From: Flavobacterium sp. CF136 | Lineage (GTDB): Bacteria > Bacteroidota > Bacteroidia > Flavobacteriales > Flavobacteriaceae | Length of the DNA: 64,000 nucleotides | Reading direction: 5' to 3' | Assembly (NCBI RefSeq): GCF_000282055.1 | Contig: NZ_AKJZ01000020.1 | Span: 1-64,000, forward strand | Shown here: in pieces, positions 1-64,000 of the stretch | Layout of the letters: each line of letters starts with the position of its first letter | Numbering within the stretch: the first letter of the stretch is position 1 | Program-made: the position numbers and the translations under genes | The notes under the pieces: model-generated | What the model was told of the DNA's origin: nothing | Database searches by the model: none | What the model saw: only the letters and a program-made list of their open reading frames with translations

Positions 1-302
1 TGTGAAATTAATTTCACAAACGTAGGTTCTCCCATTAAAATTTGTGCAAATTCGTGAAATTCGTGTTCAAATTGAATTATAATATTTGTGTCCATACGGT
101 AGGATTAAAAACGGATTTTTTCTCAATCTTTGTCTTTCAGGCAAAAGCAAGATCTCCACAAAGTCTTTGCGAGGAACAAAGTAATCACATGCGCTGAGTC
201 ATTGAAAATGCTGTTAAAACTATTACTTTATTTGTAAGATTATTATTTAATATTTTTCAGAAAGAATTATATTTGCAAAATTTTAATTACAAAATATCAT
301 AA
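1..302. other. Intergenic left end with repeat-like debris
   Basis: No credible gene was found. Bases 1-70 hold AATTCGTGAAATTCGTG-like phrases resembling the palindromes near 5896 and 30720. Bases 120-200 look like interspersed-repeat debris (GCGAGGAACAAAGTAATC). A TATATTTG -7 box at 268-275 probably starts the transcript of the gene at 303; no well-placed TTG element was seen. Confidence 0.5.
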
Positions 303-1640
303 ATGAAACATCTATTAAGCATTCTTCTTATTCTTACACTCTCATTTCAAGGGTTTTCACAAAAAAAAGCTAAAAAGAAGCCTAAGTCAAATACAAAACA
401 AACTACTGCTGCAGCAGCTCCAGAAGCATATGTCGCTAAAATAACCGTCGACACATTACATATTCAAAAAGGAAAACCTTGTATACTTCTGGTTGATGTT
501 AATAAAGATTCTGCAGATCCGGCAATCACTTTTGATTCAAATTCGGAAGAAAATGAATTAATCAGGAATTTTGGAAAAGAGGCATTGCAAATAATAAATA
601 TCAATAAATACACTTATGTTGTTTTCGAAAATAAAGAAATTATAGACATTAATCCGGAAGGGGAATCTTTTCAGGCTTTTGCATATTGGAGCGGAAAACT
701 TAAAGACAAGATAAAAATACAACAGGGAAAAAGAATGGCTACGGAATTCGTCGCTGGGAATATGAAGGTAAAAAAAGAATCATCTTATGTCATAAATACC
801 CGAAAATACAGAAAAGAAGTTGCTTCATTAGAAAGTAAAAATAAAATTACTCCAAAGTCTAATGAAATAATGAATGCTATTCTGAACAAAACAATCTTGT
901 CCATTGATGGAAAACGGGAAGACGAATTTCCTTTATTCAAAGAAAATAAATCAAAAATAAAAACCGCATCTTACTATTTCCTCACAAAGAACGGCACAAA
1001 AACACCGATAAAAGAGGTGTCTGTAAATGAAAATGGCCTCCTAAAACAAGTCAAAACTTATAATAGAAAAGGCGAGCCTAACGGAGAAGCAAATTATGTT
1101 TATGAGTACGGAATGCTGACCAAAATTATCAGAGGTGATCAAACAACAACAATTCGTTACAATGATGATAAAATGATTTTTTCAGATAATCGCGGTGATG
1201 CAAACGAAACGACAGTATATAGATTAGAAAATAATGTGGTGCTTGAAAAGTCCTATATCATTATGACTGATGATAAATTTTGCTATATGAATAGTTTTGC
1301 CGAAGAAAAAATAGAAGGAAATTGTATATTACGTTACATCAATAACATTCTTTGGACAAAAAATTGTGGGAGTCCCGAAAATATTTTCCCTTTTATTTAC
1401 AAATATACTTCTTATCAGGACGGAAATGTTCTGCAATACCGAAAGTCTAAATTAGAGAAAAAAGGAGAAAGCAAATTTGAAAAATATTACTCGAGTGCCG
1501 AGCGCGAAGAAGAAACAGAAGTATTTAACTTCTTTGGGACTTTAGAATTTAATGAAAATAATTTGTTAGACACTTATCGTTTTACAAAAGATAAAATTAG
1601 TCAGGTAATTAAAGTTGATTACACTTATTATCCAAATTAA
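303..1640 (+). CDS. Secreted hypothetical protein
   Basis: I do not recognise a family. The 445-residue product has a clear Sec signal peptide (Lys-His, then about 14 hydrophobic residues, ending near GFSQ at residue 20). A Lys-rich linker and an Ala run around residues 22-42 follow. The C-terminal half (about 220-445) contains several short beta-rich segments of the type GLLKQVKTYNRKGEPNGEA, reminiscent of MORN or toxin-antitoxin-wing-like repeats seen in secreted Bacteroidetes proteins. The protein is therefore probably periplasmic or surface exposed. It is transcribed alone, from a TATATTTG box at 268-275 to a strong hairpin just after the stop. Function is unknown. Confidence 0.8.
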   Translation: MKHLLSILLILTLSFQGFSQKKAKKKPKSNTKQTTAAAAPEAYVAKITVDTLHIQKGKPCILLVDVNKDSADPAITFDSNSEENELIRNFGKEALQIININKYTYVVFENKEIIDINPEGESFQAFAYWSGKLKDKIKIQQGKRMATEFVAGNMKVKKESSYVINTRKYRKEVASLESKNKITPKSNEIMNAILNKTILSIDGKREDEFPLFKENKSKIKTASYYFLTKNGTKTPIKEVSVNENGLLKQVKTYNRKGEPNGEANYVYEYGMLTKIIRGDQTTTIRYNDDKMIFSDNRGDANETTVYRLENNVVLEKSYIIMTDDKFCYMNSFAEEKIEGNCILRYINNILWTKNCGSPENIFPFIYKYTSYQDGNVLQYRKSKLEKKGESKFEKYYSSAEREEETEVFNFFGTLEFNENNLLDTYRFTKDKISQVIKVDYTYYPN

Positions 1641-1650
1641 AATTCAATTA

Positions 1651-1687
1651 AAACGCTGTAAGGCTTAGGTTTTACAGCGTTTTTTTA
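1651..1687 (+). terminator. Rho-independent terminator
   Basis: An 11-bp stem AAACGCTGTAA/TTACAGCGTTT with a 10-base loop is followed by a T run. It ends the transcript of the secreted protein gene at 303-1640. Confidence 0.85.
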
Positions 1688-2012
1688 GGAGCTGTTCCTG
1701 CTATCCGTTACAAACGAAGTTCACTGAACTCCGATTAAAATAAAAGTTAAGTGAAGTAATATTTTGCGCCGAACCCCGGCATAAAATGATTTCCACTTCT
1801 ATCAGGGCTATGGCAATTGGTTTAATGAGAAACATTGGGTTTAATGGTATGCGGATTATAGCAGATTTTTTTAGCAACGAGGGATCGATCTCCCGTTAAC
1901 AGCTTGACAAAGATTGGCGATTACTTTTACTGAGTTTCCTCCTAAGATCCTTTCCTCAGGATGACAAACTTTATGATTACTTTTAATAAACCAACAAAAT
2001 TCAATCTTAAAA
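1688..2012. repeat. Degenerate interspersed-repeat region
   Basis: No gene was found. The stretch is a patchwork of phrases that look like decayed interspersed repeats of flavobacterial genomes: GGAGCTGTTCCTGCTATCCG at about 1687, ATTTCCACTTCTATCAGGGC near 1790, and CTTTCCTCAGGATGACAAAC near 1950. The 24-base segment starting at 1898 resembles one arm of the element at 62093-62117 but has no partner arm here. Confidence 0.4.
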
Positions 2013-2618
2013 ATGTCAATCGATCAAAATAAATACCTCAACAACTTAGAATTGACCTTCGAAAGCTATGCTTCTATTTCAGAAACTTCGTGGAAATTAA
2101 TAGAAAATATCGTCGAGTTTAAATCATTCAAAAAAGGAGAATTGCTTTTAAGAAAAGGGCAAGTTGCGAAAGAAATTCATTTTATATGTCAGGGTGCTTT
2201 ACGAGCTTATATTACTGATAAGACAGGAAATATTTATAACAAAAATATTTTTCTGGAAGGAGATTTTGCAGGCTCCAAAACTTCTTTGTTGCAGCAAACT
2301 CCCTCGAATTTTGAAATCGAAGCGCTGGAAGATTCCATTCTTATCAATATCAATTACAAGAAATATAAAGACTTGATTTTCCAAAATGACGATTTAAAAA
2401 ACTTCTATATCGCTTATTTAGAAAAAAACTGGGTAATCAAAAAGGAACTAAGAGAAATTTCATTGGTAATGGAAAATGCTACCGAAAGATATCTTCACCT
2501 TTTATCATCACATCCTGATATTGAACAGAGGATTCCCCTGCTCCATATCGCTTCGCATTTAGGAATTACGCCAACCCAACTGAGCCGTATCAGAAAAAAT
2601 CTTGAAAAAGATTTGTAA
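2013..2618 (+). CDS. Crp/Fnr-family transcriptional regulator
   Basis: This 201-residue protein has a cyclic-nucleotide-binding-like beta-roll at about residues 25-125 (KGELLLRKGQ, ICQGALRAY, FLEGDFAGS). A C-terminal helix-turn-helix follows at about 165-200 (HIASHLGITPTQLSRIRKNL). It is shorter than E. coli Crp or FNR and lacks the N-terminal cysteine cluster of oxygen-sensing FNR, so it is probably one of the many Bacteroidetes Crp-like proteins with an unknown effector. Its stop overlaps the extended frame of the next gene, but that gene seems to have its own promoter. The target genes are not known. Confidence 0.85.
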   Translation: MSIDQNKYLNNLELTFESYASISETSWKLIENIVEFKSFKKGELLLRKGQVAKEIHFICQGALRAYITDKTGNIYNKNIFLEGDFAGSKTSLLQQTPSNFEIEALEDSILININYKKYKDLIFQNDDLKNFYIAYLEKNWVIKKELREISLVMENATERYLHLLSSHPDIEQRIPLLHIASHLGITPTQLSRIRKNLEKDL

Positions 2619-2655
2619 ATCAACATATGTAAAGGTTTTCAATAACAGGTATATT

Positions 2656-2663
2656 TATCTTTG
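2656..2663 (+). promoter_or_regulatory. TATCTTTG -7 promoter box
   Basis: A perfect TAnnTTTG box lies 25 bases before the ATG at 2689. It falls inside the longer open frame and so supports the internal start of the GNAT gene. No TTG at the ideal distance was found. Confidence 0.5.
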
Positions 2664-2688
2664 TATTATTGCTATAATTACGCTTAAA

Positions 2689-3426
2689 ATGAAAAATGCA
2701 AACCTAATCGAAGATAATATAAACAACCTTACCGGTTTATGGAAAACAGTTGGAATTCCTTTTAAATCCTGTTATAAAAACGATACTTTAGAATACTGCA
2801 AAATCGAAAATTCCGGCTGGCCAAATAAGTTGTGGTTTCACGAAGATATTTCTGAAAATGATGCGGAAAAAGCCATTGAAATAATGCAGTCCAATTCTGG
2901 TTTGGTACTTCCGTATTGGGATCTGTATGGCAGTAATTCCTTTGAAATTTTGGAAGCAAAAGGTTTAACTAAAAAAACTGAACAAGTGGCGATGGCCCTG
3001 AAATTAGATCAAAAATTTATACCACAAAATAATCTGACTTTCAAAAGGGTTTTAAATGAAGAAGATGCCAAAACCTGGGCTGCCATTTATCCAGATGCTT
3101 TTGGTTATGTGATCAGCAAAGAAATCCTGATTCAGAATTATGATCACGTATATTTTTATTTGTTTTCTTTTAAGGATCAACCCATAGGAACTTGTACACT
3201 ATTTCAAACCGGAAACAATATCGGAATTCACAGTGTCGGCGTTATCCCTGAAATGAGAAGAAAAGGTTTTGCCGAAGAAATCATGAAATTTGCACTAAAT
3301 TTTGCTATAGACCGCAATATCAAATATGCTTTTTTGCAGGCTTCGGCAATGGGAAAAGATATATATACCAGATTGGGTTTTGAGGATTTGTTTCTAATTA
3401 AGAATTATATTTTGAAAACGGAGTAA
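2689..3426 (+). CDS. GNAT-family N-acetyltransferase
   Basis: The product is a 245-residue acetyltransferase. The C-terminal half (about 115-245) is a GNAT fold with the acetyl-CoA loop in VGVIPEMRRKGFAEEIM (R-R-K-G-F/A pattern) and a final TRLGFEDLFLIKNYIL strand. The N-terminal half is a degenerate GNAT-like or family-specific domain. An open frame extends upstream to 2602 and overlaps the regulator gene. I chose the ATG at 2689 because a TATCTTTG promoter box lies between the two starts and the upstream residues are hydrophobic and unlike the family. The substrate cannot be inferred. Confidence 0.85.
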   Translation: MKNANLIEDNINNLTGLWKTVGIPFKSCYKNDTLEYCKIENSGWPNKLWFHEDISENDAEKAIEIMQSNSGLVLPYWDLYGSNSFEILEAKGLTKKTEQVAMALKLDQKFIPQNNLTFKRVLNEEDAKTWAAIYPDAFGYVISKEILIQNYDHVYFYLFSFKDQPIGTCTLFQTGNNIGIHSVGVIPEMRRKGFAEEIMKFALNFAIDRNIKYAFLQASAMGKDIYTRLGFEDLFLIKNYILKTE

Positions 3427-3521
3427 TGGTACGCGGATGAAACGGATTTTTTCATTCGTGTTTTTATCCTTACGCTTACTTTACTGCAAAAACATTTCAC
3501 GCAGATTCTGTAGGTCTTCCT

Positions 3522-3647
<126 letters not shown>

Positions 3648-3753
3648 CTTTCTTCAATCTAAAATCTACATTCTACATTCTAAAATCCAAATTCTGTCCC
3701 AAATGACCCTAAAATAGTCAGAAATACCTGTTTCCTTAAAAAAAATAACGTTG

Positions 3754-3761
3754 TAAATTTG
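3754..3761 (+). promoter_or_regulatory. TAAATTTG -7 promoter box
   Basis: This perfect TAnnTTTG box lies 36 bases upstream of the DoxX-like gene at 3798. No clear TTG partner was seen at 17-23 bases. Confidence 0.45.
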
Positions 3762-3797
3762 TATTAAATAATTAATAACTATTTAAAAATCAAACCG

Positions 3798-4178
3798 ATG
3801 AAAAAAGCAAAAATTATTTTTTGGATTACTACGACTATTATTTTTCTATTTGAAGGTGTTATGCCGGCCCTGACTTCTCAAAGCGAGATGGCGAAAGAAG
3901 GAATTAAGCATTTGGGATATCCTGAGTATTTCGGAAATGCATTAGTTATTTTTAAAATCTTAGGTGTATTGATATTGGTAATTCCGCAGATTCCAAAGAA
4001 TGTCAAAGAATGGGCGTACGCTGGCTTTGCTTTCGATTTTATATTTGCTTCTATAAGTCATTTTGCGGTTGACGGAGTTGGATTTGAAGGTTTTTTCCCT
4101 TTGATCTTTTTGGTAATCCTGGCAATTTCATATGTGTATCATCATAAATTAGAGCGATACAAAAACATCGCCATGTAA
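3798..4178 (+). CDS. DoxX-like inner membrane protein
   Basis: This 126-residue protein has four predicted membrane helices (about 8-25, 45-66, 72-92, 98-116). The sequence pattern, with a conserved HLGYPEYFGNALVIFKILG stretch, matches DoxX-like (DUF4870/DoxX_2) small membrane proteins. Members of this superfamily are linked to redox or quinone-associated processes, but this subgroup has no defined reaction. It starts a run of closely spaced same-strand small genes (3798-5879). Confidence 0.8.
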   Translation: MKKAKIIFWITTTIIFLFEGVMPALTSQSEMAKEGIKHLGYPEYFGNALVIFKILGVLILVIPQIPKNVKEWAYAGFAFDFIFASISHFAVDGVGFEGFFPLIFLVILAISYVYHHKLERYKNIAM

Positions 4179-4188
4179 CATAAACGTG

Positions 4189-4398
4189 ATGGTAGAAGTA
4201 TTTAAAACAAATGTTCAGGAAATGGAGCAATCAAAAATGATTGTTGGGAAACTTCTTGAACATTTTCCAAATAGTATAATCAACTTTGATCTTGAAGATT
4301 GTGATAAAATTTTGCGGATTCATTCTTCTTCCATTTCAAATAATAAAATTATAGACCTTCTTAATTCACATGGTTTTCATTGCGAAGTGCTTTTATAA
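4189..4398 (+). CDS. Small HMA-like hypothetical protein
   Basis: The product has 69 residues, starting at the ATG at 4189 (a GTG lies directly before it). It begins 10 bases after the DoxX-like gene and is probably co-transcribed with it. Its beta-alpha-beta-beta-alpha-beta character (VEVFKTNVQEMEQSKMIVGKL ... IDLLNSHGFHCEVLL, in part) resembles small heavy-metal-associated-like domains, but the CxxC metal motif is missing. Metal binding is therefore doubtful and the function is unknown. Confidence 0.7.
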   Translation: MVEVFKTNVQEMEQSKMIVGKLLEHFPNSIINFDLEDCDKILRIHSSSISNNKIIDLLNSHGFHCEVLL

Positions 4399-4474
4399 GA
4401 TCTTAATCACTGATTTACAAAGCAATAAAATAAAAATCGTAATTTTAAAATTCTAATTTTTAAAATATTACAAA

Positions 4475-4846
4475 ATGAATATACCAGCAGAACATCAGAC
4501 TATAATGCCCTATTTGATTTTACAAGGCGCCTCAAAATTTATCGATTTCACAAAAAATGTTTTTGGAGCTACGGAAACTAATACAAAATCACTTCGCGAA
4601 GACGGAACTATTATGCATGCCGAAGTTACCCTGAATGGCAGTACAATAATGGTAACAGATGAAATTACTGACTGGGCAAAACAAACTGCAAACTTGTTTG
4701 TATATGTCCCAAATGCAGATGAAACTTATCAAAAAGCATTAGAAAACGGCGCTGTTTCCTTAATGGGATTAAGCAATCAGGATTACGGCCGAACTTGTGG
4801 CGTAACCGATCCGTTTGGAAATGTCTGGTGGATAACATCCGTATAA
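4475..4846 (+). CDS. VOC-family (PhnB/glyoxalase-like) protein
   Basis: A 123-residue single-module vicinal-oxygen-chelate fold: IMPYLILQGASKFIDFTKNVF at the start, IMHAEVTLNGSTIMV in the middle and the typical ending YGRTCGVTDPFGNVWWI. This pattern is that of the PhnB-like group, in which metal-binding residues vary and whose members include antibiotic-resistance-like and uncharacterised proteins. It lies directly before a DinB-like gene, a pairing often seen in Bacteroidetes accessory operons. The substrate is unknown. Confidence 0.85.
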   Translation: MNIPAEHQTIMPYLILQGASKFIDFTKNVFGATETNTKSLREDGTIMHAEVTLNGSTIMVTDEITDWAKQTANLFVYVPNADETYQKALENGAVSLMGLSNQDYGRTCGVTDPFGNVWWITSV

Positions 4847-4868
4847 ATTGACAATTAAAATCAATCAA

Positions 4869-5378
4869 ATGAAAACAGAACTTCAAAAAAATATAGTCAA
4901 TACATTTAAAGAATTAAATGAATCACTTTCCTCATTTTCTGAAAGTGAACTAAATATTATTCCGTTTGAAGGAAGCTGGACAGCAGGACAAGTTGTAAGA
5001 CATTTGATTATGGGATGCTCTGGTTTCCCAAAATTGTGCGCGGGGAAAACTGAAAAAACTACCCGAAAACCGGACGAAAAAGTTAAAGATGTTGAGGCTC
5101 TTTTCTTTAATTATGACATAAAAATGGAATCCCCTAAATTCATAATTCCTCCAAATATCGAGTATAACAAAAATTCATTAATTTTATCTCTGTCAAAAAT
5201 AGAAAATGAATTATTGGATGTCTCAGAAAATTATGATTTAACCTTAACATGTCTTGATTCTGAAATTCCCGGGTTTGGAAAATTTACTATTTATGAATGG
5301 ATTAGCTTTGCCCTTATCCATATTAAAAGACATTTAAGCCAATTACATGCAATTTCGAAAACAGTAACAGAACAGTAA
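4869..5378 (+). CDS. DinB-superfamily protein
   Basis: The protein has 169 residues from the ATG at 4869. A TTG at 4848 would add seven residues but lies two bases after the previous stop. The sequence fits a DinB/YfiT-like four-helix bundle, with SWTAGQVVRHLIMGCSG near residues 42-58 and a C-terminal ALIHIKRHLSQLHAI. Its His residues could form the metal site of this superfamily, which includes thiol-dependent transferases such as bacillithiol transferases. The particular reaction is unknown. It is probably co-transcribed with the VOC gene. Confidence 0.82.
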   Translation: MKTELQKNIVNTFKELNESLSSFSESELNIIPFEGSWTAGQVVRHLIMGCSGFPKLCAGKTEKTTRKPDEKVKDVEALFFNYDIKMESPKFIIPPNIEYNKNSLILSLSKIENELLDVSENYDLTLTCLDSEIPGFGKFTIYEWISFALIHIKRHLSQLHAISKTVTEQ

Positions 5379-5411
5379 TCCTGAGATTAATTTTCAACTA
5401 ACCTATATTAT

Positions 5412-5879
5412 ATGAATTCAAAAACAGGAACAGTATTCTTATCTGGTTTAATCGCAGGAACATTAGATATTATTGCTGCTATCGTTGTATATGCGCTCCT
5501 ATTACAGAAAACAACCCCAATAAAAATTCTTCAGTCTGTCGCAAGCGGTATTTTTAAGAAAGATGCTTATACCGGTGGCTCACAAATGGCATGGTACGGA
5601 CTAGGTTTACATTATATAATTGCAATGATTTTTGCCTCGTTTTATTTTATCATTTACCCTTATCTCCCATTCTTAAAAAAGAACGCTTTGATTTCAGGAT
5701 TTTCATATGGGATTTTTGTCTGGATAGTGATGAATCTTATTGTTTTACCTATCGTATTTCCTGTTTTACCGGCTAAACATTTAGATTTTCCATTACTGTT
5801 ATCCATAGTAATCCTGATGCTTTGTATTGGACTTCCTATTGCATTAATTACACGAAAATATTATGTTTTGAGTAGCTAA
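5412..5879 (+). CDS. Four-helix membrane protein, YagU/DUF1440-like
   Basis: A 155-residue integral membrane protein with four hydrophobic segments (about 8-30, 62-85, 92-118, 125-148). The N-terminal FLSGLIAGTLDIIAAIVVY and the conserved GGSQMAWYGLGLHYIIAM resemble the DUF1440/YagU group of inner membrane proteins. YagU itself has been tied to acid resistance in E. coli, but that role cannot be transferred here. It is the last gene of the small-gene run and is followed by a long palindrome. Confidence 0.7.
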   Translation: MNSKTGTVFLSGLIAGTLDIIAAIVVYALLLQKTTPIKILQSVASGIFKKDAYTGGSQMAWYGLGLHYIIAMIFASFYFIIYPYLPFLKKNALISGFSYGIFVWIVMNLIVLPIVFPVLPAKHLDFPLLLSIVILMLCIGLPIALITRKYYVLSS

Positions 5880-5895
5880 ACCTATAGTTAAAAAG

Positions 5896-5949
5896 TTTGC
5901 CACGAATTACACAAATTAGCACGAATTAATTTGTGTAATTCGTGGCAAA
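5896..5949. repeat. 23-bp-arm palindrome, possible bidirectional terminator
   Basis: TTTGCCACGAATTACACAAA and its continuation to 5918 form a near-perfect inverted repeat with 5927-5949, leaving an 8-base loop. It sits between convergent genes and could end both transcripts. Related phrases occur at about 30725-30770 (CCACGAATTAATTTGTGAAA) and 35-70, so it seems to be a dispersed repeat. Confidence 0.8.
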
Positions 5950-5972
5950 AAATATTTTAGAAACCAAATGCA

Positions 5973-7061
5973 TTACAGTAATTTGGGTTGATAATTTTGG
6001 ATTAAATCCAAAAAAACAACTTCAGTTCCGGATAAATATTTCTGATTGCTGCGGCATTTTTTAACCTTATCAAAATAGGTTTCAATAGTTCCGTCTTCAT
6101 AGGTCGAAACCAGCAAAGGATGCACATAGTAATTTCGGCAGACCGTTCTGGTATTTCCTAAAGCTTCTGCTGTAGCATCAAATGCAGTTAAAATATTTTT
6201 TTTTATTTCTTTTTCTTCTTCAGCAATTCCTAATTCTATCAATGTTTCAAAAAAAATCAAAGATGCATTCCATGTCCTGAAATCTTTGGCACTAAAATAC
6301 TCTCCTGATATTTCATGAAGATAAACATTAACCATATGGCTGTCCAGAATTTTTCTTTCCCCATTTTCATCATAATACTTAAAAACTTCCCAGCCCGGAA
6401 TTTCTTCACAGCGGCTTACTAACTTTACAAGTTGTTTGTTTCTTGTTGTAATAGTATGCTTTTTTCCTTTTTTTCCTATGAATTCAAAACGAAGCGAATT
6501 TTTATTGATATTGATATGTCTTTTTCGCAAAGTCGAAAGTCCGTAGGATTTATTGTCTTTGGCATACTTCTCATTCCCGATCCTGATATGGGTTTCTTCC
6601 ATTAATCGAATGACTAAAGCGATCACTTTATTTTTTGTCCACTCTCTTTGTTCCAAATCAGCATCAACTTTTTTACGAATTTGAGGCAGTTTTTTACCAA
6701 ACTCGGTAATTTTATAAAACTTGGTCTGGTTCCTGATTAAATTCCATTTAGGATGATATCGGTATTGTTTCCTTTTTTTCTCATCAAAGCCTACAGCCTG
6801 AAGATGGCCATTAGACAATTCAGAAATCCTGACATTCTCCCAGGCCGGCGGAAGTACCAGGCTACTAAAGCGTTTTAATTCGCTTTTTTGTTTTATACAT
6901 TTTCCGCTTTTTCGATAGATAAATCCTTCACCTTCCTTACATCTTTCAATAGGCATTTCTTTATCACTTACATAAACCAGATCTAATTTTTCTATTGCGG
7001 ACTGAGGTGATTGAATCAGCAATTTCATTAATTTTTCCTGAGTAACTTTTGATGACTTCAT
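5973..7061 (-). CDS. DNA topoisomerase IB (poxvirus/eukaryote type)
   Basis: The 362-residue product matches bacterial type IB topoisomerases, which relax positive and negative supercoils through a 3'-phosphotyrosine. Visible family features are the N-terminal beta domain (GEGFIYRKSGKCI, RFSSLVLPPAWENVRIS), the RYHPKWN motif and the catalytic-domain motif LIRLMEETHIRIGNEKYAK-like segment (about 148-168). The C-terminal GNTRTVCRNYYVHP is also present. The nucleophile is most likely the Tyr just before VHP (Tyr312). Length is normal for the family. The small Rho-N-like gene 60 bases upstream is on the same strand and may be co-transcribed. Confidence 0.93.
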   Translation of the reverse strand: MKSSKVTQEKLMKLLIQSPQSAIEKLDLVYVSDKEMPIERCKEGEGFIYRKSGKCIKQKSELKRFSSLVLPPAWENVRISELSNGHLQAVGFDEKKRKQYRYHPKWNLIRNQTKFYKITEFGKKLPQIRKKVDADLEQREWTKNKVIALVIRLMEETHIRIGNEKYAKDNKSYGLSTLRKRHININKNSLRFEFIGKKGKKHTITTRNKQLVKLVSRCEEIPGWEVFKYYDENGERKILDSHMVNVYLHEISGEYFSAKDFRTWNASLIFFETLIELGIAEEEKEIKKNILTAFDATAEALGNTRTVCRNYYVHPLLVSTYEDGTIETYFDKVKKCRSNQKYLSGTEVVFLDLIQNYQPKLL

Positions 7062-7121
7062 ACTCTTTTCATGATTGATAAAAAACTTCCTTTGTCACAA
7101 CAGTTTCTTTTTGATTGAAAT

Positions 7122-7361
7122 CTAATTATTTCTTAAGGCTTCTATAATTTTCTGTTTACTCATCTTTGATCTGCCTTTAATACCCACATTTTTAGCCTGT
7201 TTATATAATTCTTCCTTTGTCCATTCCTCATATTTTTTTGCTTTTCCGCCTTTACTTCCTGAATCGGGTGTATTGGCAATACGGGCTGACTTTTGCTTGC
7301 TGTATCCTTTGTCTAACAATGCCTTATATTTATCTTCATCTTTAATTCTTGAACTTGGCAT
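7122..7361 (-). CDS. Small Rho-N-domain (DUF7218-like) protein
   Basis: This basic 79-residue protein has an N-terminal DEDKYKALLDKGYSKQKSARIAN and a Gly/Lys hinge (SGSKGGKAKKYE). Its C-terminal SAP/Rho-N-like helix-extended-helix (TKEELYKQAKNVGIKGRSKM..IIEALRNN) is a fold that usually binds nucleic acid. Such proteins are common beside DNA-repair or topology genes in Bacteroidetes and Proteobacteria. Its position just upstream of topoisomerase IB suggests, without proof, a nucleoid or DNA-topology role. Confidence 0.8.
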   Translation of the reverse strand: MPSSRIKDEDKYKALLDKGYSKQKSARIANTPDSGSKGGKAKKYEEWTKEELYKQAKNVGIKGRSKMSKQKIIEALRNN

Positions 7362-7627
7362 GACTATACTATTTTGAGTTAAAAAGCAAAGACCTTCTTT
7401 GCATCTTACAAATTTTGTTTAATTAACTAAAGGGCATTAATCCTATTGATTTTTTTTTTGACTATAAAAGTTCTTTTTAAGCAGTGTTTGTCTTATATAA
7501 TTTCCATTTAAATGTTTTTGAGTTAATTTTTTAATGGATTGGATTAATTGTAGCCATATAGAATTTCTAATTTTAGACAAAATAAATTAACGTAAGAATT
7601 TTTAGATAAAAAATCAAACTGGAAACT

Positions 7628-8689
7628 ATGGTATCATCTACGAAACATGGTGTAATTTTAGAGAAAACTGAAAGACATTTTGAAGAATTAGGTGTTTTGA
7701 ATCCTGCCATTTATCAGGACGGAAATACAGTTCATATGTTTTACAGAGCAGCAAAAAAAGGTAATTTTTCCACTATTGGATATTGTAGGCTGGAAGGACC
7801 AATAACTGTTGTTGAAAGAAATACTGAGCCCATATTCTCTCCGGAATATATTTATGAAATTCATGGTGTTGAAGATCCAAGAATTTCAAAAATTGACGAT
7901 CTTTTTTATCTGACTTATGTAACATATGATGGAATAAATGCATGTGGGGCACTTGCAGTCTCAAAGGATCTGAAAAAATTTAAAAAGAAAGGTATTATTA
8001 CACCAAGATTCATTTTGAATGAATTTACAAATCTTATTAGAAAGCACCTGCAAAATTCAAGTATTGCTAAAATTCTTGCTTTTAATGTGCACAGAAATTA
8101 TCCTTTGACAGAAACTATCAAGGACAATTTATATGTATGGGATAAAAATGTTGTTCTTTTTCCAAAAAAATTCAATGGAAAATTTGTTGCTCTGCATCGA
8201 TTATTTCCTTCTATACAAATTTTTAGTTTTGAGAAAAAGAAAGATTTGACAGAAGATTTCTGGAAAGATAATTTAAAAAATTTGCCTGATTATGTTGTTA
8301 TGGAACCCAAATTTGATCATGAGACAAGTCATATTGGCCCGGGTGCTCCTCCTATAGAAACTCCGTACGGATGGCTGCTGATTTATCATGCTGCCGAAAG
8401 AAGAGAAAAAGGGCTGGTATATCATGCATGTGCTGCATTACTTGATCTTAACGATCCCAAAATAGTTTTATCAAGACTAAAAAAACCAATAATAACACCA
8501 TCAGAATATTACGAAAGACACGGTTATGTAAATTATGTTATTTTTCCGACAGGAACAGCCATTTTTGAAGACCGCCTTTATATTTATTACGGTGCTGCAG
8601 ATGATAAAATTGCAGTAGCTTCATTGAGCCTTAACGATTTATTGAACGAACTAAAAAATAATCCCCATGAAAACAATACAAACAACTAA
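7628..8689 (+). CDS. Glycoside hydrolase family 130 protein
   Basis: The product is a 353-residue five-bladed beta-propeller enzyme of GH130 type. This family includes mannoside phosphorylases and beta-1,2-mannosidases. Signature regions are LNPAIYQDGNTVHMFYRA (21-38), GVEDPRISKIDDLFYLTYVTYD (about 79-100, with the Glu-Asp pair typical of the active site), HIGPGAPPIETPYGWLLIYHA (about 237) and YYGAADDKIAVA near the end. Whether it acts by phosphorolysis or hydrolysis cannot be told by eye. Its 3' end overlaps the next glycosyltransferase gene by 23 bases, so the two are translationally linked and probably act on the same mannose-containing glycan. Confidence 0.88.
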   Translation: MVSSTKHGVILEKTERHFEELGVLNPAIYQDGNTVHMFYRAAKKGNFSTIGYCRLEGPITVVERNTEPIFSPEYIYEIHGVEDPRISKIDDLFYLTYVTYDGINACGALAVSKDLKKFKKKGIITPRFILNEFTNLIRKHLQNSSIAKILAFNVHRNYPLTETIKDNLYVWDKNVVLFPKKFNGKFVALHRLFPSIQIFSFEKKKDLTEDFWKDNLKNLPDYVVMEPKFDHETSHIGPGAPPIETPYGWLLIYHAAERREKGLVYHACAALLDLNDPKIVLSRLKKPIITPSEYYERHGYVNYVIFPTGTAIFEDRLYIYYGAADDKIAVASLSLNDLLNELKNNPHENNTNN

Positions 8690-10937
8690 ATCAAAAATAG
8701 TTTTTCTATCCACATTTCCTCCAACACAATGTGGTATCGCTACTTATACACAAGATACCATTAAAGGAATTACCAGTGTTTTTGGAAAATCTATTAACTG
8801 TGAAATCTGTGAACTGGTAAATTTCCCGAAAGCACCAACACAGGCTTTTACATTAAATACCGAAAACAGAGAAGAGTATGCAAAAGTTGCCAAAGAAATC
8901 AATAATGATGATTTGGTAAAACTCGTTCATATTCAACATGAATTTGGTTTATTTGGAGGAGAATACGGGGATTATCTGTTAGAATTTTTAAATGCTATAA
9001 AAAAACCGGTAACCTTTACTTTTCATAGTGTTATTCAAAAACCAAATGACAAATTGAGAATGTTTGTCAGACTATTGCTTTCATACAGCAATTCGGTTTT
9101 TGTAATGACAAACCAATCTGAGGAAATCCTGATAAACGATTATGGTATTCAGAAAGAATTTATCACTTGTGTCCCACACGGAACCCATGTTGTTATTTAT
9201 GAAACACCAGCACAGGCAAAACAAAGGTTCAACATTGAAGACAGAAAAGTACTTTCGACTTTTGGCCTTTTGGGAGAAGGAAAAAACATTGAAACCGGTC
9301 TGAAAGCAATGCCTGAAATTATCAAAAATACACCTAATGTTCTTTATTTAATCATTGGAAAAACACATCCGAATTTAATTAAATATGGTGTAGACGAATA
9401 TCGAAATAAACTGGAAGCCATCGTAGAAAATTTAAATTTAAAAGATAACGTACGTTTCATAAATGAATATTTGGATACGGATGAGCTTTTAAATTATCTA
9501 AAAGCAACTGATGTTTACTTGTTTACCTCAAAAGATCCTAATCAGGCCGTGAGCGGTACTTTTTCGTATGCAATGAGTTGTGCATGTCCGATTGTAGCAT
9601 CAAAAATTCCGCATACAGTAGAAGTCTTAACCTCAGATTCCGGTATTTTAGTTGACATTGGAGATGCAGATCAATTTGCCCAGGCAACGATCAAATTACT
9701 TTCTGATGATAATCTGAGAGAAGAAATGGGGGAAAATGCTTTTCGTAAAACGCGGGCATCGTCCTGGGAAAACGTTGCCATAATTCATATGAATACGTAC
9801 ACCCAATTAATTGAAAATCCAACTGCTATAGAATTTGATTATCCTGAAATTCAATTGATGCATGTCAAAAAAATGACAACCGATTTGGGAATTATCCAAT
9901 TCAGCAAAATTTCTATTCCGGACATTTCTTCAGGCTATACTTTAGATGATAATGCCAGAGCTTTGGTGGCTCTTTGCATGCATTATAAATTAACCAATGA
10001 CAAAGATGATTTGCCTTATATCCTGATTTATGTAGACTTTATTGATCGTTGTCAGAAAGAAACAGGTAATTTCATTAACTATGTTGATCAGGATAACAGA
10101 GAACACATAGAGCAAAATGCAGAAGTAAATTTAGAAGATTCAAACGCACGCGCAATCTGGGCATTAGGAAGTGTAATTTCTATAAAAGATATCCTTCCGG
10201 AGAATATTGTAAACAAAGCATCAGTCTGTTTTGAGAAAAGTTTAAAATGGGCAGAAACAATTCAGTCTCCGCGTTCTATTGGTTTTGCAACCAAAGGATT
10301 GTATTTATATAATTGTGCGATTCCTAATTTGTATGTATCAGCCATCATTAATAAACTGAATGCAAAATTGGTTTCAAACTATGAAATTCATAACACTGCA
10401 GATTGGAAATGGTTCGAAAATTATCTTACTTACGGGAATGGTATTCTTCCGGAATCTATGTTGTATGCTTATTTGGTCACCAGCAAACCTATATATAAAA
10501 GAATAGCATTAGAATCACTTGACTTCTTGCTTTCAAAAATGTTTACCAGTAATGGTTTCAAAGTAATTTCGAATAATGGATGGTATCATAAAGGCGGGCA
10601 ACCGGAACAATTTGGAGAACAGCCTATTGATGTTTCCTATATAATTCAAACTTTAAATGCGTTTTATAATGCGTTTAAAAATCCATTATACAAAGAGCAT
10701 ATGAAAACAGCTTTTAATTGGTTTTTAGGAAAAAATCATTTAAATCAAATAATGTACAATCCTGTAAGCGGAGGCGGATATGATGGCCTTGAAAAAGAAA
10801 ATGTAAACCTTAATCAAGGAGCCGAATCTACAGTTTGTTACCTGACTGCCAGATTGATAATGGAAAATTTTAAGGATGCGGAATGTAAAGTAATTGATTT
10901 GGTGAAAACAAAAGCAGATTTGATTATAAATTCTTAA
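8667..10937 (+). CDS. Two-domain GT4 glycosyltransferase with C-terminal helical domain
   Basis: A 756-residue cytosolic protein. Residues 1 to about 390 form a GT-B (GT4) glycosyltransferase: CGIATYTQDTIKGI at the N-terminus, FGLFGGEYGDYLLEFL, LGEGKNIETGLKAMPEI at the domain boundary, and nucleotide-sugar binding region AVSGTFSYAMSCACPIVASK. Residues 400-756 resemble an (alpha/alpha)6 toroid of glycosidase type (DDNARALVALCMHY, NLEDSNARAIWALG, GNGILPESMLYAYL, GEQPIDVSYIIQTLNAFY). A fusion of a transferase to such a domain, beside GH130, suggests coupled synthesis and turnover of one oligosaccharide, perhaps a mannan reserve. That is inference. Confidence 0.85.
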   Translation: MKTIQTTKSKIVFLSTFPPTQCGIATYTQDTIKGITSVFGKSINCEICELVNFPKAPTQAFTLNTENREEYAKVAKEINNDDLVKLVHIQHEFGLFGGEYGDYLLEFLNAIKKPVTFTFHSVIQKPNDKLRMFVRLLLSYSNSVFVMTNQSEEILINDYGIQKEFITCVPHGTHVVIYETPAQAKQRFNIEDRKVLSTFGLLGEGKNIETGLKAMPEIIKNTPNVLYLIIGKTHPNLIKYGVDEYRNKLEAIVENLNLKDNVRFINEYLDTDELLNYLKATDVYLFTSKDPNQAVSGTFSYAMSCACPIVASKIPHTVEVLTSDSGILVDIGDADQFAQATIKLLSDDNLREEMGENAFRKTRASSWENVAIIHMNTYTQLIENPTAIEFDYPEIQLMHVKKMTTDLGIIQFSKISIPDISSGYTLDDNARALVALCMHYKLTNDKDDLPYILIYVDFIDRCQKETGNFINYVDQDNREHIEQNAEVNLEDSNARAIWALGSVISIKDILPENIVNKASVCFEKSLKWAETIQSPRSIGFATKGLYLYNCAIPNLYVSAIINKLNAKLVSNYEIHNTADWKWFENYLTYGNGILPESMLYAYLVTSKPIYKRIALESLDFLLSKMFTSNGFKVISNNGWYHKGGQPEQFGEQPIDVSYIIQTLNAFYNAFKNPLYKEHMKTAFNWFLGKNHLNQIMYNPVSGGGYDGLEKENVNLNQGAESTVCYLTARLIMENFKDAECKVIDLVKTKADLIINS

Positions 10938-10987
10938 TGGGTTTAATTCTTAACAATTTGATTTAATACATAGATATTATTTTAATC

Positions 10988-11161
10988 CGTTGGGTGTAAT
11001 TAGTTTTTGATGATAATTTTTCGTCAGTTCGAGTGATTTTCAATAGAAAATTGTATCGAGAACAGAAAAATTATCATTAAAACGGTTCTCGATACATTTT
11101 TTGTTCCGTTTCTCTGCACAAAAAACACTCGAACTGACGCTTTTAATAATTACACTCAACG
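10988..11161. repeat. Long palindromic interspersed element, copy A
   Basis: This inverted repeat of about 174 bp has ends CGTTGGGTGTAATTA and TAATTACACTCAACG. Nested arms include CGTCAGTTCGAGTG/CACTCGAACTGACG and TGTATCGAGAAC/GTTCTCGATACA. The same element occurs in the opposite orientation at 27721-27897 at roughly 85-90% identity by eye, and a third element shares its termini at 63652-63850. It is non-coding. Confidence 0.9.
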
Positions 11162-11518
11162 AGTTATTTTAAAAAAGAATACATTTTTCAGATACAATGG
11201 CTATATGAATTTTAAACAAGTAAAACGCCTGTCATTGAACTTACAAAATCTACGTTTCTATGCATTGAAAATAATTATACCCAACAGATTAACACTATAT
11301 TTTATAAACTATCCCTTTTTAATCAAAGGGATTTTTTTGTTTAAATCTGCCATAACGTCAATGTGTTCTATTTATTGTGCTGACCCCAATGTAAATTATA
11401 TAAACATACTTTAAAGTTGTGTAATAGGATATTTTGATTACAGAGGTATCTTTAATTAAGGAATGAATCTCTTTTTTCTCAATTCGCATATCAACTAACC
11501 AACTAAAAATCAGCCATT
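11162..11518. other. Intergenic region with an orphan terminator
   Basis: No gene I can support was found. A 69-codon open frame at 11205-11414 has no promoter, is crossed by a terminator hairpin and has an unbiased composition. The hairpin ATCCCTTT/AAAGGGAT (11311-11332) with a following T run would end a short transcript, so a small RNA between about 11165 and 11338 is possible. Confidence 0.4.
11311..11338 (+). terminator. Hairpin plus T-run
   Basis: An 8-bp stem ATCCCTTT/AAAGGGAT with a 6-base loop is followed by seven T. It has no protein gene directly upstream on this strand; the nearest is the glycosyltransferase ending at 10937, so it may end that transcript or a small RNA. Confidence 0.65.
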
Positions 11519-12277
11519 TTGATTGTCACTATAAAAAACACATTCGAAGACGTAGGAAATGCAACCAGATTTGCGACGCGGTTTTTTAAAGAGGTCTTTA
11601 TACCTCCGTATGAAACCAGGCAATTCCTCAAACAATGTTATGTTATAGGGTATAAATCATTGCCATTAGTCGCTATAACCGGCTTTATCATGGGTTTGGT
11701 GCTTACACTGCAATCAAGGCCAACTTTAGTGAAGTTTGGAGCCGAATCATGGTTACCCGGAATGGTGGCGCTTTCATTAATTCGTGAAATTGCACCGGTT
11801 ATTACAGCCTTAATCTGCGCCGGAAAAATATCCTCAGGGATTGGTGCCGAGTTAGGTTCGATGAAAGTGACGGAACAAATTGATGCCATGGAAGTCTCTG
11901 CTATCAATCCTTATAATTATTTAGTGGTCACCCGAATTTTAGCAACAACTTTAATGGTGCCAATTCTCGTGATTTTTGCTGATGCAATTGGAATTCTGGG
12001 CGGTTATATTGGTGCAAATATTCATGACGATGTGAGCCTTTATCGTTATATAGCCAAAATTTTTCAATCCCTGGAATTTTTGGATCTGATTCCGGCTACT
12101 ATAAAAACCTTTTTCTTTGGTTTTTTTATTGGGATGATTGGATGCTACAAAGGATTTAGTGCTGAAAACGGAACTGAAAGTGTTGGTAAAGCTGCCAATT
12201 CGGCCGTAGTAACTGCATCGCTTACCATTTTTATTATTGACATGTTAGCTGTTCAGATAACCGATTTATTTTTTTAA
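11519..12277 (+). CDS. mlaE: MlaE-type lipid ABC transporter permease
   Basis: This is the membrane subunit of an Mla/MCE-type importer that moves phospholipids between outer and inner membranes. It has 252 residues with about five membrane helices, and the family core GFIMGLVLTLQSRPTLVKFG followed by LIREIAPVITALICAGKISSGIGAELGSMKVTEQIDAMEV. The elbow-helix motif EQIDAMEVSAINPYNYLV is typical. I accept the TTG start at 11519 because the next Met is inside the first membrane helix. It is followed after one base by the ATPase gene and then the MCE gene. Confidence 0.93.
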   Translation: MIVTIKNTFEDVGNATRFATRFFKEVFIPPYETRQFLKQCYVIGYKSLPLVAITGFIMGLVLTLQSRPTLVKFGAESWLPGMVALSLIREIAPVITALICAGKISSGIGAELGSMKVTEQIDAMEVSAINPYNYLVVTRILATTLMVPILVIFADAIGILGGYIGANIHDDVSLYRYIAKIFQSLEFLDLIPATIKTFFFGFFIGMIGCYKGFSAENGTESVGKAANSAVVTASLTIFIIDMLAVQITDLFF

Positions 12278-12278
12278 G

Positions 12279-13058
12279 ATGATCAAGGAAAAAGAAAATA
12301 CCAAACCTGAAAACAAAGGCGGAAAAAAAACTGTGATAATAGAAATCAAAGAGTTATATAAAACTTTTGGTACTGATAATCATGTTTTAACAGGAGTCAA
12401 TTTTACTGTAAATAAAGGAGAAGATTTGGTGATTTTGGGCCGTTCAGGATCCGGGAAGTCAGTGCTGATAAAATGCATTGTCGGACTGGTCACTCCTGAT
12501 AAAGGTGAAATAAATGTTTTTAATCAAAATGTATTGGAACTTAAAAAAAAGGAACTGAATGAAATGAGGGTTCGAATTGGTTTTTTATTTCAAAGCGGTG
12601 CTTTATATGATTCTATGACCGTAAGAGAAAATCTATCCTTTACTTTAAAAAAACACAAACGGGAGCTGAAGCGTGAGGAAGTTGAAAAAGAAGTAATAGA
12701 AGCCCTTGAAAGCGTAGGCTTAGGTGATGCGATTGACAAAATGCCTTCGGAATTATCAGGTGGGATGCGTAAAAGAATTGGTCTGGCACGTACTTTAATT
12801 TTAAAACCTGAAATTATTTTATATGATGAGCCAACAACCGGTTTAGATACGATAACCTCAAAAGAAATCAGCGAATTAATATTAGATATCAAACATAAAC
12901 GCAAAACTACTTCTATCATTATTACACACGATATGGCTTGTGCAAAACTTACTGCCGACCGTGTTATTGTTTTAAAAGAAGGAAAAATACAAGCCGAAGG
13001 GACATACGAAGAATTAGAAAAAAGTGAAGACGAATGGGTACGCTCATTCTTTCTTTGA
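12279..13058 (+). CDS. mlaF: MlaF-type ABC transporter ATPase
   Basis: The 259-residue nucleotide-binding subunit of the lipid transporter carries Walker A GRSGSGKS (54-61), a Q-loop near IGFLFQSGALYDSMTV, signature LSGGMRKR and Walker B IILYDEPTTGLD. The H-loop is IIITHD. The SGALYDSMTVRENL segment and the GGMRKR signature are typical of MlaF/Ttg2A rather than of other importers. It begins one base after the permease stop, so the two are translated together. It acts at the cytoplasmic face of the inner membrane. Confidence 0.94.
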   Translation: MIKEKENTKPENKGGKKTVIIEIKELYKTFGTDNHVLTGVNFTVNKGEDLVILGRSGSGKSVLIKCIVGLVTPDKGEINVFNQNVLELKKKELNEMRVRIGFLFQSGALYDSMTVRENLSFTLKKHKRELKREEVEKEVIEALESVGLGDAIDKMPSELSGGMRKRIGLARTLILKPEIILYDEPTTGLDTITSKEISELILDIKHKRKTTSIIITHDMACAKLTADRVIVLKEGKIQAEGTYEELEKSEDEWVRSFFL

Positions 13059-13085
13059 ATAAAAATAAAATCAAAAACAAAAATC

Positions 13086-13895
13086 ATGGATAAGCAATCT
13101 GGATATACCTGGAAATTAGGAATGTTTGTTACAATAGGTTTGTTGCTTTTTATAATGGCAATATATTTTATTGGGAAACAAAAAAATCTTTTTGGATCTA
13201 CTTTCCGAATTACGTCAAGCTTTAAAACCGTAAGTGGTTTGGAGATTGGCAATAATGTGCGATTTTCCGGAATCAACATTGGTACTGTAGATGAAATTCA
13301 GCTGGTTAATGACTCAACGGTGGTAGTAGGAATGGTCATTAAGGATGATGTTCGCGAATTTATTAAAACTGATGCAAAGGCCAGTATAGGTTCTGACGGA
13401 TTAATGGGGGATAAAGTACTTACCATTACTCCGGGTGTAAAGTCGCAAAAAGAAATAGAGAATAATGGACAAATTGCGTCGATTAATGGTATTGAAATGA
13501 ACGACATTATGAAAAGCGTTAAAAAGAGCGTTGATAATGTAGGTGTGATTTCTGAAGAATTAGCCATTTTCAGCCATAGTATGAATAATGGAAACGGTGC
13601 TTTGGCAAGATTAGTCCGCGATGATAAAATGGCCAACAGCGTTTCTAACACACTTTCGAACTTGGAAATGGGTACCAAAGGTTTCAGCGAAAACATGGAA
13701 GCCGCGAAAAGTAATTTTTTATTAAGAGGATTTTTTAAGAAAAAAGAAAAAGAGAAAGAAGCTAAAAAAGAAGAGCGGAAAGAACAAAAGGAAAAAGCTG
13801 AGAAAGAAAAAGAGGAAAAAGAAAAAAAAGCTAAAGAGGAAAAACAAAAAGAAGAAGACGCAAAAAAAGCCGAATCTGAAAAAGAAAAAAAGTAA
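13086..13895 (+). CDS. mlaD: MlaD-family MCE protein with charged tail
   Basis: This is a periplasmic lipid-binding component with an N-terminal anchor helix (about 10-29). One MCE domain follows at about 38-118 (FGSTFRITSSFKTVSGLEIGNNVRFSGINIG, in part, ending DGLMGDKVLTITPG). A helical segment (about 130-215) is followed by an unusual final 55 residues made almost wholly of Lys, Glu and Ala, likely a long charged helix or coiled coil. MCE rings sit on the MlaEF complex. The tail might reach across the periplasm or bind the AsmA-like protein encoded next. That is inference. Confidence 0.9.
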   Translation: MDKQSGYTWKLGMFVTIGLLLFIMAIYFIGKQKNLFGSTFRITSSFKTVSGLEIGNNVRFSGINIGTVDEIQLVNDSTVVVGMVIKDDVREFIKTDAKASIGSDGLMGDKVLTITPGVKSQKEIENNGQIASINGIEMNDIMKSVKKSVDNVGVISEELAIFSHSMNNGNGALARLVRDDKMANSVSNTLSNLEMGTKGFSENMEAAKSNFLLRGFFKKKEKEKEAKKEERKEQKEKAEKEKEEKEKKAKEEKQKEEDAKKAESEKEKK

Positions 13896-13943
13896 CTATT
13901 TAAATTTCGGACCAAAATAGCAAAAGTTTAAATCTGCCGTATT

Positions 13944-16754
13944 ATGCCATTTTCATTCAAAAATACAGCCTTAAAAACATTTAAAGTAATTGGAATTACA
14001 GTTGCTTCCGTTTTACTATTGCTTTTTTTGATTCCGTTACTTTTTCCCGGGAAAATAGCTTCTGAAGTAAAAAAAATTGCAAATGAACGTTTGGATACTA
14101 AAATGGAATTTTCGAAATCCAAACTTTCCTTTTTTACCCATTTTCCATCCTTAACAGTTTCCCTGGAAAACTTATCGCTTACGGGTTCTGCCCCTTTCCA
14201 TAAGGATACATTGCTTCAGGCAGAACAGGTTGCTTTTGGAATAAATTTAAAAAGACTGATTTTTGATAATGAAATAAAAATCAATAAACTATATATTTCC
14301 AAAGCTTTAATAAATGTAATGGTCAACCAGAAAGGGCAAGCCAACTACAACATTTATATTGCTCCTGATGATAAAAAAACAGGGAATAATCCTGAAGAAG
14401 GAACCGCTATTCGATTAGAACGAATTGATTTTGAAGATTGTCATGTAAAATATAATGATCGTTCAGCGAAAATCCTGATCGATGCAAAAGGATTCAACTA
14501 TGTTGGAAAAGGAAACCTGAGTGAAGATATTTTCGATTTAAACACCAATGCCCAAATTGATAATGTCGATTTCTATTATAAAAAGACCGCCTACCTCAGA
14601 AAAAAAGAATTACATGCCAATTTAATTACCAGAATCAATACACATGCGCTTTCGTTTATCCTTCAGAAAAATGAATTACAGATCAATAAACTGCCTTTAA
14701 AATTTACCGGATTGTTAACCATTTTAAGAGATGGATATAAAATCAATATTAAAGCTGCATCCGAAAATACAACCGTCAAAGATTTGCTTTCGGTTATGCC
14801 TCCTGAATATCTAATCTGGATGGACGAAACCGAAATCTCCGGAAAAAGTGATTTGCTTTTTACTTTTAAAGGCGATTATAATGTTTCCAAAAAGCAAAAA
14901 CCGGATTTGGCTTTTAATTTAAAAATTAATGAAGGGGCTATAGATTATCAGAATGCTCCTGCACCACTGACGGGTTTTCAAATGAATCTTAATGTAATTA
15001 TGCCTTCGCTTGACATCGAAAAGCTATTGATTAATTTAAAAACACTGAAATTTAAAGTTGGTGAGAAAGATTATTTTACTGCTCATTTACGCAGCAAAGG
15101 TTTTAAAGAAATGACGGTAGATGCCAGCGTAAAAGGTGCTTTGGATCTTGCTACTGTTGATGCTGCAATAGGCTTAAACACAATCGAATTAAAAGGAATT
15201 TTAAAAACCAATATTCAGGCAAAAGGAATATTCAGCACTTCTAAAAAATTATTCCCTAAAACAATAGGCGGAATTTCGCTGCGAAATGGCTGGCTAAAAA
15301 CAGACTCCTACCCTAACCCGATTACCGATATTACTTTTGTGGCCAATGTGCTCAATAAAGCCGGAACCTATAAAGGTTTAATCGTGGCTGTTGCCCCTGC
15401 ATCTTTTGTATTCGAAAAAAATCCGGTATATGTAAATGCAGCGCTTTCAGATTTTGGTGATTTGGCGTACAATGCAAAAGTAAAAGGAGAATTGAATGTG
15501 GGAAACATCTATAAAATATTTTCTCAAAAAGGAGTTGATATTACCGGTTATGCCAAAGCAGATCTTTCACTCAAAGGAAAACAAAGTTATGCGACAACCG
15601 GTCAATACGATAAATTAGACAACAGAGGCACCATTATCCTGAAAAATATTAAAGCAACATCAGAACTTTTTCCGAAGGCCTTTTTTATCAAACAGGGAAA
15701 TTTTCGTTTTCAGAATGAAAAAATGTGGTTCGATAAATTTAATGCTTCTTACGGAAAATCAGATTTTGCCATTAACGGATATCTTCTCAATACCATTAAT
15801 TATTTTTTAGAATCACATGGGACTTTAAGCGGCAATTTCAATATGAAATCAAAACTGATTAATGTCGATGAATTTATGGCATTAAAAAAAGGTGAAAATA
15901 AAGATCGAAACATTGAAGTTGAATATGCTAAAGAAGACCATCCTAAAATGAGCGGTGTGGTCATGGTTCCTAAAAACCTAAATGTAGGACTTACAACAAC
16001 TGTTGACAAAGTAGAATATAAAGGATTAGTTCTCCATAAACTTTCCGGAAAAATTGGGATTGCAAAAGAAAATTTTTATTTAGAAAACACCACTTTTAAT
16101 ATCATTGATTGTATTTTAGGAATCGATGCTACCTACAAAGATGAATCTCCGGCTTCTGCACATTTTAATGCTCATTTCATAGCCAAAGATTTTAGTGTGC
16201 AAAGAGCTTATAAAGAAATTCCAATGTTTCACGAAATGGTTACTGCAGCCGAAAAAGCGCAGGGAATTATTAGTGTTGATTATAAAATAAAAGGTGATCT
16301 GAACGGAAATATGGGTCCCATTTACGAATCTCTGGAAGGGGAAGGAATTCTGAATTTACGTGATGTGCAGGTGAAAGGTTTGAAATTATTTGACGGAATC
16401 AGCTCAAAAACCGGCCAAAAAGGTTTGGATAATCCTGATATGAAAGGCATTGAGATAAAATCGACGATTAATAACAATTTAATCCATATTGATCCTTTTA
16501 CTTTTAGTGTGGCAACTTTTAGGCCTACTATAAAAGGAACCACAAGTTTCGATGGGCTATTGGACTTAAGAATGCGATTAGGGCTTCCACCATTTGGTAT
16601 TATTGGGTTTCCAATTGTTATTACAGGAACACATCAGGATCCAAAAATTAAACTTTTCAGCAAAACAGGCAAAACAATAGATGATGCTGTTTATGACGAA
16701 AAAAACAATAAAGTCATACGTAAAGAAAAAGTCAGTAAGCAAAAAATTAAATAA
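13944..16754 (+). CDS. AsmA-family protein
   Basis: This 936-residue protein has an N-terminal membrane anchor (about 13-33, ending LLFPGKIASEVKKIANERL). An AsmA N-terminal domain with FSKSKLSFFTHFPSLTVSLENLSL follows, then a long beta-rich region and the AsmA C-terminal segment (GEGILNLRDVQVKGLKLFDGI ... LRMRLGLPPFGIIGFPIVITG). AsmA/TamB-like proteins are repeating-beta-groove bridge-like lipid carriers between inner and outer membranes. Being directly downstream of mlaEFD, it suggests one envelope lipid-transport operon. The stop is 2 bases before the next start. Confidence 0.9.
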   Translation: MPFSFKNTALKTFKVIGITVASVLLLLFLIPLLFPGKIASEVKKIANERLDTKMEFSKSKLSFFTHFPSLTVSLENLSLTGSAPFHKDTLLQAEQVAFGINLKRLIFDNEIKINKLYISKALINVMVNQKGQANYNIYIAPDDKKTGNNPEEGTAIRLERIDFEDCHVKYNDRSAKILIDAKGFNYVGKGNLSEDIFDLNTNAQIDNVDFYYKKTAYLRKKELHANLITRINTHALSFILQKNELQINKLPLKFTGLLTILRDGYKINIKAASENTTVKDLLSVMPPEYLIWMDETEISGKSDLLFTFKGDYNVSKKQKPDLAFNLKINEGAIDYQNAPAPLTGFQMNLNVIMPSLDIEKLLINLKTLKFKVGEKDYFTAHLRSKGFKEMTVDASVKGALDLATVDAAIGLNTIELKGILKTNIQAKGIFSTSKKLFPKTIGGISLRNGWLKTDSYPNPITDITFVANVLNKAGTYKGLIVAVAPASFVFEKNPVYVNAALSDFGDLAYNAKVKGELNVGNIYKIFSQKGVDITGYAKADLSLKGKQSYATTGQYDKLDNRGTIILKNIKATSELFPKAFFIKQGNFRFQNEKMWFDKFNASYGKSDFAINGYLLNTINYFLESHGTLSGNFNMKSKLINVDEFMALKKGENKDRNIEVEYAKEDHPKMSGVVMVPKNLNVGLTTTVDKVEYKGLVLHKLSGKIGIAKENFYLENTTFNIIDCILGIDATYKDESPASAHFNAHFIAKDFSVQRAYKEIPMFHEMVTAAEKAQGIISVDYKIKGDLNGNMGPIYESLEGEGILNLRDVQVKGLKLFDGISSKTGQKGLDNPDMKGIEIKSTINNNLIHIDPFTFSVATFRPTIKGTTSFDGLLDLRMRLGLPPFGIIGFPIVITGTHQDPKIKLFSKTGKTIDDAVYDEKNNKVIRKEKVSKQKIK

Positions 16755-16756
16755 AG

Positions 16757-17245
16757 ATGAAAAACAAAAAACAAAATCAAAGTAGTGGATTCGAAAAATT
16801 TGCGACCCGTGTTTCAAAAGCTGCAGGCAGCACAACTGCTTTTTTAACCGCTTTTTTAATTGTTGTTGTTTGGGCAATTTCAGGTCCTTTTTTTGATTAT
16901 TCAGAAACCTGGCAATTAGTCATCAATACAGGAACAACGATTATTACTTTTTTGATGGTCTTTTTAATTCAGAAAGCACAAAACAAAGACTCGCTTGCCA
17001 TTCAGCTGAAGTTAAATGAATTAGTAGCTTCAAACGAATATTCCAGCAATAGCCTGGTTGATATTGAGAGCATGACCGAAGAAGAAATGATTATTGTACA
17101 AAAATATTATCACAGACTTAGTGAACTTGCTAAAAAAGACGAAAGCGTCAGAACATCCCATTCGATTGCAGAAGCGCATGAGCAACATCAACGAAAAGAT
17201 CAAAACAGAACAAAAATGCGTACTAAAAACAGTACAAAAAAATGA
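16757..17245 (+). CDS. Low-affinity iron permease family protein
   Basis: The 162-residue product is a two-helix membrane protein (about 26-50 and 58-76). It carries the family pattern FEKFATRVSKAAGSTTAFL, WAISGPFFDYSETWQLVINTGTTIITFLMVFLIQ and QNKDSLAIQLKLNEL, all typical of the Fet4-like low-affinity iron permease family in bacteria. Transport has hardly been tested for these short bacterial members. It is tightly packed between the AsmA gene and the oxidoreductase gene, overlapping the latter by four bases (ATGA). Confidence 0.88.
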   Translation: MKNKKQNQSSGFEKFATRVSKAAGSTTAFLTAFLIVVVWAISGPFFDYSETWQLVINTGTTIITFLMVFLIQKAQNKDSLAIQLKLNELVASNEYSSNSLVDIESMTEEEMIIVQKYYHRLSELAKKDESVRTSHSIAEAHEQHQRKDQNRTKMRTKNSTKK

Positions 17246-18441
17246 AACTGCGTTCAACAGAAAGTTTCTGGCCACTAAAACATGCGATGGAAACCAGTTA
17301 TCCTTCAATAGAATCAGATATAAATACAGAGATTCTAATTATTGGCGGAGGTATTACAGGAGCACTAATCGCCTATAAACTAATTAATGAAGGAAAAAAA
17401 ATAGTATTGGCCGACCGTCGTGATATTTGTAATGGCAGTACAGCTGCGAGTACGGCTTTGCTTCAATATGAAATTGATGTTTCATTGCATGAACTAATAA
17501 AATTAAGAGGCTTAGAATGTGCCGTTGACAGTTATAAGAATGGAAAAAAAGCCATTTTTGATTTACGAAAGATTGTTGATGATATAAAAAGCGACTGTCA
17601 GTTTGAATTTAAAAAGAGTATTTATTTTTGTTCGTTAAAAAAGGATGTTCCATTTTTGAAAAGTGAATTTATAGCCCGAAAAGAACATGGATTTGATGTA
17701 AGTTGGTTAGAAAAATGGGACTTGGAAAAATTTGGATTAAATGCCATTGCAGCCATAGAATCTCAAACTGCAGCCGTTATGGACCCGTATAGGTTTGCTC
17801 AGGATTTACTGCTTTATTGTAAAAAAAAAGGAATGCAGATTTTTGACCGCACTAATATTATTTCCACTCAAAATCAAAAAGGAAAGCTGACTGCAAACAC
17901 CGAAAATAATTATAATATAGTTGCGGATCACATTATACACTGCAGCGGTTATGAAAGTACAGAAACGCTGACGGAAAAAGTAGTTGATCTTAAAAGTACT
18001 TATGTAATTGCATCTGAAAGTATACCCGGCTTACCCAATATTTTTAAGAAAGCAATTTTCTGGGATACCTCCTCACCTTATTTATATTTCAGGACCACAT
18101 CAGATAACCGGATTATTATGGGTGGCGGCGACGAGGATTTTAAAGATCCTGAAAAAAGGGACAAGCTGTTACCTAAAAAAGAGCAATTCCTTTTAAAAAA
18201 GTTTCAAAAAAAGTTTCCGAAAATTAATTTTAAAATTGATTATTCCTGGGCTGGAACTTTTGGGGAAACAAAAGACGGATTGCCTTACTTCGGAAAACCA
18301 AATCCTAATAATAACGAACATTATGTTTTAGGATTTGGCGGAAACGGAATAACTTTTAGCGTTATAGGCATGAATTCTATTTTAGCTTCACTTGAGAATA
18401 AAAAACATCCGGATTTAGAATATTATAAATTTGGAAGATAA
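17242..18441 (+). CDS. FAD-dependent oxidoreductase (DAO family)
   Basis: A 399-residue flavoprotein with an N-terminal Rossmann motif ILIIGGGITGALIAYKL (31-47) and a C-terminal FAD-binding closing segment (GLPYFGKPNPNN..YVLGFGGNGITFSVIGM). The DADRR-like acidic end LADRRDICNGSTAASTALL fits the DAO/glycine-oxidase fold, which oxidises amines or amino acids. The substrate is unknown. It overlaps the iron-permease gene by four bases, implying co-translation, and is the last gene of the run starting at 11519. Confidence 0.87.
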   Translation: MKLRSTESFWPLKHAMETSYPSIESDINTEILIIGGGITGALIAYKLINEGKKIVLADRRDICNGSTAASTALLQYEIDVSLHELIKLRGLECAVDSYKNGKKAIFDLRKIVDDIKSDCQFEFKKSIYFCSLKKDVPFLKSEFIARKEHGFDVSWLEKWDLEKFGLNAIAAIESQTAAVMDPYRFAQDLLLYCKKKGMQIFDRTNIISTQNQKGKLTANTENNYNIVADHIIHCSGYESTETLTEKVVDLKSTYVIASESIPGLPNIFKKAIFWDTSSPYLYFRTTSDNRIIMGGGDEDFKDPEKRDKLLPKKEQFLLKKFQKKFPKINFKIDYSWAGTFGETKDGLPYFGKPNPNNNEHYVLGFGGNGITFSVIGMNSILASLENKKHPDLEYYKFGR

Positions 18442-18477
18442 TTTTTGGAACCTATAGTTGCTAAGTCATTAATAATT

Positions 18478-18801
18478 TTATAGATAATCTTGTCGGATGG
18501 GAGTAAAAACATCCACTACCTGACCAGCTTCAAGAATTTCGATAGAGTGTTCAATATTAGCTGGAATCGAATAAGTATCTCCTTCAGACAACTCATACTC
18601 TTCTCCTCCAAATTTCAACTTATATTTACCCGAAATTACATATCCGCTTTGTTCATTTGGATGTTTATGAAAAGGCACGAAATCAGTTAATTTGTATAAC
18701 ATCTTGGTTACCATCGAGTCTTCACCTATCGAAAGGACTACAAAATCAACTCCCAAAAATTGTCTTGAAACTGCATCGCCTTTTTTTACAATATTCTTCA
18801 T
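18478..18801 (-). CDS. Cupin-domain protein
   Basis: This 107-residue small beta-barrel has cupin motif 1 in VPFHKHPNEQSGYVISGKYKL (the HxH..E pattern expected of a metal-binding cupin) and motif 2 in YSIPANIEHSIEI. Its C-terminal VVDVFTPIRQDYL is typical of the QdoI-like small cupins. It could be a dioxygenase, isomerase or binding protein. It begins 8 bases after the MarR-GNAT gene and is probably co-transcribed with it. Confidence 0.88.
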   Translation of the reverse strand: MKNIVKKGDAVSRQFLGVDFVVLSIGEDSMVTKMLYKLTDFVPFHKHPNEQSGYVISGKYKLKFGGEEYELSEGDTYSIPANIEHSIEILEAGQVVDVFTPIRQDYL

Positions 18802-18809
18802 TCCTATAT

Positions 18810-19763
18810 TTATTTGATTAATAATTCCATTTGTATATTACAACGTTTATAAGGCGTCGCCAATCCTGTGATTTTCTGAAAGCCTAATTTATGATATAAA
18901 TTTATTGCGGGTTTTAGAACCGTATTACTTTCAAGATATATTTTATTTGCTCCTTGCTCTTTAGCAGAATTTATAATTGCCAGCCCAAGCAGCCAGCCAA
19001 TATTTTTGCCCTGTGCTTTTGGTGATACAGCCATTTTTGCCATTTCAAAATCATAATTTTCATCATCCATTTTAATTAGGGCACAAACTCCAACAGGTTC
19101 ATCACAATATAAAGCGACAAAAATTTTGCCTCCTTTATCTAAAATATATTCTTTAGGATTGTCTAAAGCTTTATAGTCTGCTGCTTCCATTTCAAAATTG
19201 GCAGAAATCCATTCTTCATTTAAGGCTTTAAAAGCAGAATGATATTGAGATTCAAATTCTACAATTTGCACATCCTGGCTTTCACGTTGTTTTTTCTGTT
19301 CATTTACTCTTTTTAACAGCGTTTTTTGCTGCAATAAAAACTCCCATTCTTCAAGAGCAGCCCAAAGATTATGGTTTGATTCGGATATTAAGCCTTCAAC
19401 CGCAGCTTCAACATCTTTCAATTGTAATTTAATTTCCCCGAAAACTGACATGCCAAACACTGTCAATGTAACCATGTTTCGCCGTTTATCATTGCTTTTT
19501 GAACTTTCCTGAACCAATCCGGCAGCAATCATTTCCTGAACAATTTTACTCACCGAAGGTTGCGAATGTCCAATTTCATTTGCAATTTCAGTTATTGTAA
19601 CCTCTCTTTCTTCTGCCAACGTATAAAATACAGGAAACCATTTTGGCATAAAATCAATACCATACAGCTCATAAATTTTAGCAGCATCATCTGTTATTAC
19701 TGAGGTCATTAAACGTAAACGACTCCCCAGGGCAACTTTACCAACTTTATCAAAAAATTTCAT
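18810..19763 (-). CDS. MarR-type regulator fused to GNAT acetyltransferase
   Basis: This 317-residue fusion has residues 1-150 as a MarR-like winged helix (EVTITEIANEIGHSQPSVSKIVQEM recognition region). Residues 165-317 form a GNAT domain with the acetyl-CoA loop MAVSPKAQGKNIGWLLGLAI (Q-G-K-N-I-G) and YHKLGFQKI near the end. Such HTH-GNAT fusions are widespread in Bacteroidetes; the regulated genes are usually adjacent. The downstream cupin gene is the obvious candidate target. The upstream gap contains ATTAATTACATAATTAGTTATG-like AT-rich partial palindromes (about 19767-19790) that could be its operator. Confidence 0.88.
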   Translation of the reverse strand: MKFFDKVGKVALGSRLRLMTSVITDDAAKIYELYGIDFMPKWFPVFYTLAEEREVTITEIANEIGHSQPSVSKIVQEMIAAGLVQESSKSNDKRRNMVTLTVFGMSVFGEIKLQLKDVEAAVEGLISESNHNLWAALEEWEFLLQQKTLLKRVNEQKKQRESQDVQIVEFESQYHSAFKALNEEWISANFEMEAADYKALDNPKEYILDKGGKIFVALYCDEPVGVCALIKMDDENYDFEMAKMAVSPKAQGKNIGWLLGLAIINSAKEQGANKIYLESNTVLKPAINLYHKLGFQKITGLATPYKRCNIQMELLIK

Positions 19764-19885
19764 AATATAATTAATTACATAATTAGTTATGTAAATATAA
19801 AATTATATATTTAATTCTGCAAATATTTTTTTTCTTGTTATAAACAGCAAAAAATATTCTATTTTTAGCTATCTAATTTTTTTAC

Positions 19886-20440
19886 ATGAATTTAAATTCT
19901 AACACTTATTATCTCTCTGAAAACATAAATGAAAATAATGAGTACTTAAGGTATTTTTTTATTAGCGAAGGTAATCAGGCTATAATTAAAATAATAGATT
20001 ATCAATTTGTTCAGGATTACGGAGACCATAATATTTATAATTTAGCTTTTGGGAATTATAATCCCGAAAATGATACCGTTGTTGATGATGCAAATTCCAA
20101 TAATGGAGATGTCTATCCAGTCTTTAATACCGTTTTAAGCAGTATACCCAAATTCTTTGAGATATTTCCAAACGAAAAAATTATTGTTCAGGGCAGTGAT
20201 AACACGGAAGAGTTTTTGAATAAGTGCAAACAAAATTGCATAAAAAAATATAAAGACGGAAAATGCCGTAAATTCAATCAAAGATTAAGAATTTACAAAA
20301 ATTACGTTGACAAAAATTACGACGATTTAATAAATGAGTATACCTTTTATGGCGGCTATAAAGATGAATTAAACAATTCATACTTAGAAAAGTATATAAA
20401 ACATAAAGAATATTTCAGTGTTGTTGTTGAAAAAAAGTAA
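19886..20440 (+). CDS. Hypothetical protein, DUF6934-like
   Basis: I recognise this only tentatively as a DUF6934-type protein. The 184 residues are rich in Asn, Tyr and Lys and have no signal or membrane segment. Notable stretches are YQFVQDYGDHNIYNLAFGNY, PNEKIIVQGSDNTEEFL, and a basic centre KKYKDGKCRKFNQRLRIYK. It is directly followed after 12 bases by a 54-residue gene, and a shared terminator follows that pair. The two-gene layout recalls toxin-antitoxin units, but there is no catalytic motif to support that. Confidence 0.7.
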   Translation: MNLNSNTYYLSENINENNEYLRYFFISEGNQAIIKIIDYQFVQDYGDHNIYNLAFGNYNPENDTVVDDANSNNGDVYPVFNTVLSSIPKFFEIFPNEKIIVQGSDNTEEFLNKCKQNCIKKYKDGKCRKFNQRLRIYKNYVDKNYDDLINEYTFYGGYKDELNNSYLEKYIKHKEYFSVVVEKK

Positions 20441-20448
20441 TATCTTTG
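20421..20448 (+). promoter_or_regulatory. Promoter TTG-N17-TATCTTTG
   Basis: TTG at 20421-20423 and a perfect TATCTTTG box at 20441-20448 are separated by 17 bases. The ATG of the small gene is only five bases after the box, so the predicted transcript would be leaderless or nearly so. Confidence 0.6.
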
Positions 20449-20452
20449 TACT

Positions 20453-20617
20453 ATGGGTAAAATTATAAAAAACGACAAGTATATAAAAGTGTCCGAAGCT
20501 GCACTTTTATCGTTGGTTTCTTCAAAATTGAAGGAAAGGGTTTTATTTCCTAAAAAAGTTGAAACTGCAAAAGATTTTTTAAATAATCTACATCTCAAAC
20601 CATCAAAAGAGGTTTAG
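20453..20617 (+). CDS. Small 54-residue protein paired with DUF6934-like gene
   Basis: This short frame begins with ATGGGTAAAATT and ends at TAG 20615-20617. The product, MGKIIKNDKYIKVSEAAL onward, has a short basic N-terminus and a C-terminal RVLFPKKVETAKDFLNNL that would form an amphipathic helix. A strong consensus promoter lies directly upstream and a terminator directly downstream, which argues it is a real gene. It is likely a functional partner of the preceding protein. No family was recognised. Confidence 0.65.
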   Translation: MGKIIKNDKYIKVSEAALLSLVSSKLKERVLFPKKVETAKDFLNNLHLKPSKEV

Positions 20618-20631
20618 ATATACAACAAAAT

Positions 20632-20660
20632 AAAAATGCCGCAATTAGCGGCATTTTTTA
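20632..20660. terminator. Bidirectional terminator
   Basis: An 11-bp stem AAAAATGCCGC/GCGGCATTTTT with a 5-base loop has A and T runs on both sides. It can end the small-gene pair on the plus strand and the AraC gene on the minus strand. Confidence 0.88.
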
Positions 20661-20682
20661 TTATATATATTTTAAACTTTGA

Positions 20683-21708
20683 TTAAGCCGTAATAGCCAA
20701 TGGGCTTTGACTAAATTTATATTCTTTCGGGCTGCAATTAAATTTCTGTTTGAATATTTTAGAAAAATAACTTCTACTCGTAAAACCAATACAATATACT
20801 ATTTCAGAAATATTCAAATCAGAATTTCTAATCAGGATTTCGGCTTTTAAAATTCTCATGTGTGTAATAAAATCGTTTACCGTTCTGTCATGTATCATTT
20901 TAAAACCTTCCTGCAATTTGTTTGGGGACAAACCTGATTTTTTACTCAATGACTTAATCGTAAACTGTTCTTCCGGATTTGCTTTTATAAAATCTGAAAG
21001 TCGTTTTATTTCTTCCATCTCTCTCATGGTAAGACAATTTGCTTCTTTTGAAGAATTATTCATATCATCAGAATGCTGCTGAATTTCCATTGCCAGAATA
21101 ATTTTCAAAATACCTTCTTTTAATAAGTTTCTAACAATTCCGTTCTGAGTAATACCATTCAATTGTTCAATTTTCTCTGCTATTTTCAAATTATAGGAAC
21201 CAATATAAAAGAAATTACTGATACTGCTTTTTTCAAAAAATGTTTTTTTAACCTTATAATTTAAAGAATTATTTTGGATACTTTCAGCATTTTGAGTGCC
21301 TACAACAATTAGTGTAACCTTAGTATTCATGTTTTTTTCAAAAAACAAAACATTACTTTCATTCTGTTTAGAAGAAACAATAGCAGTTTGAAACTTTTTT
21401 AATTTTCTTTCCACATCTGAATTCCCAAAACTGTGTGATAAATTTCCTTTAGAACAATACGCAAAATAAACAGGTGAAATATCCGGATTTGTAATATTTA
21501 TTCTCACATCTTCAGAAAAAACCATATCAAACTGTAAACATGAAATACAATCAACAAAAGAAGAGCCAACAATAGTACCCTTGGCAAAATTACTGTTTAC
21601 CTCCAAAGCATATTCATCTGAATCAAAAGTTATTTTTCCTCCTAAACCCAATGTTAATTCTTCGAATATATTTTTAATTTTATCGGTATGTATAGTAACT
21701 ATTTTCAT
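20683..21708 (-). CDS. AraC-family transcriptional regulator
   Basis: The protein has 341 residues from the ATG at 21708; a TTG at 21771 would add 21 atypical residues. The C-terminal 100 residues hold the two AraC helix-turn-helices (FTIKSLSKKSGLSPNKLQEGF and ISEIVYCIGFTSRSYFSKIFKQKFNCSPKEYK). The N-terminal 200 residues lack a clear cupin signature, as in the PchR/IrgB-like Bacteroidetes regulators that sense siderophores or other small molecules. The effector and targets are unknown. Its nearest neighbour, the glycosylase gene, is divergent. Confidence 0.9.
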   Translation of the reverse strand: MKIVTIHTDKIKNIFEELTLGLGGKITFDSDEYALEVNSNFAKGTIVGSSFVDCISCLQFDMVFSEDVRINITNPDISPVYFAYCSKGNLSHSFGNSDVERKLKKFQTAIVSSKQNESNVLFFEKNMNTKVTLIVVGTQNAESIQNNSLNYKVKKTFFEKSSISNFFYIGSYNLKIAEKIEQLNGITQNGIVRNLLKEGILKIILAMEIQQHSDDMNNSSKEANCLTMREMEEIKRLSDFIKANPEEQFTIKSLSKKSGLSPNKLQEGFKMIHDRTVNDFITHMRILKAEILIRNSDLNISEIVYCIGFTSRSYFSKIFKQKFNCSPKEYKFSQSPLAITA

Positions 21709-21890
21709 TTTGGTAGGATTTAAAATTCTATAATTATCTTTGCAGAGTTGATAAATAAGGATTAATGTCAAATAAAAACAACTCTAATTCTATATTTCAA
21801 AATTCGTTTAAAACATCATGAAGTGTGTTATATAATTTCTGAGATTTGTTTTATAATTATCTCCAAATGATTATTTTAATTTAAATAAAA

Positions 21891-22379
21891 ATGAAAAGCT
21901 TTTCTTTTGCACCAATTTCAAAACCTGATGCCGTAATTTTAATTTTAGGTACCATGCCAGGCACTAAATCACTTGAAATTCAGCAATATTATGGTCATCC
22001 ACAAAATAATTTCTGGCGTTTTATGTTTGAAATTTTAAATGAGGATTTCTCAGATAATTATGAAATCAAAAAGAACCTTTTATTAAAAAATAAGATTGCG
22101 CTATGGGATGTTTTGCAATTTTGCGAAAGGATCGGAAGTCTGGACAGTGCCATCAAAAATGAAATCACCAATGATTTCGAATTATTTTTAAAGCAGCATC
22201 CAGGTATCAAAACTATTGTTTTTAACGGTCAGAAAGCAGCAGTCTTTTTTAAAAAATACGTACCAATAAAAGATGGTTCTTATCAGCTCATCACTTTACC
22301 CTCTACCAGTCCGGCCAATGCGGGTAAATCTTTTGAATTCAAGTTGAATGAGTGGAAAATAATCCTGCAATCAAAATAA
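21891..22379 (+). CDS. DNA-deoxyinosine glycosylase (UDG superfamily, family 6-like)
   Basis: A 162-residue uracil-DNA-glycosylase-superfamily enzyme. Motif 1 is ILGTMPGTKSLEIQQYYGHPQNNFW (about 18-42) and motif 2 is LPSTSPANAGKSF (about 137-149). Both match the hypoxanthine-DNA glycosylase (HDG) group, which removes deaminated adenine. In this group an Asn after YYGHPQ is considered the key polar residue and is present. It would act alone in base-excision repair. It appears to be a single-gene unit. Confidence 0.88.
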   Translation: MKSFSFAPISKPDAVILILGTMPGTKSLEIQQYYGHPQNNFWRFMFEILNEDFSDNYEIKKNLLLKNKIALWDVLQFCERIGSLDSAIKNEITNDFELFLKQHPGIKTIVFNGQKAAVFFKKYVPIKDGSYQLITLPSTSPANAGKSFEFKLNEWKIILQSK

Positions 22380-22484
22380 ATTATTCTAAGGTCTGAATGA
22401 TATAACATTATCACTATAAAGTATAAAATTCTGTAAATATGTTTAAATAATTTTACCATCGTAATAATTTTAAACTGTAAAATC

Positions 22485-23072
22485 ATGAAAAAGATACTTT
22501 TAATAAGCAAACTGGTTTTAGGTACAGGGATAATTTTATTGAGTCTGAATTCTTGTAAAAAAGAAATAAAACAGGAAGACCCAAAAGAAGTAGCTGAAGA
22601 TCAGAACGAAGCTAAATTTGACGATTCAAATTCTAAAGAAAATGATTCTGAATTTTTAGTTAATGCAGCCGAAATCAACTTGGAAGAAATTGCAATTGGA
22701 CAATTGGCTCAACAAAAGAGTACCAATCCTGAAATTAAAAAATTTGGAAAAATGCTTGTTGATGACCATACAAAATTAGCAGGAGAGGTTAAAACTGTTG
22801 CTGAAAGCAGAAATTTTTCGTTACCAACTTCAATTACTGAAGACGGAAAAGAACAATACAACAAACTAAATGAGAAATCCGGTCTGGATTTTGACAAAAA
22901 ATTCGTTGATATGATGATTGATGGTCACGACAAAGCAATTGATAAATTTACTAAAGCATCAAAAAAATCAAATGATGAAGAAATTAAGACATGGGCATCA
23001 AACAATATTGCTTCTCTAACTGCACATCTTCAACATGCAAAATTGCTTAAACAGGACTTAGACAAAAAATAA
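22485..23072 (+). CDS. DUF4142 lipoprotein
   Basis: This 195-residue envelope protein has a lipobox LNSC with Cys at residue 24. An acidic, Lys/Glu/Asp-rich linker (25-60) is followed by the DUF4142 helical bundle (FLVNAAEINLEEIAIGQLA ... MLVDDHTKLAGEVKTVA ... MIDGHDKAIDKF ... LTAHLQHAKLL). The repeated Asp-His/Gly-His positions are the ferritin-like pattern of this domain. Its biochemical role is unknown; such proteins are often stress induced in soil and plant-associated bacteria. It appears to be monocistronic. Confidence 0.88.
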   Translation: MKKILLISKLVLGTGIILLSLNSCKKEIKQEDPKEVAEDQNEAKFDDSNSKENDSEFLVNAAEINLEEIAIGQLAQQKSTNPEIKKFGKMLVDDHTKLAGEVKTVAESRNFSLPTSITEDGKEQYNKLNEKSGLDFDKKFVDMMIDGHDKAIDKFTKASKKSNDEEIKTWASNNIASLTAHLQHAKLLKQDLDKK

Positions 23073-23112
23073 TATATAAAATATATTAAATATTGATTAC
23101 TCATAATTTAGG

Positions 23113-23149
23113 AAAAAAGCTATTCTTATTAACAAGGTAGCTTTTTTTT
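23113..23149 (+). terminator. Rho-independent terminator
   Basis: AAAAAAGCTA/TAGCTTTTTT stem with a T run, 40 bases after the DUF4142 gene. It lies just before the DUF6526 gene. Confidence 0.75.
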
Positions 23150-23172
23150 ATATTTCCACTCAATAAAGTATT

Positions 23173-23607
23173 ATGAAACCACAATCTTACCTAAATCATA
23201 TTCGATTTTATTCACCTCACCATTTTGTATATTATCCTGTTTTGATTCTGTTTTTAGTTACCAGCATTTATTTTGCGATTACCTCAGCCAATCAGCTTTT
23301 ATGGGCTTTTATAGCTGTTGTTTTTGTTTTTTTGTTTTGTCTGGCTTTTATGCTTCGTCAGCATTATGCCCTTATTTTACAAAACAGAATTGTTAAATTA
23401 GAACTCAGATACCGTTATTTTGTGCTCACAGGAAACAGACTCGAAACTATTGAATATAAGTTTACTGACGATCAATTATACGCTTTACGCTTTGCATCAG
23501 ATGCCGAATTTTTACCTCTTATGGATCGCGCACTTAAGGAAAATCTTTCCGGCGATGATATAAAAAAAGCAATCGTATACTGGAAAGGTGATTATTACAG
23601 GGTATGA
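23173..23607 (+). CDS. DUF6526-like membrane protein
   Basis: The 144-residue protein has two adjacent membrane helices (about 19-38 and 42-60) followed by a cytosolic domain of about 80 residues (LQNRIVKLELRYRYFVLTG..., ALRFASDAEFLPLMDRALKE). This matches the DUF6526 group of Bacteroidetes and Gram-positives. No function is known. It lies between a terminator and the convergent desaturase gene, so it is likely monocistronic. Confidence 0.82.
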   Translation: MKPQSYLNHIRFYSPHHFVYYPVLILFLVTSIYFAITSANQLLWAFIAVVFVFLFCLAFMLRQHYALILQNRIVKLELRYRYFVLTGNRLETIEYKFTDDQLYALRFASDAEFLPLMDRALKENLSGDDIKKAIVYWKGDYYRV

Positions 23608-23719
23608 AATGAAATATCAAATTTCAATTTCAATAGCAAATTCAAATCATCAAATGTGAATATCAATGTCAACTTTAAAGATTAATATTAAGCGGCTTAT
23701 GTCGCTTTTTTTATTTTGT

Positions 23720-24940
23720 TTATTCTGATTCTAACTGTAGTACTACATTCTGGTAACGTTTTCCGAGTGAAAATAATTGTTCTGCAAAAATCATAACCGC
23801 CAGTGGGAAAAAGAAAAAAGAGATTAAATTTTCTTCGTATAAAAAATAGATTGCTATCATATAAATTCGTGTATATTCCAGATAGTAAATCCATTTTCGC
23901 TGTTCTAATAAAGCGCCGCAATTAACTAACGTAATAAGGATAATTGATAACACAAAGATTTTATCAAAGACATTTAAAAACTCGAAATAATAGGTGAAAA
24001 CCGTTAAGAATAAGGTACAAATCCCTAATTGAATATAAAGGTAATTCCTGAATCGAAGTCTTTGATTTGGATTGGCTTTATCCTGAAGGAAGCGTCTTTC
24101 TAATATCGGCCGAATATCCTGATCCATATGTGCCGGACTTCCAAAAACAGCCTTCCATTTTTCTTTGAATCCCTTTGAGCGCTTCCATAATTCATAAATT
24201 TCAAAATAATAATGAAAATGCTGCCACAAAAAACTATAGCTTTTCAGGGGATGCGTTAATCCGTATTTTGGTTTTTCTTCTTCTTCCTGGAAAGTTCCAA
24301 AAATACGATCCCAAAAGGTAAACATATCTCCATAGTTTTTGTCCAAATATTTTTCGTCAGAAGCGTGATGAATTCCATGAATCGATGGTGTAACAAAAAC
24401 ATACTCAAGCCATTTTATCTTTCCGATAAGCTGTGTATGTGTAAAAAAAGAATAGGCACCATGAACAATCAACATTGTGATTACCATGGCCGGATGAAAC
24501 CCAACAAACGGAAGAATACACCAAAATCCTGTTCTGACAATAGCCTGCAAAGTTGTAATTCTGGCTGCAGCAGTAAAATTAAATTCCTCGCTATGATGGT
24601 GAACGATATGTGCCGCCCAGAAAAAATTGACTTCATGCCCTAATCGATGATACCAATACCAGACAAAATCAGTTGCAAGAATCAAAGCAAACCAGACAAA
24701 AATATTGCCGGGAATATCAAAAATTCGATAATTATCATAGATCACATAATACAGCTGGTAGAAACTTGCTGCGATAAACAAATTAATCAGCCGTTCAGCA
24801 ATACCAATACTTATATTAGATACGGAACTTTCATAATTAAAAATTTCCGGTCTTTTTCTTCGCTGTGCTATCTTATATTCAATAAATAAAAAGAGGAAAA
24901 AAGCCGGCATTGCGAAGGCAAGAAAGTTTATATTCTTCAT
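23720..24940 (-). CDS. Sterol desaturase/fatty acid hydroxylase family protein
   Basis: A 406-residue polytopic membrane di-iron enzyme. The histidine boxes are visible: HRLGH (HxxxH), HIVHHHSEEFN (HxxHH) and HGIHHASD (HxxHH), with an extra FTHTQLIGK histidine between them. These bind the di-iron centre of membrane hydroxylases acting on sterols, carotenoids or acyl chains. The C-terminal 130 residues add further membrane helices, as in the longer bacterial members. The substrate is unknown; Flavobacterium makes carotenoids and hydroxy fatty acids, so either is possible. Confidence 0.9.
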   Translation of the reverse strand: MKNINFLAFAMPAFFLFLFIEYKIAQRRKRPEIFNYESSVSNISIGIAERLINLFIAASFYQLYYVIYDNYRIFDIPGNIFVWFALILATDFVWYWYHRLGHEVNFFWAAHIVHHHSEEFNFTAAARITTLQAIVRTGFWCILPFVGFHPAMVITMLIVHGAYSFFTHTQLIGKIKWLEYVFVTPSIHGIHHASDEKYLDKNYGDMFTFWDRIFGTFQEEEEKPKYGLTHPLKSYSFLWQHFHYYFEIYELWKRSKGFKEKWKAVFGSPAHMDQDIRPILERRFLQDKANPNQRLRFRNYLYIQLGICTLFLTVFTYYFEFLNVFDKIFVLSIILITLVNCGALLEQRKWIYYLEYTRIYMIAIYFLYEENLISFFFFPLAVMIFAEQLFSLGKRYQNVVLQLESE

Positions 24941-25087
24941 CTTTAAAAATTATTTTTTTATGCTTAAAAATTAAATTACAATTCATTACACTTTAAACGA
25001 AAAAGATATTTCCATCAATCATTACCATTTATCTTCAAAACGATAACAATCAATGAAAATTATCTTAATCTTCATTAGAGCCAATTT

Positions 25088-26374
25088 CTAATTCTGTTTA
25101 AATTTTGGAGCATCCAGTGCTATTTCTTTTACGGACTGTGTATCAGCAACTTTCTGTAAAGCAATAATATAAGCGGCAATACGTGGTGTAACATTATATT
25201 TTGAAGCAATTCTAAAAACGGTTTCAAAACCTTTCTCCAAAATATCTTCCAGTCTTCTGTTAATCTGGTGGATTCTCCAGGACTCTAAAAGCGAATTCTG
25301 AAGCCACTCGAAATAAGAAACAGTTACTCCTCCTGCATTCGCCAAAATATCAGGAACTACCAAAACATTATTATCATGCAATATTTTATCCGCATCCGAA
25401 GAAACCGGTCCGTTTGCCCCCTCTACAATGATTTTAGCGCGAATATCACTGGCATTTTTTTGTGTGATAACATCTTCTTTTGCAGCCGGAATAAGAACAT
25501 CAACTTCCAGAAGCAATAATTCTTCGTGCTTGATAGCAATAGAATTTGGATAGCCTTTGATGCTTTTATTGTTTAAATTATAATATAAAATCAGTTCAGG
25601 AACATTGATGCCTTCGGGATTATAAAAAGCTTCTGAAACATCACTAACAGCCACAATTTTTAATCCTTTTTCAAACAAAAACAAAGCTGAATGCAGTCCG
25701 ACATTCCCAAAACCCTGAATTGCAACAGTTGATCTTGCAGGTCTCAGCTTTAATTTTTGAAGTGCCAAAAGCGTAATGATGCTTACTCCTCTTCCTGTAG
25801 CTTCTACCCTGCCTAAAGATCCTCCTGAATGTAAATGCTTTCCGGTCACAACGGCATGCATAGTCTTACCGTGGACTAACGAAAATTCATCCATTAACCA
25901 GCCCATTTCATCAGGGCCAGTTCCCATATCCGGAGCCGGAACATCTTTTTCAGGACCAAAAATATCTGATAAAGATTTAGTATAAGCTCTTGTAATTTTC
26001 TCCAGTTCTGTTTTAGAAAGGGTTCTCGGATCACAAATAATTCCGCCTTTTGCTCCTCCAAACGGAATTCCGGTCACTGCAGATTTCCAGGTCATCCAGG
26101 CAGCCAAAGCTTTTACCTCATCCAGATTCACCGCAGTATCATAACGAATTCCGCCTTTTGATGGTCCTAATGCTGTATTGTGAATTACCCGATATCCTTC
26201 AAAATTTTGAATGTTGCCATTATCAAGTTGTATCGAGAAATTAACTACGATTTGTTTTTCCGGCTTTTGTAATTTTTGCCTGACTGACTCATCTAATTTT
26301 AGAATATCCGCCGCTATATTAAAACGGTCAATCATTGATTGAAAAGGATTCTGTTTTATTATTTCTATGCTCAT
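25088..26374 (-). CDS. Glu/Leu/Phe/Val-family (glutamate) dehydrogenase
   Basis: A 428-residue enzyme of the NAD(P)-glutamate dehydrogenase family that interconverts glutamate and 2-oxoglutarate plus ammonia. The substrate domain has GPSKGGIRYDTAVNLDEV and the catalytic-Lys segment PFGGAKGGIICDP. The coenzyme domain begins with VAIQGFGNVGLHSALFL. The WLMDEFSLVHGKTMHAVVTGK segment is typical of the short hexameric NAD type. The 5' side carries two Cys/Met-rich short leader frames with hairpins (26467-26721), which suggests attenuation control of this gene. Confidence 0.93.
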   Translation of the reverse strand: MSIEIIKQNPFQSMIDRFNIAADILKLDESVRQKLQKPEKQIVVNFSIQLDNGNIQNFEGYRVIHNTALGPSKGGIRYDTAVNLDEVKALAAWMTWKSAVTGIPFGGAKGGIICDPRTLSKTELEKITRAYTKSLSDIFGPEKDVPAPDMGTGPDEMGWLMDEFSLVHGKTMHAVVTGKHLHSGGSLGRVEATGRGVSIITLLALQKLKLRPARSTVAIQGFGNVGLHSALFLFEKGLKIVAVSDVSEAFYNPEGINVPELILYYNLNNKSIKGYPNSIAIKHEELLLLEVDVLIPAAKEDVITQKNASDIRAKIIVEGANGPVSSDADKILHDNNVLVVPDILANAGGVTVSYFEWLQNSLLESWRIHQINRRLEDILEKGFETVFRIASKYNVTPRIAAYIIALQKVADTQSVKEIALDAPKFKQN

Positions 26375-26466
26375 AATTTTATGTTTTTAAGATTTTTATT
26401 CGATTGATTTAAAAATTTAATGTGTTAAAAGCCCTTTTGTAGTCACACACAAAGTGCTTATTTTTT

Positions 26467-26547
26467 TTATAAATAGCTGCTGCAGCAACATGGTATTTTC
26501 ATGAGCAGGCATTGCATCATCGTATTTGTATTTCTATTTGATCTCAT
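26467..26547 (-). CDS. Leader peptide 2, Cys/Met-rich (26 residues)
   Basis: The frame runs from ATG at 26547 to TAA at 26467-26469, 92 bases before the dehydrogenase ATG. It begins M-R-S-N, has Met-Met at residues 10-11, Met at 16 and a Cys-Cys-Cys-Ser-Ser run at 20-24. A weak bulged hairpin with arms AAGCACTTTGT and ACAAAAGGGCTT plus TTTT follows directly. Composition, size and location suit a translational sensor of cysteine or methionine supply. It could be chance, but a second such frame lies upstream. Confidence 0.5.
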   Translation of the reverse strand: MRSNRNTNTMMQCLLMKIPCCCSSYL

Positions 26548-26570
26548 TTGTTTAATTTTTTATTATTTCT

Positions 26571-26612
26571 AAAAAAAGCCTTTCATGTTTTATGAAAGGC
26601 TAAAAAAAAAAA
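26571..26612 (-). terminator. Hairpin terminator/attenuator between the two leader frames
   Basis: A perfect 10-bp stem AGCCTTTCAT/ATGAAAGGCT (26577-26586 with 26592-26601) has a 5-base loop. On the minus strand it is followed by seven U and preceded by a long U run. It lies 30 bases after leader frame 1 and before leader frame 2, so it would cut the transcript before the dehydrogenase gene. Confidence 0.8.
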
Positions 26613-26634
26613 ATAACTAACAAGTATTTCTCTA

Positions 26635-26721
26635 TTAACGCCATTTCATTACATAGCTCATCATGCAACACATTGTGAAGCTGCACATGACCTGAATAAT
26701 ATTTTGACTATAGTTTCTCAT
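26635..26721 (-). CDS. Leader peptide 1, Cys/Met-rich (28 residues)
   Basis: The frame runs from ATG at 26721 to TAA at 26635-26637. It begins M-R-N-Y, has Met-Cys at 12-13, Met-Cys-Cys-Met-Met at 17-21 and Met at 25: 6 Met and 3 Cys among 28 residues. A TAGATTTG promoter box ends nine bases before the ATG, so the peptide is the first thing translated. A strong terminator hairpin follows. This is the classic layout of a leader-peptide attenuator. Confidence 0.6.
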   Translation of the reverse strand: MRNYSQNIIQVMCSFTMCCMMSYVMKWR

Positions 26722-26729
26722 TGTTGTTG

Positions 26730-26737
26730 CAAATCTA
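26730..26737 (-). promoter_or_regulatory. TAGATTTG -7 box of the leader transcript
   Basis: A perfect TAnnTTTG box reads toward the dehydrogenase. A TTG lies upstream (26752-26754) but with a spacing of only 14 bases, shorter than usual. The predicted start of transcription is within a few bases of leader ATG 26721. Confidence 0.55.
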
Positions 26738-26843
26738 TAAATAAATTTTTACAAACTCTATAGAATTAGTAGAATTTATTTAAAAGAATTTTAGATAAAT
26801 TTAAAAAGAACCTGAAAATTAAACATTTAAGAGATAAAAAAAA

Positions 26844-27698
26844 TTATTTAAATTGTGAAAAAACAATAAAAATAATGGCTGTTAGGGCAAAAAAGATTCC
26901 TAAAAAGTTAATTTTGGATAATTTTTCTTTAAAAAAAATCAACCCGACAAGACTTCCCAAAATAATAACACCTAAATTCATTCCGGCAAAAACAGTTGAC
27001 GGATTTTCTGAAAAGGCTTTATGTGCTTTAAGGTAAAATAAAATATTTCCGAAATTACAAAGTCCCACCAAAGCGCCAAAAAGGAAATTCCTATAATTTA
27101 ATTTTGCGTTTTTTATTATACTTTCATAAACGACAACAAGTAAAGAAACTGCCAAAGCAATAGCAAAAACTACAAACAAGGAAGTTGTATAAGGCAAAGC
27201 TGTATAAAGCGCAATCTGTTTAAAAAGTATATCGATAACTCCAAAGCCAATCAAAACAACTGCCGGATAAATCCATTTATTCTGATGATTATTCGAAGGT
27301 TTCTTTAAAATGAATAAAAATGCTAAAAAACCAATTGACAGTCCAATAATCTTGTACCAATTAAATTCTTCTTTAAAAATAAGCCAGGCAGCCAATATCG
27401 GAATAAACAGTGATAATCTTTGGGCTGCATCGGTTTTTACAATTCCCATATGTTTAATGGAAGCCACCAAAAACAGAAAAATCACAGGCAATAAAACACC
27501 GATAAACAGATAAATATTCCATGGAGCGTTTGAATCGATTTCTGCAAGATTTGGTTTGAAAATAAAATAACAAAGCGTAAGGGCAAACACATAATTTGAA
27601 GCAACAATTTGAGTTGGATTACAATTATAGTGACGGGTTATTTTAAAAATTACTCCTACAGTTACGCTACAAATAATGCTTAGAATCAGAAACAACAT
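26844..27698 (-). CDS. EamA/DMT-family transporter
   Basis: A 284-residue inner-membrane protein with about ten membrane helices arranged as two EamA repeats (1-138 and 146-284). Repeat ends show the typical LSLFIPILAAWLIFKEEFNWYKIIGLSIGFLAFLFI and GVIILGSLVGLIFFKEKLSKINFLGI patterns with a conserved Lys-Glu-(Glu/Lys). DMT proteins export metabolites such as amino acids or nucleotide sugars; the substrate is unknown. It lies upstream of the dehydrogenase leader, and transcription probably does not continue through the terminator at 26571. Confidence 0.9.
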   Translation of the reverse strand: MLFLILSIICSVTVGVIFKITRHYNCNPTQIVASNYVFALTLCYFIFKPNLAEIDSNAPWNIYLFIGVLLPVIFLFLVASIKHMGIVKTDAAQRLSLFIPILAAWLIFKEEFNWYKIIGLSIGFLAFLFILKKPSNNHQNKWIYPAVVLIGFGVIDILFKQIALYTALPYTTSLFVVFAIALAVSLLVVVYESIIKNAKLNYRNFLFGALVGLCNFGNILFYLKAHKAFSENPSTVFAGMNLGVIILGSLVGLIFFKEKLSKINFLGIFFALTAIIFIVFSQFK

Positions 27699-27720
27699 AA
27701 AAAAAATATTTTTTTAACCT

Positions 27721-27897
27721 CTTGGGTGAAATTATTAAAAACGTCAGTTCGAGTGTTTTTTGTGTAGTAAAACGGAACAAAAAATGTATCGAGAACCGTT
27801 TTTAATGAAATTTTTCTTGTTCTCGATACGATTTTCTATCGAAAATCACTCGAACTGACGAAAAATTGTCATCAAAAACTAATTTCATTTCACCAAC
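27721..27897. repeat. Long palindromic interspersed element, copy B
   Basis: A near copy of the element at 10988-11161 in the opposite orientation. It shares CGTCAGTTCGAGTGTTTTTT, ACGGAACAAAAAATGTATCG, the GTTCTCGATAC arms and the CACTCGAACTGACG arm. Ends are CTTGGGTGAAATTA and TAATTTCATTTCACCAA. It fills the gap between the two transporter genes. Confidence 0.9.
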
Positions 27898-27934
27898 AGC
27901 TATTTTAAATGTAAAAATAAGATTTAAATATCAT

Positions 27935-27975
27935 TCAAAAAAAGCCCGGACAGAGTAATGAAACCTTCCGGGCAA
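27935..27975 (-). terminator. Rho-independent terminator
   Basis: Stem GCCCGGA/TCCGGGC with a 16-base loop; on the minus strand it is followed by a run of T. It lies about 20 bases after the stop of the RarD-like gene. Confidence 0.85.
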
Positions 27976-27995
27976 TTTTTATAATCTCGGTTATT

Positions 27996-28898
27996 TTAGC
28001 AGATGCTTCTTTTTTGTTTCATTCCAAAAAAATGGTGTGTATTAAAAACCAGTACAGCCATAAAAATAATACTATAGGCTAAAATCTGTAATGGTGTTAT
28101 TTTTTCTTTATACACAACATTAGCCAGCACAAAAGCAATCATCGGATTAATATTCAATAACATCCCAACTGTAGAAGAATTGATTCCGGAAAGCGCGTAT
28201 AAATTTAAAAATAACGGAATGATAGTAAAGAATACAGCTATGGTTTCTATACAAAAATAAAATTTAAAATCGGTTGGAACAGGTCCGCTGTAAGCTGAAT
28301 AAAAAGGCAATAAAAACAAGGCAGACAAAGTAATATGAAAGGTAAGGACAATAAATTTATCAAACCCTTTATTGACACGCTGACTTACTAAATAACAGGC
28401 ATAAGTAAATCCTATAATTATACTAAAAAACATATCCATAATATCGGCATACGATAACAACAAACAGCCCGAAATGCTCATCCCTACAGCCAGCCATTGT
28501 GTTTTTGTCAATTTTTCTTTTAAAATAAAATACGCTAATAAAGTGGTTAAAATGGGACAAACCAAATACGCCAATGAAGTTGCTTTTACGCTAACATGAT
28601 TCATTACATAAATAAATGTAAACCAGTTTGCCATCAAAAAGAAACTGCCGCCAATATTTAATAAAATGGTTTTCTTTTTTTCAGAAACAGGTAAGGATCT
28701 GAAAGTTTCAATTGTTTCTTTTATCCTTTTTCGTTTGAAAGCAAAAGCAATAAGCAGCATTAAAAAACTACAGCTAAAAACACGGTAGAATAAAATATCC
28801 AAAGAAGGATATTCATGAATTGGTTTCAGCACAAGGCTAAAAAAACCCCAAATAACGTATGCAGTAATGGCGGCTATGTAATATTTTGTAGTTTTCAC
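27996..28898 (-). CDS. EamA-family transporter, RarD-like
   Basis: A 300-residue, ten-helix inner-membrane transporter. The N-terminal YIAAITAYVIWGFFSLVLKPI and FYRVFSCSFLMLLIAFAF are typical of the RarD branch of EamA proteins. Repeat-end motifs are ILTTLLAYFILKEKLTKTQW and AFVLANVVYKEKITPLQIL. It is divergent from the MocR-type regulator at 29076, and such pairs commonly mean that the regulator controls the transporter. The export substrate is likely an amino acid or vitamin-like compound, by inference only. Confidence 0.88.
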   Translation of the reverse strand: MKTTKYYIAAITAYVIWGFFSLVLKPIHEYPSLDILFYRVFSCSFLMLLIAFAFKRKRIKETIETFRSLPVSEKKKTILLNIGGSFFLMANWFTFIYVMNHVSVKATSLAYLVCPILTTLLAYFILKEKLTKTQWLAVGMSISGCLLLSYADIMDMFFSIIIGFTYACYLVSQRVNKGFDKFIVLTFHITLSALFLLPFYSAYSGPVPTDFKFYFCIETIAVFFTIIPLFLNLYALSGINSSTVGMLLNINPMIAFVLANVVYKEKITPLQILAYSIIFMAVLVFNTHHFFGMKQKRSIC

Positions 28899-29075
28899 AG
28901 GTTTTTTTTTATTTATTTCTGATGAAGCAAATTTCTTAAAAATAAAACAGCAATACAGATACAGTTTTTGTAAATTGCACCATAACAGTTTTTTTTAATC
29001 GCCATGATTCCAAATCACAACTGAAATGAAGAATGACGATACCATGTTCTATCAAAAAGCAAATATTATCTTCAC

Positions 29076-30494
29076 ATGAAAAATTCAAATTACTTATACC
29101 TGCAATTTGCCGACAGAATTGAAAAGCAGATAAAATCCGGCATTCTGAGTGTTGGAGATAAGTTACCATCTATTCGTGAAGTTTGTGCTGAAACAGGCTA
29201 CAGCATGAGCACAGTAAGTAAGGCATATTACGAAATTGAAAGCCGTTCTTTGATCGAATCAAGGCCTCAATCCGGTTATTATGTGAGTAATATTTCATCA
29301 AGACCTCTTGCACAGTGCTCGTCGAGCAGTCCGGTTTTAAGCGTTGACAATATAGAGCGCGAAGATTTAATTGATCTGGTGTATGGTGATATGAGGGCGA
29401 AAGATGTTACAATGCTTTCGCTGGGATTTCCGTCAAACGAACTCTTGCCTATCGCAAAACTGAATAAAGGAATGATTCAGGCAATGCGATCGTTACCCAA
29501 TAGCGGAACGAGTTATGAAGACATACAGGGAAATCTTAATTTACGAAAAGAAATTGCACGCTGGTCGTTTACTTGGGGAGGTTCTCCAACGGAAGAAGAT
29601 ATTATAACAACTCCCGGTTGTGTAAGTGCCATATCGCACTGCCTCATGACTCTGACCAAACCCGGGGACACTATAATTACAGAAAGCCCGGTTTATTTTG
29701 GCGTTTTACAATTGGCCAAATCTTTAGGTTTATATGTTATGGAATTACCAACAAATATGACGACCGGAATAGAATTAGACGCCGTAAAAAAAGCGATTTC
29801 GACCGGAAAAGTAAAAGCTTGCGTATTGATGAGTAATTTCAGTAATCCCTCAGGGAGCATGATGCCAAACGAACATAAAAAAGAAATTGTCCGGTTAATG
29901 GAATTCCATAATATCCCACTTATTGAAGATGATATTCATGGTGATTTGTATTTTGGTTCCAGCCGTCCGACCAATTGCAAAACGTATGATGAAAGCGGAA
30001 TTGTGCTTTGCTGCAGTTCGGTTTCTAAAACTTTGGCTCCCGGATATCGTGTAGGCTGGGTTTTACCGGGAAAATTTAAAAAAGAAATCCTGCGTACTAA
30101 ATTATATCATACTATCTCCTCGCCTACTATTACACATGAAGTTGTGGGTGATTTTCTTAAAAATGGCCGATATGAAAATCATCTCCGCAAAATTCGCCAG
30201 ATACTGAATCATAATTGCAATAATTACATCAATACTATTTTGGAATCTTTTCCGAAGGGAACGAAAGTGAGTCAGCCACAAGGCGGATTTTTTCTTTGGG
30301 TTGAACTTGATAAAAAAATCGACACAGCCGATTTTTATCATTTGGCCATGAAACATCATATAAGTATTGCACCCGGAAGGATTTTCTCTTTTCAAAATCA
30401 ATTTTCGAATTGTATGCGATTAAGCTTTGGCCTGCCCTGGACGAATGAATTGAGACAATCAATACAAACCTTGGGAAAATTAATTGATTCATAG
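29076..30494 (+). CDS. MocR/PdxR-type regulator (GntR HTH plus aminotransferase domain)
   Basis: This 472-residue fusion has a GntR winged helix at residues 1-75 (GDKLPSIREVCAETGYSMSTVSKAYYEIES). A fold-type I aminotransferase domain occupies about 100-472. The PLP lysine is in CCSSVSKTLAPGYRVGWVLPG, and the Asp-rich IPLIEDDIHGDLYFG precedes it. MocR proteins bind PLP or an amino-acid aldimine and control nearby transport or vitamin B6 genes. The divergent EamA gene 177 bases away is the likely target. The last codons of this gene are duplicated downstream (30636-30726). Confidence 0.92.
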   Translation: MKNSNYLYLQFADRIEKQIKSGILSVGDKLPSIREVCAETGYSMSTVSKAYYEIESRSLIESRPQSGYYVSNISSRPLAQCSSSSPVLSVDNIEREDLIDLVYGDMRAKDVTMLSLGFPSNELLPIAKLNKGMIQAMRSLPNSGTSYEDIQGNLNLRKEIARWSFTWGGSPTEEDIITTPGCVSAISHCLMTLTKPGDTIITESPVYFGVLQLAKSLGLYVMELPTNMTTGIELDAVKKAISTGKVKACVLMSNFSNPSGSMMPNEHKKEIVRLMEFHNIPLIEDDIHGDLYFGSSRPTNCKTYDESGIVLCCSSVSKTLAPGYRVGWVLPGKFKKEILRTKLYHTISSPTITHEVVGDFLKNGRYENHLRKIRQILNHNCNNYINTILESFPKGTKVSQPQGGFFLWVELDKKIDTADFYHLAMKHHISIAPGRIFSFQNQFSNCMRLSFGLPWTNELRQSIQTLGKLIDS

Positions 30495-30564
30495 CTAAAC
30501 TATGAACTGAAACTCCATAGATTAGTTTTTTACAGACTGAAAGCCTGCAGTTAAAATGCTACCA
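30473..30564 (+). repeat. Direct repeat copy 1, including the end of the MocR gene
   Basis: GGGAAAATTAATTGATTCAT through TTAAAATGCTACCAC is repeated with about 80-85% identity at 30636-30726. The copy contains the last seven codons and the stop of the regulator gene. Confidence 0.8.
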
Positions 30565-30635
30565 CAAATTGCAGAAATTTTCACAAATTATTTGGTCTGC
30601 CGTGAATATAATGAATTAAGGCGGTTTACATATTA

Positions 30636-30726
30636 GGGAAATTACTTGATTTATAGCTAACTATGAACTGAAGCTTCCATAGATTGGTTTTTGCAGATTA
30701 AAAACCTGTACTGTTAAAATGTTACC
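30636..30726 (+). repeat. Direct repeat copy 2 (gene-tail duplication)
   Basis: GGGAAATTACTTGATTTATA then GCTAACTATGAACTGAAGCT matches 30473-30564, including the equivalent of the regulator stop codon. The copy is non-coding because no frame leads into it. Confidence 0.8.
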
Positions 30727-30830
30727 ACGAATTAATTTGTGAAAATTTGTGTAATTTGTGGTAAAAATATTTCAGAAACTAGAATTAAATATACTAAAGT
30801 GAAATACTTTAACTTTTTTCTGCAAGCAAT

Positions 30831-30871
30831 AAAAAAAACCAGACAACGTAAATAACAAACGTTGTCTGGTT
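30831..30871 (-). terminator. Rho-independent terminator
   Basis: A perfect 12-bp stem AACCAGACAACG/CGTTGTCTGGTT; on the minus strand it is followed by a long T run. It ends the bestrophin transcript. Confidence 0.9.
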
Positions 30872-30894
30872 AACAATTATAAAACCAAAATTAA

Positions 30895-31842
30895 CTATAA
30901 AATAAAATAAGCGTTTTTTTCCACTTTTTGAGGTTCTTCTTTCAAATCAAATTCATTTAAAATATCAAACTCGCTTTGATACTCATTCAGCATCTGCTTG
31001 ATGTTTTTTTCGATTGTTTTTGCAATAGCCGTAACGGGTGTATCTGTTGGTCTGTTTTCGAAAGGATCCTGCAAATGAATCGCCATTCTTTCAATTAAAA
31101 AGAAAGCTGCCGCAATTGCTGTAATCAACGGAATAGCGAACCAGCTTAATACACTGGTCAGTCCGAATGGCAGTAAAAAGATAAACAAACACAATGTCAA
31201 TCTGATATACATGCTATATGTCGTTGGAAAAATAGTATTCTTAATTCTTTCGCATTTACCCATTTCATCACACAGCCTTGATAATGTATTATCGATTTCG
31301 ACCTGTTGGTACATGTTAATTCGCTTATCATTTTTAGCATTTCTAAGATCACGTGCGTGCAGCATTAAAATTGCATTTGGCACATTTTGGTGATTTTTTA
31401 TAAATCGGATTTCTTCCTCACTTACCAAGCCACTTAGCGGTTTTATGGCATCTTTATTTCTAAGCGACTGTCCTAAACTATAACACCATGCAATTTGTCT
31501 TTTGGCAAAATTTTCTTTGAATTCGCTTGCTTCAACAGAAAAATCAGGATCTTTATAAAATGTCAGCATCTGACGGATTAATGTTCTTGAATCATTTACA
31601 ACTGCTCCCCATACAATTCTTGCTTCCCACCATCTGTCATAAGCCTGATTTGATTTAAAAGCCAACAAAAGAGAGATAATTGTTCCAATCATTGTTGGAA
31701 TCGCAATTGGAATATCTACAGGCAAGTTAATGAAATAGTGATGAAAAATTTCAAATAATATCGTATAAGCCAATACCAGAACAATTTCTACCTTAATTTT
31801 CCCAAGAACATATTTCATTGGAATTCTTTTCTTTAACAGCAT
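30895..31842 (-). CDS. Bestrophin-family ion channel
   Basis: A 315-residue membrane protein of the bacterial bestrophin (YneE/UPF0187) family. Characteristic segments are PTMIGTIISLLLAFKSNQAYDRWWEARIVWGAVVNDSRTL (about 47-86, quoted here only by its ends) and the C-terminal DPFENRPTDTPVTAIAKTIE. Bacterial members form pentameric channels; Klebsiella KpBest conducts cations and eukaryotic members conduct chloride. Two hydrophobic pairs near 18-65 and 205-245 fit four membrane helices. It is probably co-transcribed with the USP-like gene 43 bases upstream. Confidence 0.92.
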   Translation of the reverse strand: MLLKKRIPMKYVLGKIKVEIVLVLAYTILFEIFHHYFINLPVDIPIAIPTMIGTIISLLLAFKSNQAYDRWWEARIVWGAVVNDSRTLIRQMLTFYKDPDFSVEASEFKENFAKRQIAWCYSLGQSLRNKDAIKPLSGLVSEEEIRFIKNHQNVPNAILMLHARDLRNAKNDKRINMYQQVEIDNTLSRLCDEMGKCERIKNTIFPTTYSMYIRLTLCLFIFLLPFGLTSVLSWFAIPLITAIAAAFFLIERMAIHLQDPFENRPTDTPVTAIAKTIEKNIKQMLNEYQSEFDILNEFDLKEEPQKVEKNAYFIL

Positions 31843-31885
31843 ATTTTTCGTTTTAAATTAAACCTTATTTTTTTGAAGATTTGAT

Positions 31886-32608
31886 TTATACCAGCTCTTC
31901 GTACAACGACAGAACCGGAAGTCCTAATCGTTCATTAATATTTTCTTTTTTTGTTTTTTTGAATTTGATTTTTTCGCCTTTACGGGTTTCAACCAACAAA
32001 TCGATGTCATATTTCGAAATCGCTTCTGATAAGTATGGAGCAAATTCTTCAAAATTATTTTCAAAATTGGCAGTTTGGCTCACAATTTCAAATGAAAAGT
32101 TTTGGCTTAAAAACTCCTGAACATCTTTAACATGCATATTAGCCCTGCTATTTTCGATATAAAGTGCTTTATTGAAATCGTCTTTAAATTTTTCGTTTCC
32201 TAAATGTAGAATAGGGCATTTTTGATTCCCTGCTAATTTTACCAAATGTTGATGAATACGTTTGGTTTCACGTTTATACGAAGGAGTCAGAACAACCAAT
32301 TTTACATCAAAAGCATCGATGATACCTTTAAAAACAGCTGATGAAAGTCCGTATTGGTTGTGTATTTTTATTTTACAATTCGAAGTCTTGTCAATAATAT
32401 CTTTACAGCTATCAAGAACTTCTTCCTGACTTGTGGTAAGACTGACTTTCATTTCTCGTAAAAATTGTGAAGAAGAAAAGGTGTCAGGAGTATCTGAAAC
32501 CATCATTAGGATAATTTCACAATTTGTGTTTTTTGCCTGATAAACAGCAGATTTTACCGCACTGATTGTATCTTTTTCTAAAGTCGTTGGTATAAGGAAA
32601 TTTTTCAT
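31886..32608 (-). CDS. Universal-stress-protein-like protein
   Basis: A 240-residue protein with a first USP-like alpha/beta unit (MKNFLIPTTLEKDTISAVKSAVYQAKN ... VKLVVLTPSYKRE). A second, degenerate unit has DIDLLVETRKGEKIKFKKTK. The nucleotide-binding GxxGx9G(S/T) pattern of ATP-binding USPs is not evident, so nucleotide binding is doubtful. It sits between the histidine kinase gene and the bestrophin gene on the same strand. The order suggests a stress or ion-homeostasis cluster. Confidence 0.75.
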   Translation of the reverse strand: MKNFLIPTTLEKDTISAVKSAVYQAKNTNCEIILMMVSDTPDTFSSSQFLREMKVSLTTSQEEVLDSCKDIIDKTSNCKIKIHNQYGLSSAVFKGIIDAFDVKLVVLTPSYKRETKRIHQHLVKLAGNQKCPILHLGNEKFKDDFNKALYIENSRANMHVKDVQEFLSQNFSFEIVSQTANFENNFEEFAPYLSEAISKYDIDLLVETRKGEKIKFKKTKKENINERLGLPVLSLYEELV

Positions 32609-32685
32609 AATGTATAATTATTAGTTTATACATGCAAAATAACTTCCTGTAAATTAGAAGGGCCTTAATGTAAAATTAGAATTTC

Positions 32686-34089
32686 CTAAGATTCAACATT
32701 AGAATTTTTAATGTTAGGATTTTTGATATTGGCTTTCTTAAAAAGAATAGTTACGATGGTTCCCTTATTTTGTTCCGATTGTACTTGTAATTCCCCGTCA
32801 TGCATACGGATAATTTTTGAAGCCAATGGGAGTCCTAAACCGTAGCCAATATATTTAGTTGCAATTTTCCCCCTGAAAAAAGGTTCATATAAATGTGGAA
32901 TGTCTTCAGGAGGAATACCGATTCCGATATCATTAATAGAAATTTTGATAACTTCCTGATTCGCAGAAAGCGTTACAAAAACTTCGTTATTATCTGAATA
33001 TTTTACTCCGTTTGTAATAATATTATTGATCGCCAATTCTAATAAAGGTTTATTGCACGGAATCAATAACAAATTAGAATCTTTAGGAGCAAAATTAAGT
33101 TTTATGCTCACGCGGTTATCCGGATAAATTTTATCAATATCTGATTTTACTTCAAGTAATATTTCATCAATTCTCGCAATATCAAGCACTTGTTTTTTTC
33201 CATCGTAACCCGTTTGAGTCAGTTTTAATAAACTTTCGGTAAGATTACCCAGCTTTGATGCCTGACTATAAATATTTTCTAAAGATTGTATGTATTCTGA
33301 AACCGGCCTTTCTTTCAAAAGCATAATTTCAGACTCTGCAATAATAGTCGTGATTGGAGTTTTTAATTCATGGGAAGCATTGTTTATAAAATTGGCCTGA
33401 ATTTCAAACGAAGTTTCCAAACGATCCAGCATATCATTAAAAGTAGCTGTAAGATCTGAAATCTCATCCGAATTTTTTACTTCAGGCAATCTGTTATGCA
33501 GGTTCGAAGCACTGATCCGGTTTACCTCTTTTGTAATTCTCGCAACCGGATTGATAACGCGTTTTGCTAAAAACCGGCCTAAAAAGAAAGCCAAAAGTAT
33601 AAATGCAATTCCTCCAAAAAACAATATTTTTACAATATAAACAGTCGTTGTTTTTCCTCTTCGATCACGTGCACCAACAATTACAATATATTTTTGATTG
33701 TTTTCTGTAAAAACCTGACCTAAATAATACTTGCTGTTAATTTCAAAATAGTCTTTTCCAGTCGTCAGAACATTTGAATAAAACTGATTGGGTAAATTTA
33801 ATTTAGTATTATAATCAAAGCTATTGGAGCTATTTATTTTTAGAACATATTCTTCTTCTTCAATAAGTTCTTCCAGTCCATTTTTTTTTAGATTACTATA
33901 ATATTTTATTTTTTCGGGATCTTCCTGAAAATGAATGGAAGCTACAATTTTTGCTCTGTCTTCTAATCGTTTTAAGAAATGATACCTGTTATTTTCCCGA
34001 AACAATACAAAAACTATTATACACAATAATAGCGTACTGAAACTTGAAAGTGCAACATAAGTAAAAGTGATTTTTTTTCTTATATCCAT
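32686..34089 (-). CDS. Sensor histidine kinase with HAMP domain
   Basis: This 467-residue membrane kinase has N-terminal helix about 7-28, a periplasmic sensor of about 120 residues and a second helix about 155-175. A HAMP domain follows (KRVINPVARITKEVNRIS). The HisKA box is FINNASHELKTPITTI with the phosphoacceptor His, and the HATPase domain has N, D-x-G and G boxes (NNIITNGVKYSD, DIGIGIPPEDIPHL, GYGLGLPLASKI). It ends with an unusual Asn/Lys/Ile repeat tail (ANIKNPNIKNSNVES). It lies one base after its response regulator. The signal is unknown. Confidence 0.94.
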   Translation of the reverse strand: MDIRKKITFTYVALSSFSTLLLCIIVFVLFRENNRYHFLKRLEDRAKIVASIHFQEDPEKIKYYSNLKKNGLEELIEEEEYVLKINSSNSFDYNTKLNLPNQFYSNVLTTGKDYFEINSKYYLGQVFTENNQKYIVIVGARDRRGKTTTVYIVKILFFGGIAFILLAFFLGRFLAKRVINPVARITKEVNRISASNLHNRLPEVKNSDEISDLTATFNDMLDRLETSFEIQANFINNASHELKTPITTIIAESEIMLLKERPVSEYIQSLENIYSQASKLGNLTESLLKLTQTGYDGKKQVLDIARIDEILLEVKSDIDKIYPDNRVSIKLNFAPKDSNLLLIPCNKPLLELAINNIITNGVKYSDNNEVFVTLSANQEVIKISINDIGIGIPPEDIPHLYEPFFRGKIATKYIGYGLGLPLASKIIRMHDGELQVQSEQNKGTIVTILFKKANIKNPNIKNSNVES

Positions 34090-34090
34090 T

Positions 34091-34765
34091 TTATGGCTTT
34101 ATAACATAACCTAAACCTTTCATCGTATGAATAAGTTTAGTCTTAAAAGGTTTGTCTATTTTTTTTCTTAAATAGGTAATATAAACATCCACAACATTGG
34201 TGTTCATATCAAAATTTATATCCCAGACATTATCCAAAATCTGGTCCCTTGATACTATATGTTCTTTATTTTTAGCCAGATAATAGAGTAATTTAAACTC
34301 TTTGGCTGTCAAAACAATAGATTCCCCTTCCCTTTTTACTGTTTTGGTTCGTCCGTTAATTTCTAAATCGCTAATTGTTATGATATCTGTTTTTTCAACA
34401 TCCTGATGGGCTCTCCTGTACAAAGCATTTATCCTTGCTTCAAGTTCACCAAATTTAAAAGGCTTAACCAAATAATCATCAGCTCCTGAATTAAGTCCGG
34501 TTACAATATTTTCTGATGTTCCAAGGGCTGTCAAAAGCAAAACAGGTACAAAATTCCTGCCCGCACGCAATCTTCTGCAAATTTCAATCCCGTTTATATC
34601 AGGCAGCATTACATCTAAAACAACTACATCGAAATTATAATCGTGAAGCATCTCCAAAGCAGTAGTACCATCAAGTGCTACACTTACTTCATTGTTATTT
34701 TCCGCCAATCCTTTTCGCAAAATGGATAAGAGATTAGGTTCGTCTTCAACTATGAGTAATTTCAT
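34091..34765 (-). CDS. OmpR-family response regulator
   Basis: The 224-residue product has a receiver domain (1-120) with acidic pocket EDEPN, the phosphorylated Asp in VVVLDVMLPDING (about residue 51) and the switch Lys in YLVKPF. A winged-helix DNA-binding domain occupies 128-224 (LTAKEFKLLYYLAKNKEHIVSRDQIL ... VDVYITYLRKKID). It is the first gene of the operon and forms a pair with the downstream kinase. This type often governs metal or envelope-stress genes in Bacteroidetes. A good promoter lies just upstream (34786-34814). Confidence 0.95.
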   Translation of the reverse strand: MKLLIVEDEPNLLSILRKGLAENNNEVSVALDGTTALEMLHDYNFDVVVLDVMLPDINGIEICRRLRAGRNFVPVLLLTALGTSENIVTGLNSGADDYLVKPFKFGELEARINALYRRAHQDVEKTDIITISDLEINGRTKTVKREGESIVLTAKEFKLLYYLAKNKEHIVSRDQILDNVWDINFDMNTNVVDVYITYLRKKIDKPFKTKLIHTMKGLGYVIKP

Positions 34766-34785
34766 ATTAATAAATGTATGATTAA

Positions 34786-34814
34786 CAAAAATAACAATTG
34801 AATCGAAAATACAA
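34786..34814 (-). promoter_or_regulatory. Promoter TTG-N18-TATTTTTG
   Basis: On the minus strand a TTG (34812-34814) and TATTTTTG (34786-34793) are separated by 18 bases, matching the flavobacterial consensus. The start of the response regulator gene is about 20 bases downstream. Confidence 0.65.
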
Positions 34815-34883
34815 ATTACATATAAGGAGAATTATGATTTAATTATGAACCTGAGTTCAGATTATTAAAAAGAAGGTTTTGAG

Positions 34884-35064
34884 TTGCCTCCAGCTTCAGC
34901 TGGAGGTTTATAATTTAAATATAGCAAAGGCTTTAGCCAAATGAAACTTTTGCGCTTTTCGGCTAAACTAAAGCCAATTATCTTTACTTCTTTACTTAAT
35001 TTTTACCCTTTACTTAATTTTTACCTCCAGCTTAATTTTTACCTCCAGCTAAAGCAGGAGGCAA
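34884..35064. repeat. Composite palindromic repeat with internal direct repeats
   Basis: Outer arms are TTGCCTCCAGCTT and AAAGCAGGAGGCAA. Inside are a CCTCCAGC/GCTGGAGG hairpin and a GGCTTTAGCC/GGCTAAACTAAAGCC hairpin. The segments TTTACTTAATTTTTACC and TTAATTTTTACCTCCAGCT are each present twice in tandem. No gene lies between 34766 and 35127. Confidence 0.8.
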
Positions 35065-35127
35065 TTCAATCAATTATATAACAATCGAATTGAAGTTATG
35101 AAGAACCAACTAACCATTTCAAAAAAC

Positions 35128-35721
35128 TTATTCGCTCTTCAGCCAGCCGGTAATACTCATTCGGGTATTTTGAGTTACTAAAACCTCATGAACCAATTCG
35201 TTGCTTTTAAAGAAAACCGTTTTGCCCTGAGTAGGCGAAATTTTTTGATTATTATCCGGTTGATGAATCAACAATTCACCCCCATCTGCTTCCTGCCAAT
35301 TGCTGTTGAGGTAACTAATCATCGAATATTTCCTGCTGGGATTATTTTTAAACTGATCCAGATGTTTCAGGTAAAAATCCCCTTTTTCATATAAGGCATA
35401 ATGAAATTCGTAACCTGTTATTCCGGTGTAGCAACTTTCATTTAAATAAAGAATGAAAGCATCGATTTTAGCAAAAAACTCATTTTCGAAGACATTATTG
35501 TGTTTTTTATCTAACCAGTAAATAGAATCACTTCTGATAGCACCGTCGTAAAACAGTTTATCCGAGTTTCCAATTCCGGCAGCTAACAATAAACTTTTCT
35601 GATTTAAATCGAGTAAATTTTGTTTTAGATGATTGGCCAGTTCCGGGGTTAAAAAATGCTCAGAAATCCCAACTTTATTTTCGATATAACTCGCAATTAA
35701 ATCTTCAAAACTATCTTCCAT
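35128..35721 (-). CDS. 2OG-Fe(II) oxygenase (prolyl-hydroxylase-like)
   Basis: A 197-residue non-haem iron oxygenase of the P4H/SM-20 type. The metal triad is visible as H120-x-D122 (KHLDQF) and H178 (NELVHEV). R187 in TRMSITGW would bind 2-oxoglutarate. The YEKGDFYLKHLD and GGELLIHQP segments are family hallmarks. Bacterial members can hydroxylate proteins such as EF-Tu, or small molecules. It appears to be monocistronic, and the substrate is unknown. Confidence 0.9.
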   Translation of the reverse strand: MEDSFEDLIASYIENKVGISEHFLTPELANHLKQNLLDLNQKSLLLAAGIGNSDKLFYDGAIRSDSIYWLDKKHNNVFENEFFAKIDAFILYLNESCYTGITGYEFHYALYEKGDFYLKHLDQFKNNPSRKYSMISYLNSNWQEADGGELLIHQPDNNQKISPTQGKTVFFKSNELVHEVLVTQNTRMSITGWLKSE

Positions 35722-35804
35722 TATATTTTTAGGAAAGACTGCAATTACAGCCGACGTAGCAAGGTAGGCGAAATAAAACCGGAAATGCTGTTTTTACAAA
35801 TAAT

Positions 35805-35836
35805 AAACCCGACAGATTATTAAAACCTGTCGGGCC
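35805..35836 (-). terminator. Hairpin terminator
   Basis: Stem CCCGACAG/CTGTCGGG (35808-35815 with 35827-35834) with an 11-base loop, followed on the minus strand by TTTATTATTTG. It lies downstream of the HbpS-like gene. Confidence 0.7.
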
Positions 35837-35877
35837 TGTTTCTTAAATTATTACAAATAATTAATAATTTTAACTGC

Positions 35878-36279
35878 TTATTTTATAGCTTCAGCACCTG
35901 CTACTGCTACTGTATGGTCATTTTCTACACTGCTGCCGCTAACACCAATTGCACCGATAATATCTCCATTATTATTTTTTATAACTACCCCACCAGGAAA
36001 AGTTATCAATCCTCCATTTGAGTGTTCGATATTATAAAGTGGCGCTCCAGGCTGAACAGCATCTACCAAAGAAGCTGTATCCATTGTAAACCATGCTGCA
36101 GTTCTTGCTTTTTTATGAGATATATCAATCGATCCTATCCAGGCTCCATCCATACGCGCAAAAGCAACCAGATTCGCTCCGGCATCTACTACGCAAATAT
36201 CCATTTTTGTATTAATTTCTGTTGCTTTATTTTTTGCAGCAGCAATCGCTTTTTCAGCTTGTTCTAAGGTAATGTTCAT
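35878..36279 (-). CDS. HbpS/GlcG-family (haem-degrading/binding) protein
   Basis: A 133-residue protein of the GlcG/HbpS (DUF336) family: [19 protein letters not shown] at the start, [31 protein letters not shown] in the centre, [24 protein letters not shown] near the end. The Gly-rich GAIGVSG and the SIDISHKKA segments are highly conserved. Streptomyces HbpS binds haem and senses redox stress; most other members are uncharacterised. It lies 43 bases after the AAA+ gene on the same strand. Confidence 0.92.
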
Positions 36280-36321
36280 TTTTAGAATTTTAATTATTGG
36301 TTGAAGTTAGTCTTTATTTTT

Positions 36322-37785
36322 TTACAATTTACTGATATAACTTCCGTACATATCTTTAAATTGATGTCCTTGTGCAAAACGGTCTTTGCTTAATTTTTTA
36401 TATTCAACCAAAGCCCATAAAATAAATTCTTTCATGAAGTATTGGTCATTTTTGTCCAACTGAGGCTGATATTTTTTTATTAGGATATCTAACGGAGTTA
36501 CCTCATCCAAAATATTTCTATACTCTGTGTCTGAAGCTTCATCTAACAATTCGAAGCCGCTCTCAACAAAAAACCAATCGATTAAATCAGAATAAGGTGT
36601 TTTTTCACCTGGTTTTTCAAGCTTTTCTATCTTAGGAAAATGATCTGAAAATAAAGTTCTAATTGCAGACCCAATTAAATTTTGTGCTACAACGGCAGCT
36701 CCTTCCTGCTCGCCTTCATAAACTAATTCTACTTTTCCGGTAATCGCAGGAATAATTCCAATAAAATCAGACAAACGTAAAACAGTGTGATCAACTCCGG
36801 CTTTTAAAGCGCGACGCTCTGCAGTACTAATTAAATTTTCGAAAGCTGTAATACTCATTCTGGCACTTACGCCGCTTTTATTATCTATGTATTCACTGTC
36901 ACGTGCTTCAAAACTTATTTGCTCCAGAATATCTTTGGCTAAACCCGGAACATATACAATCTCACTTTGAGTATCGTCTAATTTTGCTTCTTGTTCAGTT
37001 ATCGTTCTCGCAATTGTAATATTTTCAGGATAATGCGTCAAAATTTGTGACCCAATCCTGTCTTTCAAAGGAGTTACAATACTTCCTCTATTGGTATAAT
37101 CTTCCGGATTGGCAGTAAAAATAAATTGCATATCAAGCGGCATTCTCAATTTAAAACCTCTAATCTGAATATCGCCTTCCTGCAAAATATTAAATAATGA
37201 AACCTGAATCCTGGCTTGCAAATCAGGTAATTCGTTGATTACAAAAATACAGCGATTCGCTCTCGGAATCATCCCGAAATGAATCACGCGATCATCGGCA
37301 TATGATAATTTTAAATTTGCTGCTTTTATTGGGTCGACATCACCAATTAAATCGGCTACTGTAACATCCGGAGTTGCTAATTTTTCGAAAAAACGTTCGT
37401 TTCTGTGCAGCCATGAAATTGGTGTTTCGTCTCCTTTTTCCGCAATGATATCTTTAGCAAACCGGGAAATCGGATTTAACGGATCATCATTAATTTCAGA
37501 ACCTGACACAAACGGAATATATTCATCCAGTAATTCGATCATTTTACGCGCCAAACGAGTTTTAGCCTGACCGCGAAGCCCTAGTAAATTGATATTATGA
37601 CGAGATAAAATAGCTCTCTCCAATTCGGGAATTACTGTATTTTCAAAACCATGAACTCCTTCAAAAACCGGTTGCCCTGATTTGATTTTCTCACGAAGAT
37701 TTTCTCGCAATTCATCTTTAATAGATTTGGTTTTATATCCTGCCGTCTTTAACTGACCTAATGTATTTATGTTTTCTACTTTCAT
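36322..37785 (-). CDS. AAA+ ATPase, Mg-chelatase/MoxR-like
   Basis: A 487-residue ATPase. Walker A is GLRGQAKTR (69-77), Walker B is CIFVINELPDL and the sensor 1 region is MQFIFTANPEDYTNRG. The arginine-finger region TPLKDRIGSQILTHYP is like magnesium chelatase subunit I and MoxR proteins. It lies upstream of no chlorophyll gene, so a chelatase role is unlikely. The VWA gene 165 bases upstream on the same strand is its probable partner. Such pairs act as chaperones that load metals or remodel protein complexes. The client is unknown. Confidence 0.9.
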   Translation of the reverse strand: MKVENINTLGQLKTAGYKTKSIKDELRENLREKIKSGQPVFEGVHGFENTVIPELERAILSRHNINLLGLRGQAKTRLARKMIELLDEYIPFVSGSEINDDPLNPISRFAKDIIAEKGDETPISWLHRNERFFEKLATPDVTVADLIGDVDPIKAANLKLSYADDRVIHFGMIPRANRCIFVINELPDLQARIQVSLFNILQEGDIQIRGFKLRMPLDMQFIFTANPEDYTNRGSIVTPLKDRIGSQILTHYPENITIARTITEQEAKLDDTQSEIVYVPGLAKDILEQISFEARDSEYIDNKSGVSARMSITAFENLISTAERRALKAGVDHTVLRLSDFIGIIPAITGKVELVYEGEQEGAAVVAQNLIGSAIRTLFSDHFPKIEKLEKPGEKTPYSDLIDWFFVESGFELLDEASDTEYRNILDEVTPLDILIKKYQPQLDKNDQYFMKEFILWALVEYKKLSKDRFAQGHQFKDMYGSYISKL

Positions 37786-37837
37786 TTTATGAAATATCTA
37801 TTTTGTTATTTTTATTATATTTTATTTTAACGAGTTA

Positions 37838-37868
37838 GACGCACTGCTGTGCGCCTCTACGATATATG
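37838..37868. repeat. Short palindrome of interspersed-repeat type
   Basis: AGACGCACTGCTGTGCGCCT forms an 8-bp imperfect hairpin, and GCTTCGACTCTGCTCAGCG follows at about 37882. Both phrases resemble dispersed repeats; GCACTGAGCGGAGTCGAAG occurs in reverse complement style at about 63802. They lie between the VWA and ATPase genes. Confidence 0.55.
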
Positions 37869-37950
37869 TTGTCTTAAAAACGCTTCGACTCTGCTCAGCG
37901 TGACAACCGAAAACCTTTGTTCCTCTGAGACTTTGCAACTATGAACCTAT

Positions 37951-39069
37951 TTAACGAACTCTTTTCTTCCTGTTCGTTTCATAATCTTCAAAAATCATTT
38001 CACCTAAACCTTTTATTCCTGTATAAAAAGCTTTTCCCTGATTCGCTTCAGTAAAATGATTCACAAAACGCTGCAAATAAGGGTCATTTGCAATCATAAA
38101 AGTCGTAATCGGAATGTGTAATTTTCTGGCTTGCTGTGCCTGTGTGTAACATTTATCGACAATATATTCATCGAGACCGTTACTGTTCATATAATAGGAA
38201 CCATCCCTTTCACGCACACAACTTGGTTTTCCATCGGTAATCATGAAAATTTGTTTGTTGGTATTTCGTTTTCTGCGCAAAATATCCATTGCTAATTGCA
38301 ATCCTGCAACAGTGTTCGTATGATAAGGACCAACTTGTAAATAAGGTAAATCTTTAATTGGAATTATCCAGGCATCATTCCCAAAAACCAAAATATCAAG
38401 AGTATCTTTTGGGTAGCGTGTTGTGATTAATTCGGCCAGGGCCATCGCTACTTTTTTGGCAGGTGTAATTCGGTCTTCTCCGTATAAAATCATACTATGA
38501 CTGATGTCTATCATCAAAACAGTACTCATTTGAGCTTTATACTGTGTTTCTTCTACTACCAAATCATTTTCGGTGAGCATAAAACTTTCTACGCCATTGT
38601 TTATTTGAGCATTTCGCAAGCTCTCAGTCAAAGAAATACGTTCTAAACCATCTCCAAAATTAAATTCACGAAATTCTCCGGTATGCTCATCACCATTTCC
38701 GGCATGCTTGGTTTTATGATTTCCGTTTCCGGAACGCTTTAAATTACCAAAAATCTGATCTAAAGCCTGCTGACGAATTGCACGTTCTGTTTTAGCAGTA
38801 ATGCCAAAACCTCCTGTTCCATCTTCTTTAACCTCGTCTTTTATGTAACCTTTCTTTTTTAAATCTTCGATAAAATCATCAATTGTATAATTTTCATCGG
38901 TAAGTTTATATTCTTTGTCCAGCTCCCGAAGCCAATTTATAGCTTCATCAAAATCACCCGAAGTATGGGTAATTAACTCTTTAAAAATGCCAAAAAGTTT
39001 TTCAAACGGAGACTGAAATGGGGCTTCGTAAGTTTTAAAGTAAAAACCTTTTTTAAATTCGTTTTTCAT
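37951..39069 (-). CDS. VWA-domain protein partner of the AAA+ ATPase
   Basis: A 372-residue protein whose C-terminal domain (about 180-372) is a von Willebrand A fold. Its MIDAS motif is DISHS (188-192) and a later strand is QIFMITDGKPSCVRERDG. The N-terminal part is helical and charged, with a Gly/His-rich linker around residues 112-131. It is encoded upstream of, and on the same strand as, the MoxR-like ATPase. The pair resembles CoxD/CoxE or RavA/ViaA-type systems that assemble metal enzymes. The target complex here is unknown. Confidence 0.9.
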   Translation of the reverse strand: MKNEFKKGFYFKTYEAPFQSPFEKLFGIFKELITHTSGDFDEAINWLRELDKEYKLTDENYTIDDFIEDLKKKGYIKDEVKEDGTGGFGITAKTERAIRQQALDQIFGNLKRSGNGNHKTKHAGNGDEHTGEFREFNFGDGLERISLTESLRNAQINNGVESFMLTENDLVVEETQYKAQMSTVLMIDISHSMILYGEDRITPAKKVAMALAELITTRYPKDTLDILVFGNDAWIIPIKDLPYLQVGPYHTNTVAGLQLAMDILRRKRNTNKQIFMITDGKPSCVRERDGSYYMNSNGLDEYIVDKCYTQAQQARKLHIPITTFMIANDPYLQRFVNHFTEANQGKAFYTGIKGLGEMIFEDYETNRKKRVR

Positions 39070-39175
39070 AATTCTAAAATTACGGTTTTTTAGAATTACG
39101 AAAAAAGAAACGTTTATTAATTTTTAGTTAAAATATTTAAAAAAAATGAGCCGAAAATAACTCAAATACTATCAA

Positions 39176-39553
39176 TTATTCAAACTTTCCATCAACATAA
39201 AACCAAGCTTCATTTTCAAATTTAAAAGTCGAAAACTCGTAATGTTCCTGAGGCTTTTGGCTGGCGTCTAAAAAATAAGCTTTAAACTCAACCGTAGTTT
39301 CTGTAAAACTTAAAATTTCTAACTTTTGCCATTTATTGCTGGTTGCCCATTTTAGGATTTCTTCTTTCGAATAATATTTCCGTTCAGAAACATAAGTCGT
39401 TTCCAAAAGATAATCAGCATTATGGGTAACATAAGCCGAATACCTGGATCGCATCAAAGCTAAAGCAGTTGGCGCTTTCTGGCTTTTTTGAAGATACAAT
39501 CCACAACAATCGGCAAATAACAAATTGGTATCACAAAAACATTTATTCTCCAT
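39176..39553 (-). CDS. YchJ-family protein (SEC-C-like, UPF0225)
   Basis: The product has 125 residues from the ATG at 39553; a GTG-type start six codons upstream is less likely. The N-terminal zinc-binding-like pattern is CFCDTNLLFADCCGLY. The core ALALMRSRYSAYVTHNADYLLETTYVSER is diagnostic for the YchJ group, which carries an NTF2-like domain. No function is established. The first codons overlap the end of the preceding 77-residue gene, so they are translationally coupled. Confidence 0.88.
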   Translation of the reverse strand: MENKCFCDTNLLFADCCGLYLQKSQKAPTALALMRSRYSAYVTHNADYLLETTYVSERKYYSKEEILKWATSNKWQKLEILSFTETTVEFKAYFLDASQKPQEHYEFSTFKFENEAWFYVDGKFE

Positions 39554-39776
39554 CAACCTGCTCTTCACCATTAAGTTTTACATGTAACTGGTTTAATAAA
39601 ACCTGATATCTGCTTATTTCTCTTAATTCTTCATCTTCTTCTGCAAAATCTAACATTTCATCTAATACATCACTTACTTCCAGTAATTTATTATTTGCTT
39701 CTCTATTGTTTTCCGCAGCAATTAAATCTATAATTTCCTGTACGCTCGCTTTTAAACTTTCAAATTTTGTATTCAT
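39543..39776 (-). CDS. Small acidic helical protein
   Basis: This 77-residue, strongly acidic and helical protein (NREANNKLLEVSDVLDEMLDFAEEDEELREISRYQVLL) has no membrane segment. The family was not recognised. It overlaps the start of the YchJ-family gene by 11 bases, which implies a two-gene operon. The leading MNTKFESLKASVQEIIDLIAAE would also be helical, so a coiled-coil or adaptor role is possible. Confidence 0.7.
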   Translation of the reverse strand: MNTKFESLKASVQEIIDLIAAENNREANNKLLEVSDVLDEMLDFAEEDEELREISRYQVLLNQLHVKLNGEEQVDGE

Positions 39777-39843
39777 ATTTTCTTATTGTTATTTTTTCTT
39801 TCAGGTTTCAAGTTTCAGATTACGTTACGCAACTTGAAACTTT

Positions 39844-39990
39844 TTACTCTTCAGTTTTATTTTCATTAAACTTTTTCACAATTTCCTTTAGCTTTTCCTT
39901 GCGTGCAATTACGGCTTGTTTTGCTTTGTCCTGAGCTTTATGAAGTTTATCGTTGTGCTTTTTTATATTTCTTTCGTTGTTGCGTCCCAT
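39844..39990 (-). CDS. Small basic 48-residue protein
   Basis: The frame runs from ATG at 39990 to TAA at 39844-39846. The product starts MGRNNERNIKKHNDKLHKAQ and is Lys-rich throughout, likely one continuous basic helix ending in KFNENKTEE. Its ATG overlaps the stop of the 180-residue gene upstream by one base (TAATG), a coupling typical of true genes. No family was recognised; nucleic-acid binding is possible from the charge. Confidence 0.65.
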   Translation of the reverse strand: MGRNNERNIKKHNDKLHKAQDKAKQAVIARKEKLKEIVKKFNENKTEE

Positions 39991-40532
39991 TATATTTCTC
40001 TTTTAATTTCGTCTAAAGTTTTCTCGGTATAAATCAATTCGCTGATAATTTGTTTTCTTAAATCGGCAATATCATCATAATCAAAATGTTTTGCCCATGA
40101 AGTCAGTTGTTGCAGGTTTCTAATTTGTTTAATTCGCTTTGTGGTTTCAAAACTGGTTCTCAAAACTGCTTTTTTATCATACTCCGGATTATTTCTATGC
40201 TGATAGGTTACTATATTTTTCTCAAAATCTGCTTCAATATAGTATAATTTCTCAGTTGCATTATCAGGATAAAATTCACTCCAAGCTGCGAAACCAATTT
40301 TAGCTTTCGATTCTGTTTCAGGTTCGCGTGCTATCAAACGCCATTTGCTGTTGGCCAATCTCCCCCAATGATTCGAAACGCGGTACATTCCATTTTCGGT
40401 ATAATAATAGGTACTTCCCGCTTTGCTCTCAAACTGTATTTTCAAACCTTCAATCTCATTCGAAAGTACTTCATGAAAAACACAAAAAGTATTTTTAAAC
40501 GAATTAGGGTGTGGCTTATAGTTTTTTTGCAT
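39990..40532 (-). CDS. Hypothetical protein
   Basis: A 180-residue protein read from the ATG at 40532; a TTG two codons upstream is part of the promoter box. Segments include STYYYTENGMYRVSNHWGRLANSKWRLI, AKIGFAAWSEFYPDNATEKLYYIEADF and SWAKHFDYDDIADLRKQIISELI. It is a soluble, mixed alpha-beta protein, and I do not recognise the family. The perfect TATATTTG box at 40536-40543 lies just four bases before the start, so translation would be leaderless. It is followed in overlap by the 48-residue gene. Confidence 0.72.
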   Translation of the reverse strand: MQKNYKPHPNSFKNTFCVFHEVLSNEIEGLKIQFESKAGSTYYYTENGMYRVSNHWGRLANSKWRLIAREPETESKAKIGFAAWSEFYPDNATEKLYYIEADFEKNIVTYQHRNNPEYDKKAVLRTSFETTKRIKQIRNLQQLTSWAKHFDYDDIADLRKQIISELIYTEKTLDEIKREI

Positions 40533-40535
40533 ATG

Positions 40536-40543
40536 CAAATATA
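40536..40543 (-). promoter_or_regulatory. TATATTTG -7 box
   Basis: A perfect TAnnTTTG box on the minus strand immediately before the ATG at 40532, implying a leaderless message. A divergent TAACTTTG box lies at 40587-40594. Confidence 0.5.
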
Positions 40544-40586
40544 CTCAGATTGTCCTGAACTCCCTAAATCCAAAGAATATATTGAT

Positions 40587-40594
40587 TAACTTTG
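40587..40594 (+). promoter_or_regulatory. TAACTTTG -7 box
   Basis: A perfect TAnnTTTG box 26 bases before the small gene at 40621. No TTG at the usual distance was found. Confidence 0.5.
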
Positions 40595-40620
40595 CAGCTT
40601 CAATTTTAAAATAAAAAGTC

Positions 40621-40872
40621 ATGTCTAAAGGATCACAAGAAAAAATGCTGCAAAAAGGAGTTTATACAGGCATCATGGAAAAAGATGAAAACAACAATTA
40701 TTTCTGTGGTGAATACCTTTTAGATTATAAAATAGCACACAGCAACTTTACTGTAGGCGATTGGATTACGATAAAATCCGTTATCGAAAACCCAAGTGAC
40801 ATCAGCTATAACAAATATCCAAAAAAGTCTAAAAACTTCGATAAGGCAAATAATAAACCGGAACATAAGTAA
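40621..40872 (+). CDS. Small hypothetical protein
   Basis: The 83-residue soluble protein is MSKGSQEKMLQKGVYTGIME with a middle beta-rich YFCGEYLLDYKIAHSNFTVGDWITIKSV and a Lys/Asn-rich tail. The FTVGDWITI segment looks like one strand of a small beta-barrel. I do not recognise the family. It has its own TAACTTTG promoter box and a normal codon pattern. Confidence 0.65.
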   Translation: MSKGSQEKMLQKGVYTGIMEKDENNNYFCGEYLLDYKIAHSNFTVGDWITIKSVIENPSDISYNKYPKKSKNFDKANNKPEHK

Positions 40873-40986
40873 TATTGAGAACCTCCGTTTCAAGTCTCCA
40901 TTTTCAGGACAGCTGTAAAATGTGGCTCAAACTTCTAAATATTCGGAATATTTTTTCCTTCAAAACTAAAAAGTTAAAAAAAAGTG

Positions 40987-40994
40987 TACCTTTG
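40987..40994 (+). promoter_or_regulatory. TACCTTTG -7 box
   Basis: A perfect TAnnTTTG box 66 bases before the KTSC-DnaJ gene at 41061, the only such box in that gap. Confidence 0.5.
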
Positions 40995-41060
40995 CAAAAA
41001 ATTTGTCTTTTGAACAATTAATATCAATTTCAAACTAATAGACAAGTAGTTACCTTATTT

Positions 41061-41501
41061 ATGAAAAAAATAGTTGAATATCGCAAGTTACTAAACGTAG
41101 AAAAAACTGCTGAATTAAAAGATTTAAAAACCATTTATCGTAATGCGATGAAAGAATCTCATCCTGATAAATTTCAAGGTGATGATGCTGGTTTGAAAGC
41201 TGCAGAAGAAAAAAGTAAAGCTATTATTGAAGCTTATCATTTTTTGGTAAGCATTAATCCTGAAACGATTAAAGCAAATTTACCTGAATATACTGAGACT
41301 ATCGCAACTGCAACAATTACTGATTATAAATTTGTTGAAGGTCGTTTAATTATCGATTTCTCAAACGGAAGTGTTTACGAATACATTAGTGTTCCTAAAG
41401 CAACTTACGTAAAAATGGTAAATGCAGATTCTCCTGGAAGATTTGCAAAAAGACATATTCTGAACTCTTTTACCTGGAGAAAAAAAACAAATCAAGAATA
41501 G
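41061..41501 (+). CDS. DnaJ-like/KTSC-domain protein
   Basis: This 146-residue protein has two domains. Residues 1-65 form a J-domain-like helical unit with the HPD motif (AMKESHPDKFQGDD). Residues about 85-140 form a KTSC domain, a small beta unit (YKFVEGRLIIDFSNGSVYEYISVPKATYVKM) that ends with the family-type RFAKRHILNSFTW. The J-domain suggests stimulation of a DnaK-type Hsp70; KTSC domains are often found with RNA-binding or phage proteins. The combination is common in Flavobacteria. A terminator follows. Confidence 0.88.
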   Translation: MKKIVEYRKLLNVEKTAELKDLKTIYRNAMKESHPDKFQGDDAGLKAAEEKSKAIIEAYHFLVSINPETIKANLPEYTETIATATITDYKFVEGRLIIDFSNGSVYEYISVPKATYVKMVNADSPGRFAKRHILNSFTWRKKTNQE

Positions 41502-41521
41502 ATTTATTATCCAATATTCAT

Positions 41522-41552
41522 AAAAGCATTCTAAATTCAGGATGCTTTTTTT
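41522..41552 (+). terminator. Rho-independent terminator
   Basis: Stem AAAAGCATTC/GGATGCTTTT with one wobble pair, then a T run, 20 bases after the KTSC gene. Confidence 0.85.
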
Positions 41553-41694
41553 ATGCTTAAAAAGTATCAAATTATTTAATTATAATCTAAATAAATAAAC
41601 AATCATCATTTTTTCATTAATTAAACTCTTATAACCCATTATATATAAGACAATTGAATGATAAAAAACTATAACAAAATTTTAGGTTGTAAAA

Positions 41695-41726
41695 TTGTAG
41701 ATGTTTTATATTTTTAAATACTTTTG
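41695..41726 (+). promoter_or_regulatory. Promoter TTG-N21-TACTTTTG
   Basis: TTG at 41695-41697 and TACTTTTG at 41719-41726 with 21 bases between. It is placed 34 bases before the DUF4369/thioredoxin gene. Confidence 0.65.
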
Positions 41727-41760
41727 TTGCACAAATCAATTAACTAATTAATTTTTTATA

Positions 41761-42927
41761 ATGAAAAAAATATTTTTTTTACTTACCGCTTCTGTAGCGA
41801 TAATTTCATGCAGTAAAGTTAAAGACGGAGAATACCTGATTACAGGAACTGCAAAAGGAATTGAAAACGGGAAAACCATTATCCTTCAAGGTCAGGATCC
41901 AACAACCATGGCACCTAAAGCCCTTGATACTGTAAAAGTTGAAAATGGAAAATTTGAAATAAAAGGAAAAGTTACTGAACCAGCTTTTCATACTTTAATT
42001 GTACAAGATTTACAAGGTCCAATTCCATTTATCTTAGAAACTGGTGAAATTAAAATTGATGTAGATAAAGACAGCATCCATAAATCAAAAATTTCCGGAA
42101 CTTACAGCAACGACGAATATGTTAAATTCAACGAAGACCTTACTAAAGTTCAGAAAAAATTAATGGATTTTCAGAAAAAAAATTCACAAACTATGCAAGC
42201 TGCTCAACAAAAACAAGATACAGCAGTTATCAATAGTTTGATGAAACAATATATGGCTATCCAAACTGAAGTTCAGACTGAATCAAAAAAGAAATATACA
42301 GCTTATGCTGAAACACATCCAAAATCATTCATTACAGCTTTAATTATTCAAAGTTTAATTAATGATCCTAGTTCTGATTTCAAAAAGAATGAAGCCCTTT
42401 ATAACTCTTTGGATGAGTCTTTAAAAAATACAAAACCAGGAAAAAGCATTAAAGAAAAAATCGGTCAGATGAAAATGCCTGCAGTTGGTGCGACAGCTCC
42501 TGCTCCTGGCAGTGCTAAATGAAGATCAGATTTTTCAGCTCCTAATCCTGAAGGGAAAACAATTTCCCTGAAAGAAAGCTTAGGAAAAGTAACTATTGTA
42601 GATTTTTGGGCTTCATGGTGCGGACCATGCCGAAAAGAAAATCCAAATGTTGTAGCTATTTATAAAGAACTACACTCAAAAGGATTAAATATAGTTGGTG
42701 TTTCATTGGACAAAGAAGCTGCTGCATGGAAAGAAGCTATCGCAAAAGACGGCTTAACCTGGACACATGTTTCAAACTTAAAATTCTGGGACGAACCAAT
42801 TGCAAAGCAATACAATGTTCAGTCGATTCCGGCAACTTTTATACTTGATGCATCAGGAAAAGTAGTTGCCCAGGACTTAAGAGGTCCTGAATTAAAAGCA
42901 AAAATAATAGAGCTTTTATCTAAATAG
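41761..42927 (+). pseudogene. DUF4369/TlpA-type thiol oxidoreductase lipoprotein interrupted by TGA
   Basis: Codons 1-253 encode a lipoprotein: lipobox ending in Cys17 (AIISCSK), then a DUF4369 domain. It stops at TGA 42520-42522 after GATAPAPGSAK. The same frame then stays open to 42927 and encodes a complete thioredoxin domain (DFSAPNPEGKTISLKESLGK, FWASWCGPCRKENP with Cys287 and Cys290 in read-through numbering, SIPATFILDASGKVV). In the family these form one periplasmic disulfide reductase. No ATG, GTG or TTG lies between the TGA and the CGPC motif, so the second domain cannot easily start by itself. It could be a nonsense mutation, a sequencing error or read-through. Confidence 0.85.
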
Positions 42928-42930
42928 AAT

Positions 42931-42967
42931 AAAAAATACTCCGGATTTTCATCCGGAGTATTTTTTT
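42931..42967 (+). terminator. Terminator, first of a tandem pair
   Basis: An 11-bp stem ATACTCCGGAT/ATCCGGAGTAT with a tight 4-base loop, then seven T. It ends the thioredoxin gene transcript. Confidence 0.9.
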
Positions 42968-42973
42968 ATACAC

Positions 42974-43006
42974 AAACCCGACCCTTATCAGTCGGGTTTT
43001 CTTTTT
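42974..43006 (+). terminator. Terminator, second of a tandem pair
   Basis: Stem AAACCCGAC/GTCGGGTTT with an 8-base loop, followed by TTCTTTTTT. Confidence 0.85.
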
Positions 43007-43171
43007 TAAAATTAACCCTTACTCTTTTAATAGGTTTCTCAGGTTTTGCCTATCCCTTTTCTCTACGAAAATGAACGATGTAAAACATATTTTCTTTAAT
43101 TCCCTACAAAACAATATTTTAACCAAATATTTTAAATAAATTTACCTTACAAAAAAAGGGTATTTTCCCCC

Positions 43172-43202
43172 TTGCCTGTTGTAGGAATTTAAAATAATTT
43201 TG
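43172..43202 (+). promoter_or_regulatory. Promoter TTG-N20-TAATTTTG
   Basis: TTG at 43172-43174 and TAATTTTG at 43195-43202 with 20 bases between. It would start the four-gene signalling operon at 43266 with a leader of about 57 bases. Confidence 0.65.
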
Positions 43203-43265
43203 CTCGTAATATTTTATTAAAAACATATTTACCAATTAATTAACCAATTAACTATTAAAATAATT

Positions 43266-43700
43266 ATGGAAAGAGAACCTGGAAGACCAACTCAATTAAT
43301 TACAAAAAAATTCGCAAAGGAATTACATTTGAACTTTATGAAATATCGCGCTCGCATAATTGCTAAATACATTAATAAGGAAGACGCAAATGCTGTTTGG
43401 TTTTCTGTAGAGGAGCTCGAAAAATATATTCATTACATCAAGGCCAAAGGCGAAAGAACCGGATATAATGTAAGCGGGGTCCGTTTTTACTTTGGAGTAT
43501 ATCCTGATGAAAAAAAATATGCTGAAAAAGCAGGTCTGATGACAGTTTTTTTAACAGCCACGGGTAAAAAAATTAAAACAGCTACAAAAGGTGGTGTACA
43601 GACCTTTGCTTTAGTTCTTGAAAATGATGATGCTGATATAGCAAGTATCGAACCAATGAATTATGGAAGTATTGGAAGACCGCCAAGCTTATCATATTAG
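43266..43700 (+). CDS. Conserved hypothetical protein
   Basis: A 144-residue soluble protein starting MEREPGRPTQLITKKFAKEL. The middle has FSVEELEKYIHYIKAKGERTGYNVSGVRFYFGVYPDEKKY and a following MTVFLTATGKK. The pattern is that of a conserved family in Flavobacteria that I cannot name. The first gene of an operon with a membrane protein, a histidine kinase and a LuxR-type response regulator, it is separated from the next gene by six bases. It could be an effector or sensor of that system; this is inference. Confidence 0.72.
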   Translation: MEREPGRPTQLITKKFAKELHLNFMKYRARIIAKYINKEDANAVWFSVEELEKYIHYIKAKGERTGYNVSGVRFYFGVYPDEKKYAEKAGLMTVFLTATGKKIKTATKGGVQTFALVLENDDADIASIEPMNYGSIGRPPSLSY

Positions 43701-43706
43701 AAAATT

Positions 43707-44354
43707 ATGTTTGAATTTTTAAGATTTTATACTGTCTATTTAATTTTATTTTCCGGAATTATTGGGTTGATTTCATGGCACAAACTTCCTGTCAATAAAG
43801 CTAAATTTTTAGTAATTTTAATTTGGCTTTCTGCCATAATAGAAAAAGTTGGATATTATTTTACTGAGTGGACAGGCATACTAAATTACCATGTGTTTAA
43901 TTTTTACATGCTCGTCAGTTTTTGTGCCTATATCTTACTTTTAAGGAGTCTTTTATTAAAAACAAATTACAGGATAATAGCAATTCTCTTTTTGGTGCTG
44001 TTTATAATATCCTTTTTTATGAATATTTTATATTTCAAAGAAGATGTAAATCGTTCATATACATATAGTTTTGCCATTGGAGTTCTGTTAATTATGATAT
44101 TATCCTGTTTATATTTGGTAGAAATTTTTAATTCAGACAAAATATTAAATTTTAAAAAATCAGTCTTTTTTTGGTACATATTAGGAATATTAGTCTTTCA
44201 TGTGCCGTTTGTACCCTTTATGCTTGCTTTAAATTGGTTTTTGATCAAACACGACGAATCCGTTTTTAGTTTAGTAGTGTTTATTTTAAATCTCCTTGCA
44301 CATGGCTGCTATGTTATCGGATTTTTATGGAGCGAAAAGAAATACAATTATTAG
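43707..44354 (+). CDS. Multi-helix membrane protein of a signalling operon
   Basis: A 215-residue integral membrane protein with six to seven hydrophobic segments (about 4-25, 32-48, 60-82, 90-110, 118-140, 150-175, 185-208). No known family was recognised. The last 28 bases overlap the kinase gene that follows, so the two are translationally coupled. In this arrangement it probably serves as the membrane sensor for a kinase that has only a single anchor helix. Confidence 0.75.
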   Translation: MFEFLRFYTVYLILFSGIIGLISWHKLPVNKAKFLVILIWLSAIIEKVGYYFTEWTGILNYHVFNFYMLVSFCAYILLLRSLLLKTNYRIIAILFLVLFIISFFMNILYFKEDVNRSYTYSFAIGVLLIMILSCLYLVEIFNSDKILNFKKSVFFWYILGILVFHVPFVPFMLALNWFLIKHDESVFSLVVFILNLLAHGCYVIGFLWSEKKYNY

Positions 44355-45112
44355 TCATTTCGTTAAGTATAGTTTTTTTAACTTTACTGATTATTTTGCT
44401 TGTCATATTCTTTTATTTTTTAAAAAAGAAGAATAATTATCTGGTTGAAAAAATGGAATCAGAACTGTATTTTCAATCTGAATTAATTAAGACCAGAATT
44501 GAAATTAAAGATCAGACTCTGAGTGAAATTAGCAAGGAACTCCATGACAATATAGGCCAGATAGTTTCTGTTGGTATTATGCAGCTCAATATCTATCTCG
44601 ATAGCGGAAAACCAATTCAGGCGAATGAACTGAATGATCTTAAAGGAATATTAGCCAAATCACTAGACGAGATCCGGATTTTATCCCGAATCATCAATAA
44701 AGATAATCTATTGCAGAGCAATTTCATCGAAGCCATAAAACAAGATCTTGAGCGTATAAAAAAACTAAAAAACATTCAATACAATTATAATCTTACGGGA
44801 GAAATACCCCAGATTAGTCAGGAGCATGATTTATTTATTTATCGAATTTTTCAGGAAGCAGTGCACAACAGCCTTAAACACTCGCACAGTGATTTATTTG
44901 AAGTAAATATTAATACAACTGATACCGTTTTTCGATTAAAAATAAAAGATTTCGGAATTGGTTATGATACAAATCAGATAAATTCCGGATTAGGTTTAAA
45001 CAACATGAAATTAAGAGCCAAGTTAATTGGAGCAATCTTAATAATGGAATCAGATTCATCAGGAACAACCGTAACTTTGGATTACCCCTTAATCAAAACA
45101 AATGAAATCTAA
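44327..45112 (+). CDS. NarL-type sensor histidine kinase
   Basis: The 261-residue kinase has one N-terminal membrane helix (about 7-30), a short coiled coil, a HisKA_3 box ISKELHDNIGQIVSVGIMQLN (phosphoacceptor His) and a compact HATPase domain (FQEAVHNSLKHSHSD, IKDFGIGYDTNQ, GLGLNNMKLRAKLIGA). It lacks a periplasmic sensor domain, so it probably depends on the overlapping membrane protein or another partner for the signal. It overlaps the response regulator gene by 11 bases. Confidence 0.92.
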   Translation: MERKEIQLLVISLSIVFLTLLIILLVIFFYFLKKKNNYLVEKMESELYFQSELIKTRIEIKDQTLSEISKELHDNIGQIVSVGIMQLNIYLDSGKPIQANELNDLKGILAKSLDEIRILSRIINKDNLLQSNFIEAIKQDLERIKKLKNIQYNYNLTGEIPQISQEHDLFIYRIFQEAVHNSLKHSHSDLFEVNINTTDTVFRLKIKDFGIGYDTNQINSGLGLNNMKLRAKLIGAILIMESDSSGTTVTLDYPLIKTNEI

Positions 45113-45752
45113 CACTAAAAACAAAATTATTATTGTAGATGATCATCATCTTTTTTCACAATCACTCAAACTTTTAATCGATAGTTTTAAAGATTTTGAG
45201 GTGATCAATCACTTTGAGAATGGTAAAGTATTTATTTCGTACTTACAGGAAAACGTCGATACAGAAGTCGACTTAATTTTATTAGATGTCAACATGCCTG
45301 TTTTAGACGGCGTAAGCACAATGAAATGGATTAAAGAAAACAGGCCCAATTTAAAAGTGATTGCCCTTTCACTAAATGATGACGAAGAAATTATCATAAA
45401 AATGATCGCTAGCGGTGCAAAAGGTTATTTATTGAAAGACACTTCCCCTGAAATATTTAAAGAAGCCATTGCTTCCGTAATTGAAAAAGGCTTTTATTTT
45501 ACAGAATTAGTTTCAGGAATGCTGGTAAAAAAAGCCAATGACGATTCTAAAAAAATCAATTTAAAAGAAAAAGAAATCGTTTTTATAAAACATGCCTGTA
45601 CCGAAAAAACATACAAAGAGATTGCCTCAGAAATGTGTTTAAGTCCAAAAACAATTGATGGTTACCGGGAATGTTTATTTGATAAACTGGAAATTAAAAC
45701 CCGAATCGGATTGGTTTTATATGCCATTAAACATAAAATTGTCTTGGTGTAA
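45102..45752 (+). CDS. LuxR/NarL-family response regulator
   Basis: The 216-residue product has a receiver domain (1-125) with the DDHH acidic pair, the phosphorylated Asp in LILLDVNMPVLDG and the Lys of YLLKDTSPE. A LuxR-type helix-turn-helix occupies about 150-212 (LKEKEIVFIKHACTEKTYKEIASEMCLSPKTIDGYRECLF). It is the cognate regulator of the overlapping kinase and the last gene of the operon. Its targets are unknown. Confidence 0.93.
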   Translation: MKSNTKNKIIIVDDHHLFSQSLKLLIDSFKDFEVINHFENGKVFISYLQENVDTEVDLILLDVNMPVLDGVSTMKWIKENRPNLKVIALSLNDDEEIIIKMIASGAKGYLLKDTSPEIFKEAIASVIEKGFYFTELVSGMLVKKANDDSKKINLKEKEIVFIKHACTEKTYKEIASEMCLSPKTIDGYRECLFDKLEIKTRIGLVLYAIKHKIVLV

Positions 45753-45883
45753 TACTATATCTCATTTTTGACAAAATTATTACAAATTACAACTCTGATT
45801 AATCATCCCTAACCAAAAACAAAATACTGAAATAAACACTTGACAATACACAAGTTAAATGCAATATTCAGAAACAGGAATAC

Positions 45884-45918
45884 AAAAAAACCTGCTCAAT
45901 TTCTCAAGCAGGTTTTAT
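45884..45918. terminator. Bidirectional terminator
   Basis: Stem AACCTGCT/AGCAGGTT with a 10-base loop, with A and T runs on both sides. It serves the response regulator gene (plus) and the cysteine-synthase-family gene (minus). Confidence 0.88.
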
Positions 45919-45953
45919 TATATATTTATATGAGTGTCTCTTTTTAAGAATTC

Positions 45954-46994
45954 TTACTTTACAAATTCAATTTTTTGAACTTCTTCTTCATTAACACTAT
46001 CAAAGAATCCTTGTTCATTCATCCAGTCATCACTAAATACTTTACTCATATAACGAGATCCATGATCTGGAAAAATAGCAATAATATTACTGTCTTTAGT
46101 AAATTCTCCTTCTTCGGCATATTGTTTAATAGCCTGCATTACTGCTCCCGAAGTATATCCTACAAATAAACCTTCTTTTCTGGTAATTTCTCTGGCTGTA
46201 TGTGCACTTTCTTCATCAGTTACCTTGATGAATTTGTCAATAATATCAAAATCTGTAGCTGATGGAATAAGATTCTTTCCTAAACCTTCAATACGGTATG
46301 GGTAAATCTCTTTATTGTCGAATTCTTTTGTTTCATGGTATTTTTTCAATACTGATCCAAAAGCGTCTACACCCAGAATCTTAATATTAGGATTTTGCTC
46401 CTTTAAGAATTTTGCAGTTCCTGAGATTGTTCCTCCGGTACCGCTGCAAGCAACAAGATGTGTGATTTGACCTCTGGTTTGTGCCCAAATTTCAGGGCCT
46501 GTAGTATTATAATGGGCATCAATATTTAGCTGATTAAAATACTGATTAATATATACAGAACCTTTAGTTTCTTCATGCAAACGTTTTGCAACGTTGTAAT
46601 AAGATCTTTCATCATCTGCAGAAACGTGAGCCGGACAAACATACACTTTCGCGCCTAAACTTCTCAACATGTCTATTTTATCCTTGGATGATTTTGAACT
46701 TACTGCCAATATACAGTTATAGCCTTTTATAATGCTTACCATAGCTAAACTAAAACCTGTATTCCCGGAAGTTGTTTCAATTATGGTATCACCTGGAGAT
46801 AAAATTCCTTTTTTCTCTGCTTCTTCAATGATATATAATGCTATTCTATCTTTTGACGAATGTCCCGGATTAAAAGCTTCTACCTTTGCGTAGAAATTTC
46901 CTTCTAGCCCTTCGGTGACTTTATTTAGCTTAATAAGTGGGGTGTTACCTATTAATTCTAAAACATTATTATAAGCATTTATTTCTTCTTTCAT
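45954..46994 (-). CDS. Cysteine synthase/cystathionine beta-synthase family enzyme
   Basis: A 346-residue fold-type II PLP enzyme. PLP lysine is in [13 protein letters not shown], the phosphate-binding segment is TSGNTG and GTGGTISG is present, as in O-acetylserine sulfhydrylase and CBS. The central [13 protein letters not shown] is typical of the CBS-like branch found in Bacteroidetes, here without CBS regulatory repeats. I use the ATG at 46994 because a TACCTTTG promoter box (47010-47017) covers the alternative TTG start at 47012. Its reaction is likely beta-replacement with sulfide or homocysteine. Confidence 0.9.
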
Positions 46995-47009
46995 AAAAAA
47001 ATAGTTAAT

Positions 47010-47017
47010 CAAAGGTA
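47010..47017 (-). promoter_or_regulatory. TACCTTTG -7 box
   Basis: A perfect TAnnTTTG box on the minus strand, 16 bases before the ATG at 46994. It decides between the two possible starts of the PLP enzyme. A TTG lies 24 bases upstream, just outside the usual range. Confidence 0.55.
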
Positions 47018-47064
47018 TTTTTAAATAACCCTGATAGGTTGCAAATTTAACAAAAAATTTCTAA

Positions 47065-49125
47065 TTAGCTTTTAATTTTCTCTAAATCTAATAAAAAACT
47101 AAATTCCTTTGCTAAGTCTTTTAGTGCTTCAAATCTTCCTGAAGCTCCACCATGTCCAGCATCCATATTGGTGTCCAAAAACAAAAAATTGTTATTTGTT
47201 TTCATCTCTCTTAATTTGGCTACCCATTTGGCTGGCTCCCAATATTGTACCTGCGAATCATGCAATCCCGTAGAAATATACATATTAGGATATTTCTGTT
47301 CTTTTACATTATCATAAGGTGAATACGATAACATATAATCATAATATTTTTTATTATTTGGGTTTCCCCATTCGTCATACTCCCCGGTCGTTAACGGAAT
47401 AGTATCATCCAACATTGTTGTAACAACATCTACAAAAGGTACCTGGGCAATGATTCCATTGTACAATTCCGGAGATTCATTTGCTATAACTCCCATCAAT
47501 AATCCTCCGGCCGATCCTCCTTCTGCATACAAATGTTCAGGAGAAGTAAATTTTTCGTTAACAACAAATTTAGAGCAATCAATGAAATCTGTAAAGGTAT
47601 TTTTCTTTTTTAACAGTTTTCCTTCTTCATACCATTCTCTTCCTAAGTCCTCACCCCCTCTAATATGGGCAATTGCATATATAAATCCGCGATCTAACAA
47701 TGAAAGTCTTGTTGATGAAAAATAAGCATCCATTGTGATTCCATACGAACCATAGGCATAAAGCAGCAACGGATTTTTACCGTTTTTATGCAGTCCCTTT
47801 CGATAAATCATCGAAATTGGAACTTTTACCCCATCTCTGGCAGTTGCCCAAATACGTTCTTCAACGTAATTTTCTTTATCGAATTTCCCTCCTAAAACTT
47901 GTTGCTCTTTTAAAATTTCTTTGGTTTTAGTCTTCATATTGAAATCAATAACTGAAGATGGCGTTCCCAGCGACTGATAACTGTAACGCAAAATATCGGT
48001 ATCAAAATCAATATTGGTTGTAGTGTAAGCATTATACGTTTCACTTCCAAAAGGCAAATAATAATCAGGTTCCCCGTTCCATGGTATGATACGAATGTGA
48101 TTCAATCCGTTTGAGCGCTCTTCAACGACCAGATAATTCTTGAAAATTTCAATATCTTCCAACAAAACATCTTCCCGATGCGGAATAAGATCTTTCCAGA
48201 ACTTTTTCTCCGTTCTGTTTTCAGGCGTTTTCATCAACTTAAAATTTGTCGCTTTATCTTTATTCGTTAAAATATAAAACGAATCTTCGTAATGCGAAAT
48301 ACTATACTCCAAACCACGTACACGATGTTGGAAAACTTCAAATTCTCCATCCGGATTATCTGAGTTTAGAATTCTGTATTCAGTCGTTAGAGTACTTCCT
48401 GAACCTATCACAATATATTTTCTTGATTTTTCTTTACTTATTGAAACATTAAAAGTATCATCGGTTTCATTAAAAACCAAAACATCATTTTTAGAGTCAG
48501 TATTTAATTTATGTCTGAAAACTTTATCTGCTCTTAAAGTAACTTCGTCTTGTTTCGTATAGAAAATAGTTTGGTTGTCATTTGCCCAAACCGATCCACC
48601 TGTAGCATTTTCGATTTTATCGGATAAAATTTCTCCTGTTTCCAGGTTTTTGATCTGAATGGTATAAATTCTTCTTCCAACAATATCAACACCAAAACTT
48701 ACAAACTTATTATCCGGACTTACACTTAAACCTCCTAATTTAAAGTAAGCATGTCCTTTTGCCATCTCGTTGCAATTGAATAAAATTTCTTCTTTTGCTG
48801 AAAGGCTTTCTTTTTTTCTGGAAAAAATTGGGTAATCCTCTCCTGTTTCAAAACGAGTAATGTAATAATAACCATTATAAAAATAAGGAACAGATGAATC
48901 GTCTTCTTTAATTCTCGCTTTCATTTCTTCATACAAAGCATTCTGAAGATCTTTTGTATGTGCGGTCATACTCTCGTAATAAGCATTTTCCTGATTTAAA
49001 TAATCAATAACTTCAGGGTTCTCACGGTTATTCAACCAAAAATAATTATCTATTCGGGTTTCTTTATGCTTTTTCAGGTTCTTTGGAATTACTTTGGCTT
49101 GTGGAGCCTTTATATCGTTTGGCAT
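47065..49125 (-). CDS. ptrB: Oligopeptidase B-type S9 family peptidase
   Basis: This soluble serine peptidase has 686 residues from the ATG at 49125 (starting MPND; upstream ATGs at 49137 and 49164 are possible). The N-terminal beta-propeller carries the family segment IDNYFWLNNRENPEVIDYLNQENAYYE. The alpha/beta-hydrolase domain has the nucleophile elbow EGGSAGGLLMG, an Asp in the later sheet and His in DAGHGGASGRFE. It cleaves peptides after basic residues in the family. The DRGFIYAIAHIRGGEDLGREWYEEG stretch is diagnostic. It appears to be monocistronic. Confidence 0.93.
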   Translation of the reverse strand: MPNDIKAPQAKVIPKNLKKHKETRIDNYFWLNNRENPEVIDYLNQENAYYESMTAHTKDLQNALYEEMKARIKEDDSSVPYFYNGYYYITRFETGEDYPIFSRKKESLSAKEEILFNCNEMAKGHAYFKLGGLSVSPDNKFVSFGVDIVGRRIYTIQIKNLETGEILSDKIENATGGSVWANDNQTIFYTKQDEVTLRADKVFRHKLNTDSKNDVLVFNETDDTFNVSISKEKSRKYIVIGSGSTLTTEYRILNSDNPDGEFEVFQHRVRGLEYSISHYEDSFYILTNKDKATNFKLMKTPENRTEKKFWKDLIPHREDVLLEDIEIFKNYLVVEERSNGLNHIRIIPWNGEPDYYLPFGSETYNAYTTTNIDFDTDILRYSYQSLGTPSSVIDFNMKTKTKEILKEQQVLGGKFDKENYVEERIWATARDGVKVPISMIYRKGLHKNGKNPLLLYAYGSYGITMDAYFSSTRLSLLDRGFIYAIAHIRGGEDLGREWYEEGKLLKKKNTFTDFIDCSKFVVNEKFTSPEHLYAEGGSAGGLLMGVIANESPELYNGIIAQVPFVDVVTTMLDDTIPLTTGEYDEWGNPNNKKYYDYMLSYSPYDNVKEQKYPNMYISTGLHDSQVQYWEPAKWVAKLREMKTNNNFLFLDTNMDAGHGGASGRFEALKDLAKEFSFLLDLEKIKS

Positions 49126-49215
49126 GGATTTAAGCATTAGTTTTTTTAAAATACGAAGCTGCAAAAGTACTATAATCGCAATAGAACAGGAACAATTTTT
49201 TCTTAAAATATTGTA

Positions 49216-49245
49216 TTGATATAATACAGCAATATACTAATTTTG
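49216..49245 (+). promoter_or_regulatory. Promoter TTG-N19-TAATTTTG
   Basis: TTG at 49216-49218 and TAATTTTG at 49238-49245 with 19 bases between; it would drive ybaB at 49272. Confidence 0.7.
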
Positions 49246-49271
49246 TATGAAATAATTTAAAATCAACAAAA

Positions 49272-49592
49272 ATGGATTTAATGGGAATGATGGGCAAACT
49301 TAAAGAAACCCAACAAAAAATTGAAGATACAAAAAAGCGCTTAGATACTGTATTAATCGATGAACAAAGTGCTGATGGATTATTAAAAGTGACGTTAACA
49401 GCTAATAGAAAAATAAAATCAATCTCTATTGATGATTCTTTGTTAGAAGATAAAGAACAATTGGAGGATTACTTAATTGTAACGCTTAATAAAGCTATTG
49501 AAAAAGCGACAAGCGTAAACGAAAGAGAACTTGACGCTGTTGCAAAAATGGATATGCCAATGATTCCGGGAATGGATAACTTGTTTAAATAA
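49272..49592 (+). CDS. ybaB: YbaB/EbfC nucleoid-associated protein
   Basis: The 106-residue protein fits the YbaB/EbfC family, which forms tweezer-like dimers that bind DNA without strong specificity. Family features are the N-terminal coiled helix ([20 protein letters not shown]), the beta segment [19 protein letters not shown] and a C-terminal helix ending at [13 protein letters not shown]. It lies alone here, not beside dnaX-recR. It is bounded by a good promoter and a strong terminator. Confidence 0.93.
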
Positions 49593-49625
49593 GATTTATA
49601 AAAAAGGTTCAGAGTTTTTTTAAAA

Positions 49626-49684
49626 AAAAGGTCCAAAGGTTCAAAGATTTTTCACATTGTGAGTAACTAACCTTTGGACCTTTT
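49626..49684. terminator. Bidirectional terminator with long stem
   Basis: A perfect 16-bp stem AAAAGGTCCAAAGGTT/AACCTTTGGACCTTTT with a 27-base loop. It lies between ybaB (plus) and threonine aldolase (minus). Confidence 0.88.
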
Positions 49685-49703
49685 ATTATCTCTGAGCCTT
49701 GTT

Positions 49704-50723
49704 TTAAAACTTCTGAAGCGTTTCAATCACATACGTATGCATAACCTCCCTGTAATCCAAATGTGTTACGATACGAAGCTTATTATGTCCCATTGAACTT
49801 ATTGAGATATTTTTTTGTTTCAGTTTTTCTATTAAAAGCTGATCACTATATCCTTCCGCAAGCGAAAAAATCAAAATATTGGTTTCCACAGGTTCTATTG
49901 AAGCTACCCAGACCTTTGTACTCAAAACGGCTGCAATTTCTTTTGCTCTTCGGTGATCTTCTGCCAGTCTTTCAATATTATGGGCCAGGGCATACAATCC
50001 GGCTGCAGCCAAATAACCAACCTGACGCATTCCGCCCCCAAGTATTTTCCTGATTCTCAACGCTCTGCGAATATCTTCTTTAGTTCCTAATAAAACAGAA
50101 CCAATCGGAGCACCTAATCCTTTTGATAAACAAACCGAAATAGTATCGAAAATAGCCCCAAATTCTTTCGGATTTTGCCTTTTCGCAACCAAGGCATTCC
50201 AAATTCGGGCACCATCCAAATGAAATTTCAGATTATTAGCATCACAAACTTTTTTTATTTCTCTTAAGTCGTCTAATTCATAACAGGCTCCGCCTCCTTT
50301 ATTGGTCGTATTCTCAACACAAACCAAACTTGTTAACGGACTATGATAAAATTCAGGATCATTTATTGCAGAAGCCACCTGACTGGCCGTTATCATTCCT
50401 CTGTCCCCATCTAACAAGCAGCATGAAACACCGCTGTTAAAAGAAACCCCTCCTCCTTCATAATGATAAACATGTGCATATTTATCTGCAATTAACTGCT
50501 CTCCGGGCTGTGTATGTAATTTAATCGCGGTTTGATTAGCCATAGTTCCAGAAGGGAAAAAAAGTCCCGCTTCCATACCAAAAAATTCAGCTACCCTCGT
50601 CTCCAATTCAATAACCGTCGGATCCTGTCTGTATACATCATCGCCAACATGAGCGTTAAACATATATTGCAACATTTCGTTTGAAGGCTTGGTAATGGTG
50701 TCGCTAATTAAATTTATTTCCAT
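49704..50723 (-). CDS. ltaE: Low-specificity L-threonine aldolase
   Basis: A 339-residue fold-type I PLP enzyme that splits L-threonine or allo-threonine to glycine and acetaldehyde. Visible features are DTITKPSNEMLQYMFNAHVGDDVYRQDP at the start, FFPSGTMANQTAI, KFHLDGARIWNA (the Asp that binds the PLP nitrogen) and the Lys in SVCLSKGLGAPIGSVL. The C-terminal SMGHNKLRIVTHLDY is also typical. It is a single gene, opposite in direction to prfB. Confidence 0.93.
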   Translation of the reverse strand: MEINLISDTITKPSNEMLQYMFNAHVGDDVYRQDPTVIELETRVAEFFGMEAGLFFPSGTMANQTAIKLHTQPGEQLIADKYAHVYHYEGGGVSFNSGVSCCLLDGDRGMITASQVASAINDPEFYHSPLTSLVCVENTTNKGGGACYELDDLREIKKVCDANNLKFHLDGARIWNALVAKRQNPKEFGAIFDTISVCLSKGLGAPIGSVLLGTKEDIRRALRIRKILGGGMRQVGYLAAAGLYALAHNIERLAEDHRRAKEIAAVLSTKVWVASIEPVETNILIFSLAEGYSDQLLIEKLKQKNISISSMGHNKLRIVTHLDYREVMHTYVIETLQKF

Positions 50724-50873
50724 ATTCTAAAAACTATATCTTATTTTTGTACCAACAAAATTACGTATTACTAATAGTTATTCCCTGAAAGTTTTATAAT
50801 TTTTCACTGTGAATTACTTTAGAAACAAAATAACGTAATATTTATAAGAAACATATAAAACTACTATTAATTT

Positions 50874-51972
50874 ATGACAACTACCGAACAAATAAAAGGT
50901 ATTGTGGAGCGCCTTGGTGCGTTGAGGAGGTATCTTTGACGTTGATGCCAAACTAATTGAAATTTCAAACGAGGAAGAAAAAACCTTCGCGCCCAACTTC
51001 TGGAACAATGCAAAAGAAGCTGAAATCATTGTAAAAAATCTTCGGAACAAAAAAAAATGGATTGAAGATTACAACAAAGCCATCGAACTTACAGATGAAT
51101 TACAACTTGCCTATGATTTTTATAAAGAAGGGGAACTTTCTGCCGAAGAATTAGACGAGCATTACACTACAACGCAGTCCCATATTGAGAACATTGAGTT
51201 CAAAAACATGCTTTCAGACGAAGGCGACAGCCTTAGTGCCGTGGTACAGATTACTGCCGGAGCCGGTGGAACCGAAAGTTGTGACTGGGCAGGAATGCTG
51301 ATGCGTATGTACATGATGTGGGGAGAAAGTTATGGTTTTAAAATCAAGGAACTGAACTTTCAGGCTGGTGATGTTGCCGGAATCAAAACCGTTACCTTGG
51401 AATTTGAAGGAGATTACTCTTTTGGGTATTTAAAAGGAGAAAACGGTGTACATCGTTTAGTCCGGATCTCTCCTTTTGACAGTAATGCAAAGCGCCATAC
51501 ATCATTTGCATCAGTTTATGTATATCCGTTGGTTGATGACAGTATAGAAATTGATATTAATCCTGCCGATATTGAGATTACAACTTCCAGATCCAGTGGG
51601 GCCGGAGGACAAAATGTAAATAAGGTTGAAACCAAAGTACAATTGGTTCATAAACCGACAGGAATCCAGATTCAATGTTCTGAAACCAGGTCACAGCAAG
51701 ACAACAGACAGCGTGCCATGCAAATGTTACGATCTCAGTTATACGAAATTGAGCTAAAAAAACAACAGGCACAACGCGCTGATATCGAAGCAGGAAAAAT
51801 GAAAATCGAATGGGGTTCGCAAATACGTAATTATGTAATGCAGCCCTATAAATTAGTAAAAGACGTTCGTACCGGTTACGAAACCAGCGATGTTGACGGT
51901 GTAATGAACGGAAATATCGACCCTTTCCTAAAAGCATTTTTAATGATGATGGGGCAAAGAGAAGAAGAATAG
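50874..51972 (+). CDS. prfB: Peptide chain release factor 2 with programmed +1 frameshift
   Basis: RF2 ends translation at UAA and UGA. The gene starts at ATG 50874 and reads 21 codons to CTT, where TGA at 50937-50939 stops the zero frame. The classic shift site AGGAGG (50925-50930), TAT, CTT-TGA-C is present, so ribosomes slip +1 and go on with GAC at 50938 to the stop at 51972. The full product is about 365 residues. RF2 hallmarks are the SPF stop-codon-reading motif ([15 protein letters not shown]) and GGQ in [15 protein letters not shown]. Feedback control: low RF2 makes the shift more likely. Confidence 0.95.
50925..50940 (+). promoter_or_regulatory. prfB programmed +1 frameshift site
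   Basis: AGGAGG, a three-base spacer (TAT), then CTTTGAC. The Shine-Dalgarno-like AGGAGG pairs with 16S rRNA of the translating ribosome and promotes the slip at CUU-UGA. Confidence 0.93.
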
Positions 51973-52060
51973 TTTTCTAAATATTCAGTCGCAGTTTTTC
52001 AGTTAACTGTGACTGAATACCGAAACTGAATACTGAGACTGTAAACTAAATAAAAAGGTT

Positions 52061-52507
52061 ATGATAAAGTGGGCAGATGTAATTCATTTTACAAACAAAG
52101 GAAATCCGGCTCCTGAAAAAAGAGTTGAGAAAACAGAAGAAGAATGGAAACAGGTTTTAACTGCTGAGGAATATCAGGTAACTCGTTTAAAAGGTACCGA
52201 AAGATCTTTCAGCTCTGAACTTTGCAGTTTATTCGATCCTGGAATCTATGAGTGCAAATGCTGTGGCACCCTGCTTTTTGATGCAAGCGAAAAATTTGAA
52301 TCAGGAACAGGCTGGCCTTCTTTTACGCAACCAATTAAAGAAAATGCCATTGCATACCATGCTGATAAATCATACGGAATGATTCGTGTTGAAGTCGTTT
52401 GTAATACCTGTGATGCACATTTAGGACATGTCTTTCCAGATGGGCCACAGCCAAGCGGTTTACGTTATTGCATCAATGCCGTATCCTTATCCAAAATAAA
52501 AGAATAA
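52061..52507 (+). CDS. msrB: Peptide-methionine (R)-S-oxide reductase
   Basis: A 148-residue repair enzyme that reduces methionine-R-sulfoxide in proteins. It has both zinc-binding CxxC pairs (YECKCCGTLLF and VVCNTCDAHLGHVF), the GTGWPSF substrate segment and the catalytic Cys in LRYCINAVSL. The second, resolving position LFDPGIYECKCCG is family typical. No signal peptide, so it is cytosolic. It lies 88 bases after prfB and could belong to the same transcript. Confidence 0.95.
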   Translation: MIKWADVIHFTNKGNPAPEKRVEKTEEEWKQVLTAEEYQVTRLKGTERSFSSELCSLFDPGIYECKCCGTLLFDASEKFESGTGWPSFTQPIKENAIAYHADKSYGMIRVEVVCNTCDAHLGHVFPDGPQPSGLRYCINAVSLSKIKE

Positions 52508-52586
52508 TTTTTTAGTTATTTTTGAAAAGCGATTCCTTTAATTAATCAAAAGTGAATCGCTTTTTATTTTTAATTCAATTTCAAAC

Positions 52587-53126
52587 ATGCAAACCTATAT
52601 TGCTTTTCTGCGTGGTATAAATGTAAGTGGTCAAAAACTCATTAAAATGGAAGTTTTAAGAACCATTCTTATGGAACTTCCCATTCAAAATTGTAATACT
52701 TATATTCAAAGTGGAAATATTATTTTTAAAAGTTTACTTACTAATACATCAGAATTAGAAAATCTAATTACAAATGCCATCGAAAAGCATTTTGGATTTC
52801 AGGTTCCCGTACTTATCCTGACCCTTCAGGAATTGCAAAAAAGCAGCCTGCAAAATCCTTTTCAGAAACTGGAAGACCCTACTCAGCCATATGTAACTTT
52901 TTTATCTGATATCCCGGAAAACACAAGCATTAACACCTTTAAAGCAATTGATTTTAAGGAAGATAGATTCTTTATCACCAATAAAACAATGTACATTATA
53001 TATGCCAATCCAGGCGGAAATTCTAAACTAACAAATGCTATTATAGAACGTAAACTAAAAGTTCGGGCAACCACCAGAAATTGGAAGACCGTCAATAAAT
53101 TAATAGAATTAATGTTAAATTTGTAA
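52587..53126 (+). CDS. DUF1697 domain protein
   Basis: The 179-residue product shows the DUF1697 pattern: YIAFLRGINVSGQKLIKMEVLR at the N-terminus, YIQSGNIIFKS at about 44-54, and a C-terminal TNAIIERKLKVRATTRNWKTVNKL. The fold is a pair of ferredoxin-like units. The family is widespread in bacteria and has no defined function. It is flanked by msrB and lpxD without overlap. Confidence 0.9.
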   Translation: MQTYIAFLRGINVSGQKLIKMEVLRTILMELPIQNCNTYIQSGNIIFKSLLTNTSELENLITNAIEKHFGFQVPVLILTLQELQKSSLQNPFQKLEDPTQPYVTFLSDIPENTSINTFKAIDFKEDRFFITNKTMYIIYANPGGNSKLTNAIIERKLKVRATTRNWKTVNKLIELMLNL

Positions 53127-53243
53127 TATTTTAGTCGTTATTTAAAATACTATACAAAAAACTTGACATTAATATTAGGTAATTAAATTCTAATTGAGTT
53201 TATTTGGCAAAAATTCCCTCAATAACTCTATTAAATTTACTAC

Positions 53244-54242
53244 ATGAAACCCTATTCAATTCAAGAAATTAACGAAGTTCTAAATGGTGTGATATATGGA
53301 ACAACTTCCCAAAAAATTACTGCCACAGAGCAATTAGAAAAAGCAACTGCTTCGGAGATTTCTTTTATTGGCAACAAAAAATATGAAAAACTTTGGGGAG
53401 GATCAAAAGCATCAATTGCAGTTGTTAATGAAGATATTTCTATTGAACCCGGAGAAAATCGTGCTTTTATTAAAGTAAAAAATGCCGATTTGGCTATGTC
53501 TCAAATTCTGACGCTTTTTGCTCCGCCTACTCCAATATTTCATACAAACATTCATAAGACAGCGACAATTGACGAAACTGCAATCATTAGTGAAGGTGCC
53601 CGAATTGGAGCCGGTTGTTATATTGGTCCAAAAGTAGAGATTGGTATCAATGCTACGATTTATCCAAATGTTACTATTTTAGACGAATGTACTATTGGAA
53701 AAAATACGATTATTTGGTCAGGAACTGTAATCAGGGAGCGTTGTCATATTGGTAACGATTGTATTATCCATCCTAATGCAACTATTGGTGCTGATGGTTT
53801 TGGATTTCGCCCTTGCAAAGAAAAAGGTCTGGTAAAAATTCCGCAAATTGGAAATGTAATTATAGGAAACGGAGTCGAAATTGGTGCAAACTCATGTGTT
53901 GACCGCGGAAAATTCAGTTCTACGGTTTTAGGTGACGGATGTAAAATCGATAATCTGGTTCAGATTGGACACAATAGTCAATTAGGTAAATTTTGTATTA
54001 TGGCCGGAAATAGCGGTTTGGCCGGTTCTGTAACTTTAGGAAACGGAGTTATAATTGGCGGAAGCGCCTCTATTAAAGATCATACAACTATTGGAGACGG
54101 AGCTATTGTTGGTGCCGGTTCCGGTGTTACTGGTGATATTCCCGCAGGAAAAACAATGTTAGGCTATCCGGCAGTTGAAGCTCGTGATGCATTGAAACAA
54201 TGGGCAATACTAAAAAGAATGGTCTGCGATTCTAAAAAATAA
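53244..54242 (+). CDS. lpxD: UDP-3-O-acylglucosamine N-acyltransferase
   Basis: This 332-residue enzyme of lipid A synthesis transfers a 3-hydroxyacyl chain from ACP to the amino group of UDP-3-O-acyl-glucosamine. The N-terminal 90 residues form the uridine-binding domain (EISFIGNKKYEKLW, LAMSQILTLF). They are followed by a left-handed hexapeptide beta-helix (ARIGAGCYIGPKVEIGINAT onward) with the catalytic His in LVQIGHNSQLG. The length is close to that of other LpxD proteins. It is the only lipid A gene here; in many genomes lpxD occurs twice in Bacteroidetes. Confidence 0.94.
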   Translation: MKPYSIQEINEVLNGVIYGTTSQKITATEQLEKATASEISFIGNKKYEKLWGGSKASIAVVNEDISIEPGENRAFIKVKNADLAMSQILTLFAPPTPIFHTNIHKTATIDETAIISEGARIGAGCYIGPKVEIGINATIYPNVTILDECTIGKNTIIWSGTVIRERCHIGNDCIIHPNATIGADGFGFRPCKEKGLVKIPQIGNVIIGNGVEIGANSCVDRGKFSSTVLGDGCKIDNLVQIGHNSQLGKFCIMAGNSGLAGSVTLGNGVIIGGSASIKDHTTIGDGAIVGAGSGVTGDIPAGKTMLGYPAVEARDALKQWAILKRMVCDSKK

Positions 54243-54266
54243 ATTCCAAAATTTAAGATATATACT

Positions 54267-54292
54267 AAACAGAAGTTCGCTTCTGTTTTTTT
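54267..54292 (+). terminator. Terminator with TTCG loop
   Basis: Stem AACAGAAG/CTTCTGTT closed by a TTCG loop, then a run of eight T, 25 bases after lpxD. Confidence 0.92.
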
Positions 54293-54409
54293 TGTCCTTT
54301 AAATTTTAATAAAGCATAAAATCTAGTTTTAAACCATTTGGTTTGTCTCATTTATTTCAATTGATTTTGTAAATTAGCACACATTATTTTGTAAAAACAT
54401 CAATATCTT

Positions 54410-56038
54410 ATGGATTTAAACTTCAATAAAAACGAAGATCACAATAAATTATTACTTTCAGAATTAAAACAAAAATTTGCTAAAGTTAAATTAGGCGGAG
54501 GCGAAAAACGTATTGCAAAACTTCATGCCGAAGGCAAAATGACGGCACGTGAACGTATTGATTATCTATTAGATAAAGATTCTAAAAATATCGAAATTGG
54601 AGGATTTGTCGGAGAAGGAATGTATGCTGAACACGGTGGCTGTCCATCTGGAGGTGTCGTTATAAAAATAGGATATATAAAAGGAAAACAATGCATTGTT
54701 GTTGCTAATGATGCAACAGTTAAAGCCGGTGCATGGTTTCCTATTACAGGAAAGAAAAACTTACGTGCCCAGGAAATTGCAATGGAAAACAGGCTGCCAA
54801 TCATTTATTTGGTTGACAGTGCCGGTGTGTATTTACCTTTACAGGATGAGATTTTTCCGGATAAGGAACACTTTGGGCGTATTTTTAGAAATAATGCCCA
54901 AATGAGCAGTATGGGAATCACTCAAATAGCTGCTGTAATGGGCAGTTGTGTTGCCGGTGGTGCCTATTTGCCAATTATGAGTGATGAAGCCCTTATTGTA
55001 GACAAAACCGGAAGCATTTTCCTTGCGGGAAGTTATTTGGTAAAAGCCGCTATTGGCGAAAGCATCGATAATGAAACTTTAGGTGGTGCCACAACACATT
55101 GTGAAATCTCAGGCGTGACCGACTATAAAGCAAAAGATGACAAAGATGCTTTAGACAAAATAAAAAACATTGTAGATAAAATTGGCGATTATGACAAAGC
55201 CGGTTATAGCCGAATCAAAGCTGAGAAACCTGCTTTAGACCCGACAGCTATTTACGGAATTTTGCCAAAAGCCAGAAATGAGCAATATGATATGATGGAA
55301 ATCATCAATCGCTTGGTTGATAATTCGGAGTTTGAAGCTTATAAAGATGGTTATGGACAGACAATAATTACCGGGTATGCAAGAATTGATGGTTGGGCAG
55401 TCGGAATTGTAGCAAACCAAAGAAAAGTAGTTAAAACCAAAAAAGGTGAAATGCAGTTTGGTGGTGTTATTTACTCTGACAGCGCTGATAAAGCCACCCG
55501 TTTTATAGCCAACTGTAATCAGAAGAAAATTCCATTGGTTTTTTTACAGGATGTTACCGGTTTTATGGTCGGATCAAAATCGGAACACGGTGGCATCATA
55601 AAAGATGGTGCCAAAATGGTAAATGCCGTGAGTAATTCGGTAGTGCCAAAGTTTACTGTAATTGTGGGTAATTCTTATGGAGCCGGAAATTATGCCATGT
55701 GTGGAAAAGCTTATGACCCGAGATTGATTTTTGCTTGGCCAAGTGCAGAACTTGCCGTTATGGGCGGAACCCAGGCTGCAAAAGTACTGGCACAAATTGA
55801 AGCTTCTTCGCTTAAAGCTAAAGGAGAAATTGTAGACGAAGCCAAAGAAACAGAGTTATTCACCAAAATAAAAGCCCGTTACGATGAACAAACTTCCCCA
55901 TATTATGCCGCTTCAAGGCTTTGGACAGATGCTATTATTGATCCTTTAGATACACGTACATGGATTTCAATGGGTATTGAAGCTGCCAATCATGCCCCTA
56001 TTCAAAAACCTTTTAATTTAGGTGTCATTCAGGTTTAG
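54410..56038 (+). CDS. Acyl-CoA carboxylase beta subunit
   Basis: A 542-residue carboxyltransferase of the propionyl/methylcrotonyl-CoA carboxylase type, which moves CO2 from biotin to an acyl-CoA. The two crotonase-like halves are visible: the acyl-CoA oxyanion regions MGSCVAGGAYLPIMSDEAL and VIVGNSYGAGNYAMCGKAYDPR. GKMTARERIDYLLDKDS at about 43-59 is typical. The length and the VYLPLQDEIFPDKEHFGRIF segment favour the methylcrotonyl/geranyl-CoA branch, but propionyl-CoA is possible. No biotin subunit is encoded nearby. Confidence 0.92.
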   Translation: MDLNFNKNEDHNKLLLSELKQKFAKVKLGGGEKRIAKLHAEGKMTARERIDYLLDKDSKNIEIGGFVGEGMYAEHGGCPSGGVVIKIGYIKGKQCIVVANDATVKAGAWFPITGKKNLRAQEIAMENRLPIIYLVDSAGVYLPLQDEIFPDKEHFGRIFRNNAQMSSMGITQIAAVMGSCVAGGAYLPIMSDEALIVDKTGSIFLAGSYLVKAAIGESIDNETLGGATTHCEISGVTDYKAKDDKDALDKIKNIVDKIGDYDKAGYSRIKAEKPALDPTAIYGILPKARNEQYDMMEIINRLVDNSEFEAYKDGYGQTIITGYARIDGWAVGIVANQRKVVKTKKGEMQFGGVIYSDSADKATRFIANCNQKKIPLVFLQDVTGFMVGSKSEHGGIIKDGAKMVNAVSNSVVPKFTVIVGNSYGAGNYAMCGKAYDPRLIFAWPSAELAVMGGTQAAKVLAQIEASSLKAKGEIVDEAKETELFTKIKARYDEQTSPYYAASRLWTDAIIDPLDTRTWISMGIEAANHAPIQKPFNLGVIQV

Positions 56039-56161
56039 CTTTTACAAATCAATAAATACGTTAAAAAAATAGTAAAAAACTTATTTTCAGTTACTTAAAA
56101 ATAAATATATCATAAAAATTCAGTAACTTTAGTATAATTAATTTTTTAATCACGTAGCATC

Positions 56162-56584
56162 ATGGAAAATGTAAAAAGTTTGAATAAATGGGCTAATTCG
56201 CACACTTATTTACCAGTAGATTTAGTACGTATCGTATTGGGTGTTTTTTTATTTATGAAAGGAGTTTCTTTTGTAACTAACGTTCAATATCTACATGATT
56301 TAATTTCTCCTATTGATCAATTTGGAGGCGGAATGTTCCTCTTACATTACATTGCGCCAGCCCACATGATTGGAGGGATTATGATTTTCTTTGGGCTTCT
56401 TACACGTTGGGCGATTGCAGCACAATTACCAATATTATTTGGAGCAGTCCTTATAAACTTTATGGGTCATATGCACTCTGAAAGCCTGGTTTTAGCAATA
56501 GTAGTATTATTAGTTTGTATCTTCTTTCTATTTTACGGAGGCGGTAAACATTCAGCTGATTATTATTTCAAAATGCAGCAATAA
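56162..56584 (+). CDS. DoxX-family membrane protein
   Basis: A 140-residue inner-membrane protein with four helices (about 18-38, 55-85, 90-108, 112-130). The DoxX pattern is DLVRIVLGVFLFMKGVSFVTNV, FLLHYIAPAHMIGGIMIFFGLLTRWAIAAQLP and the last helix YGGGKHSADYYF. Family members are linked to thiosulfate:quinone oxidation or oxidative stress complexes, but most are uncharacterised. A strong terminator follows, so it is monocistronic. Confidence 0.9.
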   Translation: MENVKSLNKWANSHTYLPVDLVRIVLGVFLFMKGVSFVTNVQYLHDLISPIDQFGGGMFLLHYIAPAHMIGGIMIFFGLLTRWAIAAQLPILFGAVLINFMGHMHSESLVLAIVVLLVCIFFLFYGGGKHSADYYFKMQQ

Positions 56585-56590
56585 CAAATA

Positions 56591-56625
56591 TTATCCTCAA
56601 CTAAATAAAGTTGAGGATAACTTTT
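56591..56625 (+). terminator. Rho-independent terminator
   Basis: A perfect 12-bp stem TTATCCTCAACT/AGTTGAGGATAA with a 6-base loop, followed by CTTTT, just after the DoxX gene. Confidence 0.88.
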
Positions 56626-56684
56626 AAGAAGTAATTAGCACTTTAAATTTTCTTAATTATGTTTTATGAGTTAAATTCGCAGCT

Positions 56685-57032
56685 ATGAATTGGATTCGTA
56701 AAACCGTTATTTTTCTATCACTTTTGGTCATAGCTTTCTTTGCTTCTCAGGCAAATGAAATTTCTGTACAAAAAACGGAAACCCAAAAAACGGATACTAC
56801 TTTTTCTGTTGAAAGACCTGATTCTTTAGCATTTATACAACCTCAGGCAAGTTATCAATTTACAGCAAATATAAAAACCCACTATCCCAACATAGTTAAA
56901 TGGTTTGATACAATTTTGATGGTAATCCAAAGTCATCAAGCTGTAAAATCAGTATCAAATTTTGCTGACCAATATTCAAATCAGAGTAAAAAGATACTGC
57001 TCCTCCTCTATCCTTTCCATTATTTTTGGTAA
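56685..57032 (+). CDS. Small secreted hypothetical protein
   Basis: A 115-residue protein with an N-terminal signal-like segment (IRKTVIFLSLLVIAFFASQANE). A Thr/Gln/Lys-rich linker is followed by a C-terminal part that ends in aromatic residues (KKILLLLYPFHYFW). I do not recognise the family. It could be exported or membrane bound. Its TATGTTTTATG-like upstream region lacks a clear TAnnTTTG box. Confidence 0.65.
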   Translation: MNWIRKTVIFLSLLVIAFFASQANEISVQKTETQKTDTTFSVERPDSLAFIQPQASYQFTANIKTHYPNIVKWFDTILMVIQSHQAVKSVSNFADQYSNQSKKILLLLYPFHYFW

Positions 57033-57139
57033 TTAATTTTTGAAATCTTAACCGGAAGAAATATTTTCTTCTCAAGTCATTAAACTATTTTTCAAAGAGA
57101 AAACTGTTTGATATTTCATTAATTAAATTTTAAAACAAA

Positions 57140-57610
57140 ATGGATACAAGTGTAACAATAATTGGTATTGTGATTGCAGTCATAGTAGCTATTCCCCTAT
57201 ATTTTTCTGCAAGGGCAAATGCAGTTAACAAAGCAAAAATTCAGGAAATAAAAAAGAAATTCAATCCTTCTAATCTTTTTAATTTTGATCAAACTGAATC
57301 CATCAATAAAAAAGTTCTCACAATTGATCAAAAAAACAGAAAATTTATCCTGATGAATTTCAATCCAAACCAGCAGGAAGCAACCTATGTAGATCTAAAA
57401 ACTGTTTCATCCTGTAAATTGGTCCTGACTTCTGACTCTGATTCAGATACAATCTTAAAAATTGATTTTGAATTTCAGGAAAAAGAAACTGCTAAAAAAA
57501 TTATAATCCCATTTTACGATTTTGATGATGATCGTATCAAACAAATAAGTGTTTACCAAGATCATCAATTTGCAAAAAAATGGCTTAAAATCATTCAGGA
57601 TTCTATTTAG
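57140..57610 (+). CDS. Single-anchor hypothetical protein
   Basis: A 156-residue protein with one N-terminal membrane helix (about 5-25) and a Lys-rich juxtamembrane segment. A cytosolic beta-rich domain (LTIDQKNRKFILMNFNPNQQEATYVDLKTVSSCKLVL, FQEKETAKKIIIPFYD) follows and resembles a PH-like or SHOCT-associated domain. I do not recognise the family. It is followed by a terminator and is probably alone or with the gene at 56685. Confidence 0.7.
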   Translation: MDTSVTIIGIVIAVIVAIPLYFSARANAVNKAKIQEIKKKFNPSNLFNFDQTESINKKVLTIDQKNRKFILMNFNPNQQEATYVDLKTVSSCKLVLTSDSDSDTILKIDFEFQEKETAKKIIIPFYDFDDDRIKQISVYQDHQFAKKWLKIIQDSI

Positions 57611-57630
57611 TGTTAGTTATTTAATTCGGT

Positions 57631-57661
57631 AAAAGAGGCTCATTTTTGAGTCTCTTTTTTT
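57631..57661 (+). terminator. Rho-independent terminator
   Basis: Stem AAAAGAGGCTC/GAGTCTCTTTT with one mismatch and a 5-base loop, followed by TTT. Confidence 0.82.
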
Positions 57662-57671
57662 ATGTTACTAT

Positions 57672-57685
57672 ATGATAATTATCAT
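57672..57685 (+). promoter_or_regulatory. FNR/CRP-type operator
   Basis: ATGATAATTATCAT is a perfect 14-bp palindrome with the core TGAT-N4-ATCA of FNR sites (consensus TTGAT-N4-ATCAA). It lies just upstream of and abutting the hemN promoter TTG, the position used by class II activators. A Fur-type site is less likely because of the length. Confidence 0.7.
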
Positions 57686-57686
57686 T

Positions 57687-57715
57687 TTGAAAATAAAGCT
57701 TACTTCTTACTTTTG
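57687..57715 (+). promoter_or_regulatory. hemN promoter TTG-N18-TACTTTTG
   Basis: TTG at 57687-57689 and TACTTTTG at 57708-57715 with 18 bases between. The FNR-type palindrome abuts the TTG; the hemN ATG is 18 bases after the box. Confidence 0.75.
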
Positions 57716-57732
57716 AGTCTTAAACTAATTTT

Positions 57733-59097
57733 ATGAAAATTTCATTAACTCAAAAATATAATGTTCCGGGACCAAGATATACAAGTTATCCAACGGTGCC
57801 TTATTGGGATGAAACTACTTTTACAACAGAAAAATGGATAGAATCATTTCAAAAAACCTTTTCAGAAAGTAATTCAAAAAACGGAATTAGTTTATACATT
57901 CATTTGCCTTTTTGTGAAAGCATGTGTACTTTTTGCGGATGCAACAAACGAATCACCAAAAATCATTCAGTTGAGGAAAAATACATACAAGCAGTTTTGA
58001 AAGAATGGAATTTATACTGTGGATTACTTCCTGAAAAACCAATCATAAAAGAAATACATTTAGGCGGAGGAACACCAACATTTTTTTCAAAAAATAATCT
58101 GGAGCAACTCATAAACGGCATTTTATGTTATGCCAATAAAGCTGAAAGTTTTGAATTTAGTTTTGAAGGACACCCAAATAATACAACTTACGAGCAGCTT
58201 AAAAAACTATATGATTTAGGCTTTCGCCGAGTGAGCTTTGGGGTTCAGGATTATGCTGAAAAAGTTCAGAAAGCCATTCACAGAATTCAGCCTTTTCACA
58301 ATGTTGCGAAAGTCACTTTCTGGGCTAAAGAAATTGGATACACTTCTATAGGCCACGATATTATTTTTGGTTTGCCTTTTCAGACAATAGAAAATATAGT
58401 CGATACTGTTGAAAAAACAAATTCGTTAAAACCTGATCGTTTAGCATTTTACAGCTATGCACACGTACCATGGATCAAAGGAAACGGGCAACGAGGATTC
58501 AATGACGAAGATATTCCAAAAGATGCTGAAAAAAGACAGTTATATGAAACAGGAAAGCTTTTACTTTCTAAAAACGGCTATCACGAAATTGGCATGGATC
58601 ATTTTGCTTTGGCTTCTGACAGTTTGTATACCGCAAGTCAAAATCAGGAACTACACCGAAATTTTATGGGTTATAGTGCTTCAAAAACGCAGTTGATGAT
58701 TGGATTGGGTGTTTCCTCAATAAGTGACAGCTGGTACAGTTTTGCTCAGAACACAAAGAACCTGGAAGATTATTATCAGATATTGGAATGGGATAAACTC
58801 CCTATTGTGAAAGGTCATATTCTTACTGATGAAGATTTGATTATCCGAAAACACATTCTGAATTTAACCTGTCAATTTGAAACTTCCTGGAATGACAAAG
58901 ATTTATATTTTGATGAAATTCCTTCTGTTTTATCAGAATTAAAAGAAATGGAAAACGATCTGTTAATTGTAATTGAAGAAAATAAAATCAGAATTACTGA
59001 AGCCGGAAGACCATTTGTCCGAAATATTTGTATGGCTTTTGATTTGCATTTAAAAAGAAAATCTCCGGAAAATAATTTGTTTTCGATGACTGTTTAA
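57733..59097 (+). CDS. hemN: Oxygen-independent coproporphyrinogen III dehydrogenase
   Basis: This 454-residue radical-SAM enzyme decarboxylates coproporphyrinogen III to protoporphyrinogen IX without oxygen in haem synthesis. The cluster motif CESMCTFCGC has Cys61, Cys65 and Cys68, plus the extra Cys70 of true HemN. The N-terminal NVPGPRYTSYPTVPYW and LGGGTPTF are typical. The C-terminal HemN domain is present, and the length agrees with E. coli HemN. The FNR-type site and the cco genes downstream (after the cassette, on the other strand) fit low-oxygen use. Confidence 0.95.
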   Translation: MKISLTQKYNVPGPRYTSYPTVPYWDETTFTTEKWIESFQKTFSESNSKNGISLYIHLPFCESMCTFCGCNKRITKNHSVEEKYIQAVLKEWNLYCGLLPEKPIIKEIHLGGGTPTFFSKNNLEQLINGILCYANKAESFEFSFEGHPNNTTYEQLKKLYDLGFRRVSFGVQDYAEKVQKAIHRIQPFHNVAKVTFWAKEIGYTSIGHDIIFGLPFQTIENIVDTVEKTNSLKPDRLAFYSYAHVPWIKGNGQRGFNDEDIPKDAEKRQLYETGKLLLSKNGYHEIGMDHFALASDSLYTASQNQELHRNFMGYSASKTQLMIGLGVSSISDSWYSFAQNTKNLEDYYQILEWDKLPIVKGHILTDEDLIIRKHILNLTCQFETSWNDKDLYFDEIPSVLSELKEMENDLLIVIEENKIRITEAGRPFVRNICMAFDLHLKRKSPENNLFSMTV

Positions 59098-59270
59098 ATT
59101 GAAGAGTTATTTTGGTAATATTTAATGGACATTCTCAGTTAATCTATGCGATGTGTATAGTTAGCTATAAAATTTACATAGTATTAGGCTAAAAACTAAT
59201 AAAATTGAGCTTTGAAAGAAAAAATAAAACTACTTCAAAACGAAAAGCTAACCATTAATAAAAAATCCAT

Positions 59271-59303
59271 TTGATTATTTGTAAGAATAAAACAATATAT
59301 TTG
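59271..59303 (+). promoter_or_regulatory. Promoter TTG-N22-TATATTTG
   Basis: TTG at 59271-59273 and TATATTTG at 59296-59303 with 22 bases between. It lies outside the putative cassette and would transcribe into it through the stem at 59315-59379. Confidence 0.55.
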
Positions 59304-59314
59304 AAAATAAATAT

Positions 59315-59395
59315 TATGTGATACGAATCACACATATCTGCCCTCATTTGGATGGCTTTGTGTGATTTTGTGACACATATAAACAAGTTAGCGGC
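59315..59395 (+). other. Left attC/attI-like stem with GTTAGCGGC core
   Basis: An imperfect inverted repeat, TATGTGATACGAATCACACA (59315-59334) with 59359-59379 (TGTGTGATTTTGTGACACAT..), is followed by AAACAA and GTTAGCGGC (59387-59395). A possible inverse core GCTAAC is at 59247-59252. GTTAGCGGC is the exact reverse complement of GCCGCTAAC at 62091, as expected for the two ends of one cassette. Confidence 0.5.
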
Positions 59396-59433
59396 AACTG
59401 TACACGAATCGTATAAAAATCGACAAATAAATA

Positions 59434-62085
59434 ATGAAAGCAGAAATAAAAGTAGTACTGGAAGAAAACGCTTCAAATAAATCAAAAGGTAATTGCTTTG
59501 AAGATTTAGTTAGAAATTTATTGTCGATTAATCAATATGAAATTAAGCAAAATATCAATTTTGCTGGATTAGAAATAGATTTGGTTGCAGAACATAAACA
59601 TAATAGAGAAAAATTATATGTAGAATGTAAAGCAAAAGAAAAAGTTACATCAGATGAGCTTTCAAAATTTGCCTTTAATGTGTTTCATAAAAAAATTGAT
59701 AAAGGTTATTTCTTTAGATCTCAAGAATTACAAAGTCAAGCTGGTGCTTTGCTAATTGAAATGAGAGAAGATGAAAGATATAAAAATCTAACTTTTTTTG
59801 AGCCAAAAGATATTATCAAAATGTTATCTGATGGAAAATTAATATTTGAACCTTTAGATAAACTAACCAGTTATACTATTTCAAAAAAGATTTTAGCAGT
59901 CACTTTTTTGGGTGATTATTTTATTTACTTAATAAATGAATCAAATGCTTTACCTACAAAGTATATTTTGATAAATGCTAAAAAAAATAGTGAAAAAATT
60001 GAAAAGGAAGTTATTACATTACTTCAATCAAGAATCAATGAAATATCGAATTTAGAATTAATAACTCGCATTGAAAATTACACAAAGAAAGAGGAAAATT
60101 TAAACCATAATATTCCAATTGAGACAATATCTGAAGTTCAAGAAAGTGAAAACTGGTTCGATTACAAACCTGCTTCTTCGATAAAAAATCATTTTGTTGG
60201 ACGAGATGAAATCAGAACAAACATATTACAATACTTCAAAGAAATTAGGGAAAATAAAACAAATAAAAGAATTTTTTATCTTAACGGAAAGTCCGGATGG
60301 GGTAAAAGTTCTTTAGTTTTAGAACTAAAAGGTAGATGTACAAACAAGCATTTTAAAAATAATTTTTTTGCATTAGCAATTGACACAAGGAGTGCTAATT
60401 CTGAAAATTTTGTTGCACTTTCTTTTAAAAAATTAATAACCCAAGCAATAGAAAATAAATTTATTAATTTAGATTTATTTCATAACAATATTGAATTTAC
60501 TTCAATCGTAGATTTACTTTCATCAGAAAGTGTTATTGCAATTTTGAAAAAATTAAAATTAGAAAATAAATTTCTAGTTTTAATTTTTGACCAGTTTGAA
60601 GATGTTTTTAGAAAAAAAGATTTTTTTAAAACTTTTTATAAATTCCTTTCAGATGTAACAGATGGTAAACCAAATTTAATAATTGGCTTTTCTTGGAAAT
60701 CAGATTTCTTTTTACAAAGCGACGATTCATCTTATCATATTTGGCAACAAGCCAAAGACCAAGCAAGAGAATTTACTATAACTGAATTTGGTGAAAAAGA
60801 AATAGATGGAATAATTAAGCAATTAGAAGAATCTGTTGGACATTTAAATAAATCAATTAAAGATAGAATAAAAGAAAGTTCACAAGGTTTACCTTGGTTA
60901 ACTAAAAAACTGTGTATCCATATTTTCGACCAAATTCAACAAGGAACTGCAAAAAATGATTTGTTAGAATCAAATTTAAACATTCTAGACCTTTTCAAAA
61001 AAGATGAAGAAAGATTAGATGCAAACGAATTAAAAGCAATAAAATTAATAGCAAAAAGAGCTTTTGATGGTAATTTTTTTGACGAGACCGAGGTTGGTGA
61101 ATTAATTGATAATAAAACTATTGGGGACTTAATTAATAAAAGATTAATTATACGTTCTGGAGCGAATTATAATATTTATTGGGACATTTATAGAGATTAT
61201 TTAGTAACAGGTAATATTCCTGTTATTGGAGAAAGTTATTTGTTAAGGCAAGGTGTAAATTTATGTTTTGAGGTTTTCCAATTACTGGAGCAAAATAAAC
61301 CTGAATCTTTAGAAGATATTTTACAAAAACATCCAAAAGGAATTACACAAGAAACATTGTACAATATTCTTATAGAATTAAAAAATCTTGGTTTAATACA
61401 AAAGGTTGATGAAAAATATATCGTTAATCAAGATGTTATAGCTAACAAAAAAGGTTTCATAGAATATATTACAACCAAATTTCAAAATTACACACCTTAT
61501 TTAGTATTAAATAAATTAAAAACCAATAAGATAAATAAAATAGATGTAATACAAATGCTTAAAGCAAACTTTAAGCAAGACTTTCAAGAAAACACTTGGG
61601 ATTCTTATGCAAAGCATCTAATTAGCTGGTTTTTATTTTCGAATTTGGATATCAAATCTAGATTAATTGAACCAACAAAAGGAAGAGGAAATAGTATTAA
61701 ATTAACGATACAAAGTAAAGAAACTTTATTACCTAGAAGTTCTGTAAAAGAATTAATTGCAATAATTCCATTATTAAACGATTTAGCAACTATAAATAGA
61801 AAATACAATAGAGATTTATTGATTTTTGACATTATTGATAATGAAAAGAAGTTAACACAATTTGGGCAAGAATTATGTTCAGTAGAAAGTAAATTATATT
61901 ATGATTTATTAAAAGAGAAAATATTAGTCTTACCAAAAATGATAACACTAAATTCACTCATCATCAAGAACCCTAAATTTAAAGCAAAAGAATTAATTAA
62001 AGCATTGCCAGATAATTTTTTTGATGGAGCAAAAGAAAGTTCAAAAATCATTTATGCTTCCAAAGTAATGACTTGGCTAAAATAA
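59434..62085 (+). CDS. Nuclease-STAND NTPase, likely antiphage protein
   Basis: The product has 883 residues. An N-terminal PD-(D/E)xK/Mrr-like nuclease occupies about 15-130, with E23 in NCFEDLVRNLL, D49 in GLEIDLVAE and E64-x-K66 in LYVECKAK. A STAND-type NTPase occupies about 250-560, with the entry motif VGRDEI (255-260), Walker A GKSGWGKSS (285-293) and Walker B LVLIFDQFED (D386, E389). A C-terminal winged-helix-rich part of about 270 residues follows. The layout recalls Avs-type antiviral STAND proteins, which cut DNA after sensing phage proteins. This one is shorter and has no TPR-like C-terminus. It is markedly AT-rich and sits in a cassette-like unit between hemN and the cco genes. 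Confidence 0.85.
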   Translation: MKAEIKVVLEENASNKSKGNCFEDLVRNLLSINQYEIKQNINFAGLEIDLVAEHKHNREKLYVECKAKEKVTSDELSKFAFNVFHKKIDKGYFFRSQELQSQAGALLIEMREDERYKNLTFFEPKDIIKMLSDGKLIFEPLDKLTSYTISKKILAVTFLGDYFIYLINESNALPTKYILINAKKNSEKIEKEVITLLQSRINEISNLELITRIENYTKKEENLNHNIPIETISEVQESENWFDYKPASSIKNHFVGRDEIRTNILQYFKEIRENKTNKRIFYLNGKSGWGKSSLVLELKGRCTNKHFKNNFFALAIDTRSANSENFVALSFKKLITQAIENKFINLDLFHNNIEFTSIVDLLSSESVIAILKKLKLENKFLVLIFDQFEDVFRKKDFFKTFYKFLSDVTDGKPNLIIGFSWKSDFFLQSDDSSYHIWQQAKDQAREFTITEFGEKEIDGIIKQLEESVGHLNKSIKDRIKESSQGLPWLTKKLCIHIFDQIQQGTAKNDLLESNLNILDLFKKDEERLDANELKAIKLIAKRAFDGNFFDETEVGELIDNKTIGDLINKRLIIRSGANYNIYWDIYRDYLVTGNIPVIGESYLLRQGVNLCFEVFQLLEQNKPESLEDILQKHPKGITQETLYNILIELKNLGLIQKVDEKYIVNQDVIANKKGFIEYITTKFQNYTPYLVLNKLKTNKINKIDVIQMLKANFKQDFQENTWDSYAKHLISWFLFSNLDIKSRLIEPTKGRGNSIKLTIQSKETLLPRSSVKELIAIIPLLNDLATINRKYNRDLLIFDIIDNEKKLTQFGQELCSVESKLYYDLLKEKILVLPKMITLNSLIIKNPKFKAKELIKALPDNFFDGAKESSKIIYASKVMTWLK

Positions 62086-62090
62086 CAGCA

Positions 62091-62222
62091 GCCGCTAACA
62101 GCTTGGCAAGATTGGGGTTTTAGGCTTAATTTAAAGATGGTTTTGTGTTTGTAAAATTTGTGTTTAACCGAAAAATCTCGCTTCTTTAATCCCCAACCTC
62201 GCCAAGCGCCGGAACGTTAAAA
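62091..62222 (+). other. attC-like recombination site after the NTPase gene
   Basis: GCCGCTAAC (62091-62099) begins six bases after the stop. It is followed by GCTTGGCAAGATTGGGG (62101-62117), a 73-base spacer, the imperfect complement CCCCAACCTCGCCAAGC (62191-62207; 15 of 17 pairs) and GGAACGTTAAAA with the GTT cut site at 62216-62218. In a circular cassette the end AACG would join TTAGCGGC (59388) and restore GTTAGCGGC, the partner of GCCGCTAAC. This is the architecture of an integron attC, although the boxes are not textbook. Confidence 0.6.
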
Positions 62223-62240
62223 TTTAAAAGACATTTTTTT

Positions 62241-62942
62241 TTAATGACAATTAGGATTTCCCTTCACAAACAAACTCATACTAGAAGGAGAAATATAAGG
62301 AATTCCCAATCCTAAACCTCTAAGAATAAACAGAATCCCAATAATCACTGCTACATACGGAACTGCTTTTTGAATTTTATTTCGAAATGGCAGTTGCAGC
62401 ATCGAATTAATATAGACAACAGCTGTCATTAATGGTACAGTTCCCAATCCGAATAAAATCATATATAAAACTCCAAAAGAGGCACTTTGCATCGCGATGG
62501 CGCCAAATAAAGCTACATAAACCATTCCGCAAGGCAAAAATCCATTGAGCAACCCAATAGTAAAAAGTGATTTATAACTTCTGTTTCTGAACTGGTTTCC
62601 TAAGCTTGATTTTATGTTTGAAATGATTTTGAAAACCGGTTTGGAGAAATTGTATTTTGAAAATATTTTTTCAGGAGTCAGAACAATTACAATCATCATT
62701 AATCCAATGAAAATAGACATTTTTTGTTGCATTCCTGCCAAAAAAAATCCTCTTCCCAACAATCCGAAAACTAAACCAATTGAAGCATAAGCTGTTAATC
62801 TACCTATATGATACGTTATGATTTGGGTTGCTTTTTTGGTTTCATTCTGCCTGTCTACGGGCAACATCATAGCGATTGGCCCGCACATCCCGATGCAGTG
62901 AAAACTACTGATTAAACCAAATATAAAAGCTGTATACAACAT
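62241..62942 (-). CDS. Sulfite exporter TauE/SafE-family protein of the cco cluster
   Basis: A 233-residue membrane protein with six helices. The N-terminal FHCIGMCGPIAMMLP and GFLPCGMVYVALFGAIAM motifs contain the conserved cysteines of the SafE/YtfL-like group near cytochrome cbb3 genes, thought to handle copper or other ions in oxidase assembly. It lies 148 bases after fixH on the same strand, and ccoG follows upstream, so it belongs to cbb3 oxidase biogenesis. The designation sulfite exporter is only the family name. Confidence 0.9.
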   Translation of the reverse strand: MLYTAFIFGLISSFHCIGMCGPIAMMLPVDRQNETKKATQIITYHIGRLTAYASIGLVFGLLGRGFFLAGMQQKMSIFIGLMMIVIVLTPEKIFSKYNFSKPVFKIISNIKSSLGNQFRNRSYKSLFTIGLLNGFLPCGMVYVALFGAIAMQSASFGVLYMILFGLGTVPLMTAVVYINSMLQLPFRNKIQKAVPYVAVIIGILFILRGLGLGIPYISPSSMSLFVKGNPNCH

Positions 62943-63000
62943 TGTGTTTGTTTTTTAGCCACAGATTAACCGATTAAAAGGATTTAAAAAAATCTCCTGA

Positions 63001-63046
63001 ATCTGCTAAATCTGCGTGAAAATTTTAGCACGCAGATTTAGCAGAT
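63001..63046. repeat. Perfect 18-bp-arm palindrome
   Basis: ATCTGCTAAATCTGCGTG (63001-63018) and its exact complement CACGCAGATTTAGCAGAT (63029-63046) with a 10-base loop. It lies between fixH and the SafE-like gene. The phrase type (AATCTGCTAAATCTGCG) suggests an interspersed repeat; it may reduce transcription into the SafE-like gene. Confidence 0.9.
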
Positions 63047-63090
63047 TATGCAGATTTAAATTTGAAAATCAGTTTGAACTGTGTACATCT

Positions 63091-63540
63091 TTAATTAACG
63101 TAAATCACTTCTTTCGAAAGGTATTTTTTCCCTTCGTATTGCCATTCTATATTTACATTCCATTGCCCTTTAATTAATTTCTTTTTTGGAATTAACAAAG
63201 TAGAATTACTCAAAGCAATTGGTGTATTGAAATCAAACTTTTTATTGGATGCGCGATACAACAATACATTTCCTTTTATTTTATCACTTTCAAAAGTGGT
63301 AGGGAAAATAACTCTCACACCTTCTGAAATATATTCAACGGATAGTTTTTGCTGTAAATCATGAGCATTTTGAATACGTGTCATTTCATCCTGAAAATGC
63401 GAATCGTGTTTATAATATTCTTCGACAACCAAATCGTTATCATACTTACTATTGGATTGTACTTCAAAAACAAAATATAAAATAAAGGTCATAAACACCC
63501 CAAAAGCAATGACTATTCCTGTTCCCCAGTTGATTTTCAT
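63091..63540 (-). CDS. fixH: FixH-family protein (cbb3 oxidase assembly)
   Basis: This 149-residue protein has one N-terminal membrane helix (about 6-26). The periplasmic domain matches FixH: NSKYDNDLVVEEYYKHDSHFQDEM (about 30-53) with conserved Tyr/Glu, and a beta-rich part ending KGQWNVNIEWQYEGKKYLSKEV. FixH/CcoH proteins help assemble cytochrome cbb3 oxidase. It is followed by the SafE-like gene and preceded by ccoG in the same direction, with a repeat element in between. Confidence 0.92.
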   Translation of the reverse strand: MKINWGTGIVIAFGVFMTFILYFVFEVQSNSKYDNDLVVEEYYKHDSHFQDEMTRIQNAHDLQQKLSVEYISEGVRVIFPTTFESDKIKGNVLLYRASNKKFDFNTPIALSNSTLLIPKKKLIKGQWNVNIEWQYEGKKYLSKEVIYVN

Positions 63541-63861
63541 ATTTGTAAATTTTATTTGTTAGTTGTCAAATATGGTATCGCCTTTTAATTATTTGTTTTT
63601 GTTTCACAAAGTTTTATTAGTGGCGATTTCATAATGTTGATATTTAATGCATTGGGTGTAATTTTTAACACATAGAAACATAGATTTTATTAACTTTAAA
63701 AGACGTTTCACTCGCATAAATGCACATAGCATTATGTGATAGAAACTAGTTTCTTTTTACTGCTCTTTTTACCAAATCAAAATCTATGTTTCTAGCCTGC
63801 ACTGAGCGGAGTCGAAGTGTGTTAAATATTTTTTCATAATACACCCAAAACGGGTTAATTC
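63541..63861. other. Gap between ccoG and fixH filled by a repeat
   Basis: No gene was found. Most of the gap is the palindromic element at 63652-63850; the rest, 63541-63651, shows nothing notable. Confidence 0.7.
63652..63850. repeat. Long palindromic interspersed element, third copy (same ends)
   Basis: Ends TTGGGTGTAATTTTTAACAC and GTGTTAAATATTTTTTCATA..ACACCCAA pair with each other, as do AAACATAGATTTT/AAAATCTATGTTT inside. The ends match copies at 10988 and 27721 but the centre differs, including GCACTGAGCGGAGTCGAAG. It lies between ccoG and fixH. Confidence 0.8.
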
Positions 63862-64000
63862 TTAATTAAAACTTCTTGGCCCTAAAAAATTCGTAGCGGT
63901 AGTTTCCAGCAATTTATTACCGTTGTAAACACCTATTTTCACTTTTGTTTTATCACTTTCCAGCAAAACTTCATCAATTTCTATAAACAAGGTTCCCTGC
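63862..64000 (-). CDS. ccoG: Cytochrome cbb3 oxidase accessory protein CcoG, 3' end only
   Basis: Only the last 45 codons lie in the window; the gene continues past the right edge. The tail reads GTLFIEIDEVLLESDKTKV then KIGVYNGNKLLETTATNFLG and ends PRSFN. This C-terminal Ig-like domain with the FxGPRS ending is typical of CcoG (FixG/RdxA), a ferredoxin-like copper reductase needed for cbb3 oxidase assembly. It lies upstream of fixH and the SafE-like gene, giving the cco order G-H-S. Confidence 0.85.
   Translation of the reverse strand, partial: QGTLFIEIDEVLLESDKTKVKIGVYNGNKLLETTATNFLGPRSFN

Follow-up and report, generated by a model that had tools for sequence, protein, structure and literature searches.

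A probable chromosomal integron of Bacteroidota type, without its integrase gene, in Flavobacterium sp. CF136

In an integron, the first bases of each gene cassette derive from that cassette's own attC and cores differ among cassettes, so that a 5′ core must complement the inverse core of its own cassette; the R core of a classical attC is about 7 bp long. In the accessible portions of the published accounts, strand choice at classical attC sites is set by extrahelical bases and efficiency by an unpaired spacer (PMC2727003), and the integration of CTX phage through XerCD uses a folded single-strand site described as having no extrahelical bases (PMC4792948). The 'Integron-like' subgroup of tyrosine recombinases (PMC8138268) is among the closest known systems. 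IntegronFinder 2.0 reported complete integrons in Chlorobi, Ignavibacteriae and Salinibacter within the group (PMC9024848), and Bacteroidota stand on a review's list of integron-bearing phyla (PMC8618304). The term 'flavobacteri' does not occur in the accessible text of PMC9024848, PMC8618304 or PMC9668308, and searches of the openly accessible literature (subscription papers and preprints aside) gave no paper whose title or opening abstract lines describe Flavobacterium integrons with an integrase of the kind reported here.

Here we describe a locus of Flavobacterium sp. CF136, contained in a 64,000-nt stretch of DNA that was analysed as a whole (the window), which an earlier note had read as a defence gene moving as a lone integron-like cassette, inserted between hemN and cco-type genes. 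We conclude, with a probability of roughly 0.9, that it represents a chromosomal integron, Bacteroidota-type in its lineage, whose integrase gene has been deleted and which has kept its attI, a single captured cassette and, probably, a promoter.

The cassette, its attI and an integrase relic

Table 1. Features of the locus, in window coordinates
Feature	Position	Strand	Description
Decayed integrase 3′ end	59240..59284	+	15 codons, TKS*PLIKNPFDYL*, against a final TKSLQQIKSPFDDL* in intact relatives
TATATTTG, likely -7 box of cassette promoter Pc	59296..59303	+	between relic and attI, at the usual spacing
attI	59307..59387	+	boxes 59328-59343, 59350-59365 (inverted) and 59371-59387; end AAACAAG|TT
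Gene cassette TT...G	59388..62216	+	one gene; 5′ core complementary to its own inverse core
Gene for 883-aa protein	59434..62085	+	Mrr-type nuclease domain (18-107), nSTAND1/AAA_16 NTPase (251-469)
attC	62085..62219	+	R'' 62085-62099; L arms 62101-62117 and 62191-62207; G|TT at 62216/62217

The cassette limits drawn in the earlier note, its core and inverse core, and the attC abutting the stop codon were all recovered on reading the sequence, every coordinate proving exact (Table 1). The core GTTAGCGGC (59387-59395) has its sole occurrence at 59387 and is complementary to the inverse core GCCGCTAAC, its exact reverse complement, which lies at 62091-62099, six bases past the TAA that closes the gene; the right boundary reads AACG|TTA, the G being the last base of the cassette. 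Across the 15 nt of the two cassette ends, pairing is Watson–Crick at positions 1-9 and 12-15, with A·A at 10 and A·C at 11. The L arms of the attC pair at 15 of 17 positions, and both mismatches, the second of them at position 11, are A·C on the top strand, that is, G·T on the bottom. Folding of the bottom strand, which the earlier note had proposed, is the more favourable (-20.2 kcal/mol, z -2.75, against -14.3, z -0.23, for the top), and extrahelical bases are absent from the fold; among 79 aligned attC a bulged T is present in a minority (not exactly counted). The single Rfam match, to a miRNA, was dismissed as a chance match.

Immediately left of the cassette lies an attI, which a PWM trained on nine attI of other genomes scores at 49.7 bits at 59387, the second-best position in the 64-kb window reaching 5.9 (leave-one-out recovers 8/9 of the training sites, locus L041 failing). 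Further left is the decayed 3′ end of an integrase gene: in a blastn comparison of 59098-59400, a stretch of 156 nt matches the integrase 3′ end and attI of L040 at 70.5% (E 4e-15). In 12 of 15 intact platforms, nine of which supplied the PWM, the core of the first cassette lies 92-204 nt past the stop codon of the integrase gene; in L039 and L044 it was located 623 and 815 nt away, and in L046 as no more than a 7-mer. The attI boxes of a given site vary in concert (for example TCACAC, TCATAC, AGCG) at 59328-59387 of the window and in L032-L051, and the middle, inverted box thereby stays complementary to both of the others. Two more attI-sited cassettes occur in the same genome, at L016:10478 (36.6 bits) and L018:4863 (45.8 bits).

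Going by the consensus TAnnTTTG, which we take to be that of Bacteroidota -7 boxes, TATATTTG is likely the box of the cassette promoter Pc. The motif stands 10-15 nt past the integrase stop in ten of 15 intact platforms and 41 nt past a premature stop in one, and is absent in four; all three integrase-less attI of the CF136 genome carry it, at -89 to -91 from the cut.

With attI and the relic on the left flank, what lies here is an entire platform, minus its integrase, and the cassette sits in the normal first position; of the earlier integron reading, the cassette thus stands, and the lone insertion between hemN and cco-type genes has to be corrected. The same two features lead us to reject a chance insertion between hemN and TauE/SafE. 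Among relatives, compared as species representatives, none of 29 loci has an attC and none an attI score above 3.2 bits; in the 19 relatives showing both genes the hemN–TauE/SafE gap measures 3-1133 nt, and the intergenic sequences do not align. This site-free locus in relatives, together with the single cassette and a genome without integrase, would suit a lone cassette inserted at a non-classical, attG-like chromosomal site by an integrase acting in trans, but the full attI, promoter box and integrase 3′ relic at their usual spacing argue strongly against such an event, and we consider it very unlikely.

Homologues of the 883-aa gene occur in three other genomes (60, 60 and 66% identity, the last truncated by a contig end). 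The homologous gene begins directly after an attC in G219 and follows an attI (40.4 bits) and an attC remnant in G348, with cores GTTGGTGGC/GCCACCAAC; at the third homologue, in G213, neither attC nor attI was found. The left flanks of the window, G219 and G348 differ, and the sequences are alike from the core onward (TTAGCGGCAACTGTA, TTGGTGGCAACTGTA, TTGGTGGCAATTGTA); a cut at G|TT is supported because homologous cassettes in two genomes start at the same base behind different left flanks. An empty attI is predicted to read AACAAG followed by TTAAAATTTAAAAG.

The earlier note had called the cassette gene antiphage-like. Avs-like defence systems are STAND NTPases with a nuclease effector, and the window protein shares with them an Mrr-type nuclease and an nSTAND NTPase domain (Pfam Mrr_cat, 7.1e-9; nSTAND1, 3.4e-8), but matches no described defence family beyond a weak CARF-PDDEXK hit, the only one returned by PADLOC (E 0.0016); a PDB search found no relative at E 0.01. 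Judged on its domains, the gene is a probable candidate for anti-phage defence. As to cassette cargo in general, few of 91 cassette ORFs match anything, the 35 Pfam families found have mostly one member among those listed, and at most eight of the 91 match PADLOC. On contig C19 of CF136, the product of the attI-first cassette at L018:4863-6342 belongs to the AbiH family (Pfam E 4.9e-26), and this cassette is followed at 6603-7157 by a Y1 transposase-family gene.

Cassette cores and attC across the genus and phylum

The window hairpin has seven further DNA relatives in its own genome (E 6e-40 to 8e-4), in arrays on contigs C22 and C27 and also on C19 and C93. The covariance-model search suggested by the earlier note, run with a model built from 12 sites (R1), finds at least 23 sites in Flavobacterium sp. 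CF136 (23 candidates scored) and, of 150 genus genomes sampled, has matches in 116; a second model, R2, was built from 79 sites, and per-genome counts with either are lower bounds, 23 or 11 candidates having been scored. The window attC, which belonged to both training sets, scores 128 bits with R1 and 113 bits with R2. Sites and genes alternate in the arrays, gene-site-gene-site, which is the plan of integron cassettes, and between the R1 matches and the complementarity of cores the expectation that other genes of the genus would be flanked by the same core and stem holds for many genes.

That complementarity is general. Among 130 consecutive attC pairs (drawn from 159 sites in 24 loci, 19 of which have pairs), 98 match at all five variable core bases, whereas 2000 partner shuffles average 3.5 such matches and never exceed 11; in a second set (92 sites, 28 loci), 42 of 57 pairs match against a shuffled maximum of 9, including the one matching cassette of a Flavobacterium locus with a pair. 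In 91 of 96 cassettes the longest ORF points the same way as the site, ten further cassettes having no ORF of 60 aa. These results bear on whether the hairpins might not be recombination sites at all but terminators, dispersed repeats or elements of REP type mobilized by a RAYT/Y1 transposase, a reading to which their position after genes and the Y1 transposase-family gene adjoining the C19 site lend some colour. Variable cores match inside cassettes, however, and not between them, and arrays begin at an attI beside an integrase; we regard this explanation as extremely improbable, and terminators or REP elements as such were rejected because the core rule contradicts them.

The two helices of the site share a feature. 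Once a cassette is excised, its outer helix (R) spans 15 positions. Of 106 cassettes, which were selected for matching cores (pairs 10-15 lying outside that selection), 86 have A·C at pair 11 when read on the top strand, equivalent to T·G on the bottom, as do 37 of 47 in the second set. In the inner helix L, 14 of 15 pairs show compensatory change across 79 diverse sites, and one position is G·T on the bottom strand (A·C on the top) in 78 of the 79, falling at the 11th pair if numbered outward from the centre, a placing of our own; another alignment gives G·U in 31 of 37, a count that leans towards R2 because the alignment was fitted to it.

In a phylum sample of 296 genomes, 141 have R2 sites, as do 80 of 139 genera. 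Of 70 named loci R2 matched 18, whose record titles all name Bacteroidota; 53 of their 55 sites lie downstream of the integrase and co-directional with it, 13 of the 55 having been in R2 training; the matched loci include Flavobacterium aciduliphilum, Algibacter onchidii, Seonamhaeicola aphaedonensis, Zunongwangia mangrovi, Algoriphagus ornithinivorans and Aquiflexum. In the genus sample, the platform integrase (scored as present at E below 1e-80, a limit chosen after the gap was visible) is present in 82 of 150 genomes, and 45 have sites without it. The association between the two is loose (Fisher p 0.013): 64 genomes have the integrase and at least two attC, 18 the integrase and fewer, 40 at least two attC only, and 28 neither.

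Some plasmids carry such sites as well. Chryseobacterium plasmid NZ_CP041688 has the platform integrase, named 'site-specific tyrosine recombinase/integron integrase' in its record, and five sites; two of four plasmid loci (L186, L188) have no site at E 0.01 or better, and on a second Chryseobacterium plasmid, from Chryseobacterium oryzae, the platform integrase is present with no site found within 12 kb. Inside the NZ_CP041688 array, at L185:18765-20081, lie the reverse transcriptase gene of a group II intron and an IS110 transposase. The mobilizable plasmid NZ_CP092416 of Flagellimonas marinaquae has a dihydrofolate-reductase-family gene (L187:5913-6748) between two R2 sites and close to erm(F). 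At L186:13969-15911 of the C. oryzae plasmid, a tyrosine recombinase beside IS91 transposases adjoins the platform integrase.

The platform integrase

In other Flavobacterium genomes the intact platform runs from integrase to attI to a co-directional cassette array. Twenty integrase loci were chosen, 15 of them with at least two attC, four with one and one with none; in 17 of the 19 loci having sites, the attC lie downstream of the integrase and co-directional with it, and in L037 and L047 they lie upstream in the divergent, classical integron layout. Attributes of L129 and L135 are similar, attC-like sites upstream of the integrase pointing away from it. As the earlier note had held for the locus, and as tblastn and a profile search extend to the genome, no integrase of the platform class was found in CF136: the three tblastn matches, of 312, 299 and 383 aa, share 33, 29 and 27% identity, and the first two are XerD/XerC-like. 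Internal stop codons interrupt several platform integrase frames (G026, G035, G043, G045, G106 and others), suggesting, from the reading frames, that the integrase has decayed repeatedly in the genus.

The integrase is not of the IntI kind. No protein of CF136 or of 150 genus genomes exceeds the TIGR02249 cut-off of 265 bits; full-protein scores are 182-217 bits for the platform integrases scanned and 445-495 for five IntI. Tyrosine recombinases of ~350 aa (some of 590-610 aa) match the model in two pieces, skipping approximately positions 180-238, a stretch that contains the IntI-specific additional domain (I2). Conserved patches lie 70-71 residues apart in platform integrases and 112 apart in IntI, and alignment to 2A3V leaves a gap in the platform integrase at the IntI-specific domain. 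The XerA model NF040815 (cut-off 220) passes two of four platform integrases (224.5 and 221.8 bits) and fails two (211 and 194), and the predicted structure (mean pLDDT 80.5) aligns best to XerA (Z 23.8), with archaeal Xer, IntI and XerH tied next at Z about 20. In a tree whose deep branches are unresolved, the IntI sequences form one supported clade (100/99) separate from the platform integrases, and the Bacteroidota integrases do not form a single clade. The 590-610-aa form, with an N-terminal extension of ~250 residues, was seen in L021, L026-L029, L031, L035 and L036, with arrays downstream in L035 and L036. A ~320-aa tyrosine recombinase occurs five times within 20 kb of the G139 array (L043) and also at L039:6943-7917; this recombinase and the one beside the IS91 transposases of the C. 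oryzae plasmid possibly mark an element that targets these arrays.

Could the locus instead be the remnant of a classical IntI integron, a CALIN with unusual attC moved by IntI? The layout, the G|TT core and the AAACAAG|TT end of attI do resemble those of classical integrons, and IntI above the cut-off was found in two of 24 phylum genomes hand-picked among the 141 with these attC. But the other 22 genomes, like all 150 of the genus, have none, the relic in the window matches an integrase unlike IntI, and R2 matches none of 12 loci with IntI-clade integrases (five confirmed as IntI by score, the others by tree), loci not shown to hold arrays. We judge this origin to be highly improbable; a standard IntI CALIN was rejected on the TIGR02249 scores, the R2 result at IntI-clade loci and the 22 genomes.

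Under the preferred reading, a chromosomal integron with its integrase gene deleted, a Xer-like tyrosine recombinase, encoded directly upstream of attI in intact relatives, would bind the folded bottom strand of attC, whose two ~15-bp arms, each with a fixed G·T wobble, may imitate a double-stranded core site; strand exchange with attI at G|TT would then place the cassette behind Pc. The window cassette would be fixed unless an integrase acts in trans, since none of the platform class was found in the genome. Against the integron reading we count the position of the integrase below the IntI cut-off and its want of the IntI domain, the G213 homologue without sites, 11 of 82 integrase-positive genus genomes without an R1 match, the siteless C. 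oryzae plasmid and the divergent L037 and L047.

Comparison with known systems

Taken beyond this locus, the data make it somewhat better than an even chance that Bacteroidota harbour a phylum-wide integron lineage with a Xer-like recombinase lacking the IntI domain and a folded single-stranded attC, in which paired G·T wobbles, at corresponding points in the two helices, take over the role of extrahelical bases in strand choice. If so, it would represent a living intermediate between Xer recombination and classical integrons, or an independent origin, and IntI-based searches would have missed a large stock of defence and other accessory genes. Surveys built on IntI and classical attC would overlook a platform with sites in nearly half of the phylum genomes sampled, one that is also found on a Chryseobacterium plasmid and has some defence-like cargo. 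The IntI-specific domain is the part thought to define integron recombinases; a cassette system without it and, at the window site, without extrahelical bases would make its supposed role testable.

The locus and its relatives share with IntI integrons the integrase, attI, tandem one-gene cassettes with attC, complementary cores and G|TT, as well as bottom-strand folding and the existence of integrase-less arrays (CALIN). Unlike that of IntI integrons, the Bacteroidota integrase lacks the IntI-specific domain, stays under the TIGR02249 cut-off and is mostly co-directional with its array. The Bacteroidota variant falls outside the IntI type, yet shows structural signs of working in an integron-like way. 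Its site has an R helix of 15 bp, compared with an R core of about 7 bp in classical attC, and a G·T wobble appears to replace the extrahelical bases of classical sites (PMC2727003). In fold and profile the platform integrase is closest to Xer (XerA, NF040815); unlike the Xer/CTX system, as far as the available text of PMC4792948 describes it, the Bacteroidota platform has a dedicated integrase gene beside attI and cassette arrays.
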